Shown: piece by piece, positions 1 to 64,000 of the stretch | Position numbering within the stretch: position 1 is the first letter of the stretch | Layout: every line of letters starts with the position of its first letter | Assembly: GCF_947499295.1 (NCBI RefSeq) | Contig: NZ_CANMNP010000018.1 | Location: 62,001-126,000 of the forward strand | DNA: 64,000 nucleotides | Source: an uncultured Roseibium sp. | GTDB lineage: Bacteria > Pseudomonadota > Alphaproteobacteria > Rhizobiales > Stappiaceae | Direction of reading: 5' to 3' | Program-made: the position numbers and the translations under genes | The notes under the pieces: generated by a model | The model's input: only the letters and a program-made list of their open reading frames with translations | Told to the model about the DNA's origin: nothing | Database searches by the model: none

Positions 1-2
1 TG

Positions 3-1709
3 ATCCGGCAGGGCTTTCAGACCAACAACGTTGACCATTGCACGCGACTTTGCCACGCATCATCGGTGGCAGCGCTCATGGAAGGGATCGGTTCCGGTGC
101 CGTCACAGCGCCTTTCAACGCCGCGGAAGATGCCGATTGCATGATCGTCATCGGTGCAAGGCCGGAACAAAACCATCCTGTCGCGGCAACCTATATCAAG
201 CAGGCCGCCAAGAACGGTACAAAACTTATCGTCATGGACCCACGCGGCCAGGGCCTCATGCGGCACGCTGACTACGGTTTGAAGTTCAAACCGGGTACGG
301 ATGTCGCGATGCTGAATGCGATCCTCAACGTGATCATCACAGAGGAACTATACGACAGTCAGTACATCGCAGCTCACGTTGACGGCTTCGAAACGCTGAA
401 GGAAAAAATCCGAGACTTCACGCCCGAGGCTATGGAGCCTGTCTGTGGTATCGAGGCCGATACTCTTCGTGACGTTGCGCGCCTCTATGCAACCAGCGCC
501 AAATCGATCATCTACTGGGGAATGGGCGTTTCGCAACATGTTCACGGAACAGACAACGTCCGTTGCCTGATTGCCATGGCGCTGACCACAGGACAGATCG
601 GCCGGAAAGGTACCGGCTTGCATCCCTTGCGAGGACAGAACAACGTTCAAGGGGCCTCGGATGCTGGCCTGATCCCGATGGTTTTCCCGGACTACCGGTC
701 CGTGGAGAGTGCGGATATCCGGTCGGAATTCGAAGATGCCTGGGGACGCACGTTGGATCCCGTCAGGGGTTTGACAGTCGTTGAGATCATGAATGACATT
801 CTCTCTGGTGGCATCGAGGCGATGTATATCCAGGGCGAAAATCCTGCAATGTCGGATCCCGATCAAAGTCATGCCCGCAAAGCGCTTGCAAGCCTGAAGC
901 ATCTTGTGGTTCAGGACATTTTCCTGACCGAAACCGCCTGGCACGCTGATGTCATTTTGCCCGCATCCGCACATGCGGAAAAGCTCGGTACCTACACCAA
1001 CACCAACCGCCAGGTGCAGATCGGTCGACCTTGTGTTCCAATGCCGGGTGAAGCGCGTGAAGACTGGACAATCCTGATCGACATAGCCAATCGGCTCGGA
1101 CTTGACTGGTCCTACGACGGGGTTCCGGCCATCTACGAGGAAATGCGCTCGCACATGGCCTCGCTCAAGAACATTTCCTGGGAGCGGCTTGAGCGCGAAG
1201 GCACGGTGACCTATCCCGCAGATGCGCCTGATGTGCCTGGCAACGAAATCCTGTTCGGACAGTCTTTCCCAACGGCTGACGGACGCGGAAAAATCGTTCC
1301 AACCGATCTGGTGCCGCCGGACGAATTGCCCGATGACGATTTCCCGCTGGTGCTGACGACGGGCCGAATGCTGGAGCATTGGCACACGGGCGCCATGACC
1401 CGGCGGGCGGCGGTTCTCGACGCGATCGAGCCTGAGCCCGTGGTTTCCATGAACCCCCGCGACATCAAACTGGCAGGATTGGACATTGGGCAGCAGGTGA
1501 CCGTCGAGACGCGCCGTGGGGCAATCACGCTGACTTTGCGTGCTGATCGGGACGTATCAGCAGGGATGCTGTTCGTACCATTTTGTTTCTTTGAAGCGCC
1601 GGCCAACTTCCTGACCAACCCGCAGCTTGACCCGTTTGGAAAGATTCCCGAATTCAAATTCTGTGCGGCGCGTATCGGTCCGGCACAACATCAAGAAGCT
1701 GCCGAATAG
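3..1709 (+). CDS. Formate dehydrogenase alpha subunit, molybdopterin-binding (5' truncated)
   Basis: Catalytic subunit of a molybdenum-dependent formate dehydrogenase, oxidising formate to CO2. The frame is open to the left edge, so the N-terminal Fe-S region is missing. The first visible residues include NNVDHCTRLCHASSV, which matches the active-site segment of the FdhF/FdsA family; the Cys-His pair (Cys codon at 51-53) sits where E. coli FdhF has selenocysteine-His. The remaining roughly 569 residues cover the molybdopterin oxidoreductase core and the C-terminal molydopterin dinucleotide-binding domain (LVLTTGRMLEHWHTG). It converges on the LysR gene. Other Fds/Fdh subunits would lie upstream, outside the window. 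The family is certain; NAD-linked or other type cannot be told from this fragment. Confidence 0.93.
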   Translation: MRQGFQTNNVDHCTRLCHASSVAALMEGIGSGAVTAPFNAAEDADCMIVIGARPEQNHPVAATYIKQAAKNGTKLIVMDPRGQGLMRHADYGLKFKPGTDVAMLNAILNVIITEELYDSQYIAAHVDGFETLKEKIRDFTPEAMEPVCGIEADTLRDVARLYATSAKSIIYWGMGVSQHVHGTDNVRCLIAMALTTGQIGRKGTGLHPLRGQNNVQGASDAGLIPMVFPDYRSVESADIRSEFEDAWGRTLDPVRGLTVVEIMNDILSGGIEAMYIQGENPAMSDPDQSHARKALASLKHLVVQDIFLTETAWHADVILPASAHAEKLGTYTNTNRQVQIGRPCVPMPGEAREDWTILIDIANRLGLDWSYDGVPAIYEEMRSHMASLKNISWERLEREGTVTYPADAPDVPGNEILFGQSFPTADGRGKIVPTDLVPPDELPDDDFPLVLTTGRMLEHWHTGAMTRRAAVLDAIEPEPVVSMNPRDIKLAGLDIGQQVTVETRRGAITLTLRADRDVSAGMLFVPFCFFEAPANFLTNPQLDPFGKIPEFKFCAARIGPAQHQEAAE

Positions 1710-1724
1710 CGGTGCGCGCACTCT

Positions 1725-1739
1725 AGCCAATCGTTGGCT
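1725..1739. terminator. Short hairpin between convergent genes
   Basis: AGCCAA (1725-1730) pairs with TTGGCT (1734-1739) around a 3-nt loop, between the end of the formate dehydrogenase gene and the end of the LysR gene. There is no clear U-tract, so it is only a weak terminator candidate. Confidence 0.3.
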
Positions 1740-1785
1740 GGAGGTGCAGGCTACACGCCCGGAACTGTTGATGCGATGCTGAATT

Positions 1786-2661
1786 TCAATTCAGTTCCGC
1801 ATCGGTTCGGATGGCTTTTGCAAAGAACTCCAGCAGCGCTTCAATATGCGTTTGTTGTCGAAACTCCTTGTGAGTTGCGACCCAGATATCGGCGACGGGG
1901 CCGCGTGAAAACTCAGACACTCTGACGAGCTGAGGCGTTTTGTTGCCTACAAAAACAGGTAGCATGGCAAGCCCCAGACCCTCGGCGGCAAGGCTTGCGA
2001 GTGCGAGGAAGCTGTCAGCTGAAAAGTCGAACCGTGTTTGATTATTGGCAGCTTGCCATTCCCCGGCAGTAGACTGGGCGAATGTCGGTGAAACGCCGAG
2101 CCATTTGTACTCGCCCGCTTCACGCCCCGCATTTTTTTCCAGATAGCCGGCAGTTCCGAAAATTCCAAAACCCACCGTTCCGGCGTGTAGTCCACTGAGT
2201 TCAGCTGGAAGTTCTGAGCCTGGCCTGATGAGCAACTCCGCACCGGACAACGACATATCAATCGGGTCGTTTGAGACATCGATTTCTATATGCGTATTGG
2301 GATGCGTTGCACGCAGCGCGGTCAGGTATCGCGGCAATCGAAGACAGGCGATCGCGTCAGTTGTTGAAAGCCGGAAGGTACCTTCAATACCCTTGGATGT
2401 CAGAACAAGACTCCGCTGAATGCGTGCTGAGGCGTGCTCCATCAGCTTGAGAGAAGCAAGAAGCGCTCTTCCTTCAGGACGAAGCCGGTATCCATCGCTG
2501 CTGCGATCAAATAGCTGAACCCCATTTGCAGCTTCCAACAACGCGATCCTGCGCAGGACTGTTGCGTGGTTCACGCCCAGGGCGCGCGAAGCAGCTGAAA
2601 GAGAACCGTGTTCCGCTACAGCATGAAGGAACTGCAGATCATCCCAGCGAAGTCTGTGCAT
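1786..2661 (-). CDS. LysR-family transcriptional regulator
   Basis: A 291-residue LysR-type regulator. The N-terminal winged HTH spans about residues 1-65 (FLHAVAEHGSLSAASRALGV, then the wing region ending RPEGRALL), followed by a LysR substrate-binding domain. Length and order are normal for the family. It is divergent from the cytochrome c556-like gene, with about 95 bp between the starts, so autoregulation and control of that gene is the usual expectation. The ATG at 2661 directly precedes the HTH. The effector cannot be predicted. Confidence 0.93.
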   Translation of the reverse strand: MHRLRWDDLQFLHAVAEHGSLSAASRALGVNHATVLRRIALLEAANGVQLFDRSSDGYRLRPEGRALLASLKLMEHASARIQRSLVLTSKGIEGTFRLSTTDAIACLRLPRYLTALRATHPNTHIEIDVSNDPIDMSLSGAELLIRPGSELPAELSGLHAGTVGFGIFGTAGYLEKNAGREAGEYKWLGVSPTFAQSTAGEWQAANNQTRFDFSADSFLALASLAAEGLGLAMLPVFVGNKTPQLVRVSEFSRGPVADIWVATHKEFRQQTHIEALLEFFAKAIRTDAELN

Positions 2662-2713
2662 TTTCGCACACCTTTGTGTTTGATTTTTCCGAATTTACCT
2701 CAGTTTGCGAAAA
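2661..2713. promoter_or_regulatory. Inverted repeats in the LysR/cytochrome divergent promoter
   Basis: TTTTCGCA (2661-2668) is mirrored by TGCGAAAA (2706-2713), and CACA-N4-TGTG lies at 2667-2678. LysR proteins bind interrupted dyads in the divergent region beside their own gene, so these are candidate operators. The left arm touches the LysR start codon. Inferred from position and symmetry only. Confidence 0.35.
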
Positions 2714-2755
2714 TGGAAAATTGAAAGTGTTCAAAATCGCACAGAGAAGGGTAGC

Positions 2756-3229
2756 ATGATGACCTATGGTTTGAAGTTGATTTGTTCGCTGGGTGTTGCT
2801 GTTGCCCTGGGAGGCAGCGTGGCAAGCGCTGCGGGAGAATTCGACAATGCCATCAAGGCGCGCAAAGCGGTCATGTCCCTTTACGCCTGGAACCTGGGGC
2901 AATTGGCAGCAATGGCGAAAGGCGAAGCGGACTACAACGCTGATGCTGCAACGACTGCGGCTGAAAACATCAGGATCCTCGCCTCAATGAACAACGGGTC
3001 CGCTTGGCCGCAAGGGTCTGACAGCACGGCACTTCCCGGACAAACACGGGCCAAGGTAGAGGCCTGGACGACTTACCCCGAAAGCGCTGAAATCGGCAAA
3101 CAGTTGATTGTGGCTGCAACGGCGATGAGTGAAGCGGCCGGCAGCGGCGTCGAAGGTGTCCGAAGCAACATCGGAGCGATTGGCGGCTCATGCAAGGCAT
3201 GCCATGAGAAATTCCGTGAGAGTGACTAG
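2756..3229 (+). CDS. Cytochrome c556/c'-type haem protein
   Basis: A 157-residue exported c-type cytochrome of the c'/c556 four-helix family. The N-terminus is a signal peptide with likely cleavage after SVASA. The single haem site CKACH is at residues 146-150, close to the C-terminus as the family requires. The start is the ATG at 2756 (a second ATG follows at 2759), preceded by AGAAGG. It probably acts in periplasmic electron transfer or gas binding; its partner is unknown. Its position opposite a LysR regulator suggests inducible expression. Confidence 0.88.
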   Translation: MMTYGLKLICSLGVAVALGGSVASAAGEFDNAIKARKAVMSLYAWNLGQLAAMAKGEADYNADAATTAAENIRILASMNNGSAWPQGSDSTALPGQTRAKVEAWTTYPESAEIGKQLIVAATAMSEAAGSGVEGVRSNIGAIGGSCKACHEKFRESD

Positions 3230-3305
3230 ACGACGGCGGCACAGTGCCTTTGCTGCGAACCTAAGAGATTTCCGGCTGTTTTCAGTGAGCGCTTGGCCGG
3301 AGCTG

Positions 3306-3914
3306 ATGCAAACCCAGCAGATCGATCCCGAGATCGAAATGGACTGCAATCGAATGAAAAACGGATTTGGCAGAACAAGTTGCGCAGTCGCGATCCTGCT
3401 TCTTGCGGGGCTGTTTTTTGAAACTGCGCGTGCTGGCGAGGACCGCCTTCCACAACGTAAAGGCGAGGTGCCGCGGACAACAAGTTCTGTTCCGCATATC
3501 CAGATCGGAGCTCAAGCAGTTCCCGAATTGTCGGATCGTCTGCTTGAAAGGGTCGCGAAAATCCCCGGCGTGGAACTGCGCGCCACCGTCATTTCGTTGC
3601 CTGGCGCCAAAGGGTTTTGGCTGAATGAGGATGTAAAATTGGCTCGCCCTCAGGCAATCGTTGGAGGACGGGAGTTTGCCCATCTGCACCCGGACGGCAG
3701 TCTTCATGCCTCTTTGCCCCCGGATAGGGCACAAGAGGCTGTCCGTGCCGGCTGGGCAACCATGCACCCATGGGCAAATCAGCGTCCCGGCTGGCAGGGA
3801 TTCGTCCTGATTTTCACGCCGCAATCGTCAGAAGAGGTGAACACTGTCTTCGGGCTTGTGCTCGACGGCTATAACTATGTGACCGGAGCCGACTACCTGC
3901 CGCAGAATTTTTGA
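3306..3914 (+). CDS. Exported protein, possibly DUF5519/'luciferase' domain
   Basis: About 202 residues. A hydrophobic export segment (AVAILLLAGLFFETARAG) is followed by a compact domain whose central part, FWLNEDVKLARPQAIVGGRE followed by FAHLHPDGSLHASLPPDRA, resembles the small 'luciferase'/DUF5519 domain, a family of unknown biochemical role. The family call is from memory of the motif pattern. ATG 3306 has GGAG just upstream; ATG 3339 and 3354 are in-frame alternatives, and 3354 would give a more typical signal peptide. It lies 76 bp after the cytochrome gene and may be co-transcribed with it. No catalytic role is assigned. Confidence 0.6.
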   Translation: MQTQQIDPEIEMDCNRMKNGFGRTSCAVAILLLAGLFFETARAGEDRLPQRKGEVPRTTSSVPHIQIGAQAVPELSDRLLERVAKIPGVELRATVISLPGAKGFWLNEDVKLARPQAIVGGREFAHLHPDGSLHASLPPDRAQEAVRAGWATMHPWANQRPGWQGFVLIFTPQSSEEVNTVFGLVLDGYNYVTGADYLPQNF

Positions 3915-4014
3915 AATTTCTGTCTCACGGTTCGCAAACAGGTGCTGTTGGAAAACGTCGATCTTCGACGTGCAGGCCGATTGAACAGGTTAGACAAGTG
4001 GAATTCAGAATGGA

Positions 4015-4040
4015 AAAGGGCGGCCGCTTGGCCGCCCTTT
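4015..4040. terminator. Bidirectional Rho-independent terminator
   Basis: An 11-bp perfect stem, AAAGGGCGGCC (4015-4025) with GGCCGCCCTTT (4030-4040), and a 4-nt loop. It lies between the convergent gene ends at 3914 and 4065, with short T-rich flanks on both strands. Confidence 0.8.
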
Positions 4041-4064
4041 GTTTGTCAGTTGAAAGTCTTCCGG

Positions 4065-6200
4065 TCAATTCGCGGTAACGTTGACATTCAACAGGTCAGG
4101 GATCGTTTGAGGTGCGGCCATGCTGCCGAGAATTTGCGCAAGCGGCACCGGGTTGGCCGGTGCGAGCGTGACCTTCAATTCGCCTGGGTTCTCAAGGAAC
4201 TTCGAAACCGCTTCACTGACCATGTTTGTGAAGGTCTCGTTCTGGATCGGTCTGGTCGCTTCAGCGGCCTGAGCAACCAGGGCCTCACGGAAGACGTCTT
4301 CCGGAATTCCTTCAGCATCCGCGATATGCTTCAGACCCTTGGCCGTAATGCCGGCATCGTTGAATACGAGCGATGCATCGACGAACTGCGCCGTGATGGC
4401 TGCCATCTGGCCCTGACCTTCCGGATCTTCAAACAAGGCTTTCGGGACGTTTGCAAATCGGGCCGATGCTTCGGCACTCCCGACACCTTCAACGTTCACC
4501 ATCAAGCGCTCAAGGCGAAGCTCAAGAGTGGATTCGTCCCAGTAGAGCCGGGTTTCATCGGACCAGACAATCTCTTCGAGCCCGAGTGCTCGAAGCATCT
4601 CCTCAACGTCCTTGTCATCGACGGCGCTGATTGGGGCGCGGATACCGTCGCTCTTAAAGAACAGGCTCGTCGGGATCGGCGGTACGGTGGTGGACGCTTT
4701 GAATTCGGTTTTACCGATCTGTATGCGCCCTTCATCAGGAACGTTGACATCCAGTCCCTGCACTTCATAGCCGAAGGAACGCGGGATGAAGGCGCGGGCA
4801 ACTTCCAGCGGATTGTTTTCGCCGTAGTCCGGGTCGGCCATCAGTGTGCTGATCATGGCCTTCATCGGCGTATATTCGGCGAACTCGATGTCGCCGATCG
4901 CAGCCCAGTCGAGTTTGACTGAAGCGCCTTCCGGCAGTTCCGGAGCATCCACTCCGACAATCATCATCTCGCCAATGCCATCGGAATTGACGTTGGTCAT
5001 CGCCATTTCCTTGATGTTGACGTCAAAGCCGCCATCCGTGTCCGGAGAAGGCACATTCAAGGACACACCGCTGACCCGGGCGTCGGAGATGCCGAACGAG
5101 CGATAAAGCTGAAAGACGCTGGTGATGATCTTTTCAGGAGACGGTTCCTTGGTATCCAGCAGTTCGTCAAAAACAGCGAGGAAATCATGATCACGTTTGG
5201 TGACCGTCATTTCTCCCATTGTTGCGCTCTCGATATTCATCTTGAGCGTCATCCCCGGCAGAATTTCCTGGGTATTTTCGTAGTCGACGGCAGACCCTGA
5301 ACCGATCATGACAATTTCGTCGCCGGTCACCGGAACATCCGGATCAAAAAGATCAACGAACGAAGCCGCGTCGATGTTCTCGTAAATGGTCTTACCCTGG
5401 CTGGTGGTCTGGTTGACCATGTTGCCCGAGCCGGGGTCGAGCGTCTGCAGGTTCTGTGTGACCTTGTCGATGGAGTAGGACCCGATGAAGCCGTCTTTGG
5501 CATCGGCCATCACATACCCGTCCATCTGCATGGTTCCGGTGACCACAGGCGTTTCCTGACCGTCCTCGACAGCATAGGCTTCGAATGTCATGGCGGTGCT
5601 GTCGACCTTGACTTCCTCATAGGAGGTCAGGACGGTTGCCTTGAGGAACGGCAGCCAGCGGCTTGCCTGGCGCTTGGGATCCTCTGCCGGAATTTCGGGC
5701 ATGGTGAAGCTGTAGCCGGTCGCTGAGATTCCGGCCATACGGCCTTCGGCACGCAAGCGGCCTTCCCCTTCCACCGAACCGGTGACGATCAGAACGCTGT
5801 CGTCGGAATAGATCCAGGTATCGGCTGCGAACGCGCCGGCATCATGTGTCAGACCGGTAATGGTGACGGTGCCGGATTCCATGGACAGAGAATATTCAAG
5901 GTCCTGGGTTGTGGTGTCGTCGCCGTCGTCCGAGGGCAAATCGGAAATTGTACCCGCAAAGACAAGTTTGCTGTCGGTCAGGGTCAGCGTGTCACTGCCC
6001 TCGTCGTAGTTGACGGATCCGTTTTCAACGTCAAGCCCAAGCGCTGCCAGACCCGCGACATAGGCGTTGAAGGCGGCTATTCCGTTGTCCTGCGCCAAGG
6101 CAGGTCCCGTCACCAGAGCCAAAGCCGTGGTGAGGCTGAGGATCTGAACACGGGCTCGGAGAGATGGGCGGGAAGACGGAAGCGTAGTTTGCGAAATCAA
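4065..6200 (-). CDS. Large exported protein of unknown function
   Basis: A 711-residue protein that I do not recognise. It begins with a long signal peptide (basic region about residue 15, hydrophobic stretch LSLTTALALVTGPALA, cleavage near residue 36). The rest is acidic, rich in Thr/Ser/Asp and in alternating polar-hydrophobic patterns, suggesting beta-structure, with no transmembrane segment or catalytic motif visible. The start appears to be TTG at 6200, with GGAG eight bases upstream. Composition and export suggest a periplasmic or surface protein. It is a single-gene unit ending at the terminator near 4030. Confidence 0.75.
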   Translation of the reverse strand: MISQTTLPSSRPSLRARVQILSLTTALALVTGPALAQDNGIAAFNAYVAGLAALGLDVENGSVNYDEGSDTLTLTDSKLVFAGTISDLPSDDGDDTTTQDLEYSLSMESGTVTITGLTHDAGAFAADTWIYSDDSVLIVTGSVEGEGRLRAEGRMAGISATGYSFTMPEIPAEDPKRQASRWLPFLKATVLTSYEEVKVDSTAMTFEAYAVEDGQETPVVTGTMQMDGYVMADAKDGFIGSYSIDKVTQNLQTLDPGSGNMVNQTTSQGKTIYENIDAASFVDLFDPDVPVTGDEIVMIGSGSAVDYENTQEILPGMTLKMNIESATMGEMTVTKRDHDFLAVFDELLDTKEPSPEKIITSVFQLYRSFGISDARVSGVSLNVPSPDTDGGFDVNIKEMAMTNVNSDGIGEMMIVGVDAPELPEGASVKLDWAAIGDIEFAEYTPMKAMISTLMADPDYGENNPLEVARAFIPRSFGYEVQGLDVNVPDEGRIQIGKTEFKASTTVPPIPTSLFFKSDGIRAPISAVDDKDVEEMLRALGLEEIVWSDETRLYWDESTLELRLERLMVNVEGVGSAEASARFANVPKALFEDPEGQGQMAAITAQFVDASLVFNDAGITAKGLKHIADAEGIPEDVFREALVAQAAEATRPIQNETFTNMVSEAVSKFLENPGELKVTLAPANPVPLAQILGSMAAPQTIPDLLNVNVTAN

Positions 6201-6340
6201 TGTTTTGGCTCCAAATCGGATGATCGGAAATGACCGGGAAAGAGATGGTCAGACCCGATATAGGGAGACGTCCATGGCCATTCCATGACTATGAACCATT
6301 CTCTTGGCGAGGTCGAATCACGTCCGGCCTTTTCAGCGGG

Positions 6341-7474
6341 TCAACTCAGCCATTCCTGGCGAACGGTTTCATCGATTTCCGACGACAAGGCCTTCGATTT
6401 CCGGTTATCAACAATGTGATCTGGGCCGAGCCGGCGAAATGCCCATACCGCGGCACCCCGGACAATCGGATTAGGATCGTCCAGAAGAATCATAATGATT
6501 TGAACGAGGTCCGGTGTCTTTGAATTTCCCGCCGCGATCAGGACATTCCGCATGAACCGGTTCCGCCCGATCCTCTTTATGGGCGACCCCGAAAACAGTT
6601 TGCGAAACGCGCCGTCGTCCAGTTTGAGGAGGTCGGCCAGTTGCGGGTTCTTGAGATCGTCTCGCGCAACGAGCTTGGCTTCCCTGGCCGCGCCGGCGAA
6701 CTTGTTCCAGGGACAGGCGGCCAGACAGTCATCACAGCCATAGATACGATTGCCCATGGCTTCGCGAAATTCATGCGGAACGGGACCTGCGTGCTCGATC
6801 GTCAGATAGGAGATGCAGCGCCGGGCGTCGAGCTGGTAGGGCGCGGGGAAGGCATCGGTCGGACAACTGTCGAGACATGCCCGGCACGAGCCGCAGTGAT
6901 CGATCTCTGCACCATCCGGCGGCAAAACGAGCGTGGTGAAGATCGAGCCGAGAAAAAACCAGGAGCCGAGTTCACGCGAGACCAGATTGGTGTGTTTGCC
7001 TTGCCAGCCAAGACCGGCGGCCTGACCAAGCGGCTTTTCCATCACCGGGGCCGTGTCGACGAAAACCTTGACATCCCCGCCGGCTCTGGACACGAGAAAA
7101 CTTGCAAGCTCCTTCAGCCGTCCCTTGATGACGTCATGATAGTCGCGATGCCTGGCATAAACCGAGATACCACCTTTGGTCGGATCGTCCAGATGAGCTA
7201 GTGGATGGTTCTCTTGCGCGTCGTCCGGGCCGTAGTTCATGGCAAGCATGATGACCGAATTCACATCAGACCAAAGGGCAGGCGGTGCCGCGCGGCGATC
7301 CGCCGTGTCGGCCATCCATGCCATTGTTCCGTGATAGTCGTTTTTCAGAAAACGGCGCAGCCTTTCACCGGCTTCGGGAATGCTGTCGGCAGCGGTTATG
7401 TTCACGGCATCGAAACCGAGCTGGTCTGCCTTTTCCCTGAAGGCAGACAGAGTTTTTTGAGTTTTCGTGTCCAA
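6341..7474 (-). CDS. queG: Epoxyqueuosine reductase QueG
   Basis: Last step of queuosine biosynthesis: reduces epoxyqueuosine to queuosine in the wobble position of GUN-anticodon tRNAs, using cobalamin and two 4Fe-4S clusters. The 377-residue protein shows the ferredoxin-like cluster motif [12 protein letters not shown] (about residues 194-205) and the second set [13 protein letters not shown] (247-259). D140 in [11 protein letters not shown] is the expected proton-donor position. The C-terminus carries a HEAT-like helical tail ([20 protein letters not shown]). The likely start is TTG at 7474; no upstream ATG is available. It follows the GST gene by 18 bp, probably as one transcript. Confidence 0.95.
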
Positions 7475-7492
7475 ACCAAACGAACTGCCGGT

Positions 7493-8185
7493 CTAAAAAT
7501 CCAGGTCCGCGTAAGTGGGAGCAGGCGGCATGCCGAGCACCTTTTCGCCGAGGAGTGGCCGCATGCTGGGGCGGGACTTCACCCGCGCATACCAGGACTT
7601 GATGTCCTCCTCGTCGCCCCACGGGACTTCCCCGAGATAATCGGCGCAGGACAGCCCCGCAGCAAGCGCAAAATCGGCAAAGGACAGACGGTCACCTGCG
7701 ATCCAGCGGCGGGAGGCGACCAGATAGCCGAAATACCTCAAATGATGGTTGATGTTTGCGCGCGCCACGCGAAGTGCTGCTGAATCGGGTTCACCGCCGC
7801 CAGCTGACTTTGGCATGATCTGCTTGTAGATACGTTCGCGCACAAAATGGCCGACAACCTCAACATCGAGTTTGGTAAGGCTCCATTCCACCAGCCGCCT
7901 GGTTTCAGCTCTTGCTTCGGGGTGGTCTGGCATCAGGCGCTTGTCGGCAACCGCATATCCCCGGGTCTCGTCGAGATATTCCATGATCGGTCCCGGGCCA
8001 CAGATAGCGGGGCCTTCATTCTCCACCAGCACCGGAACAGTACCGGCGGCATTCAGCATCAGGAGTTGCTGTGGCCTGTCCCATGGCTCGACGTGATGCT
8101 CCTCGAAGGCTGCTCCGTATTCGGCCAGGATGAGCCGCACAAATCGGGACGACGGCGAGAAAGGGTGGTGGTAGAGCGTAAGCAT
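7493..8185 (-). CDS. Glutathione S-transferase family protein (FzlA-like candidate)
   Basis: A 230-residue protein with an N-terminal thioredoxin-like GST domain (MLTLYHHPFSPSSRFVRLIL, then the cis-Pro segment GTVPVLVENEG) and an all-helical C-terminal domain. The start is ATG 8185. It is transcribed leftward, just upstream of queG and divergent from uppP. In several alphaproteobacteria a GST-fold gene in this neighbourhood encodes FzlA, an FtsZ-binding division protein; that identification here is inference from context and the YHHP start, not proven. An ordinary GST remains possible. Confidence 0.85.
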   Translation of the reverse strand: MLTLYHHPFSPSSRFVRLILAEYGAAFEEHHVEPWDRPQQLLMLNAAGTVPVLVENEGPAICGPGPIMEYLDETRGYAVADKRLMPDHPEARAETRRLVEWSLTKLDVEVVGHFVRERIYKQIMPKSAGGGEPDSAALRVARANINHHLRYFGYLVASRRWIAGDRLSFADFALAAGLSCADYLGEVPWGDEEDIKSWYARVKSRPSMRPLLGEKVLGMPPAPTYADLDF

Positions 8186-8402
8186 TGAAGCGTTTAGAGC
8201 CTGAACTGTGGCAAGACTAGGGTGCGAGCCCTAAGCCCAATGGGAAAATCGCGTTAACGTCCAGTTTGCCCGGATATGGTTATCAAGGGTTTGACGGCAC
8301 GAAATTGCTCCGGCAAACAGGCGGCAATGAATAGCAATCTGAGTCGCGAGACATACCCGTTCGGGCCGGAATGTAGCAAGCCATTTGGAGACCTGTGACA
8401 AA

Positions 8403-9209
8403 ATGGATGGCCAAACGATTGTCAGCGCTCTCATTTTGGGGATTGTTGAGGGGTTGACGGAGTTCATTCCTGTCTCGTCCACCGGTCATATCCTGCTGCT
8501 TGGGCACTTTCTTGGGTTTGAAAGCACGGGCAAGACTTTTGAAGTCTTGATCCAGCTGGGCGCGATCCTGGCCATATTGTCGGTCTATTTCGCCCGCTTG
8601 TGGAACCTGGTTATTACATTGCCGAGCGATCCGACAAGCCGCCGCTTCGTATTTGGTATTCTGGTCGCATTTCTTCCGGCTGCCGTTATCGGCGTCATGC
8701 TGCACAGCTTCATCAAGGAAGTGTTGTTCGAAACGCCTGCCCTGATTTGTTCCACTTTGCTGATTGGCGGGGTTATCCTTCTATGGATCGACAGATTGCC
8801 GTTATCCCCGCGTTACACCAATGTCATGGACTATCCATTGTCGCTTTGCCTCAAGATCGGTTTTTGCCAATGTCTTGCGATGGTTCCGGGCGTTTCCCGC
8901 TCCGGTGCGACAATCGCAGGCGCTCTGCTGATGGGGACTGACAAGAGATCGGCTGCAGAGTTTTCTTTCTTCCTTGCCATGCCAACCATGGCCGGTGCGT
9001 TCACCTATGATCTTTACAAGAACCGGAATGTGCTCTCGATGGATGATGCGGTGATCATAACGATCGGGTTTGTTGCGTCGTTCATTGCCGGGGTTTTTGT
9101 GGTGAAGGGCCTTCTCGACTTTGTATCCCGGCACGGGTTTGCGCCGTTCGCCTGGTGGCGTATCGGTGTCGGTCTCGCCGGATTTGCAGGGCTTTATTTC
9201 CTAGGCTGA
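8403..9209 (+). CDS. uppP: Undecaprenyl-diphosphatase UppP/BacA
   Basis: Integral membrane phosphatase that recycles undecaprenyl pyrophosphate to the monophosphate carrier used for peptidoglycan and other glycans; overproduction gives bacitracin resistance. The 268-residue protein carries the family signature [19 protein letters not shown] near residues 14-32 and [15 protein letters not shown] in the second half, with several transmembrane helices. The ATG at 8403 gives the usual N-terminus ([17 protein letters not shown]); a TTG at 8385 is less likely. The 3' end overlaps the converging WYL gene by 9 bp. Confidence 0.96.
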
Positions 9210-10226
9210 TTTATCGAACGTGGATCGTTCATAAAGCGACTTCAGCACGCCGAGTTCCTCAGACAGCTCCTGCCGCAGATTTTCCGGACCGAGAAGCTCC
9301 GCACCAGGTCCCAGCCAACGGACCAGCGGCAGGATCCTTGCTCTTTCGGTGGACGGAATGCTGATCAGCACTCTGCCGTCCTCCGCAGGCGTAAAGATCG
9401 CATGCCGGTAATACCAGTCGGCACTGAGCTTGCGGGCCTGATGCGGGGTGATCAGGATCTCGGCGATGTCTTCCTCCTTTTCCCAACGGCGCATGGCCTG
9501 CGATAGCCACGCACCGCCTGTGAGGCTCTTGATGGAAAAGTCCTTGTCGGGTCGAAAAAAGAGCCCGCTGACCTCTAGCGAGCGCACTCTGTCCGCCCGG
9601 TAGACTTTCAACAGATCCGTATCGACACAGCGACCGGCCAGATACCAAAGATCTCGGTCGAACATGACGCCAAAGGGTTCGACATCATGCGACTTGACGG
9701 TTCGCCGGGACGGATTGACGTGTTCAAAGCGTACGCGTTTGCTGTCCAAAATACCGGCCATGAAGCCGTCCAGTGCCGTTTGCCAGTCCTCGGTCGGTTC
9801 CGCCTTGGTCCCGGAATGAAAAATGTCCGGTGGTATGGGTTCGATGCCGACGATCCTGTCGGCGTCCTTGAGGAGACCGTGTACGGATTTGGGCAGTGAC
9901 GCGAGCAGTTTCTTTTCCGCGGAACCAAGTTCGGCTGCCAGCGGCACAGTGCGGCTCGAGCGCACAAGGGCCATGGCTGCCAGCAAGGCCGCTGTTTCAT
10001 TGCGTGTCAACGCCACTGGCGGCTGAAGGTAGCCGCTTGCAAGGCGGTAACCGCCTTCCGCTCCACGTTCTGCGTCAACCGGGACACCGAGGGCAATCAG
10101 CCTGTCGATGTCACGATAGATCGTGCGAAGCGAAACTTGAAAGCGCTCGGCAAGCGCCGTGGCAGGGACAAGTTTGCCGCCGGTCAGCAACAGCAATATG
10201 CCGAGCGCACGTTCGATTGGGTTCAT
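9201..10226 (-). CDS. HTH and WYL-domain transcriptional regulator (YafY family)
   Basis: A 341-residue regulator with an N-terminal HTH_11 winged helix ([20 protein letters not shown], about residues 23-42) and a WYL domain centred near [20 protein letters not shown], ending in a WCX-type C-terminal extension. WYL proteins sense small ligands or nucleic acids and repress or activate nearby genes. It is divergent from the DUF1127 gene across about 160 bp, where a CCTGAC-N8-GTCAGG dyad lies. The target is unknown. Confidence 0.9.
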
Positions 10227-10301
10227 GGATTGAGGTCCTGATCCAGGCTGGAGAGATGCATCTCAAAAAAAATGATAACCTGAGAACAGAACGGGATCAA
10301 A

Positions 10302-10321
10302 CCTGACTCGCTGTTGTCAGG
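10302..10321. promoter_or_regulatory. Dyad in the WYL/DUF1127 intergenic region
   Basis: CCTGAC (10302-10307) and GTCAGG (10316-10321) form an inverted repeat with an 8-bp spacer in the divergent region between the WYL regulator and the DUF1127 gene. It is a candidate operator for the WYL protein; a small hairpin is the alternative. Confidence 0.3.
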
Positions 10322-10386
10322 ATTGCTTTGGCATTCTCGTCTCGTCCCCAAAAAGCGGGGCTTCCAAATCCCCTAGGAGAAGTGAG

Positions 10387-10623
10387 ATGAGTCTTGAGAT
10401 CGATACCGTTTTTCGCAGCCGTGCGCATAGCCGCGGTCTTCTGCTTTCCGCCCTTCGTGTATTTGCTGCTGAGTTCAACAGCTATTTCCGCCGCAGAGCA
10501 ACTCACAAAGCTTTGTCACATCTGAACCATGATGAATTGCGGGATATTGGCCTTGTGCGCACAACAACAGGCTATCGCGAATTGCACCATGACCGCCTGG
10601 GCGAAGAATTTTGGAACCACTGA
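10387..10623 (+). CDS. DUF1127 small protein
   Basis: A 78-residue protein with the DUF1127 signature near its C-terminus (ALSHLNHDELRDIGLVRTTT). These short Arg-rich proteins are abundant in alphaproteobacteria; some have been linked to RNA turnover and to phosphate or carbon metabolism, but the molecular role is unsettled. A strong ribosome-binding site, AGGAGA, is at 10375-10380, 6 bp before the ATG. It is followed by a hairpin shared with the converging MFS gene. Confidence 0.88.
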   Translation: MSLEIDTVFRSRAHSRGLLLSALRVFAAEFNSYFRRRATHKALSHLNHDELRDIGLVRTTTGYRELHHDRLGEEFWNH

Positions 10624-10630
10624 GGAATTC

Positions 10631-10657
10631 GGCGGCTGACCTTGAGTTTCAGCCGCC
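10631..10657. terminator. Hairpin between convergent DUF1127 and MFS genes
   Basis: GGCGGCTGA (10631-10639) pairs with TCAGCCGCC (10649-10657), a 9-bp stem with a 9-nt loop. The right arm includes the MFS stop codon. No long U-tract follows, so termination strength is uncertain. Confidence 0.45.
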
Positions 10658-11911
10658 GGACCTTCTGGTAAGCGCCTTGATTTCAGGTTTGTTCCAGGCA
10701 AGGAACATGACGGCCAGGGCAAGGATGGCGGCAATGATGACGCCGTAGAAAGGCAAGTTCAGGTCGAGTCCGATGAGTTCCCCCCCGATCAGGGAGATAA
10801 CGCCGGCGACCAATGTGAACACAGCGATTGTAACGCCCATCACCCAGCCTTGCTCCTCGTCACCGACCGCAGCCGAATAAAGTCCGAGAAATGTCGGGTA
10901 GGCGATGCCGAACACAAAATAGAAACAGAACACCGGAATGAAGGTGAGTATGGCCACTGGAGACGCAACGAACGCCGCCGCTGAAAGGGCCCAGACAGTG
11001 AAGGTGATCCCCAAAATCGCTTCTTTGCTAAGCCGCTTTTGTGCCGGCACAACAAGAAACGTGCTGGAAAAGGCAAGAGCGGCACCGATTGTCAGCATCA
11101 CCATGGAACCGCCGAAGGTGCCGTATCCAAAGCGGCTGGTCAGGTAGTTGTCGACAAAAATATAGAAGGAGAGGTTGGCAATGTGAAAGAAGAAGAAAAC
11201 AAACGTCAGCCGCATAACCTTCGGGTATTTGGTGATTTGCCACAACAGCTCGAATATCTCGGCTGGGCGGAACACGAATGGCTGTTTTTTCGCAATGGCG
11301 TCTTCCTTGTCTTCAAAGCCGAAGACCACCAGAAATATCGCGATCGCCACCAGAACGAAGCAGGCATAAAATGGCAGTTTGATGCTGGCGATGCTGCCAA
11401 TCAGGATCGGATCGGATAGAAAACCGCCGATCAAAGGGCCACCAACCAGACCGAAACTGACGCCTGTGATGATGTAGCCCATGTTGCGGTTTCGGTCTTC
11501 GTCGTCGACGCTGCCGTCGATCATCGCCGCCTGGGCGATCGGCTGATTGCCGGCCGTCAGGCCGGTGATGGCACGGCCGAGAATGAGCAGCAGGAAACTG
11601 TTGAGGTAGAGGGCCACGATCGTCAAAGCGTAGCCTCCAAGCGCGCCGAACAGGCAGATGATAATGGCGTTCTTCCGTCCGATCACATCTGAGAGTTTGG
11701 AAATGTAAGGCGCGCCAAAAAACCAGCATAGAAAAAAGACTCCGATGATCAGACCGTAGTTGAAATGACGAACCGCATCCGAGGTGTCCTTCGGCAACAT
11801 CGAGGTCGAAGGTTCCATGATGAGGCTGTTGATGATCGGAAACACGAGGCCCTGGCCGAGAAGGTCCACGAAAACAACAAAAAGCAAAGTGACTTTGGTA
11901 AGAATTGACAC
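10649..11911 (-). CDS. MFS transporter
   Basis: A 420-residue major facilitator with 12 predicted membrane segments. Visible family motifs are the loop 2-3 pattern SDVIGRKNAIIICLFGALGG and the GRAITGLTAGNQPIAQA segment typical of drug:H+ antiporter-1 type carriers (TetA/DHA1-like). The GTG at 11911 is preferred because GGGAGG lies 8 bp upstream and the encoded protein starts just before TM1; an in-frame ATG at 11986 would add 25 non-homologous residues. The substrate is unknown and it stands alone. Confidence 0.87.
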   Translation of the reverse strand: MSILTKVTLLFVVFVDLLGQGLVFPIINSLIMEPSTSMLPKDTSDAVRHFNYGLIIGVFFLCWFFGAPYISKLSDVIGRKNAIIICLFGALGGYALTIVALYLNSFLLLILGRAITGLTAGNQPIAQAAMIDGSVDDEDRNRNMGYIITGVSFGLVGGPLIGGFLSDPILIGSIASIKLPFYACFVLVAIAIFLVVFGFEDKEDAIAKKQPFVFRPAEIFELLWQITKYPKVMRLTFVFFFFHIANLSFYIFVDNYLTSRFGYGTFGGSMVMLTIGAALAFSSTFLVVPAQKRLSKEAILGITFTVWALSAAAFVASPVAILTFIPVFCFYFVFGIAYPTFLGLYSAAVGDEEQGWVMGVTIAVFTLVAGVISLIGGELIGLDLNLPFYGVIIAAILALAVMFLAWNKPEIKALTRRSGG

Positions 11912-12041
11912 GATGGGCGCCTCCCAGCTGGTTACAAGCCTAGGACATGCGCAAAAAGGCGGCAATCGAAAGCTTTGGCGAACCAATCACCCTTTGCAGC
12001 TATCCCGGAACATCCACTCATGCGCGGTGGGTCCAAATGAA

Positions 12042-12067
12042 AAATGGCGGACCGAAGCCCGCCATTT
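12042..12067 (-). terminator. Rho-independent terminator of the NDUFA9-like gene
   Basis: AAATGGCGG (12042-12050) with CCGCCATTT (12059-12067), 8-nt loop. Read on the minus strand the stem is followed by a T-rich tail, 20 bp beyond the stop of the 12088-13062 gene. Confidence 0.75.
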
Positions 12068-12087
12068 GAATTTCAGGATGGCGACCG

Positions 12088-13062
12088 TCAGGCCGGCCGG
12101 TGCGCGTCGTATTGGCCGCGTTCGCGAAACCGGTCGAGGTAAGTCGGCAGAACAGAGGCAAGCGTTGCCGGTGTGATGCCGAGACCTTCCAGTGTCCGTC
12201 CGTCGGATTTTGCGGTGTCGGAAACGACATTGTCGGTCTTTAAAAGTTCTACCTGGTCTGCCGTCAGCGGGGCATAGGGGAAGAGTTGAAAAATCTTGCC
12301 CATCGCAGAAGCGACCGGGAACGGGATCGGCAACAACAGGCGGGAGCGGCGCGTGACGCTCAGCATGTCTTCAAGACAAGCTTTGAAGCTTTTGATTTCC
12401 GGGCCACCAAGCTCATAGACGGTGCCAGGATTGAGCTGACCATCGACGGCGCGCGCCACAGCTTCGGCGACATCGCAGACATATACCGGCTGGAAATTGG
12501 TTTCACCGCCACCAATAAGCGGCAGGCTGGGTGAGAAGCGGGCCATGTCCGCAAACTTGTTGAAGAAGTCGTCTTCCGGTCCGAAAACAATCGAAGGGCG
12601 CAAAATGACACTATCCGGCAGTGTTTCCAGAACACCGGCTTCACCGGCAGCCTTAGAGCGGGCATAAGCTGACGTGCTTTTCGGGTCCGCACCGATTGCC
12701 GAAATATGCGTGACGCTTGAAAGACCGGCAGCGCGAGCAGCTTCAGCGATCGCCCTTGGGCCGAAGGCCTGAACCGCATCGAATGACTGTTTTCCGGACG
12801 GAGCCAGGATACCGACCGCGTTCAGCACGGCGTCCGCACCAACAACAGCGCGTTCAACGGACCAGCGGTAACGAAGGTTTGCCTGGATGGGCATGATCTG
12901 GCCGGGAGCACCGAGCGGCTGCAGATGGGTTGCCAGATCCGGACGCCGCACGGCGGCGCGGACACGATAGCCCCGCTTGGCAAGGGCCTGGACAATGTGG
13001 CGGCCTAGAAAACCGGAGCCACCGAAAATCGTGACGAGTTTGCCGTTAAGTGGTGTGGACAT
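12088..13062 (-). CDS. NDUFA9-like NAD(P)-binding protein (atypical SDR)
   Basis: A 324-residue Rossmann-fold protein. GGSGFLGRHIVQALAKRGY near residue 15 is the glycine-rich nucleotide-binding motif of atypical extended SDRs. The pattern of the first 200 residues matches the NDUFA9/complex I 39-kDa-like subfamily common in alphaproteobacteria; whether the bacterial protein binds complex I or acts on quinone-related substrates is unclear. The ATG at 13062 has an AGAAGG-like site upstream; a TTG at 13089 is less likely. Single gene with its own terminator. Confidence 0.85.
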   Translation of the reverse strand: MSTPLNGKLVTIFGGSGFLGRHIVQALAKRGYRVRAAVRRPDLATHLQPLGAPGQIMPIQANLRYRWSVERAVVGADAVLNAVGILAPSGKQSFDAVQAFGPRAIAEAARAAGLSSVTHISAIGADPKSTSAYARSKAAGEAGVLETLPDSVILRPSIVFGPEDDFFNKFADMARFSPSLPLIGGGETNFQPVYVCDVAEAVARAVDGQLNPGTVYELGGPEIKSFKACLEDMLSVTRRSRLLLPIPFPVASAMGKIFQLFPYAPLTADQVELLKTDNVVSDTAKSDGRTLEGLGITPATLASVLPTYLDRFRERGQYDAHRPA

Positions 13063-13200
13063 CGTGAAAATGCCTTCTGTCGCGTCCAAAAGGTGTGACC
13101 GAACTGCTATTTCGCAGGTCTGTCTGCCAGTGTCTTAGCCCTTTGCAGAGCGTGTGTGAAGGGCTGGCTTCGAATGAGGAAAAAAAGTCGCGCATAATGA

Positions 13201-13228
13201 TTGACAAGCCCAGGTCCGGCCCTTACAA
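13201..13228 (+). promoter_or_regulatory. Probable sigma-70 promoter of tRNA-Leu
   Basis: TTGACA (13201-13206), then a 16-bp spacer, then TTACAA (13223-13228), ending 12 bp before the tRNA 5' end. The -35 is a perfect match, the -10 a weak one, as is common in alphaproteobacteria. Confidence 0.5.
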
Positions 13229-13240
13229 GCCCCCCTCACA

Positions 13241-13327
13241 GCCCAGGTGGCGGAACTGGTAGACGCGCTAGCTTCAGGTGCTAGTGCCCTAACGGGCGTG
13301 GAGGTTCGAGTCCTCTCCTGGGCACCA
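13241..13327 (+). tRNA. tRNA-Leu (anticodon CAG)
   Basis: An 87-nt type II tRNA. The acceptor stem GCCCAGG pairs with CCTGGGC, and the 3' CCA is encoded (13325-13327). The anticodon stem CTAGC (13268-13272)/GCTAG (13280-13284) closes a 7-nt loop with anticodon CAG at 13275-13277, reading CUG codons. The long variable arm (GCCC...GGGC) is the hallmark of leucine tRNA, and the T-arm GGTTCGAGTCC is present. A strong terminator follows 40 bp downstream. Confidence 0.97.
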
Positions 13328-13366
13328 AATTCCCGAATTCAGATTATCCTGGATCACCGGAAAATG

Positions 13367-13408
13367 ACGAAAAAGGCCCCGATATTTCGAGGCCTTTTTC
13401 GTTTTTCA
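13367..13408 (+). terminator. Rho-independent terminator after tRNA-Leu
   Basis: ACGAAAAAGGCC (13367-13378) pairs perfectly with GGCCTTTTTCGT (13391-13402), 12 bp, followed by more T residues. It also serves the converging SH3 operon end at 13462. Confidence 0.85.
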
Positions 13409-13461
13409 TTGTGCTTTCGAAAACCAGTTCCACGAATTAGCTGAAAGACTGCAGCCTTAGG

Positions 13462-13866
13462 TTATCGGTTCAGGATGGGGTCGAGATATATTCCCGGCAC
13501 AAACCCGGTCATTCCATAGTGGTCGATCTGGCACCAGACGCCGCCGAGCAGTTCGCGTTTCCCATCCGGTGATGCATCCTCGAAAGTCAGTGGCACGATC
13601 TCGGGCGCGCAGTTGAGAACAAGCACTTCGCTGGCTGACCGCGCAAGACTTCCGACAGTTTCTGCAGAGCGGGTTCCTTGCGCACGAACGACAAGGCGCA
13701 TCCCGTTCGGCACATTTCGAAGTTTGTATGCGGGTCCCCAGATGCCAAATCCGGGCAAGTCTGCGGTTTCGGCGGGATCGGGTTCATTTGCGGAAACCAA
13801 CTGCAGACCCGCCAGGAAGACTGCAGCTATGGCAAGGACACTGAAAATGGCGCTTCTCGTGTTCAT
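13462..13866 (-). CDS. Exported SH3-like domain protein
   Basis: A 134-residue protein with a signal peptide (SVLAIAAVFLAGLQLVSANE) and a bacterial SH3-like fold suggested by RNVPNGMRLVVRAQGTRSAE (residues about 50-69), then a Trp-Cys segment GGVWCQIDHYGMTGFVPGIY. Bacterial SH3 domains often bind cell-wall peptides. It is the last gene of the leftward VWA-DUF3137-LemA-SH3 cluster, 25 bp after the preceding gene, which has a related N-terminal domain. Function is not known. Confidence 0.75.
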   Translation of the reverse strand: MNTRSAIFSVLAIAAVFLAGLQLVSANEPDPAETADLPGFGIWGPAYKLRNVPNGMRLVVRAQGTRSAETVGSLARSASEVLVLNCAPEIVPLTFEDASPDGKRELLGGVWCQIDHYGMTGFVPGIYLDPILNR

Positions 13867-13891
13867 GTGTTGCTATCCTTCCAGCCAACTG

Positions 13892-15514
13892 TCATCGAGC
13901 CAAACCGGCTTGGCGCGCAGTGTTCAAGGCAGCCAGGCATTGCGGTGCTGAGCCTGGAGCGAGCGTTTCAACTCCATGGGTCTTCAAGAGATCCGCGAGC
14001 GCGGAAAGATCGCCAGGAAAGCCGACACGAACAGCAATCACCAATGCGTTGCCCAGCAAAATGCAGGGGTCGTCGGCGCTTGAAGGGCTGGTTGTTTGAG
14101 GAGCCGGTGACGCCGCGTTGGCTGCCTGTCCGTCCGGATTGAACTCAGGTATGAAATCAGAAGGGTCTATGCCGATTTCACGTCCGCCTGCGATCATTGT
14201 CGAGGGGTCCTCGCCGCCAAAGCCGGTCGCACCAGACTGGGCAATGGCGGCCCAGGGGCGATTGTCATTGGCAACAAGCCCGCTGGACATCAGACCAGCC
14301 AATATAAGTGCGCATTGAACGGGTTGTGCACCGGTAACGCTGACCAAACCTTGCGCTGTTAAAAGCGCGAGAACCTGTTCTCGTTCGGTCCGCGAACCAC
14401 CACGCAGCAATGGGCTGATCAGGGGTTGCAATATGCTGCAGGCCTGAGCCAGCAAGCCGTGCGGATCGGATTGGTGCTGGGAAGACTGGCTTGCTGTTGT
14501 TCCGGGCTGTGGTGTCGGACGTGGTTCGGGAACCGTGCTGGGACGAACTTGTTGACTGGCCCCTGATGCAGGAGCAGTTGGTGGTGCGGCTGGACCCAGT
14601 CTGGCCTGTTCTTCGACCAGAACCCAAAGCCCGGCATCCTGGGCAATCAGGTCGAGCGCTTTTTGACAGGCGGCTTGATCAGCGGTCGGTTCCGTGCTCT
14701 TGACCCCCGAAATTACGTAAATGCTGCGCAAATCCTGGACTTGCTTGGTTCCGGCGCGGCTGTTGATCTCCTTGGTCAGTCGGTCCAGCTCGGTGCACGC
14801 ATTGAAACCGGCCCCGGCAGGCGAAGGTGTTGCCGGTGCCGGGCGGCCAGATTGTTGAATTTCTGGCAAGGACCGTGCTTCAAGGTCGAGACGTATTGTC
14901 ATCGCTGCGAGCTGGTTGTTGCCCTTGAGCTCGAGTGTGGCTGTCTGAGCGCCGAGACCGTTGAAGGTAACGGTGACGGCCATCGGCATCCCGCCCCAAC
15001 TGCCAAAGCCGCCGGTCCAGGGACCTGCGCCATTGCCGCTTAAGGGAATTGGGCCGGGTGTGACTTCCTGCGGCAGCGTCAACGTTGCTGCCGATGGACC
15101 GGTCTTTTGCACCCTGACCTCACCATTGGCATCAACCGGCGTGGGTTGTGTGCGGCCTGCTGCCGTGACAGAGCCAGAGCCGCCGGTGACACCGTAGACA
15201 TAGCTGCCGGTTCCCGCTCCGCTATTCATGAGCCTGGGCGCGACGACAGGGCTGTTTGAAATGTGCTGCATATCCACCCAGCCGTTCAGCCCGGCAAGCA
15301 CAATCACGCACATCGTGCCTTCACACTGGTTTGTGACCTGAATTCCGCAGGTTCCAACACCGATGCCTCCAAGAACCGGGCTGTTGGTGGAGGCACTGTC
15401 ATACACCCGCAGCGATTGCCCGTTCGGGGCCGACGTTACGCAGGTGTCGTCAGATGCCTTGGCAGGCAGGAGTGCGAAGGACAGCACGACTAGGCTGATG
15501 AGAAGACGCGACAT
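13892..15514 (-). CDS. Exported protein with N-terminal SH3-like domain and Pro-rich linker
   Basis: About 540 residues. A signal peptide (LLISLVVLSFALLPAKA) is followed by an SH3-like domain with paired Cys residues (ending GLNGWVDMQHIS), a domain with a long run of small residues, and a Pro/Gln/Ser-rich linker (TAPASGASQQVRPSTVPEPR). C-terminal repeats contain conserved Cys and Ala patterns (CSILQPLISPLL, CILLGNALVIAVRVGFPGDL). ATG 15514 is chosen because it opens the signal peptide and has AGGAC upstream. It lies 4 bp after lemA. I do not recognise the C-terminal half; a peptidoglycan-associated envelope role is inferred. Confidence 0.72.
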   Translation of the reverse strand: MSRLLISLVVLSFALLPAKASDDTCVTSAPNGQSLRVYDSASTNSPVLGGIGVGTCGIQVTNQCEGTMCVIVLAGLNGWVDMQHISNSPVVAPRLMNSGAGTGSYVYGVTGGSGSVTAAGRTQPTPVDANGEVRVQKTGPSAATLTLPQEVTPGPIPLSGNGAGPWTGGFGSWGGMPMAVTVTFNGLGAQTATLELKGNNQLAAMTIRLDLEARSLPEIQQSGRPAPATPSPAGAGFNACTELDRLTKEINSRAGTKQVQDLRSIYVISGVKSTEPTADQAACQKALDLIAQDAGLWVLVEEQARLGPAAPPTAPASGASQQVRPSTVPEPRPTPQPGTTASQSSQHQSDPHGLLAQACSILQPLISPLLRGGSRTEREQVLALLTAQGLVSVTGAQPVQCALILAGLMSSGLVANDNRPWAAIAQSGATGFGGEDPSTMIAGGREIGIDPSDFIPEFNPDGQAANAASPAPQTTSPSSADDPCILLGNALVIAVRVGFPGDLSALADLLKTHGVETLAPGSAPQCLAALNTARQAGLAR

Positions 15515-15518
15515 GGGC

Positions 15519-16139
15519 TTAGGTCCTGTCTTGCTGAGGAGGAACGGCAAGTTCAAGGGCATCAAGCGAAGGGTCCTTTGAGACTTCCTTCATTTCGGCA
15601 GCATCGAGTTCGAACATTTGAGACGGTTTCAGTTTGTTGAGCCCGGCAACAAAGTTCCAAGGAATGGACGCGAAACGGGTGTTATAGGCCTGGACATTGC
15701 CGTTGTAGATCCGCCTTGCGGCGGCCACCTGGTCTTCTGTCTCTTCAAGCTGTTTCTGCAATACGAGCAAGTTTTCGTTGGCGGTTATTTCAGGGTTGTC
15801 TTCCGTGTAGGCAATGAATTGCCCAAGCGCTTGACTTAACCCGGCTTCAGCCTTGGCAATATCCGCCTGTTTGTCGCTTGCCAGCGCTTCAAGGGCAGCC
15901 GACCGTGCCATCACGATCTTGTCGATGATTGCCTGCTCGTGGCCGATCGCTGTTTTGGCAGCCTGCACCAGATTGGGCACAAGTGCGTGCCGCCGCTTGA
16001 GTTGGACCGTTATGCCGGACCAGGCTTCATCGACACGGAACTTGGCCGACATAAGCGTGTTGTAGCAAAGGACATAAGTTCCAATGACTATACCAACCAA
16101 TAAGATCAACATCATGAAGAACGACATTTTCTGAGTCAC
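15519..16139 (-). CDS. LemA family protein
   Basis: A 206-residue protein with one N-terminal membrane anchor (FFMMLILLVGIVIGTYVL) and a mostly helical extracytoplasmic coiled-coil body. YNTLMSAKFRVDEAWSGITV and the tail YNTRFASIPWNFVAGLN are typical of LemA. LemA proteins are widespread and tend to occur with TPM or GIDE/DUF3137 proteins; the molecular role is unknown. It overlaps the upstream DUF3137 gene by 4 bp (ATGA), so translation is probably coupled. Confidence 0.93.
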   Translation of the reverse strand: MTQKMSFFMMLILLVGIVIGTYVLCYNTLMSAKFRVDEAWSGITVQLKRRHALVPNLVQAAKTAIGHEQAIIDKIVMARSAALEALASDKQADIAKAEAGLSQALGQFIAYTEDNPEITANENLLVLQKQLEETEDQVAAARRIYNGNVQAYNTRFASIPWNFVAGLNKLKPSQMFELDAAEMKEVSKDPSLDALELAVPPQQDRT

Positions 16140-17074
16140 TCCGCGTAGCGTTTGAAAGAGGTCGCTGCTGCTGCAAATGCGGCGACGATCTCCTTGACGA
16201 AGGATTGAAGGACTGAATCGTCCAGACTTTGCAGGTTATGAAAGCCGCCGAAATAAACGGTGTCGCGATCCACGATGACCCGTGCAGCGAAACGGTCTGC
16301 GAGCTCCAGCAGCGTGGTCTGGAATGCCGGCGTCAGCACTTGCAGGACATTGACGGAAATCTGGTCCAGATCCCCCTGATCCGCCCTTGAGGTCACTCTG
16401 ATATTGAACGTGTCGTTGAACGCCACGCTTTCCGTCTTCAGGTCTCGGTCGAACGGTCCGATAGCCCCGAGCGACTCCGGCATCAGTGCGATCCGGATGC
16501 CCGTATCCCGGTCCAGCTTATACGCCGCGATCATCATCACGACGTTGCCCTGTGCACCCGCATTCGCCAATTTGGTGGTCTGTTTGGGTCCGCCAAAAAA
16601 GGCAGCTGACGAGAACGCGCCGAGACCGAGCCATATTGGCGTACCGGTTTCCGACCGGCCCCACATCTCGCATTCGATGTTCAGCGGGATCGATCCTCCA
16701 ACGCGCAGTTTGAAAAGTTCGGGGATCTTTTGCCGGATGTCGTGCAGCCGGGCGGCCGGTATTTCCGGGCGGAACCGAAACCCGAGATGCTCACCTGTCT
16801 GCCAAAGCCGCGCGAGGCGGTCTTCTGTAGCTCCGGTGAAGTGGTTGATCGCAAATCCGCCAGCCATCCCGAATGTGACGAGTGCTATGCCGTAAGGCAT
16901 CAGACTGTCGCTGAAGAAAGCGAGAATGAAACCGGGAAAGGCCAGAAGGAAAAACGGAAGTTCCAGCTTTTTGAAGGACGCCGGAAGCTTCGCCGGTTCA
17001 CGCTCCGGCCTTCGCTTGTATTCCGGTGTTACCTTGCCTTCGATTGGATCCCAGAATGCTTCCTGCCCACTCAT
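16136..17074 (-). CDS. DUF3137 membrane protein
   Basis: A 312-residue protein with two closely spaced membrane helices at about residues 36-75 (ELPFFLLAFPGFILAFFSDS, then YGIALVTFGMAGGFAINHF) and a soluble C-terminal domain. This matches DUF3137 proteins, which regularly pair with LemA. It overlaps both neighbours by 4 bp, placing it in the middle of a translationally coupled VWA-DUF3137-LemA unit. Biochemical function unknown. Confidence 0.82.
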   Translation of the reverse strand: MSGQEAFWDPIEGKVTPEYKRRPEREPAKLPASFKKLELPFFLLAFPGFILAFFSDSLMPYGIALVTFGMAGGFAINHFTGATEDRLARLWQTGEHLGFRFRPEIPAARLHDIRQKIPELFKLRVGGSIPLNIECEMWGRSETGTPIWLGLGAFSSAAFFGGPKQTTKLANAGAQGNVVMMIAAYKLDRDTGIRIALMPESLGAIGPFDRDLKTESVAFNDTFNIRVTSRADQGDLDQISVNVLQVLTPAFQTTLLELADRFAARVIVDRDTVYFGGFHNLQSLDDSVLQSFVKEIVAAFAAAATSFKRYAE

Positions 17075-18525
17075 GGGAAGGTCACATTGATGGTCTGTTC
17101 CGATGCAGGGCTAACCGTTATTGACTGGGAGATCGGTTCTCGTTTGCTACCGTCCCATGCTTCGGCTCGAACGGAATATTGTCCGGGCAGGAGAAAAAGT
17201 GCACCGCCGCCAAGCACCATCTTGACGAACGCGCCATTGTCGGTCGTTGAGCTTCCCTGGTAGATGTTCAGTCTGGAATCGTGTGCCTTCAGCTCGGTAC
17301 CGTCGGCGTTGAAGGCGCGTAACGTGACTTTCGACGTCTGTGCGATCACTTCGGCCTGCGCCGTTTCTCCGGTGACCACATTCAGTTCGACACTGCCGGG
17401 CGACATCTTTTCAAGACGCGTGATCACGAGCTTCGCCTCGTACTGGCCACTTGGAACAACCGCTTCCAGCGCCTGGGTATAGGCCGAGAACTTTTCGCCC
17501 GTGATTTTGTTTTCGACCTGCCAGAAGAAATCCGTATCTGATAGGCCAAGATCCTGGTTGGCCATCACGGCATAGAGATCGATCTTGCCGGCTCCAAGCG
17601 ATAGGTTAACTTCCGTAAGCTCGCTGTCGGTTACCGTGACATCGGCAACTGCCGAGCTGCCTTTGTCCGTTCGGGCGGCGAGGCGGTAGGCGCCAGGTTC
17701 CAGCCTTTCGGTTATGTCAGGACGTGTGGTCAGGCGAATTTCCTCACCACCACCGGCGGGTGTTGCCGTCCAGAAAACACGAATGCCATCTGTGTCGGTT
17801 ATCGGCGCGGAGCCTTCCTCAAGGCTTACCGTCGCCTTGATATTCTTCGCAAGAGAAGGCGCGGGTTCAGGCGCTGGCGTTGGCGAAAGAGAAACTGTCT
17901 GCTGCAGGGCGGCGGCAAGATCACCCTCATTGTCCGCCTGCAGATAAAGGCCACCTGTGTTTTCCGCAAGACACGCGACCTGGCGGCCTTCTTCCTCGTT
18001 CAGCCCAAAGCCGATTACGTGTGTCGTGAAGTTGATCCCGAGCGCTTCCAACTCGTTTGCCACAGCACACGGATCTGCTTCACAGGTTTCAATCCCGTCT
18101 GTCACAAGAATGACGGTGGCTTTGTCTTCCTGAAACTGAAGTTCCCGAGCGGCGCGTCGCACGGCTTCGGTTAGAGGCGTTTTGCCCTTTGGCTTGAGGG
18201 CAGCAACAGATGCAACAAGTTTGCTCGACTGTGTCGAGGCAGGCCCCACCGGGACCAGAGTTTCTATGTCGCTACAGTCGCCCTTACGGTTGTGGCCATA
18301 GGCAATCAATCCAACCTCAAGAGCTGGCGGCAGCTGGCCGACGACGCGCGCCAGTGTGTCACGGGCCGTCACGATCTTGGGGGTGCCACTGATCTGCCCC
18401 CACATGGACCCCGACCCGTCAAAGACGATCATTGCCCTGCCGGGATCAGCCTCCTGAGCCTGCGGCGTTTGTAATGTAAAAAGGGGGCAACATAAGAAAA
18501 AAGCTAACCTTGAAATAACGCGCAT
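17071..18525 (-). CDS. Exported VWA-domain protein
   Basis: A 484-residue protein with a signal peptide (LAFFLCCPLFTLQTPQAQ) and a von Willebrand factor A domain from about residue 30 to 215. The MIDAS motif is intact: DGSGSMWG (DxSxS), a Thr in GKTPLTEAVR, and VTDGIETCEADPC. The C-terminal half forms repeated beta domains. Probably a periplasmic or surface metal-dependent adhesion or assembly protein. First gene of the leftward envelope operon, with ATGA coupling to DUF3137. Confidence 0.9.
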   Translation of the reverse strand: MRVISRLAFFLCCPLFTLQTPQAQEADPGRAMIVFDGSGSMWGQISGTPKIVTARDTLARVVGQLPPALEVGLIAYGHNRKGDCSDIETLVPVGPASTQSSKLVASVAALKPKGKTPLTEAVRRAARELQFQEDKATVILVTDGIETCEADPCAVANELEALGINFTTHVIGFGLNEEEGRQVACLAENTGGLYLQADNEGDLAAALQQTVSLSPTPAPEPAPSLAKNIKATVSLEEGSAPITDTDGIRVFWTATPAGGGEEIRLTTRPDITERLEPGAYRLAARTDKGSSAVADVTVTDSELTEVNLSLGAGKIDLYAVMANQDLGLSDTDFFWQVENKITGEKFSAYTQALEAVVPSGQYEAKLVITRLEKMSPGSVELNVVTGETAQAEVIAQTSKVTLRAFNADGTELKAHDSRLNIYQGSSTTDNGAFVKMVLGGGALFLLPGQYSVRAEAWDGSKREPISQSITVSPASEQTINVTFP

Positions 18526-18617
18526 CGCAATCTGTCCTGAAGTCTCAAAGGAACTCAGGAGAGCACGTGTCCTTGAGTGGAAACAGCTATGGATTTTGAT
18601 AGGGTGGGATGCTCATT

Positions 18618-20231
18618 TCAGTCGAGAAATCGTGTCCAGCCGCGCCAATGGCTGAACGGTAGACTATGGCCGGCATTTTCAACGAGCGAGACTTGCGCCT
18701 CGATACGTTCGGCGAAGGCCAATATACGTTCCGGCCGGATCGACCTATTTTGCGTTCCATGAACAAAATGAACAGGGACATCCGTTGGTTTGATCAGTTT
18801 CTCCCAATCAGAGGCAACAAACCGGCAATCATTTATGAAGCTGTCCGAGCCGCGTTCGACGTGAAACAGGTGCCCTTGCCAAAACAGGTCCAGCAAATGC
18901 GGATCATTGCAGGCTTCCAGATCCGCCTGCGCACCGCCAAAAACGGTTTGTGCAAAGCCGTCCGGTCCATCGCGCTTCAGCCGTTTGTCACCCAGTTTTG
19001 CCATGTAGCTCAGTAGCGGCACTGAGACACGCGGCAACAAGGCGAACAGTTTTTGCTGCGGTGGGGCTCCGGAAAAATCCTGAAAGCTGCGCATGGGAGG
19101 TTGAGCGGACACGCAAAGCAGTCGCGTCACACGGTCTTGGAGATGTGGAAGACAGATCAGTGCGAAGATGGCACCAACGTCAAATGCAACAAGTTGGACC
19201 TGTTCCAGATCCAGCTGATCGAGCCAGTCGGCAACGTCATGCGCGTAACGAGCCGGATCATGAAGCAGTATCCCATGACCGTCGCTCTGACCATGCCAGG
19301 GGCGGGCGGGAGAAAGCAGGCGGATACCGTTTTCGGAAAAAAATCGGCTCGCGGTGTTCGGCAGCCTGTTGCCGCAAAGACAGCCGTGAAGGAACACAAC
19401 AGGTCTGCCGTTTGGATCTCCCTGCTCCAGATAGTCAATTTTGCGCCCGTCCCGGAGTTTCAGCTGTGTTCGTATGTGATCTGCCGGTGTGGTTAGAAGC
19501 TTGCGCCGCTGTGCAGAGTTTGCGATGGCCCGGGCAACGGCGACAAGCTCACCGCTGCCCCGCGAGCGGGTTTTTGTGATCATCGACTTGATCTGCTGGC
19601 GAACCGTTTCGACTGATCGATCACGTGCCTCTGCGATCTCTGTCGGTGTATGTCCGCTGACCAGCATGGACAGGACATCGGTTTCTGACTGCGTGAGACC
19701 GTAAAGGCTCTGCATGGCCAGGCTCGCGCCTTGTTGCCAGACACGCTCAACACCTGTCAGCAGCCAGATTTTTCCAATGCGCTGTTCTTCTTCGGCTGAC
19801 AGGATCAACAGAACTTGTTTGCCCGTCACCGCATGAGGGACACGAATGATCGGCCAGTCTTCGGCTCGGCCTGAAACGGCCTCTTTGAGATGACCCAAAG
19901 CGTCGCCATCGATATCCAAGTCGTCAAGTGATTGGCCGGCGGTAATTTGCAGAATTCGCTCGGCGGTTTCATTGGCCTGCAGGATTGTAAGGTCCCGTCC
20001 CAACCGGATTACGGGCCGGTCCTTGTCTTCTTCAGGTTTCTGTAGGCTCGACAGCAGCTTCTCCGCGGTTTCGAAATGCGCTTCGATATCGCGCTTTCTA
20101 CGCAAAAGTTCCCGGTGCGCGGTCCTGTTCGTGATGCTGCTTTCCGCGAGCGTGATCAGTTCATCAAAGCGGTCTTGGTCAAGTACGGCTTCATAGACAT
20201 TGGCAATCATGTCATCCAATTGGGAAGGCAT
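18618..20231 (-). CDS. LuxR-type HTH / alpha/beta-hydrolase fusion regulator
   Basis: About 537 residues. An N-terminal sensor-like region contains an apparent PAS-like stretch (residues 70-165). A LuxR/GerE HTH spans about 176-240 (LTQSETDVLSMLVSGHTPTE). An alpha/beta-hydrolase domain follows (about 255-537) with HG at 282-283 and a nucleophile elbow AFDVGA, placing Asp351 where serine hydrolases have Ser, as in epoxide hydrolases and dehalogenases. A terminal NAGHSLPF supplies the His; the usual HGxxD acid is replaced (HGTQNRS). ATG 20231 is chosen; an upstream ATG at 20366 would add 45 unlike residues. It probably senses a small molecule and controls transcription; enzymatic activity is uncertain. 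Confidence 0.85.
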   Translation of the reverse strand: MPSQLDDMIANVYEAVLDQDRFDELITLAESSITNRTAHRELLRRKRDIEAHFETAEKLLSSLQKPEEDKDRPVIRLGRDLTILQANETAERILQITAGQSLDDLDIDGDALGHLKEAVSGRAEDWPIIRVPHAVTGKQVLLILSAEEEQRIGKIWLLTGVERVWQQGASLAMQSLYGLTQSETDVLSMLVSGHTPTEIAEARDRSVETVRQQIKSMITKTRSRGSGELVAVARAIANSAQRRKLLTTPADHIRTQLKLRDGRKIDYLEQGDPNGRPVVFLHGCLCGNRLPNTASRFFSENGIRLLSPARPWHGQSDGHGILLHDPARYAHDVADWLDQLDLEQVQLVAFDVGAIFALICLPHLQDRVTRLLCVSAQPPMRSFQDFSGAPPQQKLFALLPRVSVPLLSYMAKLGDKRLKRDGPDGFAQTVFGGAQADLEACNDPHLLDLFWQGHLFHVERGSDSFINDCRFVASDWEKLIKPTDVPVHFVHGTQNRSIRPERILAFAERIEAQVSLVENAGHSLPFSHWRGWTRFLD

Positions 20232-20432
20232 CTCGCCATTCTTTTTATCTTTCAAGGCTTTGCAATGCTCCGAACTGGACAAACGCTTGTTGAAACCCGT
20301 GAGCGAAACGAAAACGGTGCGGTTGCCCGTTCCATGTTTCGGCCGTGCATACCCAATATTGGTCATGCCGCAGGGGAAGCAAGTTGTTACGTAGATTCGA
20401 CAAGGTCAATGTCAGGAGGGTCGAGCAAGACC

Positions 20433-20663
20433 ATGGGAGCATTTGCAAGGATCGAAAGCGCCTTTGAGCCTCTCACGCAGCGGGAATGCGAGTGTCTGAT
20501 TGAATTGGCCTCTGGTGAACGTCCGCAACGCATCGCATCCACTCTTGGAATCGCACCAATTACTGTGGAATTTCATATCCGAAACGCACGGCGCAAGCTC
20601 GGTGCGAAAACCCGCGAACACGCCATCGCGATTGCGTTGACAAACAATCTTCTAGCGCCCTAG
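20433..20663 (+). CDS. Stand-alone LuxR/GerE HTH protein
   Basis: About 76 residues, nearly all a GerE-type HTH: LTQRECECLIELASGERPQR followed by the recognition-helix segment TVEFHIRNARRKLGAKTREH. It lacks any sensor domain. ATG 20433 is preceded by AGGAGG at 20414-20419 (13-bp spacing); ATG 20409 is an alternative. It is divergent from the LuxR-hydrolase fusion gene over about 200 bp. Such orphan HTH proteins can act as DNA-binding partners or competitors of longer LuxR proteins; that link is inference. Confidence 0.72.
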   Translation: MGAFARIESAFEPLTQRECECLIELASGERPQRIASTLGIAPITVEFHIRNARRKLGAKTREHAIAIALTNNLLAP

Positions 20664-20689
20664 CCGTGTGATTTCCTGCGAACGGGTCC

Positions 20690-21334
20690 TCACTTGTTCC
20701 AGTAAGAGCCTTCCTTGCGGCCAATATGTCTGATCATCACATCAATGGCTTCATTTGTTTTTTCATTTTCTAGAAGCGATGCGATTTCAATGTGTTCCGC
20801 GAAAGACTTTTCCATGTGTTCAGGATGATTGCCCAGCATGTTCCTTAGGCAAGCCATCTTCGCTGCGATTGTCTGATAGGCGTCGTTCAGGAATTGGTTT
20901 TTTGCGTGATCGAACAGTTTTTGATGGAACTCCGTATCCAAGCCTAGATAGTCGCGCTCGTCGCCTTTCTTTCGGGCCTTGGTCATCTTCTTGGTGAGGT
21001 CCTTTAGACTTCTTGCAAGCCCTTTCGGATCCCGTTCCATTGCCTTTTTCAAGGCTGCTGTTTCCAGGCTGACACGCACGTCGCAAATATCAAGCAGTGA
21101 ACACCGGTCAAGCGTGAAAACGAATGTTCCCCGTTGCGGTTCCGTATGGACAAGTCCTTCCAGTTCCAGTCTGGCAAAGGCTTCTCTGACCGGTGTTCTG
21201 CTTACTCCGAGTTCCTTTGCAATCTTCGTTTCCGACAGGGCTTCGCCCATCTCCCGCTCGCCGCTGATGATTTGAGCACGCAGCACGTCAGAGACCTGTT
21301 CGGCAAACGATTTAGGGCGCTCGATTTTCAACAT
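20690..21334 (-). CDS. GntR-family regulator, FadR/FCD type
   Basis: A 214-residue regulator with a GntR winged HTH (about residues 10-70, ETKIAKELGVSRTPVREAFA) and an FCD ligand-binding domain (DVRVSLETAALKKAMERDPK ... EFHQKLFDHAKNQFLNDAYQ, with metal-site His residues near HIEIASLL). It is divergent from the TRAP/catabolic operon beginning at 21489, with dyad sites in between. The usual role is a repressor relieved by a sugar acid or dicarboxylate intermediate of the operon. Confidence 0.93.
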   Translation of the reverse strand: MLKIERPKSFAEQVSDVLRAQIISGEREMGEALSETKIAKELGVSRTPVREAFARLELEGLVHTEPQRGTFVFTLDRCSLLDICDVRVSLETAALKKAMERDPKGLARSLKDLTKKMTKARKKGDERDYLGLDTEFHQKLFDHAKNQFLNDAYQTIAAKMACLRNMLGNHPEHMEKSFAEHIEIASLLENEKTNEAIDVMIRHIGRKEGSYWNK

Positions 21335-21390
21335 GACACCATGAAACCTCCGGTTGGAAACGGCTTATAGACCGGTTTCGCAACCGGTGC

Positions 21391-21427
21391 ACAGTATTTT
21401 TGTCATTGACATACTGTATGCCAGTAT
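21391..21427. promoter_or_regulatory. Candidate GntR operators and -35 box of the TRAP operon
   Basis: ACAGTAT (21391-21397) and ATACTGT (21411-21417) form one inverted repeat; ATACTG (21411-21416) and CAGTAT (21422-21427) form a second that shares an arm. GTATGCCA is directly repeated at 21416 and 21424. A TTGACA (21406-21411) -35 candidate lies within the cluster. Position between gntR and dctQ fits a repressor site; the -10 is unclear. Confidence 0.5.
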
Positions 21428-21488
21428 GCCAGTTCTCGGAAACTTGGAGACCGCCTCAGATTGGCACTCCACACTCGGGAGGAACCTG

Positions 21489-21995
21489 ATGGCGCAATTC
21501 GAACGCGTCCTGATAGCCGTGAACCGTTTCCTGGTCGCAAGCTCGTTGGCGATCGTATTCTTGATCGTGATCGCCAATGTCATCGGACGCTATGTGTTCG
21601 GGTCTTCACTCGCGTGGGGTGAGGAAGTTGCGCGCTTCCTGATGATTTTCGGTGTGTTTGCCGGTGCCGGACTGGCTCTGAGAAGCGGCCGGCTTGTCGA
21701 GATCGATCTTTTTGTGGCGCTGCTGCCAAAAGCGGCGCGGTTGATGGTCCGCTGGTGTGCCGTCGCTGTGATGGCAGCCTTTATGGGGCTCGTCCTTTGG
21801 TTTGGAATTCTGTTTGTCGAGTTCGGCTGGAACAAGGAAACCATGGCGACCGGTATCTCGCGCGGTATTCCCTATCTTGCCATTCCGTTCGGATCATTTC
21901 TGTTCCTCTGCCACCTGCTGCTGACATGCCGAAAATTCGTCGCCGGTGAGTTCGAGACCGACACCCATCTGAATGAGGTCGACGTTCAATCATGA
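21489..21995 (+). CDS. TRAP transporter small permease (DctQ)
   Basis: A 168-residue integral membrane protein with four helices; the segment ANVIGRYVFGSSLAWGEEVA is the DctQ family signature. With DctM and DctP it forms an Na+- or H+-coupled, binding-protein-dependent uptake system for organic acids. The ATG at 21489 has GGGAGGAA just upstream, unlike earlier in-frame ATGs. First gene of the catabolic operon; its stop overlaps the dctM start (ATGA). Confidence 0.93.
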   Translation: MAQFERVLIAVNRFLVASSLAIVFLIVIANVIGRYVFGSSLAWGEEVARFLMIFGVFAGAGLALRSGRLVEIDLFVALLPKAARLMVRWCAVAVMAAFMGLVLWFGILFVEFGWNKETMATGISRGIPYLAIPFGSFLFLCHLLLTCRKFVAGEFETDTHLNEVDVQS

Positions 21996-23281
21996 TGGCA
22001 AAAACCCTCATCATATTGTTCTTTGCCACTCTAGCGCTCGGGATGCCGGTCGTTTTCACCATGGGTGTCGCCTCAACCGTTGCGATCCTGGTCGACGGAG
22101 CGCTGAATCCGCTGCTCATTCCGCAGCGATTGTTTGGTGGGATCAATTCCTTTCCCTTGATGGCCGTGCCCTTTTTCATTCTCGCGTCGGAACTCATGAC
22201 GGCCTGCGGACTGACGGCGGCCTTGCTCCGGTTCGCCAACGATCTCGTCGGCCACATTCGAGGCGGACTGGGCCACGTGAACGTGTTGGTCTCCATGCTT
22301 TTCGCGGGGATCTCCGGTTCTGCATTGGCCGATGCTGCCGGTCCATCGGCAATTGTCATGCGCATGATGCGCAATGCAGGCTACGAGCCCAACTATTCCG
22401 GTGCTCTGTCTGCGGCCACAGCAACCATCGGGCCGATCATTCCACCTTCGATCCTGATGGTCATTTACGCGATCTCAGACAATCGCGTCACGGTCGCTGG
22501 GCTGTTCATGGCAGGCATCGTTCCCGGTCTTCTCATGGGCTTGGCGCTGGCCGCCGCCAATCACTACGTGTCGGTGAAGAAAGGCTACCGCGGACGTGAG
22601 AAGAGAGCGTCCGGTTCCGAAATCACCAGAAGTGCCCTGTCTGCCGGTCCGGCAATGCTGATGCCGTTGATCATTCTCGGCGGCATTTTGGGCGGTGTCT
22701 TCACACCGACGGAAGCAGGAGCGGTCGCGACCGCCTATGCCTTGCTGCTTGGTCTGGCAATGCGCACTTTGAATGGGTCCAAACTCTACACCGTGCTTGT
22801 GAGGGCCAGTGTAACCACGTCGTCCGTGCTTTTGATCGTCGCCATGGCGTCCGTCTTTGGATGGCTGCTGACATATTTGCAGATCCCGCAAAGCCTGGCC
22901 GCCCTCATATCCGGAGCAACAACGGACCGTTTGACGGTTCTGTTCCTGCTCGCCGGTTTTGCCCTTGTCTGCGGCCTCTTTATCGACACTCTGCCTGCTC
23001 TCATCATTTTGACACCGGTCCTGGGGCCCATCGCCCTGCAGTTCGGCATCGATCCTTTGCAATTCGCGATGATGCTCGTGCTCAACCTGACCATAGGCAT
23101 GATCACGCCTCCGGTCGGGCCGGTTCTCTTCGTCATCGCGACTGTTGGCCAACTCAGAATTGAAGGCCTGTCGCGCGCTGTTCTGCCGCTCCTTGCTGCG
23201 GAAATCGCGGTTCTGTTGCTCGTCATTCTCGTGCCGGACATCAGCACCGCTTTACCTCGCTTTTTCGGATTTTCGAGTTAG
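21992..23281 (+). CDS. TRAP transporter large permease (DctM)
   Basis: A 429-residue membrane protein with about 12 helices. The DctM signatures FAGISGSALADAAGPSAIVM and ATIGPIIPPSILMVIYAISD are present, as is MITPPVGPVLFVIATVGQLR near the C-terminus. It forms the transport channel with DctQ. Translationally coupled to dctQ by a 4-bp overlap and followed by the binding-protein gene. Confidence 0.96.
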   Translation: MMAKTLIILFFATLALGMPVVFTMGVASTVAILVDGALNPLLIPQRLFGGINSFPLMAVPFFILASELMTACGLTAALLRFANDLVGHIRGGLGHVNVLVSMLFAGISGSALADAAGPSAIVMRMMRNAGYEPNYSGALSAATATIGPIIPPSILMVIYAISDNRVTVAGLFMAGIVPGLLMGLALAAANHYVSVKKGYRGREKRASGSEITRSALSAGPAMLMPLIILGGILGGVFTPTEAGAVATAYALLLGLAMRTLNGSKLYTVLVRASVTTSSVLLIVAMASVFGWLLTYLQIPQSLAALISGATTDRLTVLFLLAGFALVCGLFIDTLPALIILTPVLGPIALQFGIDPLQFAMMLVLNLTIGMITPPVGPVLFVIATVGQLRIEGLSRAVLPLLAAEIAVLLLVILVPDISTALPRFFGFSS

Positions 23282-23299
23282 CAACCTGGGAGGAAAACT

Positions 23300-24313
23300 A
23301 TGAAACAGACTTCAAGACTATTGGGTGCCACAGCGGCACTCGCCATTCTTGCCGCGGCAGGTGCTGCGCAGGCAAAAGAGCTGAAATACGCTCACTTTCA
23401 GGCGGCAGACATGTCGTCGCCCAAACATGCTGCTGCGCTCGCATTTGAAACTTGCGTTGAAGGCAAGACGTCCGGAGACATCGATGTTCAGGTGTTTCCA
23501 GCCTCGCAGCTCGGCGACGGGGGGCAGGTCATCGAGGGTCTTCAGCTCGGAGCAATCCAGATGGGCGTCGTCCACGATGGCCCGATTTCTGCGGTTTACA
23601 AACCTTTTGCCGTATTCGCAATGCCTTACCTCTTTGACGATCAGGCCATGGCCTGGTCGATCGTGGATGGGCCATTCGGCGAGGAGCTCTTCGATGACAT
23701 GCGCAGCCAGACCGGCATTCGCGTTCTTGGCCTTGCGGACAACGGCGTTCGCAATTTTACCAACTCAAAGGTCCCGGTAGCTGAGCCCGATGACATGAAA
23801 GGTTTGAAGATGCGTGTCATGACAGCGCCCGTCTGGACCAAGCTCGTGGAATCGCTCGGTGCATCAGCAACACCTGTTCCTTGGCCGGAGTTGCCCGGCG
23901 CCCTGCAGCAAGGGGTTGTTGATGGCCAAGAAAACGGCGTCACCAATATCGTCAATGCGTCGCTCTATCAGCACCAGAAGTATGTCTCCCTCGATGGTCA
24001 CGTCTTTTCCTGGCACGCTTACATGATCAACGATGCGTTCTATGAGGGGCTTACCGATGCCGAAAGGCAGGCCGTCAACGAATGCGTTGAAATCTCCAAA
24101 GTCATACATCGAGGCATGACGGCCGCACAGGATGCCAATGCGGCAACAATCCTGGGTGAGAAAGGCCTCGAGGTCGTGCCGGTCAGTCCGGACCAGAAGG
24201 CAAAGTTCCGTGCGCTCGCACAGCCCGCAGTACGCGAATACATCGTTGGCGAGATCGGCGAAGACTGGCCGAACAAGCTCGACGCTGCAGTAGCTGACTA
24301 CAGGGGTCAGTGA
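23300..24313 (+). CDS. TRAP transporter substrate-binding protein (DctP)
   Basis: A 337-residue periplasmic binding protein with a signal peptide (ATAALAILAAAGAAQAKELK). The DctP fold is visible: LGDGGQVIEGLQLGAIQMGV, then NFTNSKVPVAEPDDMKGLKM with RVMTAPVW carrying the conserved substrate carboxylate-binding Arg, and WPELPGALQQGVVDGQENGV. A strong GGGAGGAAAAC site precedes the ATG. A carboxylated sugar or hydroxyacid is the inferred substrate. Confidence 0.95.
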   Translation: MKQTSRLLGATAALAILAAAGAAQAKELKYAHFQAADMSSPKHAAALAFETCVEGKTSGDIDVQVFPASQLGDGGQVIEGLQLGAIQMGVVHDGPISAVYKPFAVFAMPYLFDDQAMAWSIVDGPFGEELFDDMRSQTGIRVLGLADNGVRNFTNSKVPVAEPDDMKGLKMRVMTAPVWTKLVESLGASATPVPWPELPGALQQGVVDGQENGVTNIVNASLYQHQKYVSLDGHVFSWHAYMINDAFYEGLTDAERQAVNECVEISKVIHRGMTAAQDANAATILGEKGLEVVPVSPDQKAKFRALAQPAVREYIVGEIGEDWPNKLDAAVADYRGQ

Positions 24314-24314
24314 T

Positions 24315-25307
24315 ATGCGGGCGGAGGCTGTTTCCCTAGAAGCGACACCCTTTGCGGCAGTGCTTGAGCCCGGGTATGCGGACTATGAGCTGGAACAAGA
24401 GGCCATCCAGCCATTCGGCGCAAAGGTACTTCCGGTTTCGCCCAGTCAGGACGCGGTCTCCGCCTTGTCCAACAAGAACGTCTTTGCGGTGCTCATAAGA
24501 GAGCGCCGCATTGACCCCGCGCTTTATGACGACTTTCCGAGCCTGAAGCTGATCCTGCGCTACGGTGTCGGGGTTGACAATGTGGACCTCAAGAAAGCCA
24601 CTGAACGTGGCATTTACATAGCCAACATACCCGATTACGGCGCTGAGAACGAAGTCAGCGACCACGCGCTCGCTCTTTATCTTGCCGTCGCAAGACGCAT
24701 CGTCTCGAGAGACGCTGAAGTCAGGAAAGGTCTCTGGGGCATTGGCCAACAACATCCTGTGCCGGGACATCGCGGTGCAACGCTGGGGCTGATCGGTTTC
24801 GGGCGCATCGCCCGCGCTGCATGCCAACGCTTCAGGGCACTCGGCTTTTCACGGGTCATCGTAAGTGACCCGAACCTCGATGAAGCAACGCGACAAGAGT
24901 GGAACGTCGAACGTCACGACCCTGACAGCCTCTGCCGTGAGGCCGATGTTGTCAGTCTCCACGCGCCTTTGACGCCTGACACGCGAAACATCATCGATGC
25001 GAGACGCATTGCCATGATGAAACCCCAGACAATCCTTCTGAATGTATCGCGTGGGGGCCTGATTGATGAAACCGCTCTCGCAGAAGCCTTGCATGCAGGA
25101 CGCATTTTCGGCGCCGGCATAGACGTTTTTCAGGTCGAACCGCCTTCTGCGGATAACCCGTTGCTTGGCGCACCGAACGCTGTGCTCAGCGATCATTGCG
25201 GCTGGTACTCAGAGGCGTCCGTCAGCGAGCTTCAAAGGCGTGCAGGTGCAGAGCTGGCACGTGTGCTGCAAGGACTTCCCCCCAACAACTGGGTCAACCC
25301 GTGGTGA
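24315..25307 (+). CDS. D-2-hydroxyacid dehydrogenase, CtBP-like
   Basis: A 330-residue NAD(P)-dependent D-2-hydroxyacid dehydrogenase. The Rossmann motif is GLIGFGRIARAACQRF; the catalytic Arg is in NVSRGGLIDETALAEAL, the Glu in GIDVFQVEPPS and the His in LSDHCGWYSE. Members of this branch oxidise or reduce hydroxyacids related to glycerate, gluconate or glyoxylate. The ATG at 24315 lies 1 bp after the DctP stop with AGGGG upstream. It probably performs an early oxidation or a reduction in the pathway. Confidence 0.92.
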   Translation: MRAEAVSLEATPFAAVLEPGYADYELEQEAIQPFGAKVLPVSPSQDAVSALSNKNVFAVLIRERRIDPALYDDFPSLKLILRYGVGVDNVDLKKATERGIYIANIPDYGAENEVSDHALALYLAVARRIVSRDAEVRKGLWGIGQQHPVPGHRGATLGLIGFGRIARAACQRFRALGFSRVIVSDPNLDEATRQEWNVERHDPDSLCREADVVSLHAPLTPDTRNIIDARRIAMMKPQTILLNVSRGGLIDETALAEALHAGRIFGAGIDVFQVEPPSADNPLLGAPNAVLSDHCGWYSEASVSELQRRAGAELARVLQGLPPNNWVNPW

Positions 25308-25367
25308 GCAAAAGGACTGCCATCCAGGAACTTACCGTTTCAGGACGGTTCAACAGGAGTGTCTGTA

Positions 25368-26018
25368 ATGGAACTAAAAGATTTGATTGAAGGTTTCCGC
25401 GAAACCGCGACCGCCTCGGTTGCCGATGCGGTGGACAAGGTGACCGGGCGCAAGGGATATCTGGACGAGACCATCAAGCCCCGCATCAATGACAAGAAGA
25501 TCGTTGGCCCGGCGGTCACTGTACTGGAAGGACCGACGGACGAATTTATCCCGCCTCAACACGCACTCGACGCAATTGATGAGTCTTCACCGGGGTCGGT
25601 CATTGTCATTTCGATTGCAGGCGATGCGAATGTCGCCGTTTGGGGCGGGTTGATGACCGCAGGCGCGGTGGCCAACAAGCACGAAGGCGCCGTGCTTGAT
25701 GGTGCCGTCCGGGACATCACGGAAATTCGCCGTGACTACGATTTTCCGGTCTATGCGCGCGCAACCTCACCAGGAACGACACTCGGACGCCACAAAACCC
25801 TGGCTGCCAATGAGCCGGTTCCAGTGGGTGATGTGATCGTCCATCCCGGAGACATCGTGGTCGGCGACATTGATGGTGTTGTTGTCGTTCCAATTGGGAA
25901 GGCTAAAGAAGTGCTTGAAATGGCGCGCGAAATCGACGTCCGCGAAGCCGAGCAGGCCAAATTGATCATGCAGGCGGGCTCCTTGCGCGAAGGCTTGGCG
26001 AAATACGGCCGGATTTGA
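25368..26018 (+). CDS. RraA-like / HMG-aldolase-fold protein
   Basis: A 216-residue protein of the RraA superfamily, which includes 4-hydroxy-4-methyl-2-oxoglutarate/oxaloacetate aldolases and the RNase E inhibitor RraA. The central motif GGLMTAGAVANKHEGAVLDG followed by AVRDITEIR contains the Arg and Asp used for substrate and metal binding in the aldolases, and GDIDGVVVVP follows. In a TRAP operon an aldolase or decarboxylase role is more likely than RNase E control. The ATG at 25368 has AGGAG 8 bp upstream. Confidence 0.88.
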   Translation: MELKDLIEGFRETATASVADAVDKVTGRKGYLDETIKPRINDKKIVGPAVTVLEGPTDEFIPPQHALDAIDESSPGSVIVISIAGDANVAVWGGLMTAGAVANKHEGAVLDGAVRDITEIRRDYDFPVYARATSPGTTLGRHKTLAANEPVPVGDVIVHPGDIVVGDIDGVVVVPIGKAKEVLEMAREIDVREAEQAKLIMQAGSLREGLAKYGRI

Positions 26019-26043
26019 CGCTCAATCGAAGAGGAGGATCGAA

Positions 26044-27246
26044 ATGAAACGGTTGAAATGGGCTGCCGTGGCCTTTACGGCGACTGTGCTGGGAGCAGGG
26101 GTAGCATTTGCTGATGCTGGCCCTGAAGCGGAAGTAATCGCAGAATGGAACAGCCTGCCATATAAGGTGCTGTCTGAGGACGTTCGGTCCACATGGGAAA
26201 AAAGCGGTGTTTTCGGCAAGGCTCTGATCCAGGGGGCCAAGCTCGACAGCGATGGCAACATCTATGTTTCGACCGCACGCTGGGGTGGTCCAGAAATCCC
26301 AGCGACTTTGTCCAAACTGGTCAAGGAAGGCGATCAATGGGTTCTGGAGCCCTATCCGTCGGAGGATATGAACGCCGCCGGCCACCCGACCGGGCTTAAA
26401 GCCGTACTTGGTTTTGAGATCGATCGAAACGATGTGATGTGGATCCTCGATCAGGGCCATGTGGCTGGCAAGATGGCCGAGGGTGACGCGAAGCTGGTTC
26501 TTTGGGACATCAAGGCTGGCAAGGAAATCGTCAGGTACGTCTTTTCTGCCGATGAAGCCGATCCAAAGTGCTCGTTTCTGAACGACATCGCGGTCGATAA
26601 CGACACCGGTTTTGCCTATATCACGGATAGTGGGATTTTCTGTAATCCCTTGCACGGCGGACTGATTGCCTACGATAGCAAATCAAATACCGCCAGGCGG
26701 CTGCTGGACCAGCACAGATTTACCAACGATGAGCCGCATTTCTTTTTCAACATCGACGACCGCCAGGTCTTGAAAAACGGCGGTATGAAAACCGGTGCCG
26801 ACGGTATTGCTTTGTCCGGGGACAAGGGAACGCTTTACTGGACCAATCTCACGGGCAACACTCTTTACAGCCTTGATACGGACCTCTTGCGTGACTTCAA
26901 CACCAGCGAGACGGTTCTTGAAAACGCGGTCCGCGTAGAGACCAGCTTGCCGTCGAACACGGACGGCATGACAGCGGATCGGGACGGAAACGTTTATATG
27001 ACGGCGCTCTCGCTCGATGGATTGATGAAACTCGATGGCAAGACCGGTCAATTATCCAGGTTTGCCCACCATCCCGAAATGAACTGGCCGGACACACTCG
27101 CTTGGGGCCCCGATGGCGCTCTTTACGTTGTTTCCAACCATCTTCACGTCTGGGTGGATGGCGACATGAATTTCGAGGACCCACAGATCCCGAACTTCAG
27201 GATCTGGCGTATTCCCGGCGTTGGCCAAAGCTACACGGCTGAATAA
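26044..27246 (+). CDS. Exported MRJP/yellow-like beta-propeller protein
   Basis: A 400-residue exported protein (signal FTATVLGAGVAFADA). The repeated strands DSDGNIYVSTARWGGPEIPA, DNDTGFAYITDSGI, LYWTNLTGNTLYSLDTDLL and SNTDGMTADRDGNVYMTAL match the major royal jelly protein/yellow family, six-bladed propellers related to SMP-30 lactonases. A role as periplasmic lactonase or sugar-binding protein for the substrate of this operon is inferred. Strong AGGAGG ribosome-binding site. Confidence 0.82.
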   Translation: MKRLKWAAVAFTATVLGAGVAFADAGPEAEVIAEWNSLPYKVLSEDVRSTWEKSGVFGKALIQGAKLDSDGNIYVSTARWGGPEIPATLSKLVKEGDQWVLEPYPSEDMNAAGHPTGLKAVLGFEIDRNDVMWILDQGHVAGKMAEGDAKLVLWDIKAGKEIVRYVFSADEADPKCSFLNDIAVDNDTGFAYITDSGIFCNPLHGGLIAYDSKSNTARRLLDQHRFTNDEPHFFFNIDDRQVLKNGGMKTGADGIALSGDKGTLYWTNLTGNTLYSLDTDLLRDFNTSETVLENAVRVETSLPSNTDGMTADRDGNVYMTALSLDGLMKLDGKTGQLSRFAHHPEMNWPDTLAWGPDGALYVVSNHLHVWVDGDMNFEDPQIPNFRIWRIPGVGQSYTAE

Positions 27247-27309
27247 TTGTTCTCAAACGGCCGCGAGTGTGTACTCGCGGTCGATATTTCCCGACAAAGA
27301 GTACCAATC

Positions 27310-28233
27310 ATGCAACCTGACATCATTTGCCTGGGGGAACCCATGCTCGAATTCAACGAGCAAACTGACGGTCGATATCTGAAGGGGCACGGTGGGGACA
27401 CGTCTAACGCTGCTATCGCAGCCGCGCGGCAAAATGCGTCCGTCGGCTACCTGACTCAGCTGGGTCAGGATGCCTTTGGCACTGAATTTCTGGAGCTTTG
27501 GCAAAGTGAAGGCGTCGACACTTGTCACGTGAGGCGGCGCGGGGATGCGCGCACCGGGATCTATTTTGTCAGCCATGATGAGCGCGGACACTCCTTCACC
27601 TATATGCGAAAGGGATCAGCTGCCAGCTTGATGTCGCCTGCGGACCTTCCTCAGGAATACATTTCCGGAGCGCGCATTTTGCATGTTTCGGGGATCAGCC
27701 AGGCGATTTCCGCAACAGCGGCGGATACTGTTTTTGCAGCAATGGACATTTGCCGCCAGGCCGGTGGCTGGGTCTCATATGATACCAATCTGAGGGTCAA
27801 CCTGTGGCCTTTGGAAAGGGCGCGCGCGGTTACGCACGCCGCCATGGCAAAAGCACATATTGCGCTTCCCGGATTGGAAGATGCAGTGCAACTGACAGGC
27901 CTTACAGATCCTGACGCGATTGCCGATTTCTATTTGAACCTTGGATGTGAAATCGTTGCCTTGACGCTCGGCAAGGAGGGAACACTTATCGCGCTGCCCA
28001 ACGAACGGCGTCGCGTGCCCGGTTTGCCGGTCAAGCCGGTTGACGCGACCGCAGCCGGCGATACGTTCGACGGAGCCTTTCTTGCCGAGATGGCGGCGGG
28101 ACGGGACCCATATGAGGCCGCAAGATATGCGAATGCCGCGGCGGCCTTGTCAACGCAGGGCTTTGGTGCAGTGGCTCCAATGCCCAAGAGACAGGACGTT
28201 GAAAAGTTCATGAACGAAGGTAGAGCTGCATGA
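27310..28233 (+). CDS. PfkB-family sugar kinase (KDG kinase-like)
   Basis: About 307 residues. The ribokinase fold is shown by GHGGDTSNAAIAAARQNASV near residue 29 and the PfkB signature DATAAGDTFDGAFLAEMAAG near residue 250, including the catalytic Asp of GDTFDG. The best sequence feel is 2-keto-3-deoxygluconate kinase, which would place an Entner-Doudoroff-type product in the pathway. The ATG at 27310 is chosen over a TTG at 27247 because it begins directly at the fold. Overlaps the next gene by 4 bp. Confidence 0.9.
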   Translation: MQPDIICLGEPMLEFNEQTDGRYLKGHGGDTSNAAIAAARQNASVGYLTQLGQDAFGTEFLELWQSEGVDTCHVRRRGDARTGIYFVSHDERGHSFTYMRKGSAASLMSPADLPQEYISGARILHVSGISQAISATAADTVFAAMDICRQAGGWVSYDTNLRVNLWPLERARAVTHAAMAKAHIALPGLEDAVQLTGLTDPDAIADFYLNLGCEIVALTLGKEGTLIALPNERRRVPGLPVKPVDATAAGDTFDGAFLAEMAAGRDPYEAARYANAAAALSTQGFGAVAPMPKRQDVEKFMNEGRAA

Positions 28234-28931
28234 AACGAGCCTTGGTCACCGGTGGCACCAGCGGAATTGGCTTTGGCGTCGCGCAGGAACTGATCAACTG
28301 CGGATGGCAAGTGACGGCAACCGGCGTGTCAGACCACGAGGTTGCTCAATGTCCTCAAAGCGAACATCTCACTGCCGTCAGGTTGGATGTGACAGACGAC
28401 CTGTCGGTATCCAACTGCATCGCAGAGCTGGATGGCCTCGACGGTCTCGTCAATTGCGCCGGTGTTTTGATGCGCGGCAAAGAATACGAACTGTCGAATT
28501 TCAAGACCGTCTTGGAAGTCAATTTGACAGGCACGATGCGCATGTGTCTTGCGGCAAAGCCGATCTTGGAAAAGTCGGGTGGAGCGATCGTCAACACCGC
28601 ATCGATGCTCAGCTATTTCGGCGGTGCCCTGGTTCCGGCCTATTCTGCTTCCAAGGGCGGAGTTGCGCAGCTCACCAAGGCACTTGCTGCCAATTGGGCC
28701 GCCGATGGCGTTCGCGTCAACGCTGTTGCCCCGGGCTGGATCGAGACTGGCATGACCGAAGGTCTCCGGGAGGATATCAGCCGAGAAGAGGCCATTTTCG
28801 CCCGCACACCAATGGATAGATGGGGGCAACCGCGAGAAGTCGGAGCGCTTGTCGCCTGGTTGTTGAGCGAAAAAGCAAGTTTTGTCACTGGATCAGTCTA
28901 TCCGGTCGATGGCGGCTATTCAGCCGTCTGA
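28230..28931 (+). CDS. Short-chain dehydrogenase/reductase
   Basis: A 233-residue classical SDR with GGTSGIGFGVA (cofactor), NCAG (LVNCAGVL), active-site Ser in VNTASML, and YSASKGG carrying the YxxxK pair. The C-terminal VTGSVYPVDGGY is also typical. It is coupled to the kinase by an ATGA overlap. It likely oxidises a hydroxyl of the sugar acid substrate; the exact substrate cannot be predicted. Confidence 0.94.
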   Translation: MKRALVTGGTSGIGFGVAQELINCGWQVTATGVSDHEVAQCPQSEHLTAVRLDVTDDLSVSNCIAELDGLDGLVNCAGVLMRGKEYELSNFKTVLEVNLTGTMRMCLAAKPILEKSGGAIVNTASMLSYFGGALVPAYSASKGGVAQLTKALAANWAADGVRVNAVAPGWIETGMTEGLREDISREEAIFARTPMDRWGQPREVGALVAWLLSEKASFVTGSVYPVDGGYSAV

Positions 28932-28966
28932 AGTCATTGAAACCCGATACTATTGGGAGAGAAGCC

Positions 28967-29494
28967 ATGCCTGTCACCGAAAAGGACGAAAATCCTCGAA
29001 TTCCCTATCAGCTTCCATTCCCGAAGGATGCTCAGGTCGAAATCGTCGTCCCGAGTGCCATTCCCGATGACGAGCGTGTTTGGGTCCCACAAGCTGAAAA
29101 CGTCTGGTTTCGGCCCTTGTGTCTGAACCGGAGCCAGGGTTACTGGGTCAATTTGCTAAGGGTTCGAAAATCCGGAGTTCTTTCAAGGCACCGCCATCCA
29201 AATCCCGTACATGGGTATGTGCTTAAGGGTCGTTGGCACTATCTTGAACATGACTGGGTCGCCCAGGAGGGAGGTTATGTCTACGAACCGCCGGGCGAAA
29301 CACATACTCTGGTCGTTCCTGATGATGTCGAAGAGATGATCACATTGTTCCAGGTGAACGGCATCATGTACTACGTCGATCCTTACGGAAAACATCTCGG
29401 CTATGAGGACGTGTTCACCAAGATCGACATGTGCCGGGAGCACTACCAGTCTGTGGGGCTTGGTGCGGATTATGTGGATCAGTTCTTGCGATAA
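28967..29494 (+). CDS. Cupin, 2,4'-dihydroxyacetophenone dioxygenase-like
   Basis: A 175-residue single-domain cupin. The metal-site pattern is visible in SRHRHPNPVHGYVLKGRWHY and YEPPGETHTLVVPDD. The sequence resembles the 2,4'-dihydroxyacetophenone dioxygenase-like cupin group; in this operon it may act on a sugar-derived ketone or be an isomerase, which is inference. The start ATG 28967 has GGGAGAG upstream, so the protein is shorter than the full open frame. Last gene of the catabolic operon. Confidence 0.8.
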   Translation: MPVTEKDENPRIPYQLPFPKDAQVEIVVPSAIPDDERVWVPQAENVWFRPLCLNRSQGYWVNLLRVRKSGVLSRHRHPNPVHGYVLKGRWHYLEHDWVAQEGGYVYEPPGETHTLVVPDDVEEMITLFQVNGIMYYVDPYGKHLGYEDVFTKIDMCREHYQSVGLGADYVDQFLR

Positions 29495-29684
29495 ACTACG
29501 CAACGACAGGTAGTGATGCGGGATGAAAGACTGTGGAGTGGCGGGATTGCGGCTCTCCGGGCCGAACATCGGCAGTCTTCAGGTTGTCCGACAAAGGAAA
29601 ATGAGTTTTGATGATGCTTTTAGGCATACAGGCGTCTTGATCGCCCAGTTTTCGGCGTGAACGCAGTTTTGTGAAGGTGAGCAG

Positions 29685-31811
29685 ATGAAACTCAGAATCC
29701 CGGCGGGCTTGGTATTGTTGTTTGCGCTCGCAATTGGCCAGGTCTGGGTTCAACAGGCGCAGGCGGCTGCAGACAGGATCGCAGTCGTTGTCGGAAACAC
29801 CAAGTACGACACGTCGCCTCTTGCGAATGCATCAAACGATGCCGCGCTTGTTGCCGAAGTCCTGGCGCAGGCGGGTTTTGAGGTCAATCTGTTTTTTGAC
29901 CTCAAGAAAGATGAGTTCACCACCCTCATTGAGGAAATGGACAGGACCTTTGATGGCGCCCAGATTGGTGTTTTCTATTTTGCCGGTCATGGGTTTCAGG
30001 TGGACGGGCAGAACAAGCTGCTTTCTGTCGATGTGGACACGTCTTCAGCGGAATCGGTGAACCTGAAAGCGGTTCAACTGCGTGATGTCATTGACGCTGC
30101 CTCGACCGGGAAGGGCGGCGGACTGCGATTGATCATTATCGATGCTTGCCGTGACGATCCGTTTTCCGGTTTGGACCCGCGTTTTCAGGCGGGATTGTCC
30201 TATTCAGAAGCAGGCGGCGAAGAAACGTTGCTGGCTTTTTCCACCAGTGCTGGAAAACTCGCCTTTGATGGCCCGGCCGGTGGTAACGGACCTTATGCGA
30301 TTGCATTGAGCCGGGCGTTCGAGTCACCGGGGATCTCGCTCTTTTCCGCATTTCGCCGCGTTCGCCAGCAGGTGAGGGTCTCAACCGAAGGATTGCAGAT
30401 CCCTTGGGTGATAGGGTCTGTCGAGCGAGAGCATGTGCTGAGGGGGAATTTGGGATCTGCGACACCTGAACCCCAGGTCGAGGCCGGAGACTATGATCTC
30501 GACACTGTTCTTTGGTACTTTCTGAGTAAATACGGAACAGAAGACGAGCTTGAGCGCTTCGTCCGATCCTTCCCGTCCAGTCGGCATATTTCGGCGGTGC
30601 GCACCCTCATGCGCAATTTGGACACAGGCGAAAGACAGGTTGCAGAGGCATCGCGCAGCGTGAGCGTGCGTACGGCTGCGATCAACCAGCAGGATGTCAT
30701 TGAACGGGCCAGGCAAAAGCGTCAGGAACGTCTGGCATTTCAACCCCAGACAAATATTCCCGCAGAATTGTTTAGGCTGTGGCCCGAAGAACTGCCGAAT
30801 GCCGCAGGCGGGCTGAGAGACATCGTGACGGCCTGTGATCTCCTGGCAGCCCATCCCGCAGACCCTCAACGTGTTGCCCCCTCGATCCGCGACGGTCTGA
30901 TCAACATTCGAGATGCCGTCATTCTGTGCGGTTTCGCACTCGTGGAAGACCCAGGGAACCCTAGGCTGCAGTTCCAGCTGGGGCGTGTTCTTGATGTGGC
31001 CAAGAGGTTTGAATGGGCCAAGGCCTTTTACAAACTCGCAGCGGATCAGAACTACTCCGCTGCCCTGACCAATCTGGGCTACATGTACTATTCAGGTCGC
31101 GGTTCCGATGTGAATTATGAGGAGGCCCGCCGGTACTATCTGAAGGCGGCAAGTCTCGGCAATCTGCGCGCGCGGACCAATGTCGGTACGCTTTACATAA
31201 AGGGTCGCGGTGTCGCCCAGCAGCCGTCTGAAGGCATACTTTGGTACCGCCTCGCTTCCGCGATGGGATGGGTCAATGCGCAAAACGCCTTGGCGGATCT
31301 CTATCGGAAGGGGATTGGTGTCGAACAGAACTATGACGCCTCCGCTGCGCTTTACAGGCTTGCAGCTGAAAACGGGCAGCGAGAGGCGATGAACAGCCTG
31401 GGCCGAAGCTATCTTTCCGGGTGGGGTGTCGAAAAAGATCGCAAGACCGCGCATCTCTGGCTGGCACGGGCAATTGATGCCGGGGACCGTTTCTCACCGT
31501 ATTTTCTTGCCAGGGATCTGATGGGTCAAAAACCTGACGCAGCGGGAAAAGAGAAGATCCTCGAGCTTCTCACATTGTCTGCCGATCGGGGGTTCGGTCA
31601 GGCTTATTTCGAGTTGGGCCGGGTCCACGAGGAAGGCAGCCTGGTTTCTCAGGACACGCTGGAAGCCTTCTTTTTCTATCGGATTGCCGATTTGAAGAAA
31701 TACAAGAATGCCGCTGAAGAAGTCGAGCGACTGAAAGCATTGCTCAGTACAGACGACATTGCCAAGGTCGAAGAACGCATTGAGCAGCGACTTCAGCTGA
31801 ACGGCCTCTGA
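29685..31811 (+). CDS. Exported caspase-family (C14) protein with Sel1 repeats
   Basis: A 708-residue protein: signal peptide ending near QAQAA (residue 28), then a caspase-fold peptidase domain with the His in YFAGHGFQ (His102) and the Cys in IDACRDDPF (Cys155), so both catalytic residues are present. A central linker is followed by a run of Sel1/TPR-like repeats from about residue 420 (ALTNLGYMYYSGRGS, RARTNVGTLYIKGRG, AQNALADLYRKGIG, AMNSLGRSYLSGWG). Bacterial caspase homologues are often Arg/Lys-specific; Sel1 repeats bind proteins. It ends 3 bp before the radical SAM gene. Confidence 0.92.
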   Translation: MKLRIPAGLVLLFALAIGQVWVQQAQAAADRIAVVVGNTKYDTSPLANASNDAALVAEVLAQAGFEVNLFFDLKKDEFTTLIEEMDRTFDGAQIGVFYFAGHGFQVDGQNKLLSVDVDTSSAESVNLKAVQLRDVIDAASTGKGGGLRLIIIDACRDDPFSGLDPRFQAGLSYSEAGGEETLLAFSTSAGKLAFDGPAGGNGPYAIALSRAFESPGISLFSAFRRVRQQVRVSTEGLQIPWVIGSVEREHVLRGNLGSATPEPQVEAGDYDLDTVLWYFLSKYGTEDELERFVRSFPSSRHISAVRTLMRNLDTGERQVAEASRSVSVRTAAINQQDVIERARQKRQERLAFQPQTNIPAELFRLWPEELPNAAGGLRDIVTACDLLAAHPADPQRVAPSIRDGLINIRDAVILCGFALVEDPGNPRLQFQLGRVLDVAKRFEWAKAFYKLAADQNYSAALTNLGYMYYSGRGSDVNYEEARRYYLKAASLGNLRARTNVGTLYIKGRGVAQQPSEGILWYRLASAMGWVNAQNALADLYRKGIGVEQNYDASAALYRLAAENGQREAMNSLGRSYLSGWGVEKDRKTAHLWLARAIDAGDRFSPYFLARDLMGQKPDAAGKEKILELLTLSADRGFGQAYFELGRVHEEGSLVSQDTLEAFFFYRIADLKKYKNAAEEVERLKALLSTDDIAKVEERIEQRLQLNGL

Positions 31812-31814
31812 CCC

Positions 31815-33284
31815 ATGGAAGCTGAACGTATCGAAGAGCCAACGGCAAGGTTCCAAAAAACGGCCGACTTTCTGAATGCCGGTAACACTGCCTATCTGGA
31901 TGCCCGCAGGAATCCGGTTTCGGGGAAGAAGACGGCGCGTGATCTGATAGCGGCTGCTGCGGATGAAATTGGTTCAACCCTCAGCGCGCGATTGCTGCAA
32001 GGCTTCGGTGAATGGCTTTTGAACGATGCCGGTAAGGTCAGCATCTCAACTCTGAATGCGGCTTCTTTGGCCTGTATCCAGGTAGAGAACTGGGATCTGG
32101 CCAAGCGGCTCGCGAACGCGGTGAACAGTGTTGACCACCACGACTTGCTGGCTCAACGGCTGCATGATGCAGCCGCAATTGAAAGCAGCGACCTGTCGCT
32201 TCCGGTTGATGATTGGCTTAAGGACAAATTCTGCAAAGCACCCTTCGAGCAGATTGAAACACGAGCGAACGAGACAGTTCACTTTTGCTGCTCGGCGTGG
32301 CAGCCGGCTCCGATTGGGAAACTTGACCAGAAACCGGACCGTGTCTGGAACTCGGACGTGGCGAAAGAAATCAGGCGGTCGATCCTCGACGGAGACTATA
32401 CCTATTGCAGCCGTTGGCATTGCCCGATGATCAGTGGGCGCAGGCTGCGGAAGCTCGAGCAAATGGGCGCCTCTTCCGAGGTCATGACAATTGCCAAAGC
32501 ACGAAACGCATCCGAAAAATCGGATACGCTTTCTCTGAAACAAACACCAAACCGCGCGATCTTGTCTCACGACCGGAGTTGCAACCTATCCTGCCCCAGC
32601 TGCCGAACAAAGGTCATCCAGATCAATCGCGAGCAATCGGCAGAGCTCGATAACCTGATCAACAAAGACTACGCTGATTTTTTGTCAGCAGCCTCAAGGA
32701 TCAAGGTGACAGGGTCTGGCGATCCATTTGCCAGCCGGCATTTTCTCAGCTTCCTGAAGCACTTCACGGCAACAAACACCCGCGCTCAAAGGCTTCAGTT
32801 GCACACCAATGGCCTCCTGCTTGATGAAGCCACGTGGAACAGACTGGACCTTTGGGGACATGTCGACAGTATCTGGATTTCGGTAGATGCCGCAGAGGCC
32901 GAAACATATTCTGTTGTCAGGCGTGGAGGAACCTTTAAGCGCCTTATGAGCAATCTGCGCTTTCTCGGCAACATGCGTCGGGCAGGTGCCTTCTCGAAAC
33001 TTCGGCTGGACTTTGTCGTCCAGAAACGGAATTTTCGAGAAGTTCCTTCATTTGCGAGCCTGGCCCAACATGTCGGTGCCAATGGCGTCTATTTCCTGCG
33101 TTTGCGCAATTGGGGCACATTCACACAGCAGGAGTTCGAAGAACACAATGTCTGCGATCCCGGTCACCCAGACCATCCAGAGCTCCTTTCAATTCTTGCA
33201 GATCAAAGACTGAGAAGCCCTTCGGTTGAACTGGGGTCCTTGCGGCCTTTTGTTCGCGAAGCTCTGGACAGGCAACAAAAGTAA
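31815..33284 (+). CDS. Radical SAM protein with N-terminal SPASM-like cysteines
   Basis: A 489-residue protein. The SAM-binding 4Fe-4S motif is CNLSCPSC (Cys256, 260, 263). Unusually, a Cys-rich region resembling a SPASM domain comes before it (Cys140, CC at 158-159, Cys198 and Cys203, with the WNSDVAKEIRRSILDGDY spacing seen in SPASM proteins), reversing the usual order. The core then continues with VTGSGDPFASRHFL, LHTNGLLL and IWISVDAA motifs. The start ATG 31815 is 3 bp after the caspase gene stop, so the two are co-transcribed. Its substrate is unknown. Confidence 0.85.
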   Translation: MEAERIEEPTARFQKTADFLNAGNTAYLDARRNPVSGKKTARDLIAAAADEIGSTLSARLLQGFGEWLLNDAGKVSISTLNAASLACIQVENWDLAKRLANAVNSVDHHDLLAQRLHDAAAIESSDLSLPVDDWLKDKFCKAPFEQIETRANETVHFCCSAWQPAPIGKLDQKPDRVWNSDVAKEIRRSILDGDYTYCSRWHCPMISGRRLRKLEQMGASSEVMTIAKARNASEKSDTLSLKQTPNRAILSHDRSCNLSCPSCRTKVIQINREQSAELDNLINKDYADFLSAASRIKVTGSGDPFASRHFLSFLKHFTATNTRAQRLQLHTNGLLLDEATWNRLDLWGHVDSIWISVDAAEAETYSVVRRGGTFKRLMSNLRFLGNMRRAGAFSKLRLDFVVQKRNFREVPSFASLAQHVGANGVYFLRLRNWGTFTQQEFEEHNVCDPGHPDHPELLSILADQRLRSPSVELGSLRPFVREALDRQQK

Positions 33285-33344
33285 ATGTGTTGACCATCTA
33301 AGACATTCTTTGGACCTCGTTTGATGTGTCAGCGCGGGAACTGG

Positions 33345-33851
33345 TCAGGAAGCGTAGTCCTCGAGATATTCGAGGTCTTCAGTCATTGTAATGTTGTTGG
33401 ATGTTGTCAGCTGTCTGCTTTTGCAGGATTCGACAAACTCGTCAGGATCTTTAGCGAGCGTAAATTCAAAGTCCGGCGCCCAGTTATTCCGAATACGGCT
33501 GATGCGACGCGAGAGGTAAGTCGACCACGGCAGGTCGCAAAAGTGGCTTTGCTGCTCTTCGTGACTTGGTACGGCTTCGACGCGAAAACCCATCTGCAGC
33601 AAATTTGAAAATGCGTTGCTGTCACAAACGACAACGACGGTATGAAAGGCGTCAAGGTGATCCTTCATGTCCTGCAGTTTGGCGTCACGCTCAAGTTCGG
33701 ATATGCCAAACGCCCAAACCAGAGCCACGGGCTTGGATTTCGCTGTTCCTGACAGAAGAACGGCCGTCTCTTTTCGGGAACCGGCGAAACGGCTGTAGAG
33801 AGAAATAACTGGTTTTAGCAGTCTACTGCGGATCTTGTCTGACAACTTCAT
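33345..33851 (-). CDS. Small protein of unknown function coupled to the glycosyltransferase fusion
   Basis: About 168 residues, soluble, no recognised domain. A segment KPVALVWAFGISELERDAKL followed by FHTVVVVCDSNAFSNLLQMG suggests a Rossmann-like alpha/beta pattern. The ATG at 33851 overlaps the stop of the upstream glycosyltransferase (ATGA), which decides this start over longer frames. It converges on the radical SAM gene, 60 bp away. An accessory role in glycan synthesis is inferred only from context. Confidence 0.65.
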   Translation of the reverse strand: MKLSDKIRSRLLKPVISLYSRFAGSRKETAVLLSGTAKSKPVALVWAFGISELERDAKLQDMKDHLDAFHTVVVVCDSNAFSNLLQMGFRVEAVPSHEEQQSHFCDLPWSTYLSRRISRIRNNWAPDFEFTLAKDPDEFVESCKSRQLTTSNNITMTEDLEYLEDYAS

Positions 33852-36058
33852 ATCAAACTCCGATCCTTTTGACTGCCGGGAAAGGGGCCGGTCGGCAAAC
33901 CCGCAGTCATTGCGAAGTACTCTGCGATTTGGTTTGCGCCCTTCCAGCCTTTGGAAAGGATGCGGCACTTGTTCTGCATGTCTAGTCGTGTCTGCGTTTG
34001 CAATATCTCGTCCAGGCAGCCTTCCAGGTTGAAGGGATCGTCTGCGTCGCATGTCAGACACCAACCTGCCTTGGCGGCATATTCCGCCCTCGTTTCCTGG
34101 AGGTCCATCTCTGGAGCTTTGTTGGGAACAAAGACAGTGGGGAGGGCCGATGCAAGAAACTCATGAAAGGAGTTGTATCCCGCTGCTGAAACCGGGAAGT
34201 CAAACCCGTTCAGATAAAGCCCGAGCGGATATGCGGTACGCCGATGGTATCGCTCGTTTGGTTCCCTGTCGTAATCCGGGCTGATTGGCGATTTGATTTC
34301 AACAAAATGAACGTTTTGGTTGCGTTCAAGTACAGCGTCGATCGCGTGTCGTGCAAAGGACATGTCGCTGTTGCGCTCCGAACCTAGCTGCACCAGGCCA
34401 AGGGTTGCATCCAGTGGCAGGTCCAATAGGCGTCGGGCGGTTGCGCGCGTCATCATTTCTGACTGGTTTACCAGCAGAACAGGGTCGGTGTGAACCAGAT
34501 GGTCGCTGCCGATCCTTGCATATCCAGGGTCCATTGGCGCAGCGACTTCGCCGGGTTCGATGACAAGGTCAAAGTGCGATGCGCGCCGGGAAATCTCAGG
34601 CGCTTCCGTGCGCCACATTCCGCGCCGGATCCAGGCGGATTGTGCGTCACCATGGTCTGAAATTGCTTCCAGCAATCCGGAATAGGGAGTGTTTCCATCG
34701 AAACTGACGAGTTCTGGACGATAGAACGAGAGAGCATCTCGCAACTCCCGGTAAAAAAAATCGTTCCAGTCATCCACACGGCAGCCCAATCGTCGATGGA
34801 ACGGTCGAAATTCAACCAGGTGTCCCATCTGTTGAGCAACTTTGACTGCTTCCGAAAGGGAGAAGAAGACTGTTTTTACGTTCGGCCCAAGCGCTTTTGC
34901 CACTGCGAGCTGTCTTGTCAGGTGGCCAAGACCGATCCCGTTTGATGTAACGGCAAGAACCACATGTTGCCTTGGCGGCCGTGCCTTCAGCGATGATCCA
35001 GCAGCATGCAGATGTTGGACCTTGCCGGCCAGCTTTTCAAAACGCTCTCCAAACTGCTCCAGACCGAAACGGTCAGAGGCAAACTTCCTGGCTCTTGTTG
35101 ACACTTCCAGTCGATAGGTTTTGTCATCCAGGATCCGGTCATAGTGCTCCGGCGCCTGTGAAGGTGTGCCGTAGAGCGCAGCGTCCTCGAACCAATCGCA
35201 GAAATAGTTCGGAAGCACGGTCGGCAATCCTGCAGATAGTGCTTCCAGAACACAATAACCGAAGGCTTCGATCCAGGCCGGGCTGTGGAAATAGCTGTAG
35301 GCGTCAAGCCCCTTCAGGAAACCGGAAACTGGTTGTGTCGTAAACGGAAGACAGTGCCAATTGGATGGAGTTTTATCCAGTTCACCCAGATAGTCCGGCC
35401 CCACACCGAGCATGCGGAACTGATATCTGCTGTTCTCCGGATAGGCGAGGATAGCGTCTTCCGGGTCCGGCCACTTTTCACGACCTGGGCGGGAGTGACG
35501 TCCAATGACAAGAGGTCCCTCAATCTCCCGGTTGTCGCAAATCGGAAAGTCATTCACATCTACCAGGTTGAGCCAGTCGTCGGCACTAAGCTGCGCGGAT
35601 AATCCTTGTGCTTCAAACCCTTGTCTGACAGTCGGCCCGACCGGAAGTATCGTCAGCTCGTGGCCAAAAAGGTCCTCGGCGATCCGCGAGAGCTGACCTG
35701 CGTCAAAGGCTTTCTCGCCAAACCTGTTCAAAGGTGGCTGGTGCGCTACAAGCGCGAACGTATCCGCCTTGACGCGGGGCACGTTCTTGAGCTGGCCGTC
35801 GAGCAGTGTTGGATGATACGCAAGGCATAGGCGACACTGCGGCGTCACGCCTCTTGGAACAATGGTGGTTCGGGTTCTGCGGATTTCGTTGAGCAGCTTC
35901 GGATTGGGGGCACGCGATTTGGTCAGGATCGGTGAAGCGACAGGGATCAGCCCAACCTTTAATCCAGCCCTTGCTGCTGCCCTTAACTCGTAAAAAAGCG
36001 CAGTCGAAGTGCCTCCGGGAAATCGAATATCCGCAAGATAAACCAGGTCAAATAACAC
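33848..36058 (-). CDS. Two-domain glycosyltransferase (GT4-like plus GT-B fusion)
   Basis: A 736-residue protein with two GT-B units. The first (about 1-370) begins MLFDLVYLADIRFPGGTSTA and carries the nucleotide-sugar part HSPAWIEAFGYCVLEALSAG, typical of GT4 enzymes (E-x7-E). The second starts near residue 375 with VVLAVTSNGIGLGHLTRQLA, the glycine-rich opening of MurG/GT1/GT28-like proteins, and includes FPVSAAGYNSFHEFLASALP, a donor-site motif. A single protein adding two sugars, or one catalytic and one regulatory half, is plausible. No signal or membrane helices. Stop overlaps the small downstream gene. Confidence 0.85.
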   Translation of the reverse strand: MLFDLVYLADIRFPGGTSTALFYELRAAARAGLKVGLIPVASPILTKSRAPNPKLLNEIRRTRTTIVPRGVTPQCRLCLAYHPTLLDGQLKNVPRVKADTFALVAHQPPLNRFGEKAFDAGQLSRIAEDLFGHELTILPVGPTVRQGFEAQGLSAQLSADDWLNLVDVNDFPICDNREIEGPLVIGRHSRPGREKWPDPEDAILAYPENSRYQFRMLGVGPDYLGELDKTPSNWHCLPFTTQPVSGFLKGLDAYSYFHSPAWIEAFGYCVLEALSAGLPTVLPNYFCDWFEDAALYGTPSQAPEHYDRILDDKTYRLEVSTRARKFASDRFGLEQFGERFEKLAGKVQHLHAAGSSLKARPPRQHVVLAVTSNGIGLGHLTRQLAVAKALGPNVKTVFFSLSEAVKVAQQMGHLVEFRPFHRRLGCRVDDWNDFFYRELRDALSFYRPELVSFDGNTPYSGLLEAISDHGDAQSAWIRRGMWRTEAPEISRRASHFDLVIEPGEVAAPMDPGYARIGSDHLVHTDPVLLVNQSEMMTRATARRLLDLPLDATLGLVQLGSERNSDMSFARHAIDAVLERNQNVHFVEIKSPISPDYDREPNERYHRRTAYPLGLYLNGFDFPVSAAGYNSFHEFLASALPTVFVPNKAPEMDLQETRAEYAAKAGWCLTCDADDPFNLEGCLDEILQTQTRLDMQNKCRILSKGWKGANQIAEYFAMTAGLPTGPFPGSQKDRSLI

Positions 36059-36461
36059 GAATGAAAGCCTGTAAACCGGGCCGAAAAAATTGCTTTCTCA
36101 ATACGTTCAATAGGCCGGGTTTCCGACACGACCCTGGCTCAAAGTCGTGGAGCGGCCTATGGAATCATTGTCGGAACCGCCATTGCCCACAGTTGTATTT
36201 GTGTTGCAGGCGCTCGCGAGCGCCACTGTCAAACCATACGCGACGAGTTGCTTTAAATACGACATTCATGTTCCGCCCGACAGACAACGATATTGGTGAA
36301 ATTTACATGGATAAGCCTGATCTGTTCAACCTAAAATTCCGTGACGTCACTCATCCCGTTCAAAGAGCGTGGCATTGCTGGTTGAAATAGAAGTGAAGCC
36401 CGCATTCTATTTGCAAGTTCGGGAGGAGGAGAGCGCCTGCTGAAAGGCGTAATGTTCCTCT
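36059..36461. other. Intergenic region upstream of the glycosyltransferase fusion
   Basis: 403 bp without a convincing gene. It holds the promoter region of the leftward glycosyltransferase and the 3' side of the SMR gene. The only marked element is the perfect 16-bp palindrome at 36209-36224. A weak CGCC/GGCG hairpin lies near 36433-36448. Confidence 0.6.
36209..36224. repeat. Perfect 16-bp palindrome
   Basis: GGCGCTCG followed by its exact complement CGAGCGCC, with no spacer, in the gap upstream of the glycosyltransferase fusion. It may be a protein-binding site or chance in GC-rich DNA. Confidence 0.5.
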
Positions 36462-36809
36462 TTAATGTCCCACGACGTCTGAATACACATTGATGACAAC
36501 AACTCCGGCGACGATGAGCCCAAGGCCCAGGACCGCAGGCAGGTCGAGTTTCTGATTGAAGACCAGCCAGGCAACAAGTGTGATCAGAACAATGCCGGCG
36601 CCGGACCAGATGGCATAGACAATGCCGGTCGGCAGGACACGAATGGGGAATGACAAAAGCCAGAAGGAAACGGCGTATCCGCCAATTGTGATGATCGATG
36701 GAACCAGACGCGTGAAGTTTTCGGTTTTTGCCAGTGCCGAGGTCGCGATGACCTCGGCCACGATGGCCGCGATGAGAAACAGGTAAGTGGCAACAGGCGT
36801 GGCAGGCAT
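36462..36809 (-). CDS. Small multidrug resistance (EmrE-type) transporter
   Basis: A 115-residue protein with four transmembrane helices. The essential membrane Glu of SMR exporters is Glu19 (AAIVAEVIATSALAKTENFT), and PTGIVYAIWSGAGIVLITLV is the strongly conserved third-helix motif. It couples proton import to export of cationic compounds or guanidinium-like metabolites. The ATG at 36809 gives the standard length; a longer reading frame upstream is not homologous. Confidence 0.92.
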   Translation of the reverse strand: MPATPVATYLFLIAAIVAEVIATSALAKTENFTRLVPSIITIGGYAVSFWLLSFPIRVLPTGIVYAIWSGAGIVLITLVAWLVFNQKLDLPAVLGLGLIVAGVVVINVYSDVVGH

Positions 36810-36894
36810 TGGCGATCTCAGACAGTCTCTGGCGTTCGGACTTTGTTGTTCCTGCCAGAAGGTCTGGACGGCGGTGAACCGTATTGCAAGCAGT

Positions 36895-37710
36895 TTAAAA
36901 GGCGTACTTGGTCTCCAAGAGCAACCCGTAGCGATGGTAGTTCTGATCAAAGACGACTTTTTCGTTGGTATAGATGTTGCGTCGGTCGAAGTTGGAATGA
37001 AGCCACCAATAACGGCCGCCGACGCCAAGCTTCCAGTTTTGGGTGAGATCTACGTTGAGCATTGCGTCCGCTTCCAGACCGTAGGTCCAGTCGCTTTCCC
37101 AGGTTTCAATCTGGTTGTAGCTCCAAGGGACGCCGGCCACATCGACTGACCATCCGACCCGTTCGCCAATGTCACCTTCCGCCGTCATTCCCAAACGGAT
37201 TGCGTGCCAGTCTCGTGACTGCTCAACCGTGACAGAACGATAGGACGCCTTCAGGTCGTCGGAAAGATATTGGTAGCCGAGAAATCCTTTCAGCCGCACC
37301 TGGTTGTTCGCGAATTGAGCGAACTGCCAACCAACGTCCAGTACAAGATAGCTGAGCGTCGTCTGGCTGGTGTTGTCCATGTCCAAACCGACGAAATCGG
37401 TACTGCCGTCAACATTGCGACCAAGGCCGACATATCCGCGAAAAAAGGTTCCTTCGGTCACGTCTTCCAGCGTTCCGACAATTTCGGCGGTATGGGACGT
37501 GACATCGGCGGTGCTGGAAATATCATATCGGGCGTTGTCCAGATCCGATTTCGATCGGCTGTACCAGTAGCGCAGCCCGATGCTGCCGCGCAGACTTGAG
37601 GTCTGATAAATGCCGTCTGGACCTTGATAGGCATCGGCTGCAACCGAAGGGGTTGCAATACCCGCTGACAGGCAGATAACCGCAGACAGCGACCAGAAAA
37701 GTTTTTGCAT
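36895..37710 (-). CDS. Outer-membrane beta-barrel protein (omptin-like size)
   Basis: About 271 residues. A signal peptide (SAVICLSAGIATPSVAAD) is followed by alternating aromatic beta-strands (GSIGLRYWYSRSKSDLDNAR, LSYLVLDVGWQFAQFANNQV, WKLGVGGRYWWLHSNF) and a terminal Phe (LLLETKYAF), the outer-membrane insertion signal. Overall length and strand pattern recall omptins, but I could not place the omptin catalytic Asp/His residues, so a protease role is not claimed. The ATG at 37710 follows an in-frame GTG. Confidence 0.8.
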   Translation of the reverse strand: MQKLFWSLSAVICLSAGIATPSVAADAYQGPDGIYQTSSLRGSIGLRYWYSRSKSDLDNARYDISSTADVTSHTAEIVGTLEDVTEGTFFRGYVGLGRNVDGSTDFVGLDMDNTSQTTLSYLVLDVGWQFAQFANNQVRLKGFLGYQYLSDDLKASYRSVTVEQSRDWHAIRLGMTAEGDIGERVGWSVDVAGVPWSYNQIETWESDWTYGLEADAMLNVDLTQNWKLGVGGRYWWLHSNFDRRNIYTNEKVVFDQNYHRYGLLLETKYAF

Positions 37711-37943
37711 CACCGAAACACCGTTGGTTCTATCAAGAAGAGATTCGCGTTATTGGTGTGTCAGAATAGTGCTACTTATGGTTAATGGAGCGTGAAGATG
37801 CACCCAAATATGGCGAGGCGCCAATCCATTAAGGTGGCCCGCGTTGTGCTCCGGCTGACCACATATTGCGATGCGTGCAATCAGAATGTGGACGATGCTC
37901 GTGCGATCAAAAATTCTGATAGGCGTTGCGGTCTGGAACCCGA

Positions 37944-38780
37944 CTAGAATCGAGCGACTATGCCGACCAGTGGGCCATGTGTGATCGTGTCATATTCAAA
38001 ACTGGATCTACCGGACTTGTCATTGTCATAGTCGACACTGAGAGCCTTGTATTGCAGATGCGCGGACCAGGTCTTGTTGAAGTGATAGCCAGCGCCGGCC
38101 TGCACATTCCAGGTAAAGTCGGAACCGGCACCGAAGCCGCCGATGTCGCCACGGCCGTTCACCGACCATTTGTCATTCAGCATGTGAAAGGCGCGAATAC
38201 CGACCACCGGGTCGATCCAGTTGTCTCCTCTGGTGATGTCGAAGTTGCCCGCAATTGTGCCGGTGGCATCAAGGTCAAGGTCGATATCCCAATAACGTCC
38301 ACCCGCATACACATCAATTGACGTCTGCGAGGTGCTGTAGGCTCTGTAAAAAAGCATGCCTTCAACAATCAGTTGGCCAACCCCGACACGAATACGTCCG
38401 CCTGATCTGGGGGTATCTGTCGCTCCACCGAGGTTCATATAGGCGACATCAAGCATGCCGCCGAATTTCTGATTGTATAGCGCTTCAGCGTGGATCATCC
38501 CGCCAAAGCGGAGGTTCTCCAGAATGTCACCCGTGCCGATGTCAATGTCGGTGCTCGGAAGTCGCCCAACCTGTGATGTCCCCGAAATATTGGCCGCTAT
38601 GAAATAGGGAGCGATCATAAATTCCCAGGTTCGATTGATCCTCTCATTGACGAGTGTCTCCGTGACATTTGGCTTGTTGGATAGATCGGCAGCTGACGCG
38701 CTGGCAATACATGCGCTTAACAAAAATGAAGCGAAACCAAGCAAATTCAGAGAAGTAGTGAGCTTTCTGCCGATTTTCAT
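37944..38780 (-). CDS. Outer-membrane beta-barrel protein
   Basis: A 278-residue protein with a signal peptide (FASFLLSACIASASAAD) and successive amphipathic strands (FMIAPYFIAANISGT, SIDVYAGGRYWDIDLDLDA, WSVNGRGDIGGFGAG) ending in VGIVARF with a C-terminal Phe. Small OmpA/W-type or lipid-A-related barrels share this layout; the specific family is not identified. It is on the same strand as the neighbouring barrel with 233 bp between them, so each likely has its own promoter. Confidence 0.8.
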   Translation of the reverse strand: MKIGRKLTTSLNLLGFASFLLSACIASASAADLSNKPNVTETLVNERINRTWEFMIAPYFIAANISGTSQVGRLPSTDIDIGTGDILENLRFGGMIHAEALYNQKFGGMLDVAYMNLGGATDTPRSGGRIRVGVGQLIVEGMLFYRAYSTSQTSIDVYAGGRYWDIDLDLDATGTIAGNFDITRGDNWIDPVVGIRAFHMLNDKWSVNGRGDIGGFGAGSDFTWNVQAGAGYHFNKTWSAHLQYKALSVDYDNDKSGRSSFEYDTITHGPLVGIVARF

Positions 38781-39083
38781 AAAACTGATCCGTATTTATA
38801 TCAATTGTTTTCTTGCTCAGGGCTTTATTTTTATTTGAAGTCATCATGATTTTAACTTCGAAGGATGGCAAGGAAATTGTCATTCGTTATTTTTGATGGG
38901 CATCAGCCCTTGTTTTGAAGGCCTGCGCTCAGTTGACATTTGGAAGTCACATGGGCGTACGCAAGGGAATGCGAGGCGTTCGCCTATTGAGCATCTGCTG
39001 TCTACGCGTTTCCCCGTCTTGACCTTCCAGTGACTGGAAGCCCTAACTGACGGCTTCATGACAAGATTGGAGTCATCAGGATA
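38781..39083. other. Divergent intergenic region: barrel protein and copA
   Basis: About 300 bp between the leftward outer-membrane gene and the rightward copA. The left third is AT-rich and should hold the barrel promoter. The right end carries the MerR-type promoter at 39019-39049. No small gene is convincing. Confidence 0.6.
39019..39049 (+). promoter_or_regulatory. CueR/MerR-type promoter and operator of copA
   Basis: TTGACC (-35, 39019-39024) and TAACTG (-10, 39044-39049) are separated by 19 bp, the over-long spacing typical of MerR-family promoters. Inside lies the dyad CTTCCAG-TGA-CTGGAAG (39024-39040), nearly the CueR consensus ACCTTCC...GGAAGG. The cueR gene is 2.4 kb downstream in the same operon. 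Confidence 0.85.
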
Positions 39084-41438
39084 ATGCAGGAAGTCTTGGA
39101 TCAAGCCGCACAGGAAAATGTCAGTCAGGCGACCGACCCGGTATGCGGCATGTCCGTAACGCTCGGCAAAGGCAAACCTTCCCTCAAATACAAAGACAAG
39201 GACTACCATTTCTGCAATCCGAAGTGTCATGACAGGTTTGACGCCGATCCTTATTTCTTTTTGTCGGGCAACAACGACCGGAAAAAAGCCCAAGAGGCGG
39301 AACGCAGCTCAGGCGAAGCGCTCTTCACTTGTCCGATGGACCCGGAAATCGTCCAGGAAGGGCCGGGAACATGTCCGATCTGCGGGATGGCTCTTGAACC
39401 GATGAGCGGTGTCTCCGATGAGCCCAATCACGAACTGATCGATTTTACCAAACGACTCTGGGTGAGCGCACTGGCCACCATTCCCCTGCTTGTTCTGACT
39501 ATGGGGCCGATGGTCGGTGTTCCAATTCGTGACTGGATTGGTGAAAGCGTCGCAATTTACCTGGAGGTTCTTCTGGCGACACCGGTGGTCCTTTGGGCAG
39601 CGTTGCCATTCTTTCAGCGCGGCTGGACATCGTTGACCACGCGCCACTTCAATATGTGGACGCTGATCATGATAGGCGTGGGAACCGCCTATGCCTATTC
39701 CATGGTGGCAGCATTCCTTCCATTTCTCTTTCCCGACAACTTGAAGAGCGCAAGCGGGCACCTCCCGGTTTATTTCGAAGCGTCGGTTGTCATTGTGGCC
39801 CTGGTGTTTGTCGGGCAGGTGTTGGAACTGAGAGCACGTGAACGCACCGGCGATGCTATTCGCGCTCTTCTCGATCTGGCGCCAAAGACCGCACGGCGGG
39901 TTACGCCGGAAGGTGATGAATATGACGCGCCGCTGGAAAATATTCTGGCCGGTGACAGATTGCGTGTCAGGCCGGGTGAGGCCGTGCCCGTCGACGGAAG
40001 GGTTTTGGAAGGCAACTCATCGGTCGATGAAAGCCTCGTCACTGGTGAGCCTGTGCCGGTCGCCAAAACGGACGGTGACAAGGTAACCGGTGGCACTTTG
40101 AACAAGTCGGGTTCCTTCGTAATGCAGGCCGAGCTGGTCGGAGCCGATACCATGCTGGCCAAGATCGTTGACATGGTTGCGTCCGCACAGCGCTCACGAG
40201 CCCCAATTCAAGGCCTTGCCGACCGTGTTGCCGGTATCTTTGTTCCCGCTGTTGTGGCGGTCGCCATTCTGGCCTTTGTCATCTGGTTGGTGGTCGGGCC
40301 AAGCCCGTCCTTCGTGCATGCCGTAATCGCCGCTGTATCTGTGCTTATTATCGCCTGCCCATGCGCGCTCGGCCTGGCAACACCAATGTCGATCATGACG
40401 GCGACCGGCCGCGGTGCCCAGGCCGGCGTCCTGGTAAAAACAGCGGAGGCTTTGGAGCGTCTTGCCTCCGTCGACACGATCGTTGTCGACAAGACCGGAA
40501 CGCTTACGGAAGGTCGACCCATTGTGAGCGATGTTCTGACGGCAGATGGTGTTGACGAGAACACGGTTTTGCATCTGGCCGGAGCATTGGAAAAAGGCTC
40601 TGAACACCCGCTGGCCGAGGCCATTCTTGATACCATCGCGCTTCGGGGAATTGATTTGCCGGACGCCCGGGAATTCCAAGCGGTGACGGGCAAGGGCGTG
40701 ACGGCGAATGTCATGGACGAGAGTATTGTCTTCGGAAATGCGGCTTTTGCACAGGAGGCCGGGGCCGATTTGTCCGAATTGCAGGAACGGGCGGAGGAAC
40801 TGGCGCATCTTGGCAAGACAGCGATGTATCTCGTGCGCGGAAAAGGTGACAAGGCTGCCCTTCTGGGCGTCATTGCCGTTGCCGACCCGATCAAAACCAA
40901 TGCGAAGGCTGCAATTGGCGCGCTGCACAAGGACAATATCAGGATTGTCATGGCAACGGGCGACGCTCCGCGAACCGCAGAAGCGGTCGCAAAAACGCTT
41001 GGGATCGATGATGTGCGCGCCGGCGTCCTGCCGGAGGGAAAGCAAAAGCTGATCGAAGAATTGAAAGCTGCGGGACATATTGTGGCAATGGCCGGAGACG
41101 GCGTGAATGACGCACCTGCGCTTGCGGCAGCCGATGTTGGCCTGGCTATGGGTACGGGAGCCGATGTTGCTGTCGAAAGTGCCGGTCTCACACTTTTAAA
41201 AGGCGACCTGGAGGGTATCCTGCGGGCGCGCAAACTGGCTCGCGAGACGGTGCGCAATATCCGTCAAAACCTCTTTTTCGCTTTCATCTACAATTCTGTT
41301 GGTGTTCCGATTGCCGCCGGGGTTCTTTACCCCATCTTTGGTATCCTGCTTTCACCAATGCTGGCGGCAGCGGCCATGAGCTTGTCATCGGTCTCCGTGA
41401 TCAGCAATGCGTTGCGTTTGCGCACCCTGAAACTGTGA
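39084..41438 (+). CDS. copA: Copper-exporting P1B-type ATPase with YHS domain
   Basis: A 784-residue copper-translocating ATPase. Order: a YHS-like domain (about 17-58, [20 protein letters not shown]), a heavy-metal-binding domain (81-107, [20 protein letters not shown]), eight membrane helices with the Cys425-Pro-Cys427 channel motif, phosphorylation motif DKTGTLTEG (Asp469) and hinge [13 protein letters not shown] plus this second domain is common in the CopA2-like and related copper ATPases. It starts 35 bp after the MerR-type promoter and is followed by cueR. Exports Cu(I) from the cytoplasm. Confidence 0.93.
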
Positions 41439-41447
41439 GGCGATCAG

Positions 41448-41873
41448 ATGAATATCGGATCAGCAGCTGAACAAAGCGGGTTACCGGTCAAGACCATCCG
41501 GTATTATGAAGACATCGGACTGGTGCTCCCGCAGCGGAGCGAAAACGGCTACCGGGAATTCTCAAATTCTGATCTGGAGAGGCTGAAATTTCTTCAAAGG
41601 GCGCGAAGCCTCGGATTTTCAATAGAAGAATGCCGCGAATTGCTCTCGCTTTATGGCGACAGGAACCGTGCCAGTGCGGACGTCAAGAAACTGACTCAGG
41701 CCAAGATCCGTGAGGTGGACCGCAAGATTTCGGAGCTGAAATCGCTGAGACGGGTTCTCTCCGATCTTGCAGAGGCCTGTCACGGTGACAATCGGCCCGA
41801 CTGCCCGATAATTGATGATCTCGCGGGGCAGAGTACTGCAGCGATGGGCACTTTCAAGGAGAAGGGGAAGTGA
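41448..41873 (+). CDS. cueR: Copper-responsive MerR regulator CueR
   Basis: A 141-residue MerR-family activator. HTH (residues 1-20, MNIGSAAEQSGLPVKTIRYY), dimerisation helix and a C-terminal metal loop with Cys111 and Cys119 in CHGDNRPDCP, the two-coordinate Cu(I)/Ag(I) site of CueR. It lies 9 bp after copA and ahead of two cytochrome genes. It should activate the 39019 promoter when copper rises. Its stop overlaps the next start (GTGA). Confidence 0.96.
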   Translation: MNIGSAAEQSGLPVKTIRYYEDIGLVLPQRSENGYREFSNSDLERLKFLQRARSLGFSIEECRELLSLYGDRNRASADVKKLTQAKIREVDRKISELKSLRRVLSDLAEACHGDNRPDCPIIDDLAGQSTAAMGTFKEKGK

Positions 41874-42298
41874 AAGCGCGGACGACGGCAGTTGTCGCGG
41901 CCGGTTTTGCGCTCATACTGGCGTATACCCTCGCCACTCTGTTCAAAGACAAAGGTGATCATGCAACTCCGGCGCAAGGTATGCCGATGGTCACGATCAC
42001 CGTTCCAGAGCTGTCGGAAAACGCCGTAGAAGGACAAAAACTGTTTCAGGAGAACTGTTCGGTGTGCCATGGCGACAATGCTGTCGGCAGAGAAGGGTTC
42101 GGCCCGCCTCTCGTTCACAAGATTTACGAGCCAGGTCACCACAGCGACGGGTCATTCTTTGTTGCGGCCAAGCAAGGGGTCAGAGCGCACCACTGGTCGT
42201 TTGGTGACATGCCTCCGGTGCAAAACACCAGTATGCGGGACGTTGAGAGAATTGTGGTCTTTGTTCGGGAGCTTCAACGCGCGAATGGAATCCACTAG
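41870..42298 (+). CDS. Membrane-anchored cytochrome c
   Basis: A 142-residue protein starting at GTG 41870, with an N-terminal anchor (VVAAGFALILAYTLATLF) and a mono-haem cytochrome c domain: CSVCH at residues 63-67 and a likely axial Met in FGDMPP. It is coupled to cueR by a GTGA overlap, with a strong AGGAGAAGGGG site inside cueR. Presence in a copper-response unit suggests a role in periplasmic redox handling of Cu(I) or replacing a copper-sensitive electron carrier; this is inferred. Confidence 0.85.
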   Translation: MKARTTAVVAAGFALILAYTLATLFKDKGDHATPAQGMPMVTITVPELSENAVEGQKLFQENCSVCHGDNAVGREGFGPPLVHKIYEPGHHSDGSFFVAAKQGVRAHHWSFGDMPPVQNTSMRDVERIVVFVRELQRANGIH

Positions 42299-42308
42299 GA
42301 GGGAATGG

Positions 42309-42764
42309 ATGAAATTGGGACGAACAGGAATTGCCCTTCTGGGCACTTTGGTTGTCGCGGGCACGGCACTTGCGCATACCGGCGCAACGGGAATCGTCAA
42401 GGACCGCATGGATGCAATGTCTGAAATCGGGGATCAGGTGAAAGCCGTCGGCACCATGTTAAAGACCGGAGCACTGGACCTGCCACGGGTTTCGGAAGCC
42501 GGAGAAGTGATTGCAAACCACGGTGGCGCGGCCATGGTGAAGCTCTTCCCGGAAGACAGCCTGCATCCGCCAACAGAGGCCAGTCCTGCGATCTGGACGG
42601 AATGGACGAAGTTTCAGGCACTCGCCGACGATCTTCGGAGCGCTGCGTTGGCTTTGAAAAGCACTGCGGATGAAGGCGGTGACAAGTCACAAATCGCCGA
42701 AGTCTTCGGCGCGCTCGGCGAAACCTGCAAAAGCTGTCATCAGGCGTTTCGCATCAAGAAGTGA
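42309..42764 (+). CDS. Exported cytochrome c'-type protein
   Basis: A 151-residue four-helix cytochrome with a signal peptide (LLGTLVVAGTALAH) and C-terminal haem motif CKSCH at residues 140-144. The ATG at 42309 has AGGAGGG upstream; an ATG at 42305 is out of frame. It is the last gene of the copA-cueR-cytochrome unit. Cytochromes c' bind NO/CO or protect against radicals; here it may work with the preceding cytochrome. Confidence 0.88.
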   Translation: MKLGRTGIALLGTLVVAGTALAHTGATGIVKDRMDAMSEIGDQVKAVGTMLKTGALDLPRVSEAGEVIANHGGAAMVKLFPEDSLHPPTEASPAIWTEWTKFQALADDLRSAALALKSTADEGGDKSQIAEVFGALGETCKSCHQAFRIKK

Positions 42765-42889
42765 GAGCAGCGTTTCCCCGGCGGAATTCGATCGAGCAAC
42801 CAATCCGCTTGCCACACGTCTCGCCATGTTTTACCTGACGGTCAACACCTTGATGCTTTGGCCGTTTGGGCGACAGGAGACAATTCGAA

Positions 42890-43510
42890 ATGACTATCCG
42901 TTACCACAGAGGGGATCTCCCTGATCTGAGCGCTTATGAAAAGGCAAGTGCAGTAGCGGTCGATTCCGAAACGCTTGGCCTCAATCCTCATCGTGACAGG
43001 CTGTGCGTTGTTCAGCTTTCACCCGGCGACGGATCTGCAGATGTGGTTCAGATTGCGCGCGGTCAGGCCGATGCGCCCAACCTTGCCGCGTTGATGACGA
43101 ACCCGTCTAAACCGAAGATTTTTCATTTCGCCAGGTTTGATGTTGCTGTGTTGAAGCACTATCTGGATATCCGTGTGTCGCCTGTCTGGTGCACCAAAAT
43201 TGCGTCGAAGCTGGTGCGTACATACACAGATCGTCATGGATTGAAGGACATTACCCGCGAGTTGCTTGGAGTGGAGCTCTCCAAACAGCAGCAAAGTTCC
43301 GATTGGGCAGCAGAGACGTTGTCGGATGCACAATTGACCTATGCGGCTTCCGATGTGCTCTATCTGCATGACCTGAGAGATCGGCTCCTGGCGATGCTCA
43401 AGCGGGAAGAACGTGAACACATCGCCAAAGCGTGCTTTGACTTTTTGCCGACGCGTGCCGAACTTGACCTAAAGGGATGGGAAGACAACGACATCTTTGC
43501 GCATTCCTGA
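42890..43510 (+). CDS. Ribonuclease D / DEDD 3'-5' exonuclease
   Basis: A 206-residue DEDDy exonuclease: Asp25-x-Glu27 (VAVDSETLGLN), Asp in HFARFDVAVLKHYL, and Tyr/Asp in YAASDVLYLHDL. It lacks the C-terminal HRDC domain of E. coli RNase D, giving the short form common in alphaproteobacteria. It trims 3' ends of tRNA and other RNAs. The ATG at 42890 has AGGAGA upstream. It precedes lptC. Confidence 0.9.
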   Translation: MTIRYHRGDLPDLSAYEKASAVAVDSETLGLNPHRDRLCVVQLSPGDGSADVVQIARGQADAPNLAALMTNPSKPKIFHFARFDVAVLKHYLDIRVSPVWCTKIASKLVRTYTDRHGLKDITRELLGVELSKQQQSSDWAAETLSDAQLTYAASDVLYLHDLRDRLLAMLKREEREHIAKACFDFLPTRAELDLKGWEDNDIFAHS

Positions 43511-43561
43511 TCTTTCCGGCTCCGCCTGACAGGCAGAGCTCGCGACAAACCGGAGACTTTT

Positions 43562-44218
43562 TTGACCGCAGTCACAGAATTCCCTGCAGTAGCCGCTCCC
43601 AGGCGAAAGCCCAGCAAGGCACAGCGCGTTGCGAGACGGCACAGTCTGATGGTGCGCATCTTGCGCTGGCTGCTTCCGGGAATGGGTCTTCTTATCCTCG
43701 GGGGGATGGTCGCGCTTGTGGTCCTGTTCAATTTTCTGAACAGTTTTGGCGCAGCCAACATGATGCTGACAAGCGAAGGTCTGGTGATGGATCACCCGGA
43801 GCTCTCAGGTCACGATGGTGAGCGCTCCTACAAGGTGACTGCGAGCAGAGCCATTCAAAGATTGAGTGACCCCCGGATCATTGATCTTGAAACCATACGC
43901 GCTGACATTGTGCTAAGCGCTGATGAAAGTGCGGAAATTATTGCCTTGAAAGGCACATACAACAACGCGGCGGAAACGCTGCGCCTCTACGAAGGTATCC
44001 AGCTGGAGTGGAGCGAAGGCTATACGGTGGATCTTTCTGAAGTTCAGGTGGACCTGAACAACGGTGCCCTGTCCACGTCGGAGCCCATCTCGATCCGTTC
44101 CGACCAGGGTCACGTTGTTGCCGGTAAGCTTTCTTATGATCAAAACAAGGGTCTCGTCCGGTTTTCGGACGGCATCAAAATGACGCTCAATCCGGCTGCT
44201 GAGGACGGGAACCAATGA
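43562..44218 (+). CDS. lptC: LPS export protein LptC
   Basis: A 218-residue bitopic inner-membrane protein: one N-terminal helix (LRWLLPGMGLLILGGMVALV) and a periplasmic beta-jellyroll that passes LPS from LptB2FG to LptA. The start is TTG 43562, with GGAG at 43551-43554. It overlaps lptA by 4 bp, in the conserved order lptC-lptA-lptB-rpoN. Confidence 0.9.
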   Translation: MTAVTEFPAVAAPRRKPSKAQRVARRHSLMVRILRWLLPGMGLLILGGMVALVVLFNFLNSFGAANMMLTSEGLVMDHPELSGHDGERSYKVTASRAIQRLSDPRIIDLETIRADIVLSADESAEIIALKGTYNNAAETLRLYEGIQLEWSEGYTVDLSEVQVDLNNGALSTSEPISIRSDQGHVVAGKLSYDQNKGLVRFSDGIKMTLNPAAEDGNQ

Positions 44219-44790
44219 AATCTCTCAAACTATTCGCGATCGCTGCTATGTCCGTGCTCTTCGCCAGCGCTGCCGGAGCGCAGACCTTCTCTGACGCATT
44301 TGCAGGGTTCGGATCGAATGATGGGCAGCCGATTGAGATCGAAGCAAGCGAACTCCGGGTGGAAGACAACAACAGCACCGCGACATTTGTCGGCGATGTG
44401 GTTGTCACCCAGGGCGAAACCAGCCTCAAAACGGAACGGCTAAAGGTCTTCTACGCGGGCTCTGCCAGCGACAAGGCAGATGAATCGGCCGTCCAGCAGA
44501 AGATCTCGCGCCTGGAGGCCGCCGGTGGTGTCTTTATCGCCTCCAAGGATCAAACGGCAAAGGGTGACGCGGCGAGTTTCGATATGAACCGCGAAATCAT
44601 GGTTATGACCGGCCGGGAAGTTGTGCTCAGTCAGGGTCCTAACGTTGTGGTTGGCAACAAGTTGACAGTCAATCTGAAAACGGGGCAGGCAAATCTGACT
44701 GCTGGTCAGGGCAACGTATCGGCGGAAAGCGGCGGCGGGAGTGGCCGGGTGAAGGTCCGAATTCTACCTAACAGCGTAGAAGGCAATTGA
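44215..44790 (+). CDS. lptA: LPS transport periplasmic protein LptA
   Basis: A 191-residue periplasmic OstA/LptA protein with a signal peptide (MSVLFASAAGAQT). The beta-jellyroll opens with PIEIEASELRVEDNNSTATF and contains GDVVVTQGETSLKTERLKVF. It bridges LptC and outer-membrane LptD to carry LPS across the periplasm. ATGA overlap with lptC. Confidence 0.93.
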   Translation: MKSLKLFAIAAMSVLFASAAGAQTFSDAFAGFGSNDGQPIEIEASELRVEDNNSTATFVGDVVVTQGETSLKTERLKVFYAGSASDKADESAVQQKISRLEAAGGVFIASKDQTAKGDAASFDMNREIMVMTGREVVLSQGPNVVVGNKLTVNLKTGQANLTAGQGNVSAESGGGSGRVKVRILPNSVEGN

Positions 44791-44871
44791 GTTGCTCGCT
44801 TATCTGACTCGACAGCTCCCTTCTCAGCACTTATGTGAAGCTGCGGTAAGGATCGGACGGACGGCGCATCG

Positions 44872-45669
44872 GTGAAAAAAACCTCCACGGAATTTGACGA
44901 CTTGACGGTTGGTGCGCCGGGGCAGCGTGGCGAGGACGAGGATCTCTCCCGTTCTCTGGTCGTAGACGGTATAGGCAAGACGTATGGCCGGCGGCAAGTT
45001 GTCAAATATGTGAGTTTGACGGTTAAGCCGGGTGAAGCGGTTGGTCTTCTTGGTCCTAACGGCGCCGGCAAGACCACGACCTTTTACATGATCACAGGGC
45101 TGATCCGGCCTGATCAAGGCCAGATTTCCCTTGAAGGGTTCAACATAACCCGGATGCCGATGTATCGGCGCGCACGTCTCGGTATCGGGTATCTGCCGCA
45201 GGAAGCTTCCATTTTCCGAGGTCTGACTGTTGAGGAAAACATTCGGGCCGTTCTTGAAGTGATTGAGCCCAATCGGCAGAAACGGCGTGAAGAGCTGGAT
45301 TCTCTGCTTGCGGAATTCGGCCTCACGCACTTGCGCAAGTCACCAAGTATCGCTTTGTCCGGCGGTGAACGCCGGCGTGTCGAAATTGCACGTGCACTGG
45401 CCAGCCGCCCGTCCTTCATGCTGCTTGATGAGCCTTTTGCCGGCATCGACCCGATCGCCGTTGGCGACATTCAGCAACTTGTGCGGCATCTGACACAGCG
45501 CGGGATCGGTGTTTTGATCACCGACCACAATGTGCGTGAAACACTTGGGCTTATTGATCGGGCCTATATTATTGCCGCAGGCGAGGTGCTCACAGAAGGC
45601 CTGCCGCAGGAAATTGTCACCAATCCTGACGTGCGCAGGCTCTATTTGGGTGAACAATTTACGCTTTGA
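44872..45669 (+). CDS. lptB: LPS export ATPase LptB
   Basis: A 265-residue ABC ATPase powering LPS extraction. Walker [11 protein letters not shown]-loop [12 protein letters not shown], signature [15 protein letters not shown] and Walker [12 protein letters not shown] are all intact. It starts at GTG 44872 and has a short N-terminal acidic extension of about 25 residues before the ABC core. Directly precedes rpoN, as in most alphaproteobacteria. Confidence 0.96.
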
Positions 45670-45758
45670 TGACTCGTGACCCGCTAGGTTATACACTCGG
45701 TCTGAAACGAATAAGCAAAAAGCAGACCACTTCGGTAACGCGGGCACCCTAGAAGCAG

Positions 45759-47318
45759 ATGGCCATTTCAACAAAGCTGGAGATGCGACAAAGTCAGTCG
45801 CTGATCATGACGCCGCAACTGATGCAGGCGATCAAGCTTTTGCAGATGTCCAATCTCGATCTTGTTGCCTATGTCGAAGCTGAGCTGGAACGAAACCCGC
45901 TTCTGGAAAAAGGTGAAGGCGAGGCAGGCGAACAGGGAGCTTCCTCCGAGCCTGTCCTGGAAAACGCGCAGGACGCCAGCGCCAACGCTTCCGAGGGGTT
46001 TGACGGCGCAGGTGACGAGCCAAATAGTGGCGACTGGATGCAAAGCGACCTTGAAACGGGGTCGGAAGCGATCGCCTCTCGCATGGACACCGATCTCGGC
46101 AACGTTTTTCCAGATGAGCCCGGGGTTCCGGCCTCTCCGGATCCGGCCCTTCTCAAGACTGGCGACAGTTACAAGAACGTCAGCAGCGGCGGTGCCTCGG
46201 AAGACTACAACCTGGAGGCATTCGTTGCCGATGAAGTGTCTCTCGGCACGACTCTCGAAGAGCAGATGAACCTTGCTCTTAGTGACGACGCGGACAAGTT
46301 GATTGCCGGACACCTGATCAATTCTCTGGATGAAAACGGTTATCTTTACATCGACCTTGGCGAAGCCGCGGAGCAACTCGGAGTTGATGTCGCCAGGATC
46401 GAGAGCGTGCTTGCGGTGCTCCAGACCTTTGAGCCGGCAGGCGTTTTTGCACGGGGTCTCGCCGAGTGCCTGAAACTGCAGTTGATCGACAAGAACAGGT
46501 TCGATCCAGCTATGGAAGCGCTCATTGAGAACATTGAACTGCTTGCCAAGCGGGACCTGCCGGGCCTGAAAAGAATCTGTGGTGTTGATGACGAGGATCT
46601 CGTCGAAATGATTGCCGAGATCCGTGCTCTGGATCCCAAGCCTGGCAGTGTATTTGGCTCTTCTTTGGTTCAACCGGTCGTGCCGGATGTCTTTGTCAAA
46701 AAGGCAAATGACGGGACCTGGACGGTGGAACTGAACTCCGACACCTTACCGAAGGTCCTCGTCAACCAGACCTACTACGCACGGATCGTAAAGACGGCTC
46801 GGGACGAGACGGAAAAGGAATACCTGACGGAATCGCTGCAGACCGCCAACTGGCTGGCCAAAAGCCTCGACCAGCGGGCCAAGACGATTTTGAAGGTATC
46901 GACGGAAATCGTGCGCCAGCAGGACGGATTTCTGACTTATGGCATTGAACATCTGCGTCCACTCAACCTGAAGACCATCGCTGAAGCAATCAGCATGCAT
47001 GAATCGACTGTCAGCCGGGTGACGTCCAACAAGTACATGGCGACATCGAGGGGCATTTTCGAGCTGAAGTATTTCTTCTCCTCTGCAATCTCCGCAACGG
47101 TTGGCGGTGATGCCCATTCCGCCGAATCTGTCCGTCACAGAATCAGGCAGATGATCGACGCGGAAGACCCGAAATCGATCCTTTCCGACGATACGATTGT
47201 CAAAATTCTGAAGGGTGATGGCGTCGACATTGCCCGCAGGACAGTGGCCAAGTATCGCGAGGCGATGAAAATCGGATCGTCGGTACAAAGGCGGCGTGAG
47301 AAAAATGTCCGTCTATGA
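45759..47318 (+). CDS. rpoN: RNA polymerase sigma-54 factor RpoN
   Basis: A 519-residue sigma-54. The N-terminal Gln-rich activator-interacting region is QSQSLIMTPQLMQAIKLLQM, followed by an acidic linker, core-binding domain and the C-terminal RpoN box ARRTVAKYREAMKIG that contacts the -24 element. It directs nitrogen, carbon-transport and motility-type genes with enhancer-binding activators. Located between lptB and hpf. Confidence 0.97.
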   Translation: MAISTKLEMRQSQSLIMTPQLMQAIKLLQMSNLDLVAYVEAELERNPLLEKGEGEAGEQGASSEPVLENAQDASANASEGFDGAGDEPNSGDWMQSDLETGSEAIASRMDTDLGNVFPDEPGVPASPDPALLKTGDSYKNVSSGGASEDYNLEAFVADEVSLGTTLEEQMNLALSDDADKLIAGHLINSLDENGYLYIDLGEAAEQLGVDVARIESVLAVLQTFEPAGVFARGLAECLKLQLIDKNRFDPAMEALIENIELLAKRDLPGLKRICGVDDEDLVEMIAEIRALDPKPGSVFGSSLVQPVVPDVFVKKANDGTWTVELNSDTLPKVLVNQTYYARIVKTARDETEKEYLTESLQTANWLAKSLDQRAKTILKVSTEIVRQQDGFLTYGIEHLRPLNLKTIAEAISMHESTVSRVTSNKYMATSRGIFELKYFFSSAISATVGGDAHSAESVRHRIRQMIDAEDPKSILSDDTIVKILKGDGVDIARRTVAKYREAMKIGSSVQRRREKNVRL

Positions 47319-47445
47319 TGCTGGTGACGATATGTTGAAGCCTTCGATTGTTGCAATTTTCAAAATGAACCTGACGGTTTCACTGAAACAATACACTGAT
47401 TACACACAGTAGTTCGGCAATGATTGCTGGCCGTATTGTTATTAA

Positions 47446-47474
47446 TTGACTCTTTGAGCTGCCGCAATTATAGG
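47446..47474 (+). promoter_or_regulatory. Probable sigma-70 promoter of hpf
   Basis: TTGACT (47446-47451), 17-bp spacer, TATAGG (47469-47474), about 130 bp ahead of the hpf start. Good spacing and near-consensus boxes in an otherwise gene-free 286-bp gap. Confidence 0.55.
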
Positions 47475-47604
47475 ACCGCCCTCATGAGTTAAACAGGGGA
47501 TGGCGCTTCGGCACTGACTGGTCCATTCTGTACGCTTGAAACGTTACGCGTTTCAGCATCGGCAGAGGGCCGGTGTATCAGACAATACAAAAGAAGAGGT
47601 CCCC

Positions 47605-48192
47605 ATGGCTTTGCGGATTTCGGGTAAGAATGTTGATGTGGGCGATGCACTGCGCGAGCACATCACTGACCGAATAGAGGACGCCTTATCAAAGTATTTC
47701 ACAGGCGGCTTCACAGGCCACGTCACACTCAGCAGGGAAGGTAACGGCTTCAAGTCAGAATGCAGCCTGCATCTGGACACCGGCATTGTGCTTCAGGTGT
47801 CCGCACAGGATCAGGATCCGCGAAACAGTTTTGACGCTGCTGCTGACAAGATTGAAAAACGTTTGCGGCGCTACAAGCGCAAACTGAAGGACCATCACGG
47901 CCACACTGGCAATGGCCGGGAAGCTTTTGAGGCGGCATCCTACGTTCTGGCGTCCCCGGACGAGGACGAGGAAGTGCCGGTAGACTTCAATCCACTTGTG
48001 ATTGCAGAAACCTCGGCAAAGGTGAAGACAATGACTGTCGGAATGGCGGTCATGGAGCTTGATTTGACCGAAGCACCGGTTGTCCTGTTCAAAAATGCGG
48101 CAAATGGCGGTGTCAATGTTGTTTATCGCCGGTCCGATGGCAATATTGGGTGGATAGACCCGGCACTGGTGGCCAATGAGGCTGCCGAATAA
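47605..48192 (+). CDS. hpf: Long-form ribosome hibernation promoting factor
   Basis: A 195-residue long HPF. The N-terminal S30AE domain (MALRISGKNVDVGDALREHI) binds the 30S A and P sites; after a linker, the C-terminal domain (PVVLFKNAANGGVNVVYRRS) mediates 100S ribosome dimers. The ATG at 47605 is preceded by AAGAAGAGG. Its place between rpoN and ptsN matches the nitrogen-related phosphotransfer block. Confidence 0.95.
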   Translation: MALRISGKNVDVGDALREHITDRIEDALSKYFTGGFTGHVTLSREGNGFKSECSLHLDTGIVLQVSAQDQDPRNSFDAAADKIEKRLRRYKRKLKDHHGHTGNGREAFEAASYVLASPDEDEEVPVDFNPLVIAETSAKVKTMTVGMAVMELDLTEAPVVLFKNAANGGVNVVYRRSDGNIGWIDPALVANEAAE

Positions 48193-48205
48193 AGATGCGG
48201 ACGGG

Positions 48206-48229
48206 ACCGGCTTCCAGCTGGGAGCCGGT
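48206..48229 (+). terminator. Hairpin between hpf and ptsN
   Basis: ACCGGCT (48206-48212) pairs with AGCCGGT (48223-48229), and inner TCC/GGG pairing around an AGCT loop extends the stem to about 10 bp. Only three T residues follow, so it may reduce rather than stop read-through into ptsN, 23 bp on. Confidence 0.45.
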
Positions 48230-48252
48230 TTCCGAAAACTGTAGGCGATAGT

Positions 48253-48720
48253 ATGGATCTTAGTGATCTTCTGGGTAAAGACGCAGTCATTGCCGGACTG
48301 AAAGCGAAGAGCAAGAAACAGGCAATTCAAGAGTTGTCCGCAAAGGCAGCGGCACTGACTGGTCTTTCCGAACGTGAGATTTTCGATACGCTGCTTCAAC
48401 GCGAGCGTTTGGGCTCGACAGGTGTTGGTCACGGCATCGCGATCCCGCACGGCAAGCTGACGCGTCTCGACCGACTGGTTGGCCTGTTCGCCAAACTGAC
48501 GAAACCGGTCGATTTTGATTCCTTGGATGACCAACCTGTCGATCTTGTTTTTTTGCTGCTCGCGCCAGAGAGCGCCGGTGCTGACCATCTAAAGGCACTG
48601 GCACGCATAGCGCGCCAGCTTCGGGATGTTGACGTCACCCAAGGCCTGCGCGCATCCGGTGATGCGGAAGAGATTTACGGACTGCTGACCCAGACGATCG
48701 CTTCGTCCAACGCGGCTTGA
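48253..48720 (+). CDS. ptsN: PTS nitrogen-regulatory protein EIIA-Ntr (PtsN)
   Basis: A 155-residue EIIA-fructose/Ntr domain. The phosphorylated His66 is in GHGIAIPHGKLTRL. It receives phosphate from NPr and regulates potassium transport, carbon and nitrogen balance, rather than sugar uptake. Standard order after rpoN and hpf; ends at a strong terminator. Confidence 0.96.
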   Translation: MDLSDLLGKDAVIAGLKAKSKKQAIQELSAKAAALTGLSEREIFDTLLQRERLGSTGVGHGIAIPHGKLTRLDRLVGLFAKLTKPVDFDSLDDQPVDLVFLLLAPESAGADHLKALARIARQLRDVDVTQGLRASGDAEEIYGLLTQTIASSNAA

Positions 48721-48741
48721 TCCATCTGAAATAGGCTGAAA

Positions 48742-48775
48742 CGAAAAGGACCGGCTATCCAGCCGGTCCTTTTCG
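48742..48775. terminator. Strong bidirectional terminator
   Basis: CGAAAAGGACCGGCT (48742-48756) pairs perfectly with AGCCGGTCCTTTTCG (48761-48775): 15 bp with a 4-nt loop, and A/T runs on both sides. It serves ptsN on the plus strand and mdoH on the minus strand. Confidence 0.9.
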
Positions 48776-48801
48776 TGTTCGATTGCGGTGGTGTCTCGAC
48801 C

Positions 48802-50610
48802 TCAAGCTTCTGCTGGTTTGGCGTCTGCCTGGACAAGTCCCTGCTGCTGGTCACCAGGAGGGACCTGGCCTTTGGTGAGTGCCGGCAGATGCAGGTCGGC
48901 GAGTTCCGGTGGCGGAGAGGTTTCCTCGGGAATGCGCCACAAGGTGGACTGAATTGCAAGCTTGCCCAATGTCCGGGTTGAAGTGCCAACCGCAATGACT
49001 GATGCCAGCAATGGACCGACGGCGACCGGAATCACCGGCCAGACGAGCCCGATCGGTTGACCGGTCAGCCAGAGAAGTCCAGCACTACCGAAAACCGTTT
49101 GCGGCCAGAGTTTCTGAAGTGCGAGGGCAACCGGCAACCGGCGGACACCGCGGGCCTGGGCACCCCATCCGATGGTTTTTCCGAACAGCAGGCCACCCAT
49201 GAAGAGCGTATGGGCAACGGCCATCACCGGAGCGATCATCGCCGAATAGAGGATTTCGGCTCCAACGCTGAGCAGCACACGCACGGGGCCGCCAAAGGCC
49301 TTGCGCAGGTCTGCACGGGCAAGCACATCGGCAACCGTTGCAAGCTTGGGTGCAAAGACCATGGTCAGCACCGAGAAGAAGAGCAGTGCACCTGTATCCG
49401 GGCGATAGGGCATATAGTCAGTGACTATGCCAAGGACCGCCGCCGCCGTCATGAAGCCGATCCAGGCCGGAGACCCAAGGAACATCAATATGGCGAGAGC
49501 CAATTGCGCGCGGCTGACAGGCTTGAGATCCGGCATGCTCAAAAGCCTGCGATATTGCAGGTTGCCCTGACACCAGCGCAGATCCCGGCGGATGAACTCC
49601 AGAAGATGAGGCGGATTGACCTCATAGCTGCCGGTTTCGAGCGGCAGCACCCGGACTTCGTAGCCAGCACGCCGCATCAGGACAGCTTCCACCTGGTCAT
49701 GCGACAGGATAGCTCCGGAAAGAGGACCGTTGCCGGGCAGTTCGGGCAACCGGCAGTGTTCCTTGAACGGCTTCAGGCGCAATACCGCGTTGTGACCCCA
49801 GTACGGTCCGCAATCGCCTTGCCACCAGGCGCTTCCAATTGTGTAGGAGCGCATACCGAGCCGCATGCCGAACTGGAAAATGCGTGCAAATGCGCTGTCG
49901 GTCGGCAGGCCGACCACGAGACTTTGCAGGATGCCTACATTCGGGTTGGCTTCCATGCGTCTGACAAGTCCGGTTATAGCTTCAACGGACATGAAGCTAT
50001 CGGCATCCAGCACCAGCGCGAAATCATGCTGGTCGCCCCAGCGATCACAGAAGTCTTCGATGTTGCCTGCCTTGAAGCCCTTGTTGTCGGTGCGACGCCG
50101 GTAAACAACCTCCATCTGGCCTTCAAAACGTTCGGACAGGCGGGCCGTCAATTGCTGCTCCTGCAGCGCGATGTCGTCCATCGAGGTGTCGCTGAGAACG
50201 TAAAGCGTGAAGTTCTCGGCCTGACCCGCGCGGATCAACTGGGAGACCATGGCACTCAAATTGACTTCAAGGCTTTCCGCGTCTTCATCACGCACACAGG
50301 ACAGCAGTGCGGTGGAGCTTTTCAGGCGTGCGCTCGGGTCACCGTGATCGATCGGACAGACGGCCTCAACTGGGTTTTTCGAAAGCCGCATGATCGAAAG
50401 GCCGATAACTGCATTCCAGAAACCGATGATCGTCCAGGGAAGCGTGATCATGAAACAGGCGAGAATGAACAGATCAAGCGCCGAATAACCGCCAGGTGAC
50501 AGGGTCACTGTCATAAGCGCCGCGAGGCCCACAAAGCTCACGAGAAGAAGGAAAGAGAACACAATCCGTCGCGTTGTCATATTCGCGGCTGTTTTTTCGG
50601 AAATAGACAT
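48802..50610 (-). CDS. mdoH: Osmoregulated periplasmic glucan glucosyltransferase MdoH/OpgH
   Basis: About 602 residues. An inner-membrane processive GT2 enzyme that makes and exports beta-glucan backbones. Membrane helices flank the cytoplasmic catalytic domain, which shows VLDADSFMS (DxD), DQVEAVLMRRAGYEVR with the catalytic Asp, and RRDLRWCQGN in the Q/RxxRW position. The ATG at 50610 follows AGG; a GTG at 50628 would add six residues. No opgG is adjacent. It ends at the shared terminator with ptsN. Confidence 0.92.
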   Translation of the reverse strand: MSISEKTAANMTTRRIVFSFLLLVSFVGLAALMTVTLSPGGYSALDLFILACFMITLPWTIIGFWNAVIGLSIMRLSKNPVEAVCPIDHGDPSARLKSSTALLSCVRDEDAESLEVNLSAMVSQLIRAGQAENFTLYVLSDTSMDDIALQEQQLTARLSERFEGQMEVVYRRRTDNKGFKAGNIEDFCDRWGDQHDFALVLDADSFMSVEAITGLVRRMEANPNVGILQSLVVGLPTDSAFARIFQFGMRLGMRSYTIGSAWWQGDCGPYWGHNAVLRLKPFKEHCRLPELPGNGPLSGAILSHDQVEAVLMRRAGYEVRVLPLETGSYEVNPPHLLEFIRRDLRWCQGNLQYRRLLSMPDLKPVSRAQLALAILMFLGSPAWIGFMTAAAVLGIVTDYMPYRPDTGALLFFSVLTMVFAPKLATVADVLARADLRKAFGGPVRVLLSVGAEILYSAMIAPVMAVAHTLFMGGLLFGKTIGWGAQARGVRRLPVALALQKLWPQTVFGSAGLLWLTGQPIGLVWPVIPVAVGPLLASVIAVGTSTRTLGKLAIQSTLWRIPEETSPPPELADLHLPALTKGQVPPGDQQQGLVQADAKPAEA

Positions 50611-50726
50611 GTCAGAGACCTGAAACACTTATTTGAATTCCATTCACGGCAATCATCGCAATAGTGCGCATGTCAAAATGTCCTAATGTTGACAGAAGCA
50701 TGGCGAATGAGAGAGGACTTTATTTC

Positions 50727-51740
50727 ATGAAGGGCGATCCGCTGGTGACCGCGGTCACACGTACGCCAAGAGCGCTTTGGTATGCTGGTCGGGAGCGGTG
50801 TACGCTCGAAGGTGTGACGATTGAGGCGTTGCGATCGGACGACGTGCGTATTCAAACTCTCTTTAGCAGTGTGAGCCGCGGCACAGAAGGACTGGTCTTC
50901 CGAGGCGAGGTTCCCGAAAGTGAATGGCAGCGCATGCGCGCGCCTTTCCAGGAAGGGGATTTTTCTTTCCCCGTCAAATACGGATATGCCAATGTCGGCA
51001 AGGTTCTGGAAGGCGATCCCGCGCTTGAGGGGCGTATCGTTTTTTCGCTCTTTCCACATCAAAGCGATTTCACTCTTCCATCCGGTTACTGTGCTCCCAT
51101 TCCTGACGCTGTTAGCGCGGAGCGGGCGGTTCTCGCCGCCAATATGGAAACGGCACTTAACGCTATATGGGACGGAAAACCATCACCTGGGGATCACATC
51201 TGCGTGGTCGGCGCGGGAGTTGTCGGGCTTTTGACTGCATACGTTGCGTCTCGTCTGCCCGGATCAGTGGTGACGGTTATTGACACCAACGGCGAGCGGG
51301 CTGCCATTGCGGAAGTCCTTGGATTTGGGTTTGCTTTGCCGGACGACGCACCAGCCAACCAGGATCTTGTATTCCACACAAGTGCGTCTTCTGCAGGCCT
51401 TGAAACGGCCTTGAAGGTCTGTGGCGATGGTGCCTCCGTAGTCGAGATGAGCTGGTATGGAACCAAGGGCGTTCAGGCACCATTGGGCGCCGATTTTCAT
51501 TGTCGCCGGTTGAAACTCATCTCAAGCCAGGTCGGAACCATTCCAGTCGACCGGCAAGCGCGCTGGTCTTATCGCCGCCGCCTGGAGACGGCGCTCAACT
51601 TGCTTCAAGATCCAGTGCTGGACGTGCTGATAAGCCATCGTATAAGGTTCGATGACTTGCCTGAACAGCTTCCCGATTTGTTGAACAAAGCGTCAGATGT
51701 GCTGGCCGCGCTCGTCGTTTATGACGGTGCGACCGGCTAA
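50727..51740 (+). CDS. MDR-superfamily oxidoreductase lacking the catalytic zinc site
   Basis: About 337 residues of the medium-chain dehydrogenase fold. The N-terminal GroES-like domain has SVSRGTEGLVFRGEVP where zinc alcohol dehydrogenases have a Cys-Gly-Thr site, so no catalytic zinc Cys is present. The Rossmann domain starts with ICVVGAGVVGLLTAYVASRL. The start ATG 50727 has AGAGGA 9 bp upstream; ATG 50700 is an alternative. First gene of the compact MDR-PTPS-GT4-methyltransferase operon. It would reduce or oxidise a pathway intermediate. Confidence 0.85.
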   Translation: MKGDPLVTAVTRTPRALWYAGRERCTLEGVTIEALRSDDVRIQTLFSSVSRGTEGLVFRGEVPESEWQRMRAPFQEGDFSFPVKYGYANVGKVLEGDPALEGRIVFSLFPHQSDFTLPSGYCAPIPDAVSAERAVLAANMETALNAIWDGKPSPGDHICVVGAGVVGLLTAYVASRLPGSVVTVIDTNGERAAIAEVLGFGFALPDDAPANQDLVFHTSASSAGLETALKVCGDGASVVEMSWYGTKGVQAPLGADFHCRRLKLISSQVGTIPVDRQARWSYRRRLETALNLLQDPVLDVLISHRIRFDDLPEQLPDLLNKASDVLAALVVYDGATG

Positions 51741-51784
51741 ATTCCTTTCGTCTCACTTACCTCCACAATTTCAGGACTATCGAA

Positions 51785-52183
51785 ATGTTTGCAGTTGAAG
51801 TTCGCGACCATGTGATGATCGCCCATTCGTTCAAGGGAGAGCTGTTCGGCCCGGCTCAGGCGTTGCATGGCGCAACATTCGTTATCGATGCGGCGTTTCT
51901 GGCCGACAGTCTCGATGAAAACGGTGTGGTCATCGATATTGGCCGTGCGCACGAAGCCTTGAAGGAAGTGCTGGAACCTTTGAACTACAAGAACCTCGAC
52001 GAAGTTCCAGAGTTTGAAGGCATCAACACAACGACAGAGTTTTTGACAAAGCACATTCACGATCACCTTGCCAAAGCAGCACGCAACGACAGACTTGGCC
52101 GACCAGGTGCTGAACTTGGTGCGATCCGTGTAACCATTTCAGAATCGCACGTGGCACGTGCCTGGTACGAAGCCAAGATCTGA
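51785..52183 (+). CDS. PTPS/QueD-like pterin protein with altered active site
   Basis: A 132-residue single-domain protein with the T-fold of 6-pyruvoyl/6-carboxytetrahydropterin synthases. His14 and His28 match two of the three zinc ligands, but the usual HGH is HGA (Ala30) and the Cys four residues before is Ala24. The conserved NTTTEFL and ESHVARAWYE (with the pterin-binding Glu) are retained. It therefore probably binds a pterin-like substrate but with altered or different chemistry. It lies 6 bp ahead of a GT4 gene. Confidence 0.85.
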   Translation: MFAVEVRDHVMIAHSFKGELFGPAQALHGATFVIDAAFLADSLDENGVVIDIGRAHEALKEVLEPLNYKNLDEVPEFEGINTTTEFLTKHIHDHLAKAARNDRLGRPGAELGAIRVTISESHVARAWYEAKI

Positions 52184-52189
52184 GTACCG

Positions 52190-53242
52190 ATGAAAAGTCT
52201 ATGTTTCGCCTATCCGGGTGATCTGGAAACACCAACCGGTGGTTACGGTTACGACCGGCAAATCATCGCAGGTCTGAAGCGTGACGGTTGGGATGTTGAT
52301 CTTGTGCCGCTTGGAGACGGCTTTCCGTTTCCCGACAATCAGACATTGGCGACTGCCAAGAAGCGCTTGAATACGCTTCCTGACGGTTGTTTGGTGGTCG
52401 TTGACGGCTTGGCCTTTGGTGCTATGCCCAATGCCGCCAAGGAGCTGAAGAACCATTTGGAGCTGGTGGCACTTGTTCATCATCCCCTTTGCCGTGAAAA
52501 CGGTTTAAGCAATTCTGAGGCGCAAGCGCTGGAAAGCAGCGAGCGGGAGGCGCTATCCAACGCACACCATGTGATTGTCACCAGTCCGGCCACCGGCGAT
52601 CAGGTATCCGATCTCTTCGACATTGAGAAGAAGAACATCAGCATCGTTTTGCCTGGTACGGAGTTGCCCGAACTGCGACAGAAAAATGCGCAGACACCAG
52701 TCCGCTTGCTCGCGGTTGGTACACTGGTCTACCGCAAGGGGTATGATCTGTTGCTGAAGGCGCTGTCCGACCTGAAGCAATTTGACTGGCAGTTGGATAT
52801 TGTCGGTGGCCTCACGGCGGATCCTGCCTGCGTGGATGACATTCAACGTCTCGCGCGGGACTTGGATCTCGACGAACGGCTGGTTTTTCACGGTGCCTTA
52901 CCTTCCGAACGGCTGAAGGAATTCTACCAGTCTGCTGAAGTCTTTGTTCTTGCCAGCCGCTATGAGGGGTATGGGATGGCCTATACCGAGGCGATGGCAC
53001 ACGGACTTGCTGTCATTGGAAGTGGCGGTGGTGCCGTTCGGGACACGCTGCCACAAGGTGCTGCACTCTATTGCCCTCCGGAAGATGTTGCGTCCTTGCA
53101 ATCGGCCTTGGAAAGCCTGATCACCGATCGGGATCTGCGCCAAGCGCTATCCATTGGAGCGCGACAAGCTGCAGAAAAGCTCCCGAGTTGGCGCGATGCG
53201 TCTGAAAGGTTCTCGCAGATACTTCAAAGGATTTCAAAATGA
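52190..53242 (+). CDS. GT4-family glycosyltransferase
   Basis: A 350-residue retaining GT-B glycosyltransferase. N-terminal acceptor half begins AYPGDLETPTGGYGYDRQII; the donor half contains LLAVGTLVYRKGYDLLLKAL and the E-x7-E motif SRYEGYGMAYTEAMAHGLAV. No membrane helices. Between a PTPS-like gene and a methyltransferase (ATGA overlap), suggesting glycosylation of a small molecule rather than a polymer. Confidence 0.9.
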   Translation: MKSLCFAYPGDLETPTGGYGYDRQIIAGLKRDGWDVDLVPLGDGFPFPDNQTLATAKKRLNTLPDGCLVVVDGLAFGAMPNAAKELKNHLELVALVHHPLCRENGLSNSEAQALESSEREALSNAHHVIVTSPATGDQVSDLFDIEKKNISIVLPGTELPELRQKNAQTPVRLLAVGTLVYRKGYDLLLKALSDLKQFDWQLDIVGGLTADPACVDDIQRLARDLDLDERLVFHGALPSERLKEFYQSAEVFVLASRYEGYGMAYTEAMAHGLAVIGSGGGAVRDTLPQGAALYCPPEDVASLQSALESLITDRDLRQALSIGARQAAEKLPSWRDASERFSQILQRISK

Positions 53243-54021
53243 GTGGATTTTCATCGCATTGGCTGGCGTTGCGGGAGCCGCTCGATTTGGCCGCCAGAAA
53301 CACCGTTGTGGAGCAGGCCTTTTTTGCCGCTCTGCCCACTTCTCAAGTTCATGTTCTCGACCTTGCCAGTGGAGCAGGTTCAACCGTTGCCGCTTTGAAC
53401 GACAAGTTTTCAGCGCCTGTTTGCTGGAAGCTGACCGATTTTGATGAGGCGTTGCTGGACGTGGCATCGAGCCGATTTCAGGGCGAACTCAATGTGCAGC
53501 AGATCGATTTGCAAGCCGATCTGGAGAAGTTGCCTTTTGATCAATTCGACGCAATCACCACCTCGGCGTTTCTGGATTTGACCTCCAAAGCGTTCCTGGA
53601 ACGCCTGGTTGATAAGGTTGTCGAGGCCAGGAAGCCGTTTCTGGCAAGCCTGACTTATGACGGTCGGACTGAATTCTCTCCCGGCCATGGCTTGGACGAG
53701 GATCTTCGTCAGGCGCTCAACCGGCATCAGCAAACCGACAAGGGGTTTGGTCCTGCGCTTGGACCGGAGGCTGCCAAGGTGGCGATCGAGTTGTTCAAGG
53801 CACGTGATTGCCGTGTCGTACAAGGCACCTCAGACTGGCTGACAGGAGCTGATTCAGAAGACTTTCTGCTCGAATTCCTGAGCGGATGGCGGCGGGTTGG
53901 CCTCCAGGTTGGACTTGACGCTGAGCGCTTGGAAAGCTGGTGGCAGGACAGGCAGCGCAGGATTGGCGAGGCTCAGCTGCGCGTCATGGTGGGGCATTTG
54001 GATTTTGTGGTTCTGCCTTAA
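53239..54021 (+). CDS. Class I SAM-dependent methyltransferase
   Basis: A 260-residue methyltransferase. Motif I is VLDLASGAGSTVAALN near residue 36, followed by the acidic DFDEALLD loop and a motif-IV-like stretch at FDAITTSAFLDLTS. It is coupled to the upstream GT4 gene by ATGA overlap and closes the operon. It likely methylates the pterin or glycoside product; the position is unknown. Confidence 0.87.
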   Translation: MSGFSSHWLALREPLDLAARNTVVEQAFFAALPTSQVHVLDLASGAGSTVAALNDKFSAPVCWKLTDFDEALLDVASSRFQGELNVQQIDLQADLEKLPFDQFDAITTSAFLDLTSKAFLERLVDKVVEARKPFLASLTYDGRTEFSPGHGLDEDLRQALNRHQQTDKGFGPALGPEAAKVAIELFKARDCRVVQGTSDWLTGADSEDFLLEFLSGWRRVGLQVGLDAERLESWWQDRQRRIGEAQLRVMVGHLDFVVLP

Positions 54022-54353
54022 AACCACCATTCCCAGATTGCCTTTCAGCGTATGACCCTCGTGAGGCGGCAGTTGGTGAATGCCATCGTGAAGTGAGGCC
54101 GGTTCAGTTAATCTGCCGGTAAGTATAAAACCAACGAATTCGCAGATATGCGTGTTTTTCGCCGCTTTTGGGCGGACTTTGCGCCGTCAGCGCTTCCCGT
54201 ATAAATGGCATGATAAGGAATTTGCGTTAGCCAGAACTGTAATACAGGAAGCGTTTGCACTATTCTTGAATTACATTTGGTTCGCAGAAATCTTCGTCTA
54301 ACAGAAGAGTGCCAGATGTTTGGGGTAGTGCTCAAACTGAAGGTTCCCGCGTG
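54022..54353. other. Intergenic region upstream of the HAD-UbiA gene
   Basis: 332 bp. No convincing gene on either strand. A weak CCGC/GGCGG hairpin lies near 54161-54176 and might end the four-gene operon. The rest should hold the promoter of the following glycan locus; I see no consensus boxes that stand out. Confidence 0.5.
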
Positions 54354-55790
54354 ATGGATCAGCGCTGTGAAACGACAAACCGGGCTATTTACGTAGACTT
54401 GGATGGCACGCTCATTGGGGGTGATCTGCTTTGGGAAAGCCTGTTTCAGGCGCTTCGCAGAAAACCGTTCGTTGTTTTCCTGATTTTTGGTTGGTTGCGG
54501 CACGGCATTGCCTTCACCAAGGCAAGGCTTGCCGAGGCTGCAGAAATCGATGTTAAAACACTGCCTTATAGAACTGGTGTCGTTGAACGCCTGAAGGCGG
54601 AAAAAGCGGCGGGCCGGCGGCTCGTGCTGGCGACTGGATCGAATGAAGCTCTTGCTCAAGCGGTAGCCGAGCATCTGGGGATCTTCGATGACGTGCTTGC
54701 GTCCGATGAAAAAACCAACCTGACAGCGCATCGTAAGCTTGACCGGATAAGGGACCGGGTCGGCGAGGAAGGCTTTGACTACTACGGCAACTCTCATCAC
54801 GACGTCTGTCTGTTTGAAGAGGCGGCCGAAGCGACGGTCGTCGCTCCGGACAGGGCTGCACACAACTGGCAACGCCAGACAGGCGCTGAACGGATTGACG
54901 CGACTGAGAGCGAGATCAAAGCTGCAATACAGGCCATGCGCCCGCATCAATGGCTCAAAAACGCACTGATTTTCGTACCCGCAGTCCTGGCGCACGAGAT
55001 TTTTGTCGCATCCGTTTTTGTCAGTAGTTTGTTGGCATTCGTAGCATTTTCACTCACGGCTTCGGCCATCTATGTGGTTAATGACCTTTTGGACCTTGAG
55101 GCGGATCGCCGTCACCGCACGAAGTGCAATCGCCCGTTTGCAAGCGGCCGGTTGAGTGTGCCAAACGGCTTACTTCTGGCAGCTGGCTCGATTGTGGTTG
55201 CTTTCGTTATCTCCGCATTCCTGCCCTTGGCCTTCACTGGGATACTGGTGCTTTATCTGTTTATTACAACCGCATATTCGGTCGCGATAAAGCGGATGCT
55301 CTTGCTCGATGTTTTCGTCCTGGCCGGTCTCTACACTGTGCGTGTCCTTGCCGGGGGGGCTGCCGCTGATATCGAGTATTCGTTCTGGCTGCTCGCGTTC
55401 TCGGTCTTCTTCTTCCTGTCGCTTGCTTTGGTGAAACGCTTTACCGAGTTGCAGCAAGTTGGCGAAGTAGCCTCGCGTGAAGTCACTGGCCGCGGCTATC
55501 GGCATGTTGACCTGGAACCTATCTCGCAGGCAGGCATGACATCCGGTTTCGCGGCTGTATTGGTTCTCGCGCTCTATATTCAAAGTCCGGTAATCGAGGA
55601 AGCTTATGCAATTCCGCAACTTATCTGGCTTTTGTGCCCGCTGGTTCTCTACATCATCATGCGTATCTGGATCCTCGCGCGCAGAGGCGAGATGCATGAA
55701 GACCCGATTGTTTTCATCCTGAAGGACTGGCGCAGCCAATTTATGATCGGTTGCGGTGCCGTCCTTTTCCTGATTGCTGCTGCCTGGTAA
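54354..55790 (+). CDS. HAD phosphatase-UbiA prenyltransferase fusion (DPPR synthase-like)
   Basis: About 478 residues. The N-terminal HAD phosphatase shows YVDLDGTLIGG (Asp15, Asp17) and GNSHHDVCLF. From about residue 190 a UbiA-type membrane prenyltransferase follows with MRPHQWLKNALIF and the catalytic NDLLDLEADRRHRTKCNRPF. The second domain resembles decaprenyl-phosphate phosphoribosyltransferase (Rv3806c type); the HAD could remove the 5' phosphate, like the separate mycobacterial phosphatase. ATG 54354 is used; GTG 54309 is possible. Followed 6 bp on by the DprE1-like gene. Confidence 0.87.
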   Translation: MDQRCETTNRAIYVDLDGTLIGGDLLWESLFQALRRKPFVVFLIFGWLRHGIAFTKARLAEAAEIDVKTLPYRTGVVERLKAEKAAGRRLVLATGSNEALAQAVAEHLGIFDDVLASDEKTNLTAHRKLDRIRDRVGEEGFDYYGNSHHDVCLFEEAAEATVVAPDRAAHNWQRQTGAERIDATESEIKAAIQAMRPHQWLKNALIFVPAVLAHEIFVASVFVSSLLAFVAFSLTASAIYVVNDLLDLEADRRHRTKCNRPFASGRLSVPNGLLLAAGSIVVAFVISAFLPLAFTGILVLYLFITTAYSVAIKRMLLLDVFVLAGLYTVRVLAGGAAADIEYSFWLLAFSVFFFLSLALVKRFTELQQVGEVASREVTGRGYRHVDLEPISQAGMTSGFAAVLVLALYIQSPVIEEAYAIPQLIWLLCPLVLYIIMRIWILARRGEMHEDPIVFILKDWRSQFMIGCGAVLFLIAAAW

Positions 55791-55796
55791 GCCGAC

Positions 55797-57113
55797 ATGG
55801 TCAAGGAAATGCGGCAGATTGCCAGCTGGGGTGGATTGTCGGTCAAAAACCCGCGTCTTCTCGCGCCTGACCGGTATCTGACCAGCGAGATCAGATCGGA
55901 AGGTGCGTTGCCTTTTGGCAATGGCAGAAGTTATGGCGACAGTTGCTTGAATGCAGCCGGGAGCGCGATTACGTCACAATCCGCAAATCGCATTCTGTCT
56001 TTCGACAAGTCTTCCGGTCTTCTGGAAGCGGAAGCAGGCATCCTCTTAAGCGACATCATCGCAGCTGTGGCGCCGCATGGTTGGTTTCCTGTGGTGGTTC
56101 CCGGCACTCAGTTTGTGACGCTTGGCGGTGCCATTGCCAATGACATTCACGGAAAAAACCACCACAGGCGGGGGACATTCGGCTGTCACGTGGTGGACCT
56201 GCTGCTCGAGAGATCGGACCAGGGTCCTGTCCTTTTGAACCCAACTGAGGAGAGTGGCCTTTTCGATGCAACGATTGGGGGCATGGGCCTGACCGGTCTG
56301 ATCCGCAAGGCGACCATTCAGCTGATGAAAGTCGGTTCCTCTTCGATCAACCAGGTGACGACACGCTTTGAAAGTCTGGAAGCGTATTTCGAGTTGGTTG
56401 ATGATGCAGATGCGCAGCATGAATATGCGGTCGCCTGGATCGACTCTCTGGTCAAGGGGCGGCATTTCGGGCGGGGGCACCTGATTGCCGGCGACCATGC
56501 TGCTGAAGGTGAGCATCCGCAACGCAAACCGGTGCCACGTTTGAGCATCCCGCTCACGCCGCCGATCTCACCCCTTCAAGGGCCCTTCCTGAAGCTCTTC
56601 AACGAAAGCTACTTCAGAAGCGCGCCTGTGGGCAGATCCGAGCAGTTGGTTGCCTTTGACAAATTCTTCTTTCCGCTGGACCGCGTTGGGCGATGGAACC
56701 GTCTCTATGGGCCAAGGGGCCTCCATCAGCACCAGAGCGCTATCCCGCCGGACAATGCGTTTGAGGTCATTAAGTCTCTGCTGGAATGCACCCAAAGAAA
56801 TCATCATGGGTCCTTTCTGACCGTCTTGAAACGCTTTGGGTCACTGCCAAGCCCTGGGATCTTGAGCTTTCCGCGTCCAGGCTTCACGTTGACGCTTGAT
56901 TTCCCGGACAAAGGCAGTGTGACCCACAGGTTGCTTGAGCAACTCGACGCCATCACCATTCAGTCCGGGGGTGCGGTGAACCCTTACAAGGACCGGCGAA
57001 TGTCGAGTGTGACTTTCAGAGCCTCTTTTCCGAGCTGGCAAGAGATCGAGAAACTGCGGGATCCTGCACTTATGTCTGACTTTTGGCGCAGGACTGTCTT
57101 GGACGGCAGCTGA
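55797..57113 (+). CDS. DprE1-like FAD-dependent oxidase
   Basis: A 438-residue VAO-type flavoprotein. FAD-binding half: LPFGNGRSYGDSCLNAAG and GGAIANDIHGKNHHRRGTFG, the segment strongly conserved in decaprenylphosphoryl-beta-D-ribose 2'-oxidase DprE1. It would oxidise a polyprenyl-phosphoryl ribose at C2. The immediately preceding HAD-UbiA fusion fits that pathway. A DprE2-like reductase is not adjacent unless the 57716 epimerase fills the role. Confidence 0.87.
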   Translation: MVKEMRQIASWGGLSVKNPRLLAPDRYLTSEIRSEGALPFGNGRSYGDSCLNAAGSAITSQSANRILSFDKSSGLLEAEAGILLSDIIAAVAPHGWFPVVVPGTQFVTLGGAIANDIHGKNHHRRGTFGCHVVDLLLERSDQGPVLLNPTEESGLFDATIGGMGLTGLIRKATIQLMKVGSSSINQVTTRFESLEAYFELVDDADAQHEYAVAWIDSLVKGRHFGRGHLIAGDHAAEGEHPQRKPVPRLSIPLTPPISPLQGPFLKLFNESYFRSAPVGRSEQLVAFDKFFFPLDRVGRWNRLYGPRGLHQHQSAIPPDNAFEVIKSLLECTQRNHHGSFLTVLKRFGSLPSPGILSFPRPGFTLTLDFPDKGSVTHRLLEQLDAITIQSGGAVNPYKDRRMSSVTFRASFPSWQEIEKLRDPALMSDFWRRTVLDGS

Positions 57114-57119
57114 CATGGT

Positions 57120-57250
57120 GAATCAAATAATAATAACATGAAGAAAATTTAAGTAATAAAGTCACGTATTATTATTCATACAGTGATATCAAAGTTAAAT
57201 CGCGCCGGAATTAAGATAATTTAATCAAATTAGATCGATAGTTGCGTTGG
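57120..57250. other. AT-rich segment between the DprE1-like gene and the SMR gene
   Basis: About 130 bp dominated by A/T, including AATAATAATAAC, TATTATTATTC and AATTTAATCAAATTAG, in otherwise GC-rich DNA. It probably holds the promoter for the downstream genes, and resembles H-NS/MucR-bound or horizontally acquired spacers. No gene. Confidence 0.6.
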
Positions 57251-57281
57251 TAAAATTTACAGTGAGTGGAGACGATGGGGT

Positions 57282-57719
57282 ATGGCTAAGTTCCTCCCTT
57301 TTATTTTATTTACCGTACTAACAAACGCAGCTGCACAAATAATGTTAAAGTACGGAATGACCAAGCTGGGTGATTTCAGCGGGTTGTCCAGCAATCTGGT
57401 CATCAAACTACTTCAGGTCGTGTTCTCGCCATTCGTGTTTTTGGGTCTTTGCACCTTTGTGATCTCAATGGCGTCGCATCTTTATGTCTTGTCGAAAGTA
57501 GAGCTGTCATACGCCTATCCGTTTTTGTCACTTGCCTATGTGGTTGTGGCTGTCTACGCCTATTTCATTTTTCAGGAAGACTTGAACGCGATGCGTGTCA
57601 TCGGGATCGCCTTCATCTGCGTCGGCACGATCTTCATCGCGCAAGGCGGATCCAACCCTGATCAGAACCACGCAAAATCCCCGGTTGAAACTGCGGCTCT
57701 GAAGGAGACCTCCAAGTGA
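57282..57719 (+). CDS. Small EamA/SMR-type membrane transporter
   Basis: A 145-residue protein with four helices; NAAAQIMLKYGMTKLGDFSG, YVLSKVELSYAYPFLSLAYV and MRVIGIAFICVGTIFIAQGG match ArnE/ArnF-like half-transporters, some of which flip lipid-linked sugars. It sits between a polyprenyl-sugar pathway and a sugar-nucleotide gene, so a flippase role is attractive but inferred. The last codons overlap the next gene start (GTGA). Confidence 0.82.
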   Translation: MAKFLPFILFTVLTNAAAQIMLKYGMTKLGDFSGLSSNLVIKLLQVVFSPFVFLGLCTFVISMASHLYVLSKVELSYAYPFLSLAYVVVAVYAYFIFQEDLNAMRVIGIAFICVGTIFIAQGGSNPDQNHAKSPVETAALKETSK

Positions 57720-58729
57720 AACACATTCTTTTCGGTGGAGACGGTTTCGTCGGTCGCCAACTTGCCAAAAAGCTCCTGGAAGACGGTGAAGAGGTCATTG
57801 TTGCCGATATCGTCAATGACAATCAGTCAGTATATCCGAAGGCAACTTTTCTTACCTGCGATGTGACCGATCCGGCCTCTATCGCCGCCGTTTCGATAGC
57901 TGCGGAAGACATGGTTTACAATCTGTCGGCCAAGATGCTGTCACCGATCCAGGTGCGCGCAAAACGTCACGACTTTTTCTATCCGGTCAACTACGACGGG
58001 ACCAAGAACATCATCGAAGCGATGGACCGTGCGGGCGCCAAGAAACTGGTGCACTATACCACCGACATGGTCTATGGCCACACCGTTACCTACCCGATGA
58101 CCGAAGATCATCCTGTCGCGCCACTCGGCGAATATGGTCAATCCAAGCTGGACACGGAGTTCCTGGCAGGCGACTGGCGTGAGCGCGGAATGGACATCAC
58201 CCTGTTTCGGCCACGGTTGATTATCGGTCCGGGCCGTCTTGGCATCCTGACCAAGCTCTTCAAACTTATCGATATGAACCTTCCGGTCCCCATGATCGGG
58301 TCTGGTAAGAACCCTTACCAGTTCATTTCGGTGTTCGATTGTGCCGATGCCGCCTATCGCGCCTGGAAAGCGGGTGTTCCGAATGAAGCTTATAATCTGG
58401 GCTCCATCAATCCTCCTCCAGTCAAGAAGCTGCTTGGCGATCTTGTGAAGCACGCAGGATCCAAGTCGTTGCTGCTGCCAACCTGGGGATTTGCGGTCAA
58501 GCGCACCCTTGATTTCCTCGACGCCATCAACATGCCGCTGATGGATCCGGAACAGTATCTGATTGCTGACGAGATGTGCGTTCTCGATGTCTCAAAGGGC
58601 GAGCGTGACCTTGGCTGGGTGCCGGCCTACCGCGACGAAGATATGCTGATCGCCGCATATGACGAATACCGATCACAGAAAACGGCCGGGAACGGTGCCA
58701 ATCACGGCAGCGTTCAGCCTGCAGAATAG
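57716..58729 (+). CDS. NAD-dependent epimerase/dehydratase (extended SDR)
   Basis: A 337-residue sugar-nucleotide-type SDR starting at GTG 57716. GGDGFVGRQLAKKLLEDGEE is the cofactor motif, YTTDMVYG gives the TDxxYG active-site region, and YGQSK carries the YxxxK pair. Late segment FKLIDMNLPVPMIGSGKNPY is typical of the family. It could epimerise a nucleotide sugar or act in the polyprenyl-pentose pathway; substrate unknown. Confidence 0.9.
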   Translation: MKHILFGGDGFVGRQLAKKLLEDGEEVIVADIVNDNQSVYPKATFLTCDVTDPASIAAVSIAAEDMVYNLSAKMLSPIQVRAKRHDFFYPVNYDGTKNIIEAMDRAGAKKLVHYTTDMVYGHTVTYPMTEDHPVAPLGEYGQSKLDTEFLAGDWRERGMDITLFRPRLIIGPGRLGILTKLFKLIDMNLPVPMIGSGKNPYQFISVFDCADAAYRAWKAGVPNEAYNLGSINPPPVKKLLGDLVKHAGSKSLLLPTWGFAVKRTLDFLDAINMPLMDPEQYLIADEMCVLDVSKGERDLGWVPAYRDEDMLIAAYDEYRSQKTAGNGANHGSVQPAE

Positions 58730-58737
58730 GATTATCC

Positions 58738-60189
58738 ATGTTAGCTAATGTTGCGACTAAGCAGGACATGCCTGAGGCAGAAGCAATGCGAAGTACCAAA
58801 CCGGACCTGATGACGGTCGAAGACGCAAAAGCTCTCGACACCAAGTCGATGGCTGAGCTCTTCAAGGACCATATTAATCCCGGACAGTTTCATTTCATGA
58901 AGTTGCTGGGGTTCCACAAGGTCAAGATCGAGACTGCGGAAGGGATGTATTACACCGACCAGAACGGTCGAAAGATCCTGGACTTTTTCGGTGGTTTCGG
59001 TTCGCTTGCCCATGGGCACAATCATCCGCGTGTGATCGCCGCGCGCCAGCGATTTCAGGATGAAGACCGTCACGAGATTGCCATTGCATTCCTCTCTCAG
59101 TATGCAACCGCGCTTGCCAAGAACCTGGCGGCATGCTCGCCAGGCGACCTTGACATGGTGTTTCTCGGTTCGACCGGTTCAGAAGCCATGGAGGCAGCCG
59201 TCAAGGTGGCCGAGCGGGCCTCGGGCAGGAAAAACTGCAAGGTCGTATACGCTGAGAACTCATTTCACGGCAAGACGAAGGGCGTTCTGTCGCTCACGGA
59301 TTCAGAACTCTATCAAGGCGATTTCCAGTTGGTCGGTAACCGGGTCAAGGTTCCGTTCGGCGATCTGCAGGCCTTGAGTAATGCCATCAAATCTGATCCG
59401 GACATCGGCGTCGTTGTCTTGGAAACCGTCCAGGGCGGTGGTGGCATCATCTCGGCACCGGAATCCTATTGGAAAGGCGTCAGAGAATTGTGCGACCAGC
59501 AGAATGTGCTTTGGGTTGCCGACGAAGTTCAATGCGGTTACGGCCGGACGGGCAAATTCTACGCTTTCGAACACTATGGTGTTGTTCCGGACGTCACGGC
59601 GTTGGCGAAATCGCTCGGCGCTGGCAAAGCTGCCGTTGGTGCGATGATTGCCAAACGCGATGTCTATATGAAAGCCTACGGCTCTCCCAAAACGGCAATG
59701 ATACACGCACAGGCAACATTCGGCGGGATTGGCGAGGCCAGTGTCACGGCTATTGAAGGTTTGAATGTTCTTTATGATGAGGACCTGATTGAAAATTCTG
59801 CACGCGTCGGTGCCCATCTGATCGCGCGCCTGAAACAGATCCAGGAGAAATACCCGAAGATCATCAAGGATGTCCGTGGACAAGGCCTGATGGTCGGACT
59901 GGAGTTTCAGGATTTCTCGCAGACAATGCCGATGGTTTTGCGGCCCGTGCTCGCCATGCTTGATGAGAAGCTGAAAGGGTCGCTCTCTGGCTTTATCGGC
60001 GCTCAGCTTTTGCGCGACTACGACATTCTAGTGGCCTTCACTGAGTATAACCGCAATGTCATTCGCCTCGAGCCACCTCTCGTCTGTACCAAGGAGAACG
60101 TCGATACGTTCTGTGATGCGCTGGATGACCTCTTGTCGAAAGGCATTGTCAGCATCGTGAACGGCTTCATCAAATCGCAGGCCGGTTAG
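58738..60189 (+). CDS. Class III PLP-dependent aminotransferase
   Basis: A 483-residue aminotransferase of the acetylornithine/ornithine/GABA type. The PLP site is intact: DEVQCGYGRTGKFYAF (Asp) and LAKSLGAGKAAVGAM (Lys region), with GSTGSEAMEAAVKVAE near the N-terminal half. The N-terminal 45 residues are an extra region. AGGA precedes the ATG at 58738. In a glycan cluster it may make an amino compound attached to the polymer; exact substrate unknown. Confidence 0.88.
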   Translation: MLANVATKQDMPEAEAMRSTKPDLMTVEDAKALDTKSMAELFKDHINPGQFHFMKLLGFHKVKIETAEGMYYTDQNGRKILDFFGGFGSLAHGHNHPRVIAARQRFQDEDRHEIAIAFLSQYATALAKNLAACSPGDLDMVFLGSTGSEAMEAAVKVAERASGRKNCKVVYAENSFHGKTKGVLSLTDSELYQGDFQLVGNRVKVPFGDLQALSNAIKSDPDIGVVVLETVQGGGGIISAPESYWKGVRELCDQQNVLWVADEVQCGYGRTGKFYAFEHYGVVPDVTALAKSLGAGKAAVGAMIAKRDVYMKAYGSPKTAMIHAQATFGGIGEASVTAIEGLNVLYDEDLIENSARVGAHLIARLKQIQEKYPKIIKDVRGQGLMVGLEFQDFSQTMPMVLRPVLAMLDEKLKGSLSGFIGAQLLRDYDILVAFTEYNRNVIRLEPPLVCTKENVDTFCDALDDLLSKGIVSIVNGFIKSQAG

Positions 60190-60243
60190 CGTTGAGCAAA
60201 TGAGTGCGGTCTGGCGATCAATGCCAGGTCGCTTCAAACACGG

Positions 60244-60272
60244 AAACCCGCTTCATTCGAAGCGGGTTTTTT
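60244..60272 (+). terminator. Rho-independent terminator
   Basis: AAACCCGCTTC (60244-60254) and GAAGCGGGTTT (60259-60269) form an 11-bp stem with a 4-nt loop followed by T residues, 55 bp after the aminotransferase stop. Confidence 0.88.
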
Positions 60273-60420
60273 GTTCTTCAGGACCGGTCACCGGTTGCCA
60301 CGATTGGCGCAGTTCGAAGAGACACAGGTGAACCAGTTCACGGTCTGCGAGGCAGCCAAGAGACGATAGGTGTGGTGTTCAAGCACTCCGCCCGGGTCAA
60401 TGTCTGGAAGCTGTGCGGGT

Positions 60421-61635
60421 CTATGATACCCGCTCGGTTTCAGACCGTGCGACTGAAAACTCAGGCTTCCAGATTTCCATCAGGACCAGCAAAAGGGGCA
60501 GCATGTAAGGTAAATAAACACGATCATCGGGAAGCGGGAAAGTGACGAATTTTCCGCCGATGCACAGCGTCAAAGCGATGACCGCCATCCATTGACCGGG
60601 CGAGACCTCGAAGCCGTTGCGAACGAATAGCGCAAACCCGAGAAGAAATACCGCAAGCAGCATGAGCCAGTCGAAAGCCTGAAGTGTGCGGGCAAGATTG
60701 ATGAGCAGGGCCTTAACAAACAGCACGGCGTCAAAGGCCGGATCGAACCCGCGCATGTCATCCTGATATTCGATATTGGAGAAATAGAAATGGGGCCACC
60801 AGCCTGGGTGCTCGGCGGCCCCGGTCACTGGGAAATAGAGGCACACGCAGGCAATGAAGAGAGCCAGATAGGCCAGTCGGTATTTACTCACCACGAGGGC
60901 AGCCAGGAGCAATGCGAAGAACAGAAGAATACCATCCGGCCGGACCAGAAAGGCAAGGATGAGAAACGGTGCTGCAAGGAATGGTTTTTCCCTGCAGACA
61001 AAATAGATCGCAGGCAGGGTAAATACCGCCATCATCAGGTCAGGTGTCGCTTCTCTGGCAGAAAAAACATAGCCGATCAGTATGGAGACGGGACCGATGA
61101 TCAAAAGGCCTTGAACGAAACTTTGGCGGAAGCTCCAGGCGATGACAAACACGCCAACCAACGCCGCGGACATGGTTGAAATCAGGGTTGTTGCATGCAC
61201 GCGGCCGGTGACTTCTCCAAGATGCTTGATTGCTTCGACATAGGCCAGTTTCACCCGGTACATGGGGAACAGCGACACAAAGTGGTCCGGGTTCTCATAC
61301 TGGCCGACCCTGTAGGGAATAGACGCAGTAACTTTATAGAATTGAAGCTCTGAAGCGGCTTCCTGAACTTCACCGTAAGCGGTCGCGTGAATTTCTTCCG
61401 CCGTATCAAGCCTGTCTTCCACCGCGATCCCGACATAGGCCAGGATGTCCCAGTTGTAGACTGGATTGAAATAGGCAAGCGCCAGGGTTCCAAGAATGAT
61501 GACCGAGTAGAAGCCGACGGAGAGTGTATTCAAAACACGCTTTGAAAGCAGGGTTCCGATCGATTGCAAAATGGGTCCAAAGCGTTCGCCGAATACGGTT
61601 CCGATAGACATTGCTTCAATAGTTCCGATTTGCAT
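60421..61635 (-). CDS. Polytopic membrane protein, possible GT-C glycosyltransferase
   Basis: A 404-residue protein with about 9-11 hydrophobic helices and one periplasmic loop near residues 60-130 containing NWDILAYVGIAVEDRLD with Asp/Glu residues, as GT-C enzymes often have in their first loop. Motifs are too few for a firm family. It lies tandem with a flippase in the leftward glycan part of the locus. It could use lipid-linked sugars, such as the polyprenyl-phosphate pentose proposed here. The ATG at 61635 is used; an in-frame ATG at 61611 is possible. Confidence 0.7.
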   Translation of the reverse strand: MQIGTIEAMSIGTVFGERFGPILQSIGTLLSKRVLNTLSVGFYSVIILGTLALAYFNPVYNWDILAYVGIAVEDRLDTAEEIHATAYGEVQEAASELQFYKVTASIPYRVGQYENPDHFVSLFPMYRVKLAYVEAIKHLGEVTGRVHATTLISTMSAALVGVFVIAWSFRQSFVQGLLIIGPVSILIGYVFSAREATPDLMMAVFTLPAIYFVCREKPFLAAPFLILAFLVRPDGILLFFALLLAALVVSKYRLAYLALFIACVCLYFPVTGAAEHPGWWPHFYFSNIEYQDDMRGFDPAFDAVLFVKALLINLARTLQAFDWLMLLAVFLLGFALFVRNGFEVSPGQWMAVIALTLCIGGKFVTFPLPDDRVYLPYMLPLLLVLMEIWKPEFSVARSETERVS

Positions 61636-61807
61636 TGTTTTCAGATCGTCGCAAAGACTTGTGCTCGATGTTCTTAAGCAAAACGCAAACGCGTCGATCA
61701 GTTGATCTCACACTGATGCGAAAACCAATAGAGTTGGCTTCAATTTAGAAATCTCAGGCTAATAACGCCTTAATAGAAGTTGCAAAGAGCGAGAACCACG
61801 AGCCAGG

Positions 61808-63265
61808 TCAGTCAGCTTTTGAGGATCTCATGCGAGTTTTCAACCCATCGAACAGCGGTCGCATTTCCTTCCAGGTGACCGCCCTTAGAAGAAACAGTGC
61901 CAGGAAATAAACTGGTGCGGCAGCGCTGACGGCGATTAGAAGACCGATCAGTCCGGAGACGATGGTGAGCATGTAGGCTGCTGTTGCCCCACAAATAGCC
62001 GCCGCCAAGGTCGATTTAATAAGGGCAAGCACGGGCAGACGGAGCTGAAGGACGCGATAGCAATAGATACTCAGCATCAGTAGCAGAAGAATACTGGCAC
62101 CGCCGCGAACCCAGGCGGCTCCCAATTGACCGTAAGACGGTACGGTGATCAGCAGCGACACAGTGGTTGCGCCACACCAAACCAGCATCATGCGAAGCTC
62201 GTCAGTGCTCCGGTTTTTGGCGAGGATCGCGCGTGAAATGACAGATGCAAGTGCTTGCGCGATTGCAAATGCAAGCAATATGACCGCCGGCCAGACCGCG
62301 GGGGCAAAGTCTTCCCCGAAGACGGCCGGAATGAGCTCGCTCGCGATGGAGGCACCACCAATGGCGATGGGAGCGATGACAATCCCAAGCCATCGAATCG
62401 TTTCTTCAAAGGCACTGGCAAAGGCAGTGTCGTCGGCGTTGTCGTGCATTGCTCCGAATTGGGGAACCACGAAGGCGAGAATGAACACGGCCAATTGCGC
62501 AATCATGCCAGACATTGTCAGGCCGATGGAATAGTAACCCACCTGGGCGATAGTGAAAAAGAAACCAATAAGTGCAAGCTCGATCCGGGCCCCGAAAAGG
62601 GCAAAGACGCTGCCAGATATCCAATTGTTGCGCGCGTAGATTTTTACATCAGCCGGGATCTCGCGGACCCGTTCGGCTGTCTGGCCAAGGTATCGCCTGA
62701 GATCGAGAGCTTGCGGCAGGTGCCGGGTGGTATGTCCGAGAATTGCGCCAACGGGACCCAAAAGCAAAGCGCCCCCCAGCACCGAGAAAAACTGCAAGAC
62801 ACAGCCTGTCAGCGTCATCTTCGCAGCGCGATCGAACTGGCCAAGACCCTGTGCTGCGCTGATGGAGATCGTTGAATAGGCGTAACTTAAAAAGAGAACG
62901 ATTGTGGCGAACCAGACGGATGATCCACGTGCGTCATTCCCTCTGGCAAGCCAAAGTGCATAGGTTCCTATCCCGACTGCCATGATCGCCGTTGTGACAA
63001 CAAAACGGGATAGCAATGTCTGCAAAAGAGCGCTGTATGGCTGATCGCTGGAAACATCACGCGCAATGAAGCGCAATGTGGCCTGTGGCATACCATAGTC
63101 CGACACAATGGTGGCAACAGTCATGAACCACAGAGCGTAAGCCACGATGCCCGTGCCCTCGACGCCAAGCGTGCGGGCCACAATGATGCTGCAAATAAAA
63201 CCCATGAACATGGAAAGAATGCCGGCAGTGGTGTTCACCACCGAATTTCGAAGCATGGACGCCAT
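61808..63265 (-). CDS. Polysaccharide flippase (Wzx-like, MVF superfamily)
   Basis: About 485 residues with 12-14 helices. NTTAGILSMFMGFICSIIVA and TLGVEGTGIVAYALWFMTV at the N-terminus match oligosaccharide/Wzx-type flippases. It moves lipid-linked repeat units across the inner membrane. The ATG at 63265 is used because upstream sequence to 63361 does not look membrane-like. It follows the GumK-like gene by about 230 bp on the same strand. Confidence 0.87.
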   Translation of the reverse strand: MASMLRNSVVNTTAGILSMFMGFICSIIVARTLGVEGTGIVAYALWFMTVATIVSDYGMPQATLRFIARDVSSDQPYSALLQTLLSRFVVTTAIMAVGIGTYALWLARGNDARGSSVWFATIVLFLSYAYSTISISAAQGLGQFDRAAKMTLTGCVLQFFSVLGGALLLGPVGAILGHTTRHLPQALDLRRYLGQTAERVREIPADVKIYARNNWISGSVFALFGARIELALIGFFFTIAQVGYYSIGLTMSGMIAQLAVFILAFVVPQFGAMHDNADDTAFASAFEETIRWLGIVIAPIAIGGASIASELIPAVFGEDFAPAVWPAVILLAFAIAQALASVISRAILAKNRSTDELRMMLVWCGATTVSLLITVPSYGQLGAAWVRGGASILLLLMLSIYCYRVLQLRLPVLALIKSTLAAAICGATAAYMLTIVSGLIGLLIAVSAAAPVYFLALFLLRAVTWKEMRPLFDGLKTRMRSSKAD

Positions 63266-63497
63266 CAGGCTACACTCTTCGCAGTCGAAATAGCAGTCAT
63301 CTGAATCCGCGCCAGACTTGATCTTGGGCCCAAGGCCCTGTTCGTCAAAGATCGGAGACAAATACCCTCCGACTTGAACCTTTGTGTGCTTATTCGGGTC
63401 TTACTTATGCCTATTCGCTTAAGATTTCGTGTGGCTAGTCTTCTCGAATGTATCTGATGAATGCGGGAAACGGTTGCACAACACGGGACGGGACAGG

Positions 63498-64000
63498 TCA
63501 CAGATCCTTGTATCTGTTCGCCACATCTGTCCAATCGAGAACCTTGGAATCGCCTTCCGCATAGGGCCTGCCAAGCGCGTGTTCGATTGCAAGGGCGACT
63601 GACGCGGGATCGCCCGGCCTGTAGCCATAGCGATTTGGTTTTGCACCAGCAGCAAAATCCGGGCAGATGGCATTGAGTTTCAGATAGTCGTACTGCATGA
63701 GCTTCATGCTGCTGTCGACCAGGTAGTCCGCATGCTCCATGTCGTGATAGGGCGCGACACCAGCGTCGGCGTATTTCAAGTATGGAAGCGTATCCGTGAA
63801 CTCCATCCGACCATATTCGGTTATGTTTTCAGCACTTTTCTCAAGTTTAGGCGTACCGACCAGATGAAAGTGGATGTCCGGATAGGTTTCAGATGCGATT
63901 TCGAAAAATGTCGGGTCGAAGAGCATTGATCCGACTGTGACGATGTTCTTACCCCCTGAATAGGGGCTCGGGCCAATTGTATCGAAATCTGCTTTTGAAA
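63498..64000 (-). CDS. GumK-like glucuronosyltransferase (5' part beyond the right edge)
   Basis: The frame is open to the window edge, so only the C-terminal 166 or so residues are seen. SGGKNIVTVGSMLFDPTFFE, GRMEFTDTLPYLKYADAGVA and YLVDSSMKLMQYDYLKLNAI resemble GumK/GT70-type glucuronosyltransferases of xanthan-like polysaccharides. In a locus with a flippase this supports an acidic exopolysaccharide. Family call is from motif memory. Confidence 0.72.
   Translation of the reverse strand, partial: SKADFDTIGPSPYSGGKNIVTVGSMLFDPTFFEIASETYPDIHFHLVGTPKLEKSAENITEYGRMEFTDTLPYLKYADAGVAPYHDMEHADYLVDSSMKLMQYDYLKLNAICPDFAAGAKPNRYGYRPGDPASVALAIEHALGRPYAEGDSKVLDWTDVANRYKDL

Follow-up and report, generated by a model that had tools for sequence, protein, structure and literature searches.

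The window analysed here is a stretch of 64,000 nucleotides from an uncultured Roseibium sp., and the genes of interest within it are arranged as follows:

50727..51740, + strand: MDR-family oxidoreductase with missing zinc ligands (BchC-like; polyol-dehydrogenase fold), from the ORF, an alignment, NCBIfam and a structure model
51785..52183, + strand: PTPS-IV (FGPAQ) T-fold protein that has lost its catalytic triad, from PF01242, a match to 3D7J and residue comparison
52190..53242, + strand: GT4-family glycosyltransferase (PF00534, 4e-31), found in 85/88 loci
53239..54021, + strand: class I SAM-dependent methyltransferase, from PF13649 (Methyltransf_25, 4e-8) and a structure model
48802..50628, - strand: MdoH-like membrane glycosyltransferase (GT2), the divergent partner, from PF13632 (3e-15) and NCBIfam MdoH models

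The preliminary description had reported four tightly packed genes, and our ORF calls agreed, placing all four on the + strand with gaps of 44 nt (MDR to PTPS) and 6 nt (PTPS to GT4) and a 4-nt overlap between the GT4 and methyltransferase genes. In-frame starts upstream of the MDR gene reach back to a GTG at 50664, and its homologues align from about 50727. The gene set thus stood, but its extent had to be widened, as the unit reaches beyond the four genes to the divergent MdoH-like gene. A continuation of the operon into 54309-57113 was rejected, since only three of nine Roseibium loci (L037, L039 and L040) keep UbiA and DprE1 there. An Rfam scan of the window at the gathering threshold found no riboswitch, the sole match being a tRNA (13241-13324). 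The smallest version of the module is that of Roseibium, with the four genes plus MdoH.

Linkage was assessed in 88 fetched Pseudomonadota loci, 80 of them named, with a few named and unnamed loci representing the same strain (for example, L049 and L143). Three further fetched loci with weak PTPS matches (L221-L223) were excluded from this sample, and weak matches were not scored as PTPS-IV in ten genomes, nor was any match below 55 bits in another search. The conserved co-occurrence of all four genes that the preliminary description had proposed looking for was indeed found: 79/88 loci carried the full set, including six in which GT4 and methyltransferase are fused, and at the same thresholds so did 68 of the 80 named loci. 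The order MDR, PTPS, GT4, methyltransferase was kept in 73/88 loci, or 79/88 when the six fusions are counted, which argues that the grouping is not due to chance. Gene by gene, MDR was present in 87 loci, GT4 in 85 and a separate methyltransferase in 74, with six more fused to GT4. Among the nine loci outside the conserved set, four were cut by a contig end. The 14 loci lacking a separate methyltransferase comprised the six fusions, four contig ends and four others (L180, L183, L187 and L189); no methyltransferase scored above threshold in L183, L187 or L189, with weak matches of 17.6 bits in L183 and 14.1 bits in L189. PTPS-IV stood by itself in L180 and on plasmids L114 and L127, and L206 and L128 were without GT4. 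The same gene order recurred in Streptomyces, Microbacterium and Thiodictyon and, with low scores, in the archaeon Natronorubrum, and was seen on plasmids of Actinomycetota and archaea. The four genes therefore form a module conserved in both order and linkage.

The PTPS-like protein belongs to the family to which it had been assigned (PF01242, 1e-21), but it is not an ordinary PTPS. We compared 178 PTPS sequences, all scoring at least 100 bits (177 from loci, 175 of them different, plus the window's own; remote copies such as that of Natronorubrum fall outside the count), with positions set by comparison to QueD of the window genome. The PTPS-IV signature FGPAQ was present, with F21, G22, A24 and Q25 in 178/178 and P23 in 177/178; a Streptomyces copy that stands alone, on L114, reads FGSAQ. 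The catalytic set of PTPS-I and -II and of QueD (CxxxHGH or CxxxxxHGH) was absent: the catalytic Cys was replaced by Ala24 and the second His of HGH, a zinc ligand, by Ala30, both in 178/178, and the Asp and His were mostly replaced, by Asn67 (137/177) and Tyr68 (161/177). Pocket residues were retained, namely His14 and His28 in 178/178 and the ring-binding T-fold Glu (Glu120) in 177/177, which we take to read a 2-amino-4-oxo ring.

These residues bear on whether the gene is simply an ordinary QueD with incidental neighbours, as the annotation of most plasmid records (6-carboxytetrahydropterin synthase) would imply. We consider this hardly credible and rejected it: the Ala at the Cys position is invariant, the linkage with the neighbours is not incidental, and the window genome carries QueD (CxxxHGH) as a separate gene, next to ORFs resembling QueE and QueC. 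The only PHROGs match was weak and QueD-like.

The MDR protein fell below Pfam cut-offs, and its best NCBIfam model, BchC (2e-13), was well under the cut-off for that family. In an alignment of 30 MDRs, the Cys and GHE ligands that characterise zinc-dependent alcohol dehydrogenases were missing, with SxISRGTE in place of the Cys motif and GY in place of GHE. The structure model (pLDDT 92.2) placed the protein near polyol dehydrogenases, its nearest solved folds including butanediol, xylitol and idonate dehydrogenases, although the zinc ligands are missing. Because one protein lacks the catalytic triad and the other the zinc ligands, the chemistry of neither PTPS-IV nor MDR can be read from known relatives. 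The methyltransferase model (pLDDT 96.1) matched class I methyltransferase folds.

A GTP cyclohydrolase had also been suggested as a possible partner, and one does co-occur in relatives, though it is of type II (RibA), accompanied by a RibD-type reductase, and not of the FolE type known from the standard pterin route; dedicated copies of both are absent from the window and from the rest of its genome. In a set of 249 Hyphomicrobiales genomes, with dedicated RibD called at E <= 1e-50 and dedicated RibA at E <= 1e-60, 50 of the 51 RibD carriers had PTPS-IV (13.9 expected), as did 38 of the 46 RibA carriers (12.6 expected), in both cases with shared ancestry left uncorrected. The other 8/46 RibA carriers were without PTPS-IV, and 10 of the 68 PTPS-IV genomes had neither enzyme. 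At the 88 loci, RibD occurred in 47 and RibA in 30, with neither within reach in 41. Some of the carriers counted among the 249 genomes have the two as a pair far from the PTPS locus (4.4 Mb in G065). At the catalytic-Tyr position, 72 RibA ORFs gave Tyr in 61, Met in 2 and no reading in 9, and the zinc pattern was recovered in 51 of the 72 and missed in 21, identifying the relatives' enzyme as GTP cyclohydrolase II. Both Met variants are from Streptomyces and both are accompanied by a creatininase. The one dedicated RibD that we scanned had a Pfam match to the RibD_C reductase domain only, with none to a deaminase, and matched an archaeal diaminopyrimidine-reductase model (7.5e-28) and a general RibD C-terminal model (4e-35), both below cut-off. 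A neighbourhood of PTPS-IV, a COG0720 subfamily whose signature the window PTPS shares, with PF00925 and PF01872 is described in the available text of PMC5445326. It is present in many of our relatives, whereas the window genome has no dedicated copy of either; that text names PF00925 FolE2, while Pfam and residues here indicate GTP cyclohydrolase II.

As RibA and RibD are riboflavin-type enzymes, the product might instead be a glycosylated, methylated compound of the lumazine or flavin type, with a 2,4-dioxo ring, made from riboflavin intermediates; Roseibium, without dedicated copies, would have to use its housekeeping riboflavin branch. We regard this as unlikely, given that the scanned RibD has no deaminase, that no lumazine or riboflavin synthase appeared among nine neighbour families scanned with Pfam, and that the retained pocket Glu is taken to read the 2-amino-4-oxo ring. 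RibA and RibD could also supply a precursor of coenzyme F420, and a role for PTPS-IV in F420 synthesis is stated, as unpublished, in the available text of PMC5041015. Here, however, CofH (E <= 1e-40) occurred in 25/249 genomes and in 6/68 PTPS-IV genomes versus 6.8 expected, leading us to reject this role as highly improbable; the window genome has no CofH, and its one CofD-family match lies, on visual inspection of the ORFs listed, among unrelated genes.

The MdoH-like gene is the only copy found in the window genome; its best match to an NCBIfam MdoH model reaches 1e-203, and it exceeds the cut-offs of two of these models. Such a gene was present in 62/88 loci and lay divergently, directly left of MDR, in 60/88. 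The loci also included a CDP-alcohol phosphatidyltransferase (17/88), a flippase-like protein (14/88) and an ABC exporter of the ChvA-like family (18 of the 80 named loci), and cytochrome b561 occurred in 32/88. A membrane enzyme, either MdoH-like or a CDP-alcohol phosphatidyltransferase, belongs to the module, and since this is the usual neighbour, the final product may be tied to the membrane or exported. MdoG/OpgG (PF04349) was absent from the window genome, with E. coli as a positive control, making ordinary OpgGH glucan synthesis unlikely, and we rejected that role for the MdoH-like gene.

The MdoH-like gene, the phosphatidyltransferase, the flippase-like protein and the ChvA-like exporter fit a glycolipid or glycan product too. 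If such a glycolipid or exported glycan were the product, PTPS-IV would be a non-catalytic ligand-binding or structural subunit, in keeping with its absent triad, and the link to pteridines would be indirect. We think this improbable: the near-exclusive pairing of dedicated RibD with PTPS-IV suggests a pyrimidine substrate, and the missing MdoG also speaks against it.

Our preferred reading, tentative and at a little under an even chance, is that the four-gene operon and the divergent MdoH-like gene encode the later steps of a dedicated, as yet uncharacterised pathway leading from the GTP cyclohydrolase II product to a glycosylated, methylated, membrane-coupled 2-amino pteridine (or diaminopyrimidine). 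We infer its reactions, step order and product as follows. The early steps would be carried out by dedicated enzymes in most relatives and presumably by housekeeping riboflavin enzymes in Roseibium. GTP cyclohydrolase II would open GTP to 2,5-diamino-6-ribosylamino-pyrimidinone 5'-phosphate; on two Streptomyces plasmids the Met variant and a creatininase-family deformylase may do so together. A stand-alone RibD-type reductase would then give a ribityl compound without deamination, and the 2-amino-4-oxo, pterin-like ring pattern would therefore be kept. MDR could next oxidise the polyol side chain, and PTPS-IV, lacking the triad, might bind the ring and assist in forming a pteridine, either by closing the ring or by rearranging the side chain. 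GT4 would add a sugar, and the methyltransferase, coupled and sometimes fused to GT4, would methylate the product. The MdoH-like glycosyltransferase or the CDP-alcohol phosphatidyltransferase would finally place it in or across the membrane, joined in some loci by a flippase-like protein or ABC exporter. The glycosylated pterin-like pathway suggested by the preliminary description is thus supported in part: the four-gene linkage and a cyclohydrolase, of type II, are there, whereas an ordinary PTPS and, in the window genome, dedicated RibA and RibD are not.

A more specific version, which we judge quite unlikely as a whole, is a FolE-independent neopterin-type route: after GTP cyclohydrolase II has opened GTP, a RibD-type enzyme would reduce C1' of the ribose and MDR oxidise C2' of the ribityl chain so formed. 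On the T-fold of PTPS-IV, the 2'-keto group would then react with the 5-amino group to close the ring, this reduction plus oxidation replacing the Amadori step of FolE. The product would then be glycosylated, methylated and joined to a membrane lipid or exported, with cytochrome b561 as redox partner.

Among known systems, the nearest solved structure to the window PTPS is SCO6650 of Streptomyces coelicolor (3D7J, 1.4e-41), from a different phylum and named in the PDB 'uncharacterized protein'; the two are 54% identical over 130 aligned residues and share the FGPAQ and HGA motifs. SCO6650 reportedly has no zinc, no triad and no PTPS activity, yet keeps a pterin-type pocket. SCO6655, which reportedly forms FAPy, is its neighbour. 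The cyanobacterial pterin glucosyltransferase pathway likewise combines a PTPS-fold protein with a glycosyltransferase and supposedly ends in a sugar-bearing pterin. That route starts with FolE and an active PTPS, unlike the GTP cyclohydrolase II/RibD start and triad-less PTPS proposed here. Expression of SCO6655 is anticorrelated with predicted riboflavin flux, according to the available text of PMC2853524. In that of PMC9478397, a creatininase-family enzyme yields, by deformylation, the pyrimidinone intermediate proposed above for the cyclohydrolase step; this BrbF/ArfB deformylation and riboflavin step resembles our loci in using GTP cyclohydrolase II and, in some, a creatininase-family protein, but here both adjoin PTPS-IV, GT4 and methyltransferase. 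In the literature searched, neither the complete module nor a product of it was described, and PTPS-IV in the enzyme sense appeared there only in PMC5041015 and PMC5445326.

The probable product of the module is a methylated, pterin-like molecule that carries a sugar and is destined for the cell membrane or the space beyond it. The gene set is conserved in Alpha- and Betaproteobacteria, in Streptomyces and partly in a haloarchaeon, which points to a widespread small molecule whose genes now bear annotations for queuosine synthesis, alcohol dehydrogenase and glucan synthesis. Such a pathway would give a function to the PTPS-IV family and to the solved but unexplained SCO6650 structure, and would also explain the FAPy-forming SCO6655 and the second RibA and RibD copies that are easily attributed to riboflavin. 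If the neopterin-type version were true, a FolE-independent route would lead to a new redox cofactor of the membrane or periplasm, one widespread among Alpha- and Betaproteobacteria and also occurring in Actinomycetota.

We located the four ORFs of the operon on the plus strand of the window, in a host genome of 6.4 Mb, and their coordinates bore out the positions assigned to them in the preliminary description. MDR and PTPS are separated by 44 nt and PTPS and GT4 by 6 nt, while GT4 and the methyltransferase overlap by 4 nt, and a membrane glycosyltransferase gene diverges from the operon 98 nt upstream:

48802-50628, minus strand, MdoH-like membrane glycosyltransferase (608 aa)
50727-51740, plus strand, MDR
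51785-52183, plus strand, PTPS-like protein
52190-53242, plus strand, GT4
53239-54021, plus strand, methyltransferase

Further upstream (45759-48720) are genes reading as RpoN, a hibernation factor and a PtsN-like protein, an ordinary group present likewise in nine Roseibium loci. The next downstream group (54309-58729: a UbiA-type enzyme with a HAD domain, a DprE1-like oxidase, an EamA-like protein and an SDR) resembles decaprenylphosphoryl-arabinose synthesis, and stays adjacent to the operon in three of nine Roseibium loci (L037, L039 and L040).

A scan of genome contigs yielded at least 561 confirmed relatives, of which the best 80 were retained as named loci; the closest of these 80 to the window were from Roseibium, with PTPS identity of up to 94%. 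Because the best 80 are biased to close relatives, even samples were drawn as well. True PTPS-IV, the FGPAQ T-fold family of the window protein, was found in 68 of 249 genomes of the Hyphomicrobiales sample (ten others had weak hits only), and 27 of 398 genomes drawn from the phylum had strong PTPS-IV matches. The order sample contributed 69 of the 88 loci retrieved, among them the window itself and a second copy from genome G167; the other 19, all new, came out of the phylum sample. Families were called with HMMs derived from the named loci plus a small number of plasmid genes, at score thresholds that we chose. At these thresholds, MDR was present in 87 loci, GT4 in 85 and the methyltransferase in 74, and all four core genes occurred in 73, in the order MDR, PTPS, GT4, methyltransferase in every one. 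GT4 and methyltransferase form one reading frame in six more loci (L211, L213, L215, L216, L218 and L220), giving 79 of 88 when fusions are counted. For L211 and L216 Pfam recognises both domains, with a methyltransferase match approximately at its cut-off. Four incomplete loci stop at a contig end (L161, L173, L194 and L199), the second copy in G167 (L180) is a PTPS by itself, L206 lacks GT4, and the methyltransferase is missing at the chosen threshold from L183, L187 and L189. L183 and L189 gave weak methyltransferase hits (17.6 and 14.1 bits), and in both of them GT4 lies upstream of MDR. Under the same thresholds, 68 of the 80 named loci had all four genes. The gene most similar to the window methyltransferase is instead found about 5-5.7 kb upstream, on the minus strand and adjoining a ChvA-like exporter, in 14 named loci whose titles are nearly all betaproteobacterial. 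A single-frame GT4-methyltransferase fusion was also seen in L083, its methyltransferase domain being under the Pfam cut-off.

Actinomycetota were covered through plasmids: 21 of 72,556 plasmid records had a match, and 14 of these were inspected. The four-gene order is kept on plasmids of Streptomyces fungicidicus, S. globisporus, Microbacterium, Thiodictyon, Peteryoungia, Agrobacterium, Methylosinus and Neorhizobium, and, with low scores, in the archaeon Natronorubrum, whose PTPS has an HSH motif and no FGPAQ. Among the exceptions, GT4 lies elsewhere in the locus on a Palleronia plasmid, strain SC52 lacks GT4, an Arthrobacter stretch has MDR, PTPS and GT4 only, and two Streptomyces plasmids (L114 and L127) carry PTPS-IV without any partner, as does L180.

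Among solved structures, the window PTPS is most closely related to SCO6650 from Streptomyces coelicolor (3D7J; 54% identity, E = 1.4e-41). We compared 178 sequences (177 from fetched loci, each of at least 100 bits, plus the window) against the host genome's own QueD. The PTPS/QueD Cys and the second His of HGH are each replaced by Ala in 178/178, Asp by Asn in 137/177 and His by Tyr in 161/177, while His14 and His28 (178/178) and Glu120 (177/177) are kept. This conserved Glu of the pocket presumably reads the ring. Given these losses and retentions, and FGPAQ, published as the signature of PTPS-IV (PMC5445326), the window protein is a pterin-pocket T-fold protein and not an ordinary PTPS. 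A queuosine role is ruled out by the residue losses and by the separate QueD, which adjoins ORFs reading as QueE and QueC.

RibA occurs in 30 of the 88 loci and RibD in 47, and neither is nearby in 41. In the one member of each scanned from the named loci, RibA is a GTP cyclohydrolase II (PF00925; NF006456 above its cut-off), and RibD matches a reductase domain alone (PF01872 above cut-off); its hits to the archaeal diaminopyrimidine reductase model (7.5e-28) and to TIGR00227 (4e-35) stay under cut-off. The PTPS-IV neighbourhood listing in PMC5445326 names PF00925 as FolE2, whereas Pfam and residues identify it here as GTP cyclohydrolase II. Across 72 RibA ORFs, the zinc pattern matched in 51; the residue at the catalytic-Tyr position was Tyr in 61, Met in 2 and unreadable by pattern in 9. 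Both Met types are from Streptomyces, each with a creatininase. SCO6655, which we take to lie close to SCO6650, is likewise of the Met type and halts at the formylated intermediate. Deformylation of this intermediate by the creatininase family has been published (PMC9478397); since complementation failed there for one of the more distant homologues, the creatininases of these loci need not be deformylases. In PMC2853524, SCO6655 expression is listed as anticorrelated with predicted riboflavin flux (-0.61; SCO2687, same listing, -0.52), which fits a non-riboflavin role.

Of the 249 Hyphomicrobiales genomes, 51 carry dedicated RibD and 46 dedicated RibA. PTPS-IV accompanies RibD in 50 genomes (13.9 expected) and RibA in 38 (12.6 expected), both uncorrected for shared ancestry; the single RibD genome without PTPS-IV is 56% complete. 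In several genomes the pair is distant from PTPS-IV (4.4 Mb in G065), and the association therefore exceeds local linkage. Dedicated-type RibA without PTPS-IV was seen in eight genomes, five of one genus (G030, G073, G139, G190 and G212), where this RibA may have another use or the module may have been lost. Among the 68 PTPS-IV genomes, 58 have RibD or RibA, 30 both and 10 neither. The latter include the window genome and a congener; the window genome's only GTP cyclohydrolase II (39.7 bits) and best RibD (116.9 bits) score as housekeeping types.

Exactly one of the MdoH-like protein (62 loci) and a CDP-alcohol phosphatidyltransferase (17) is present in 75 of the 88 loci, both in 2 and neither in 11; the gene directly left of MDR is a divergent copy of the former in 60 and of the latter in 14. 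The ordinary periplasmic glucan role of the MdoH-like gene is disfavoured by the absence of MdoG from the window genome, where this gene is the only copy found. A membrane partner is compatible with a glycolipid as well, a weak point of the pterin-like reading. Other families were FkbM (35 loci), cytochrome b561 (32), flippase-like (14), creatininase (8), sulfatase (6), YfhO (4) and ABC exporter (3). A further family, c10 (about 340 aa; 22 loci, e.g., L095:6056-7084, minus strand), lies on the MdoH-like strand; the one member scanned had no Pfam or NCBIfam match, and its N-terminus resembles a signal peptide by eye.

In alignment, MDR has lost its zinc ligands (SxISRGTE, and GY replacing GHE). 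Its model (pLDDT 92.2) is close to butanediol, xylitol, idonate and galactitol-phosphate dehydrogenases, and its top family model, BchC, is far under cut-off. The methyltransferase model (pLDDT 96.1) is a class I enzyme closest to 3mgg and phosphoethanolamine methyltransferases, a predicted fold match that does not fix the substrate. An F420 role is disfavoured, as CofH occurs in 6 of the 68 PTPS-IV genomes versus 6.8 expected and is not found in the window genome, whose single CofD-family hit lies, by eye, among unrelated genes.

PTPS-IV and its RibA/RibD neighbourhood are already in print (PMC5445326); in the open-access literature we found no description of the four-gene core and its order, the GT4-methyltransferase fusions, the way in which MdoH-like and CDP-alcohol enzymes replace one another, or the RibD co-occurrence. 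The pterin-like product is predicted from the genes, and the window genome's lack of dedicated early genes is a weak point; in this genus the precursor would have to come from the housekeeping pathway. Elsewhere, GTP cyclohydrolase II, with a deformylase where needed, would convert GTP to the diaminopyrimidine ribotide, and a reductase without deaminase would give the ribityl form, retaining the 2-amino group. The polyol-type MDR and the pterin-pocket T-fold protein would act next: oxidation at the ribityl C2' would enable ring closure by the 5-amino group to a dihydropterin, the point to which the FolE Amadori route also leads. A sugar, then a methyl group and then a membrane step would complete the product.
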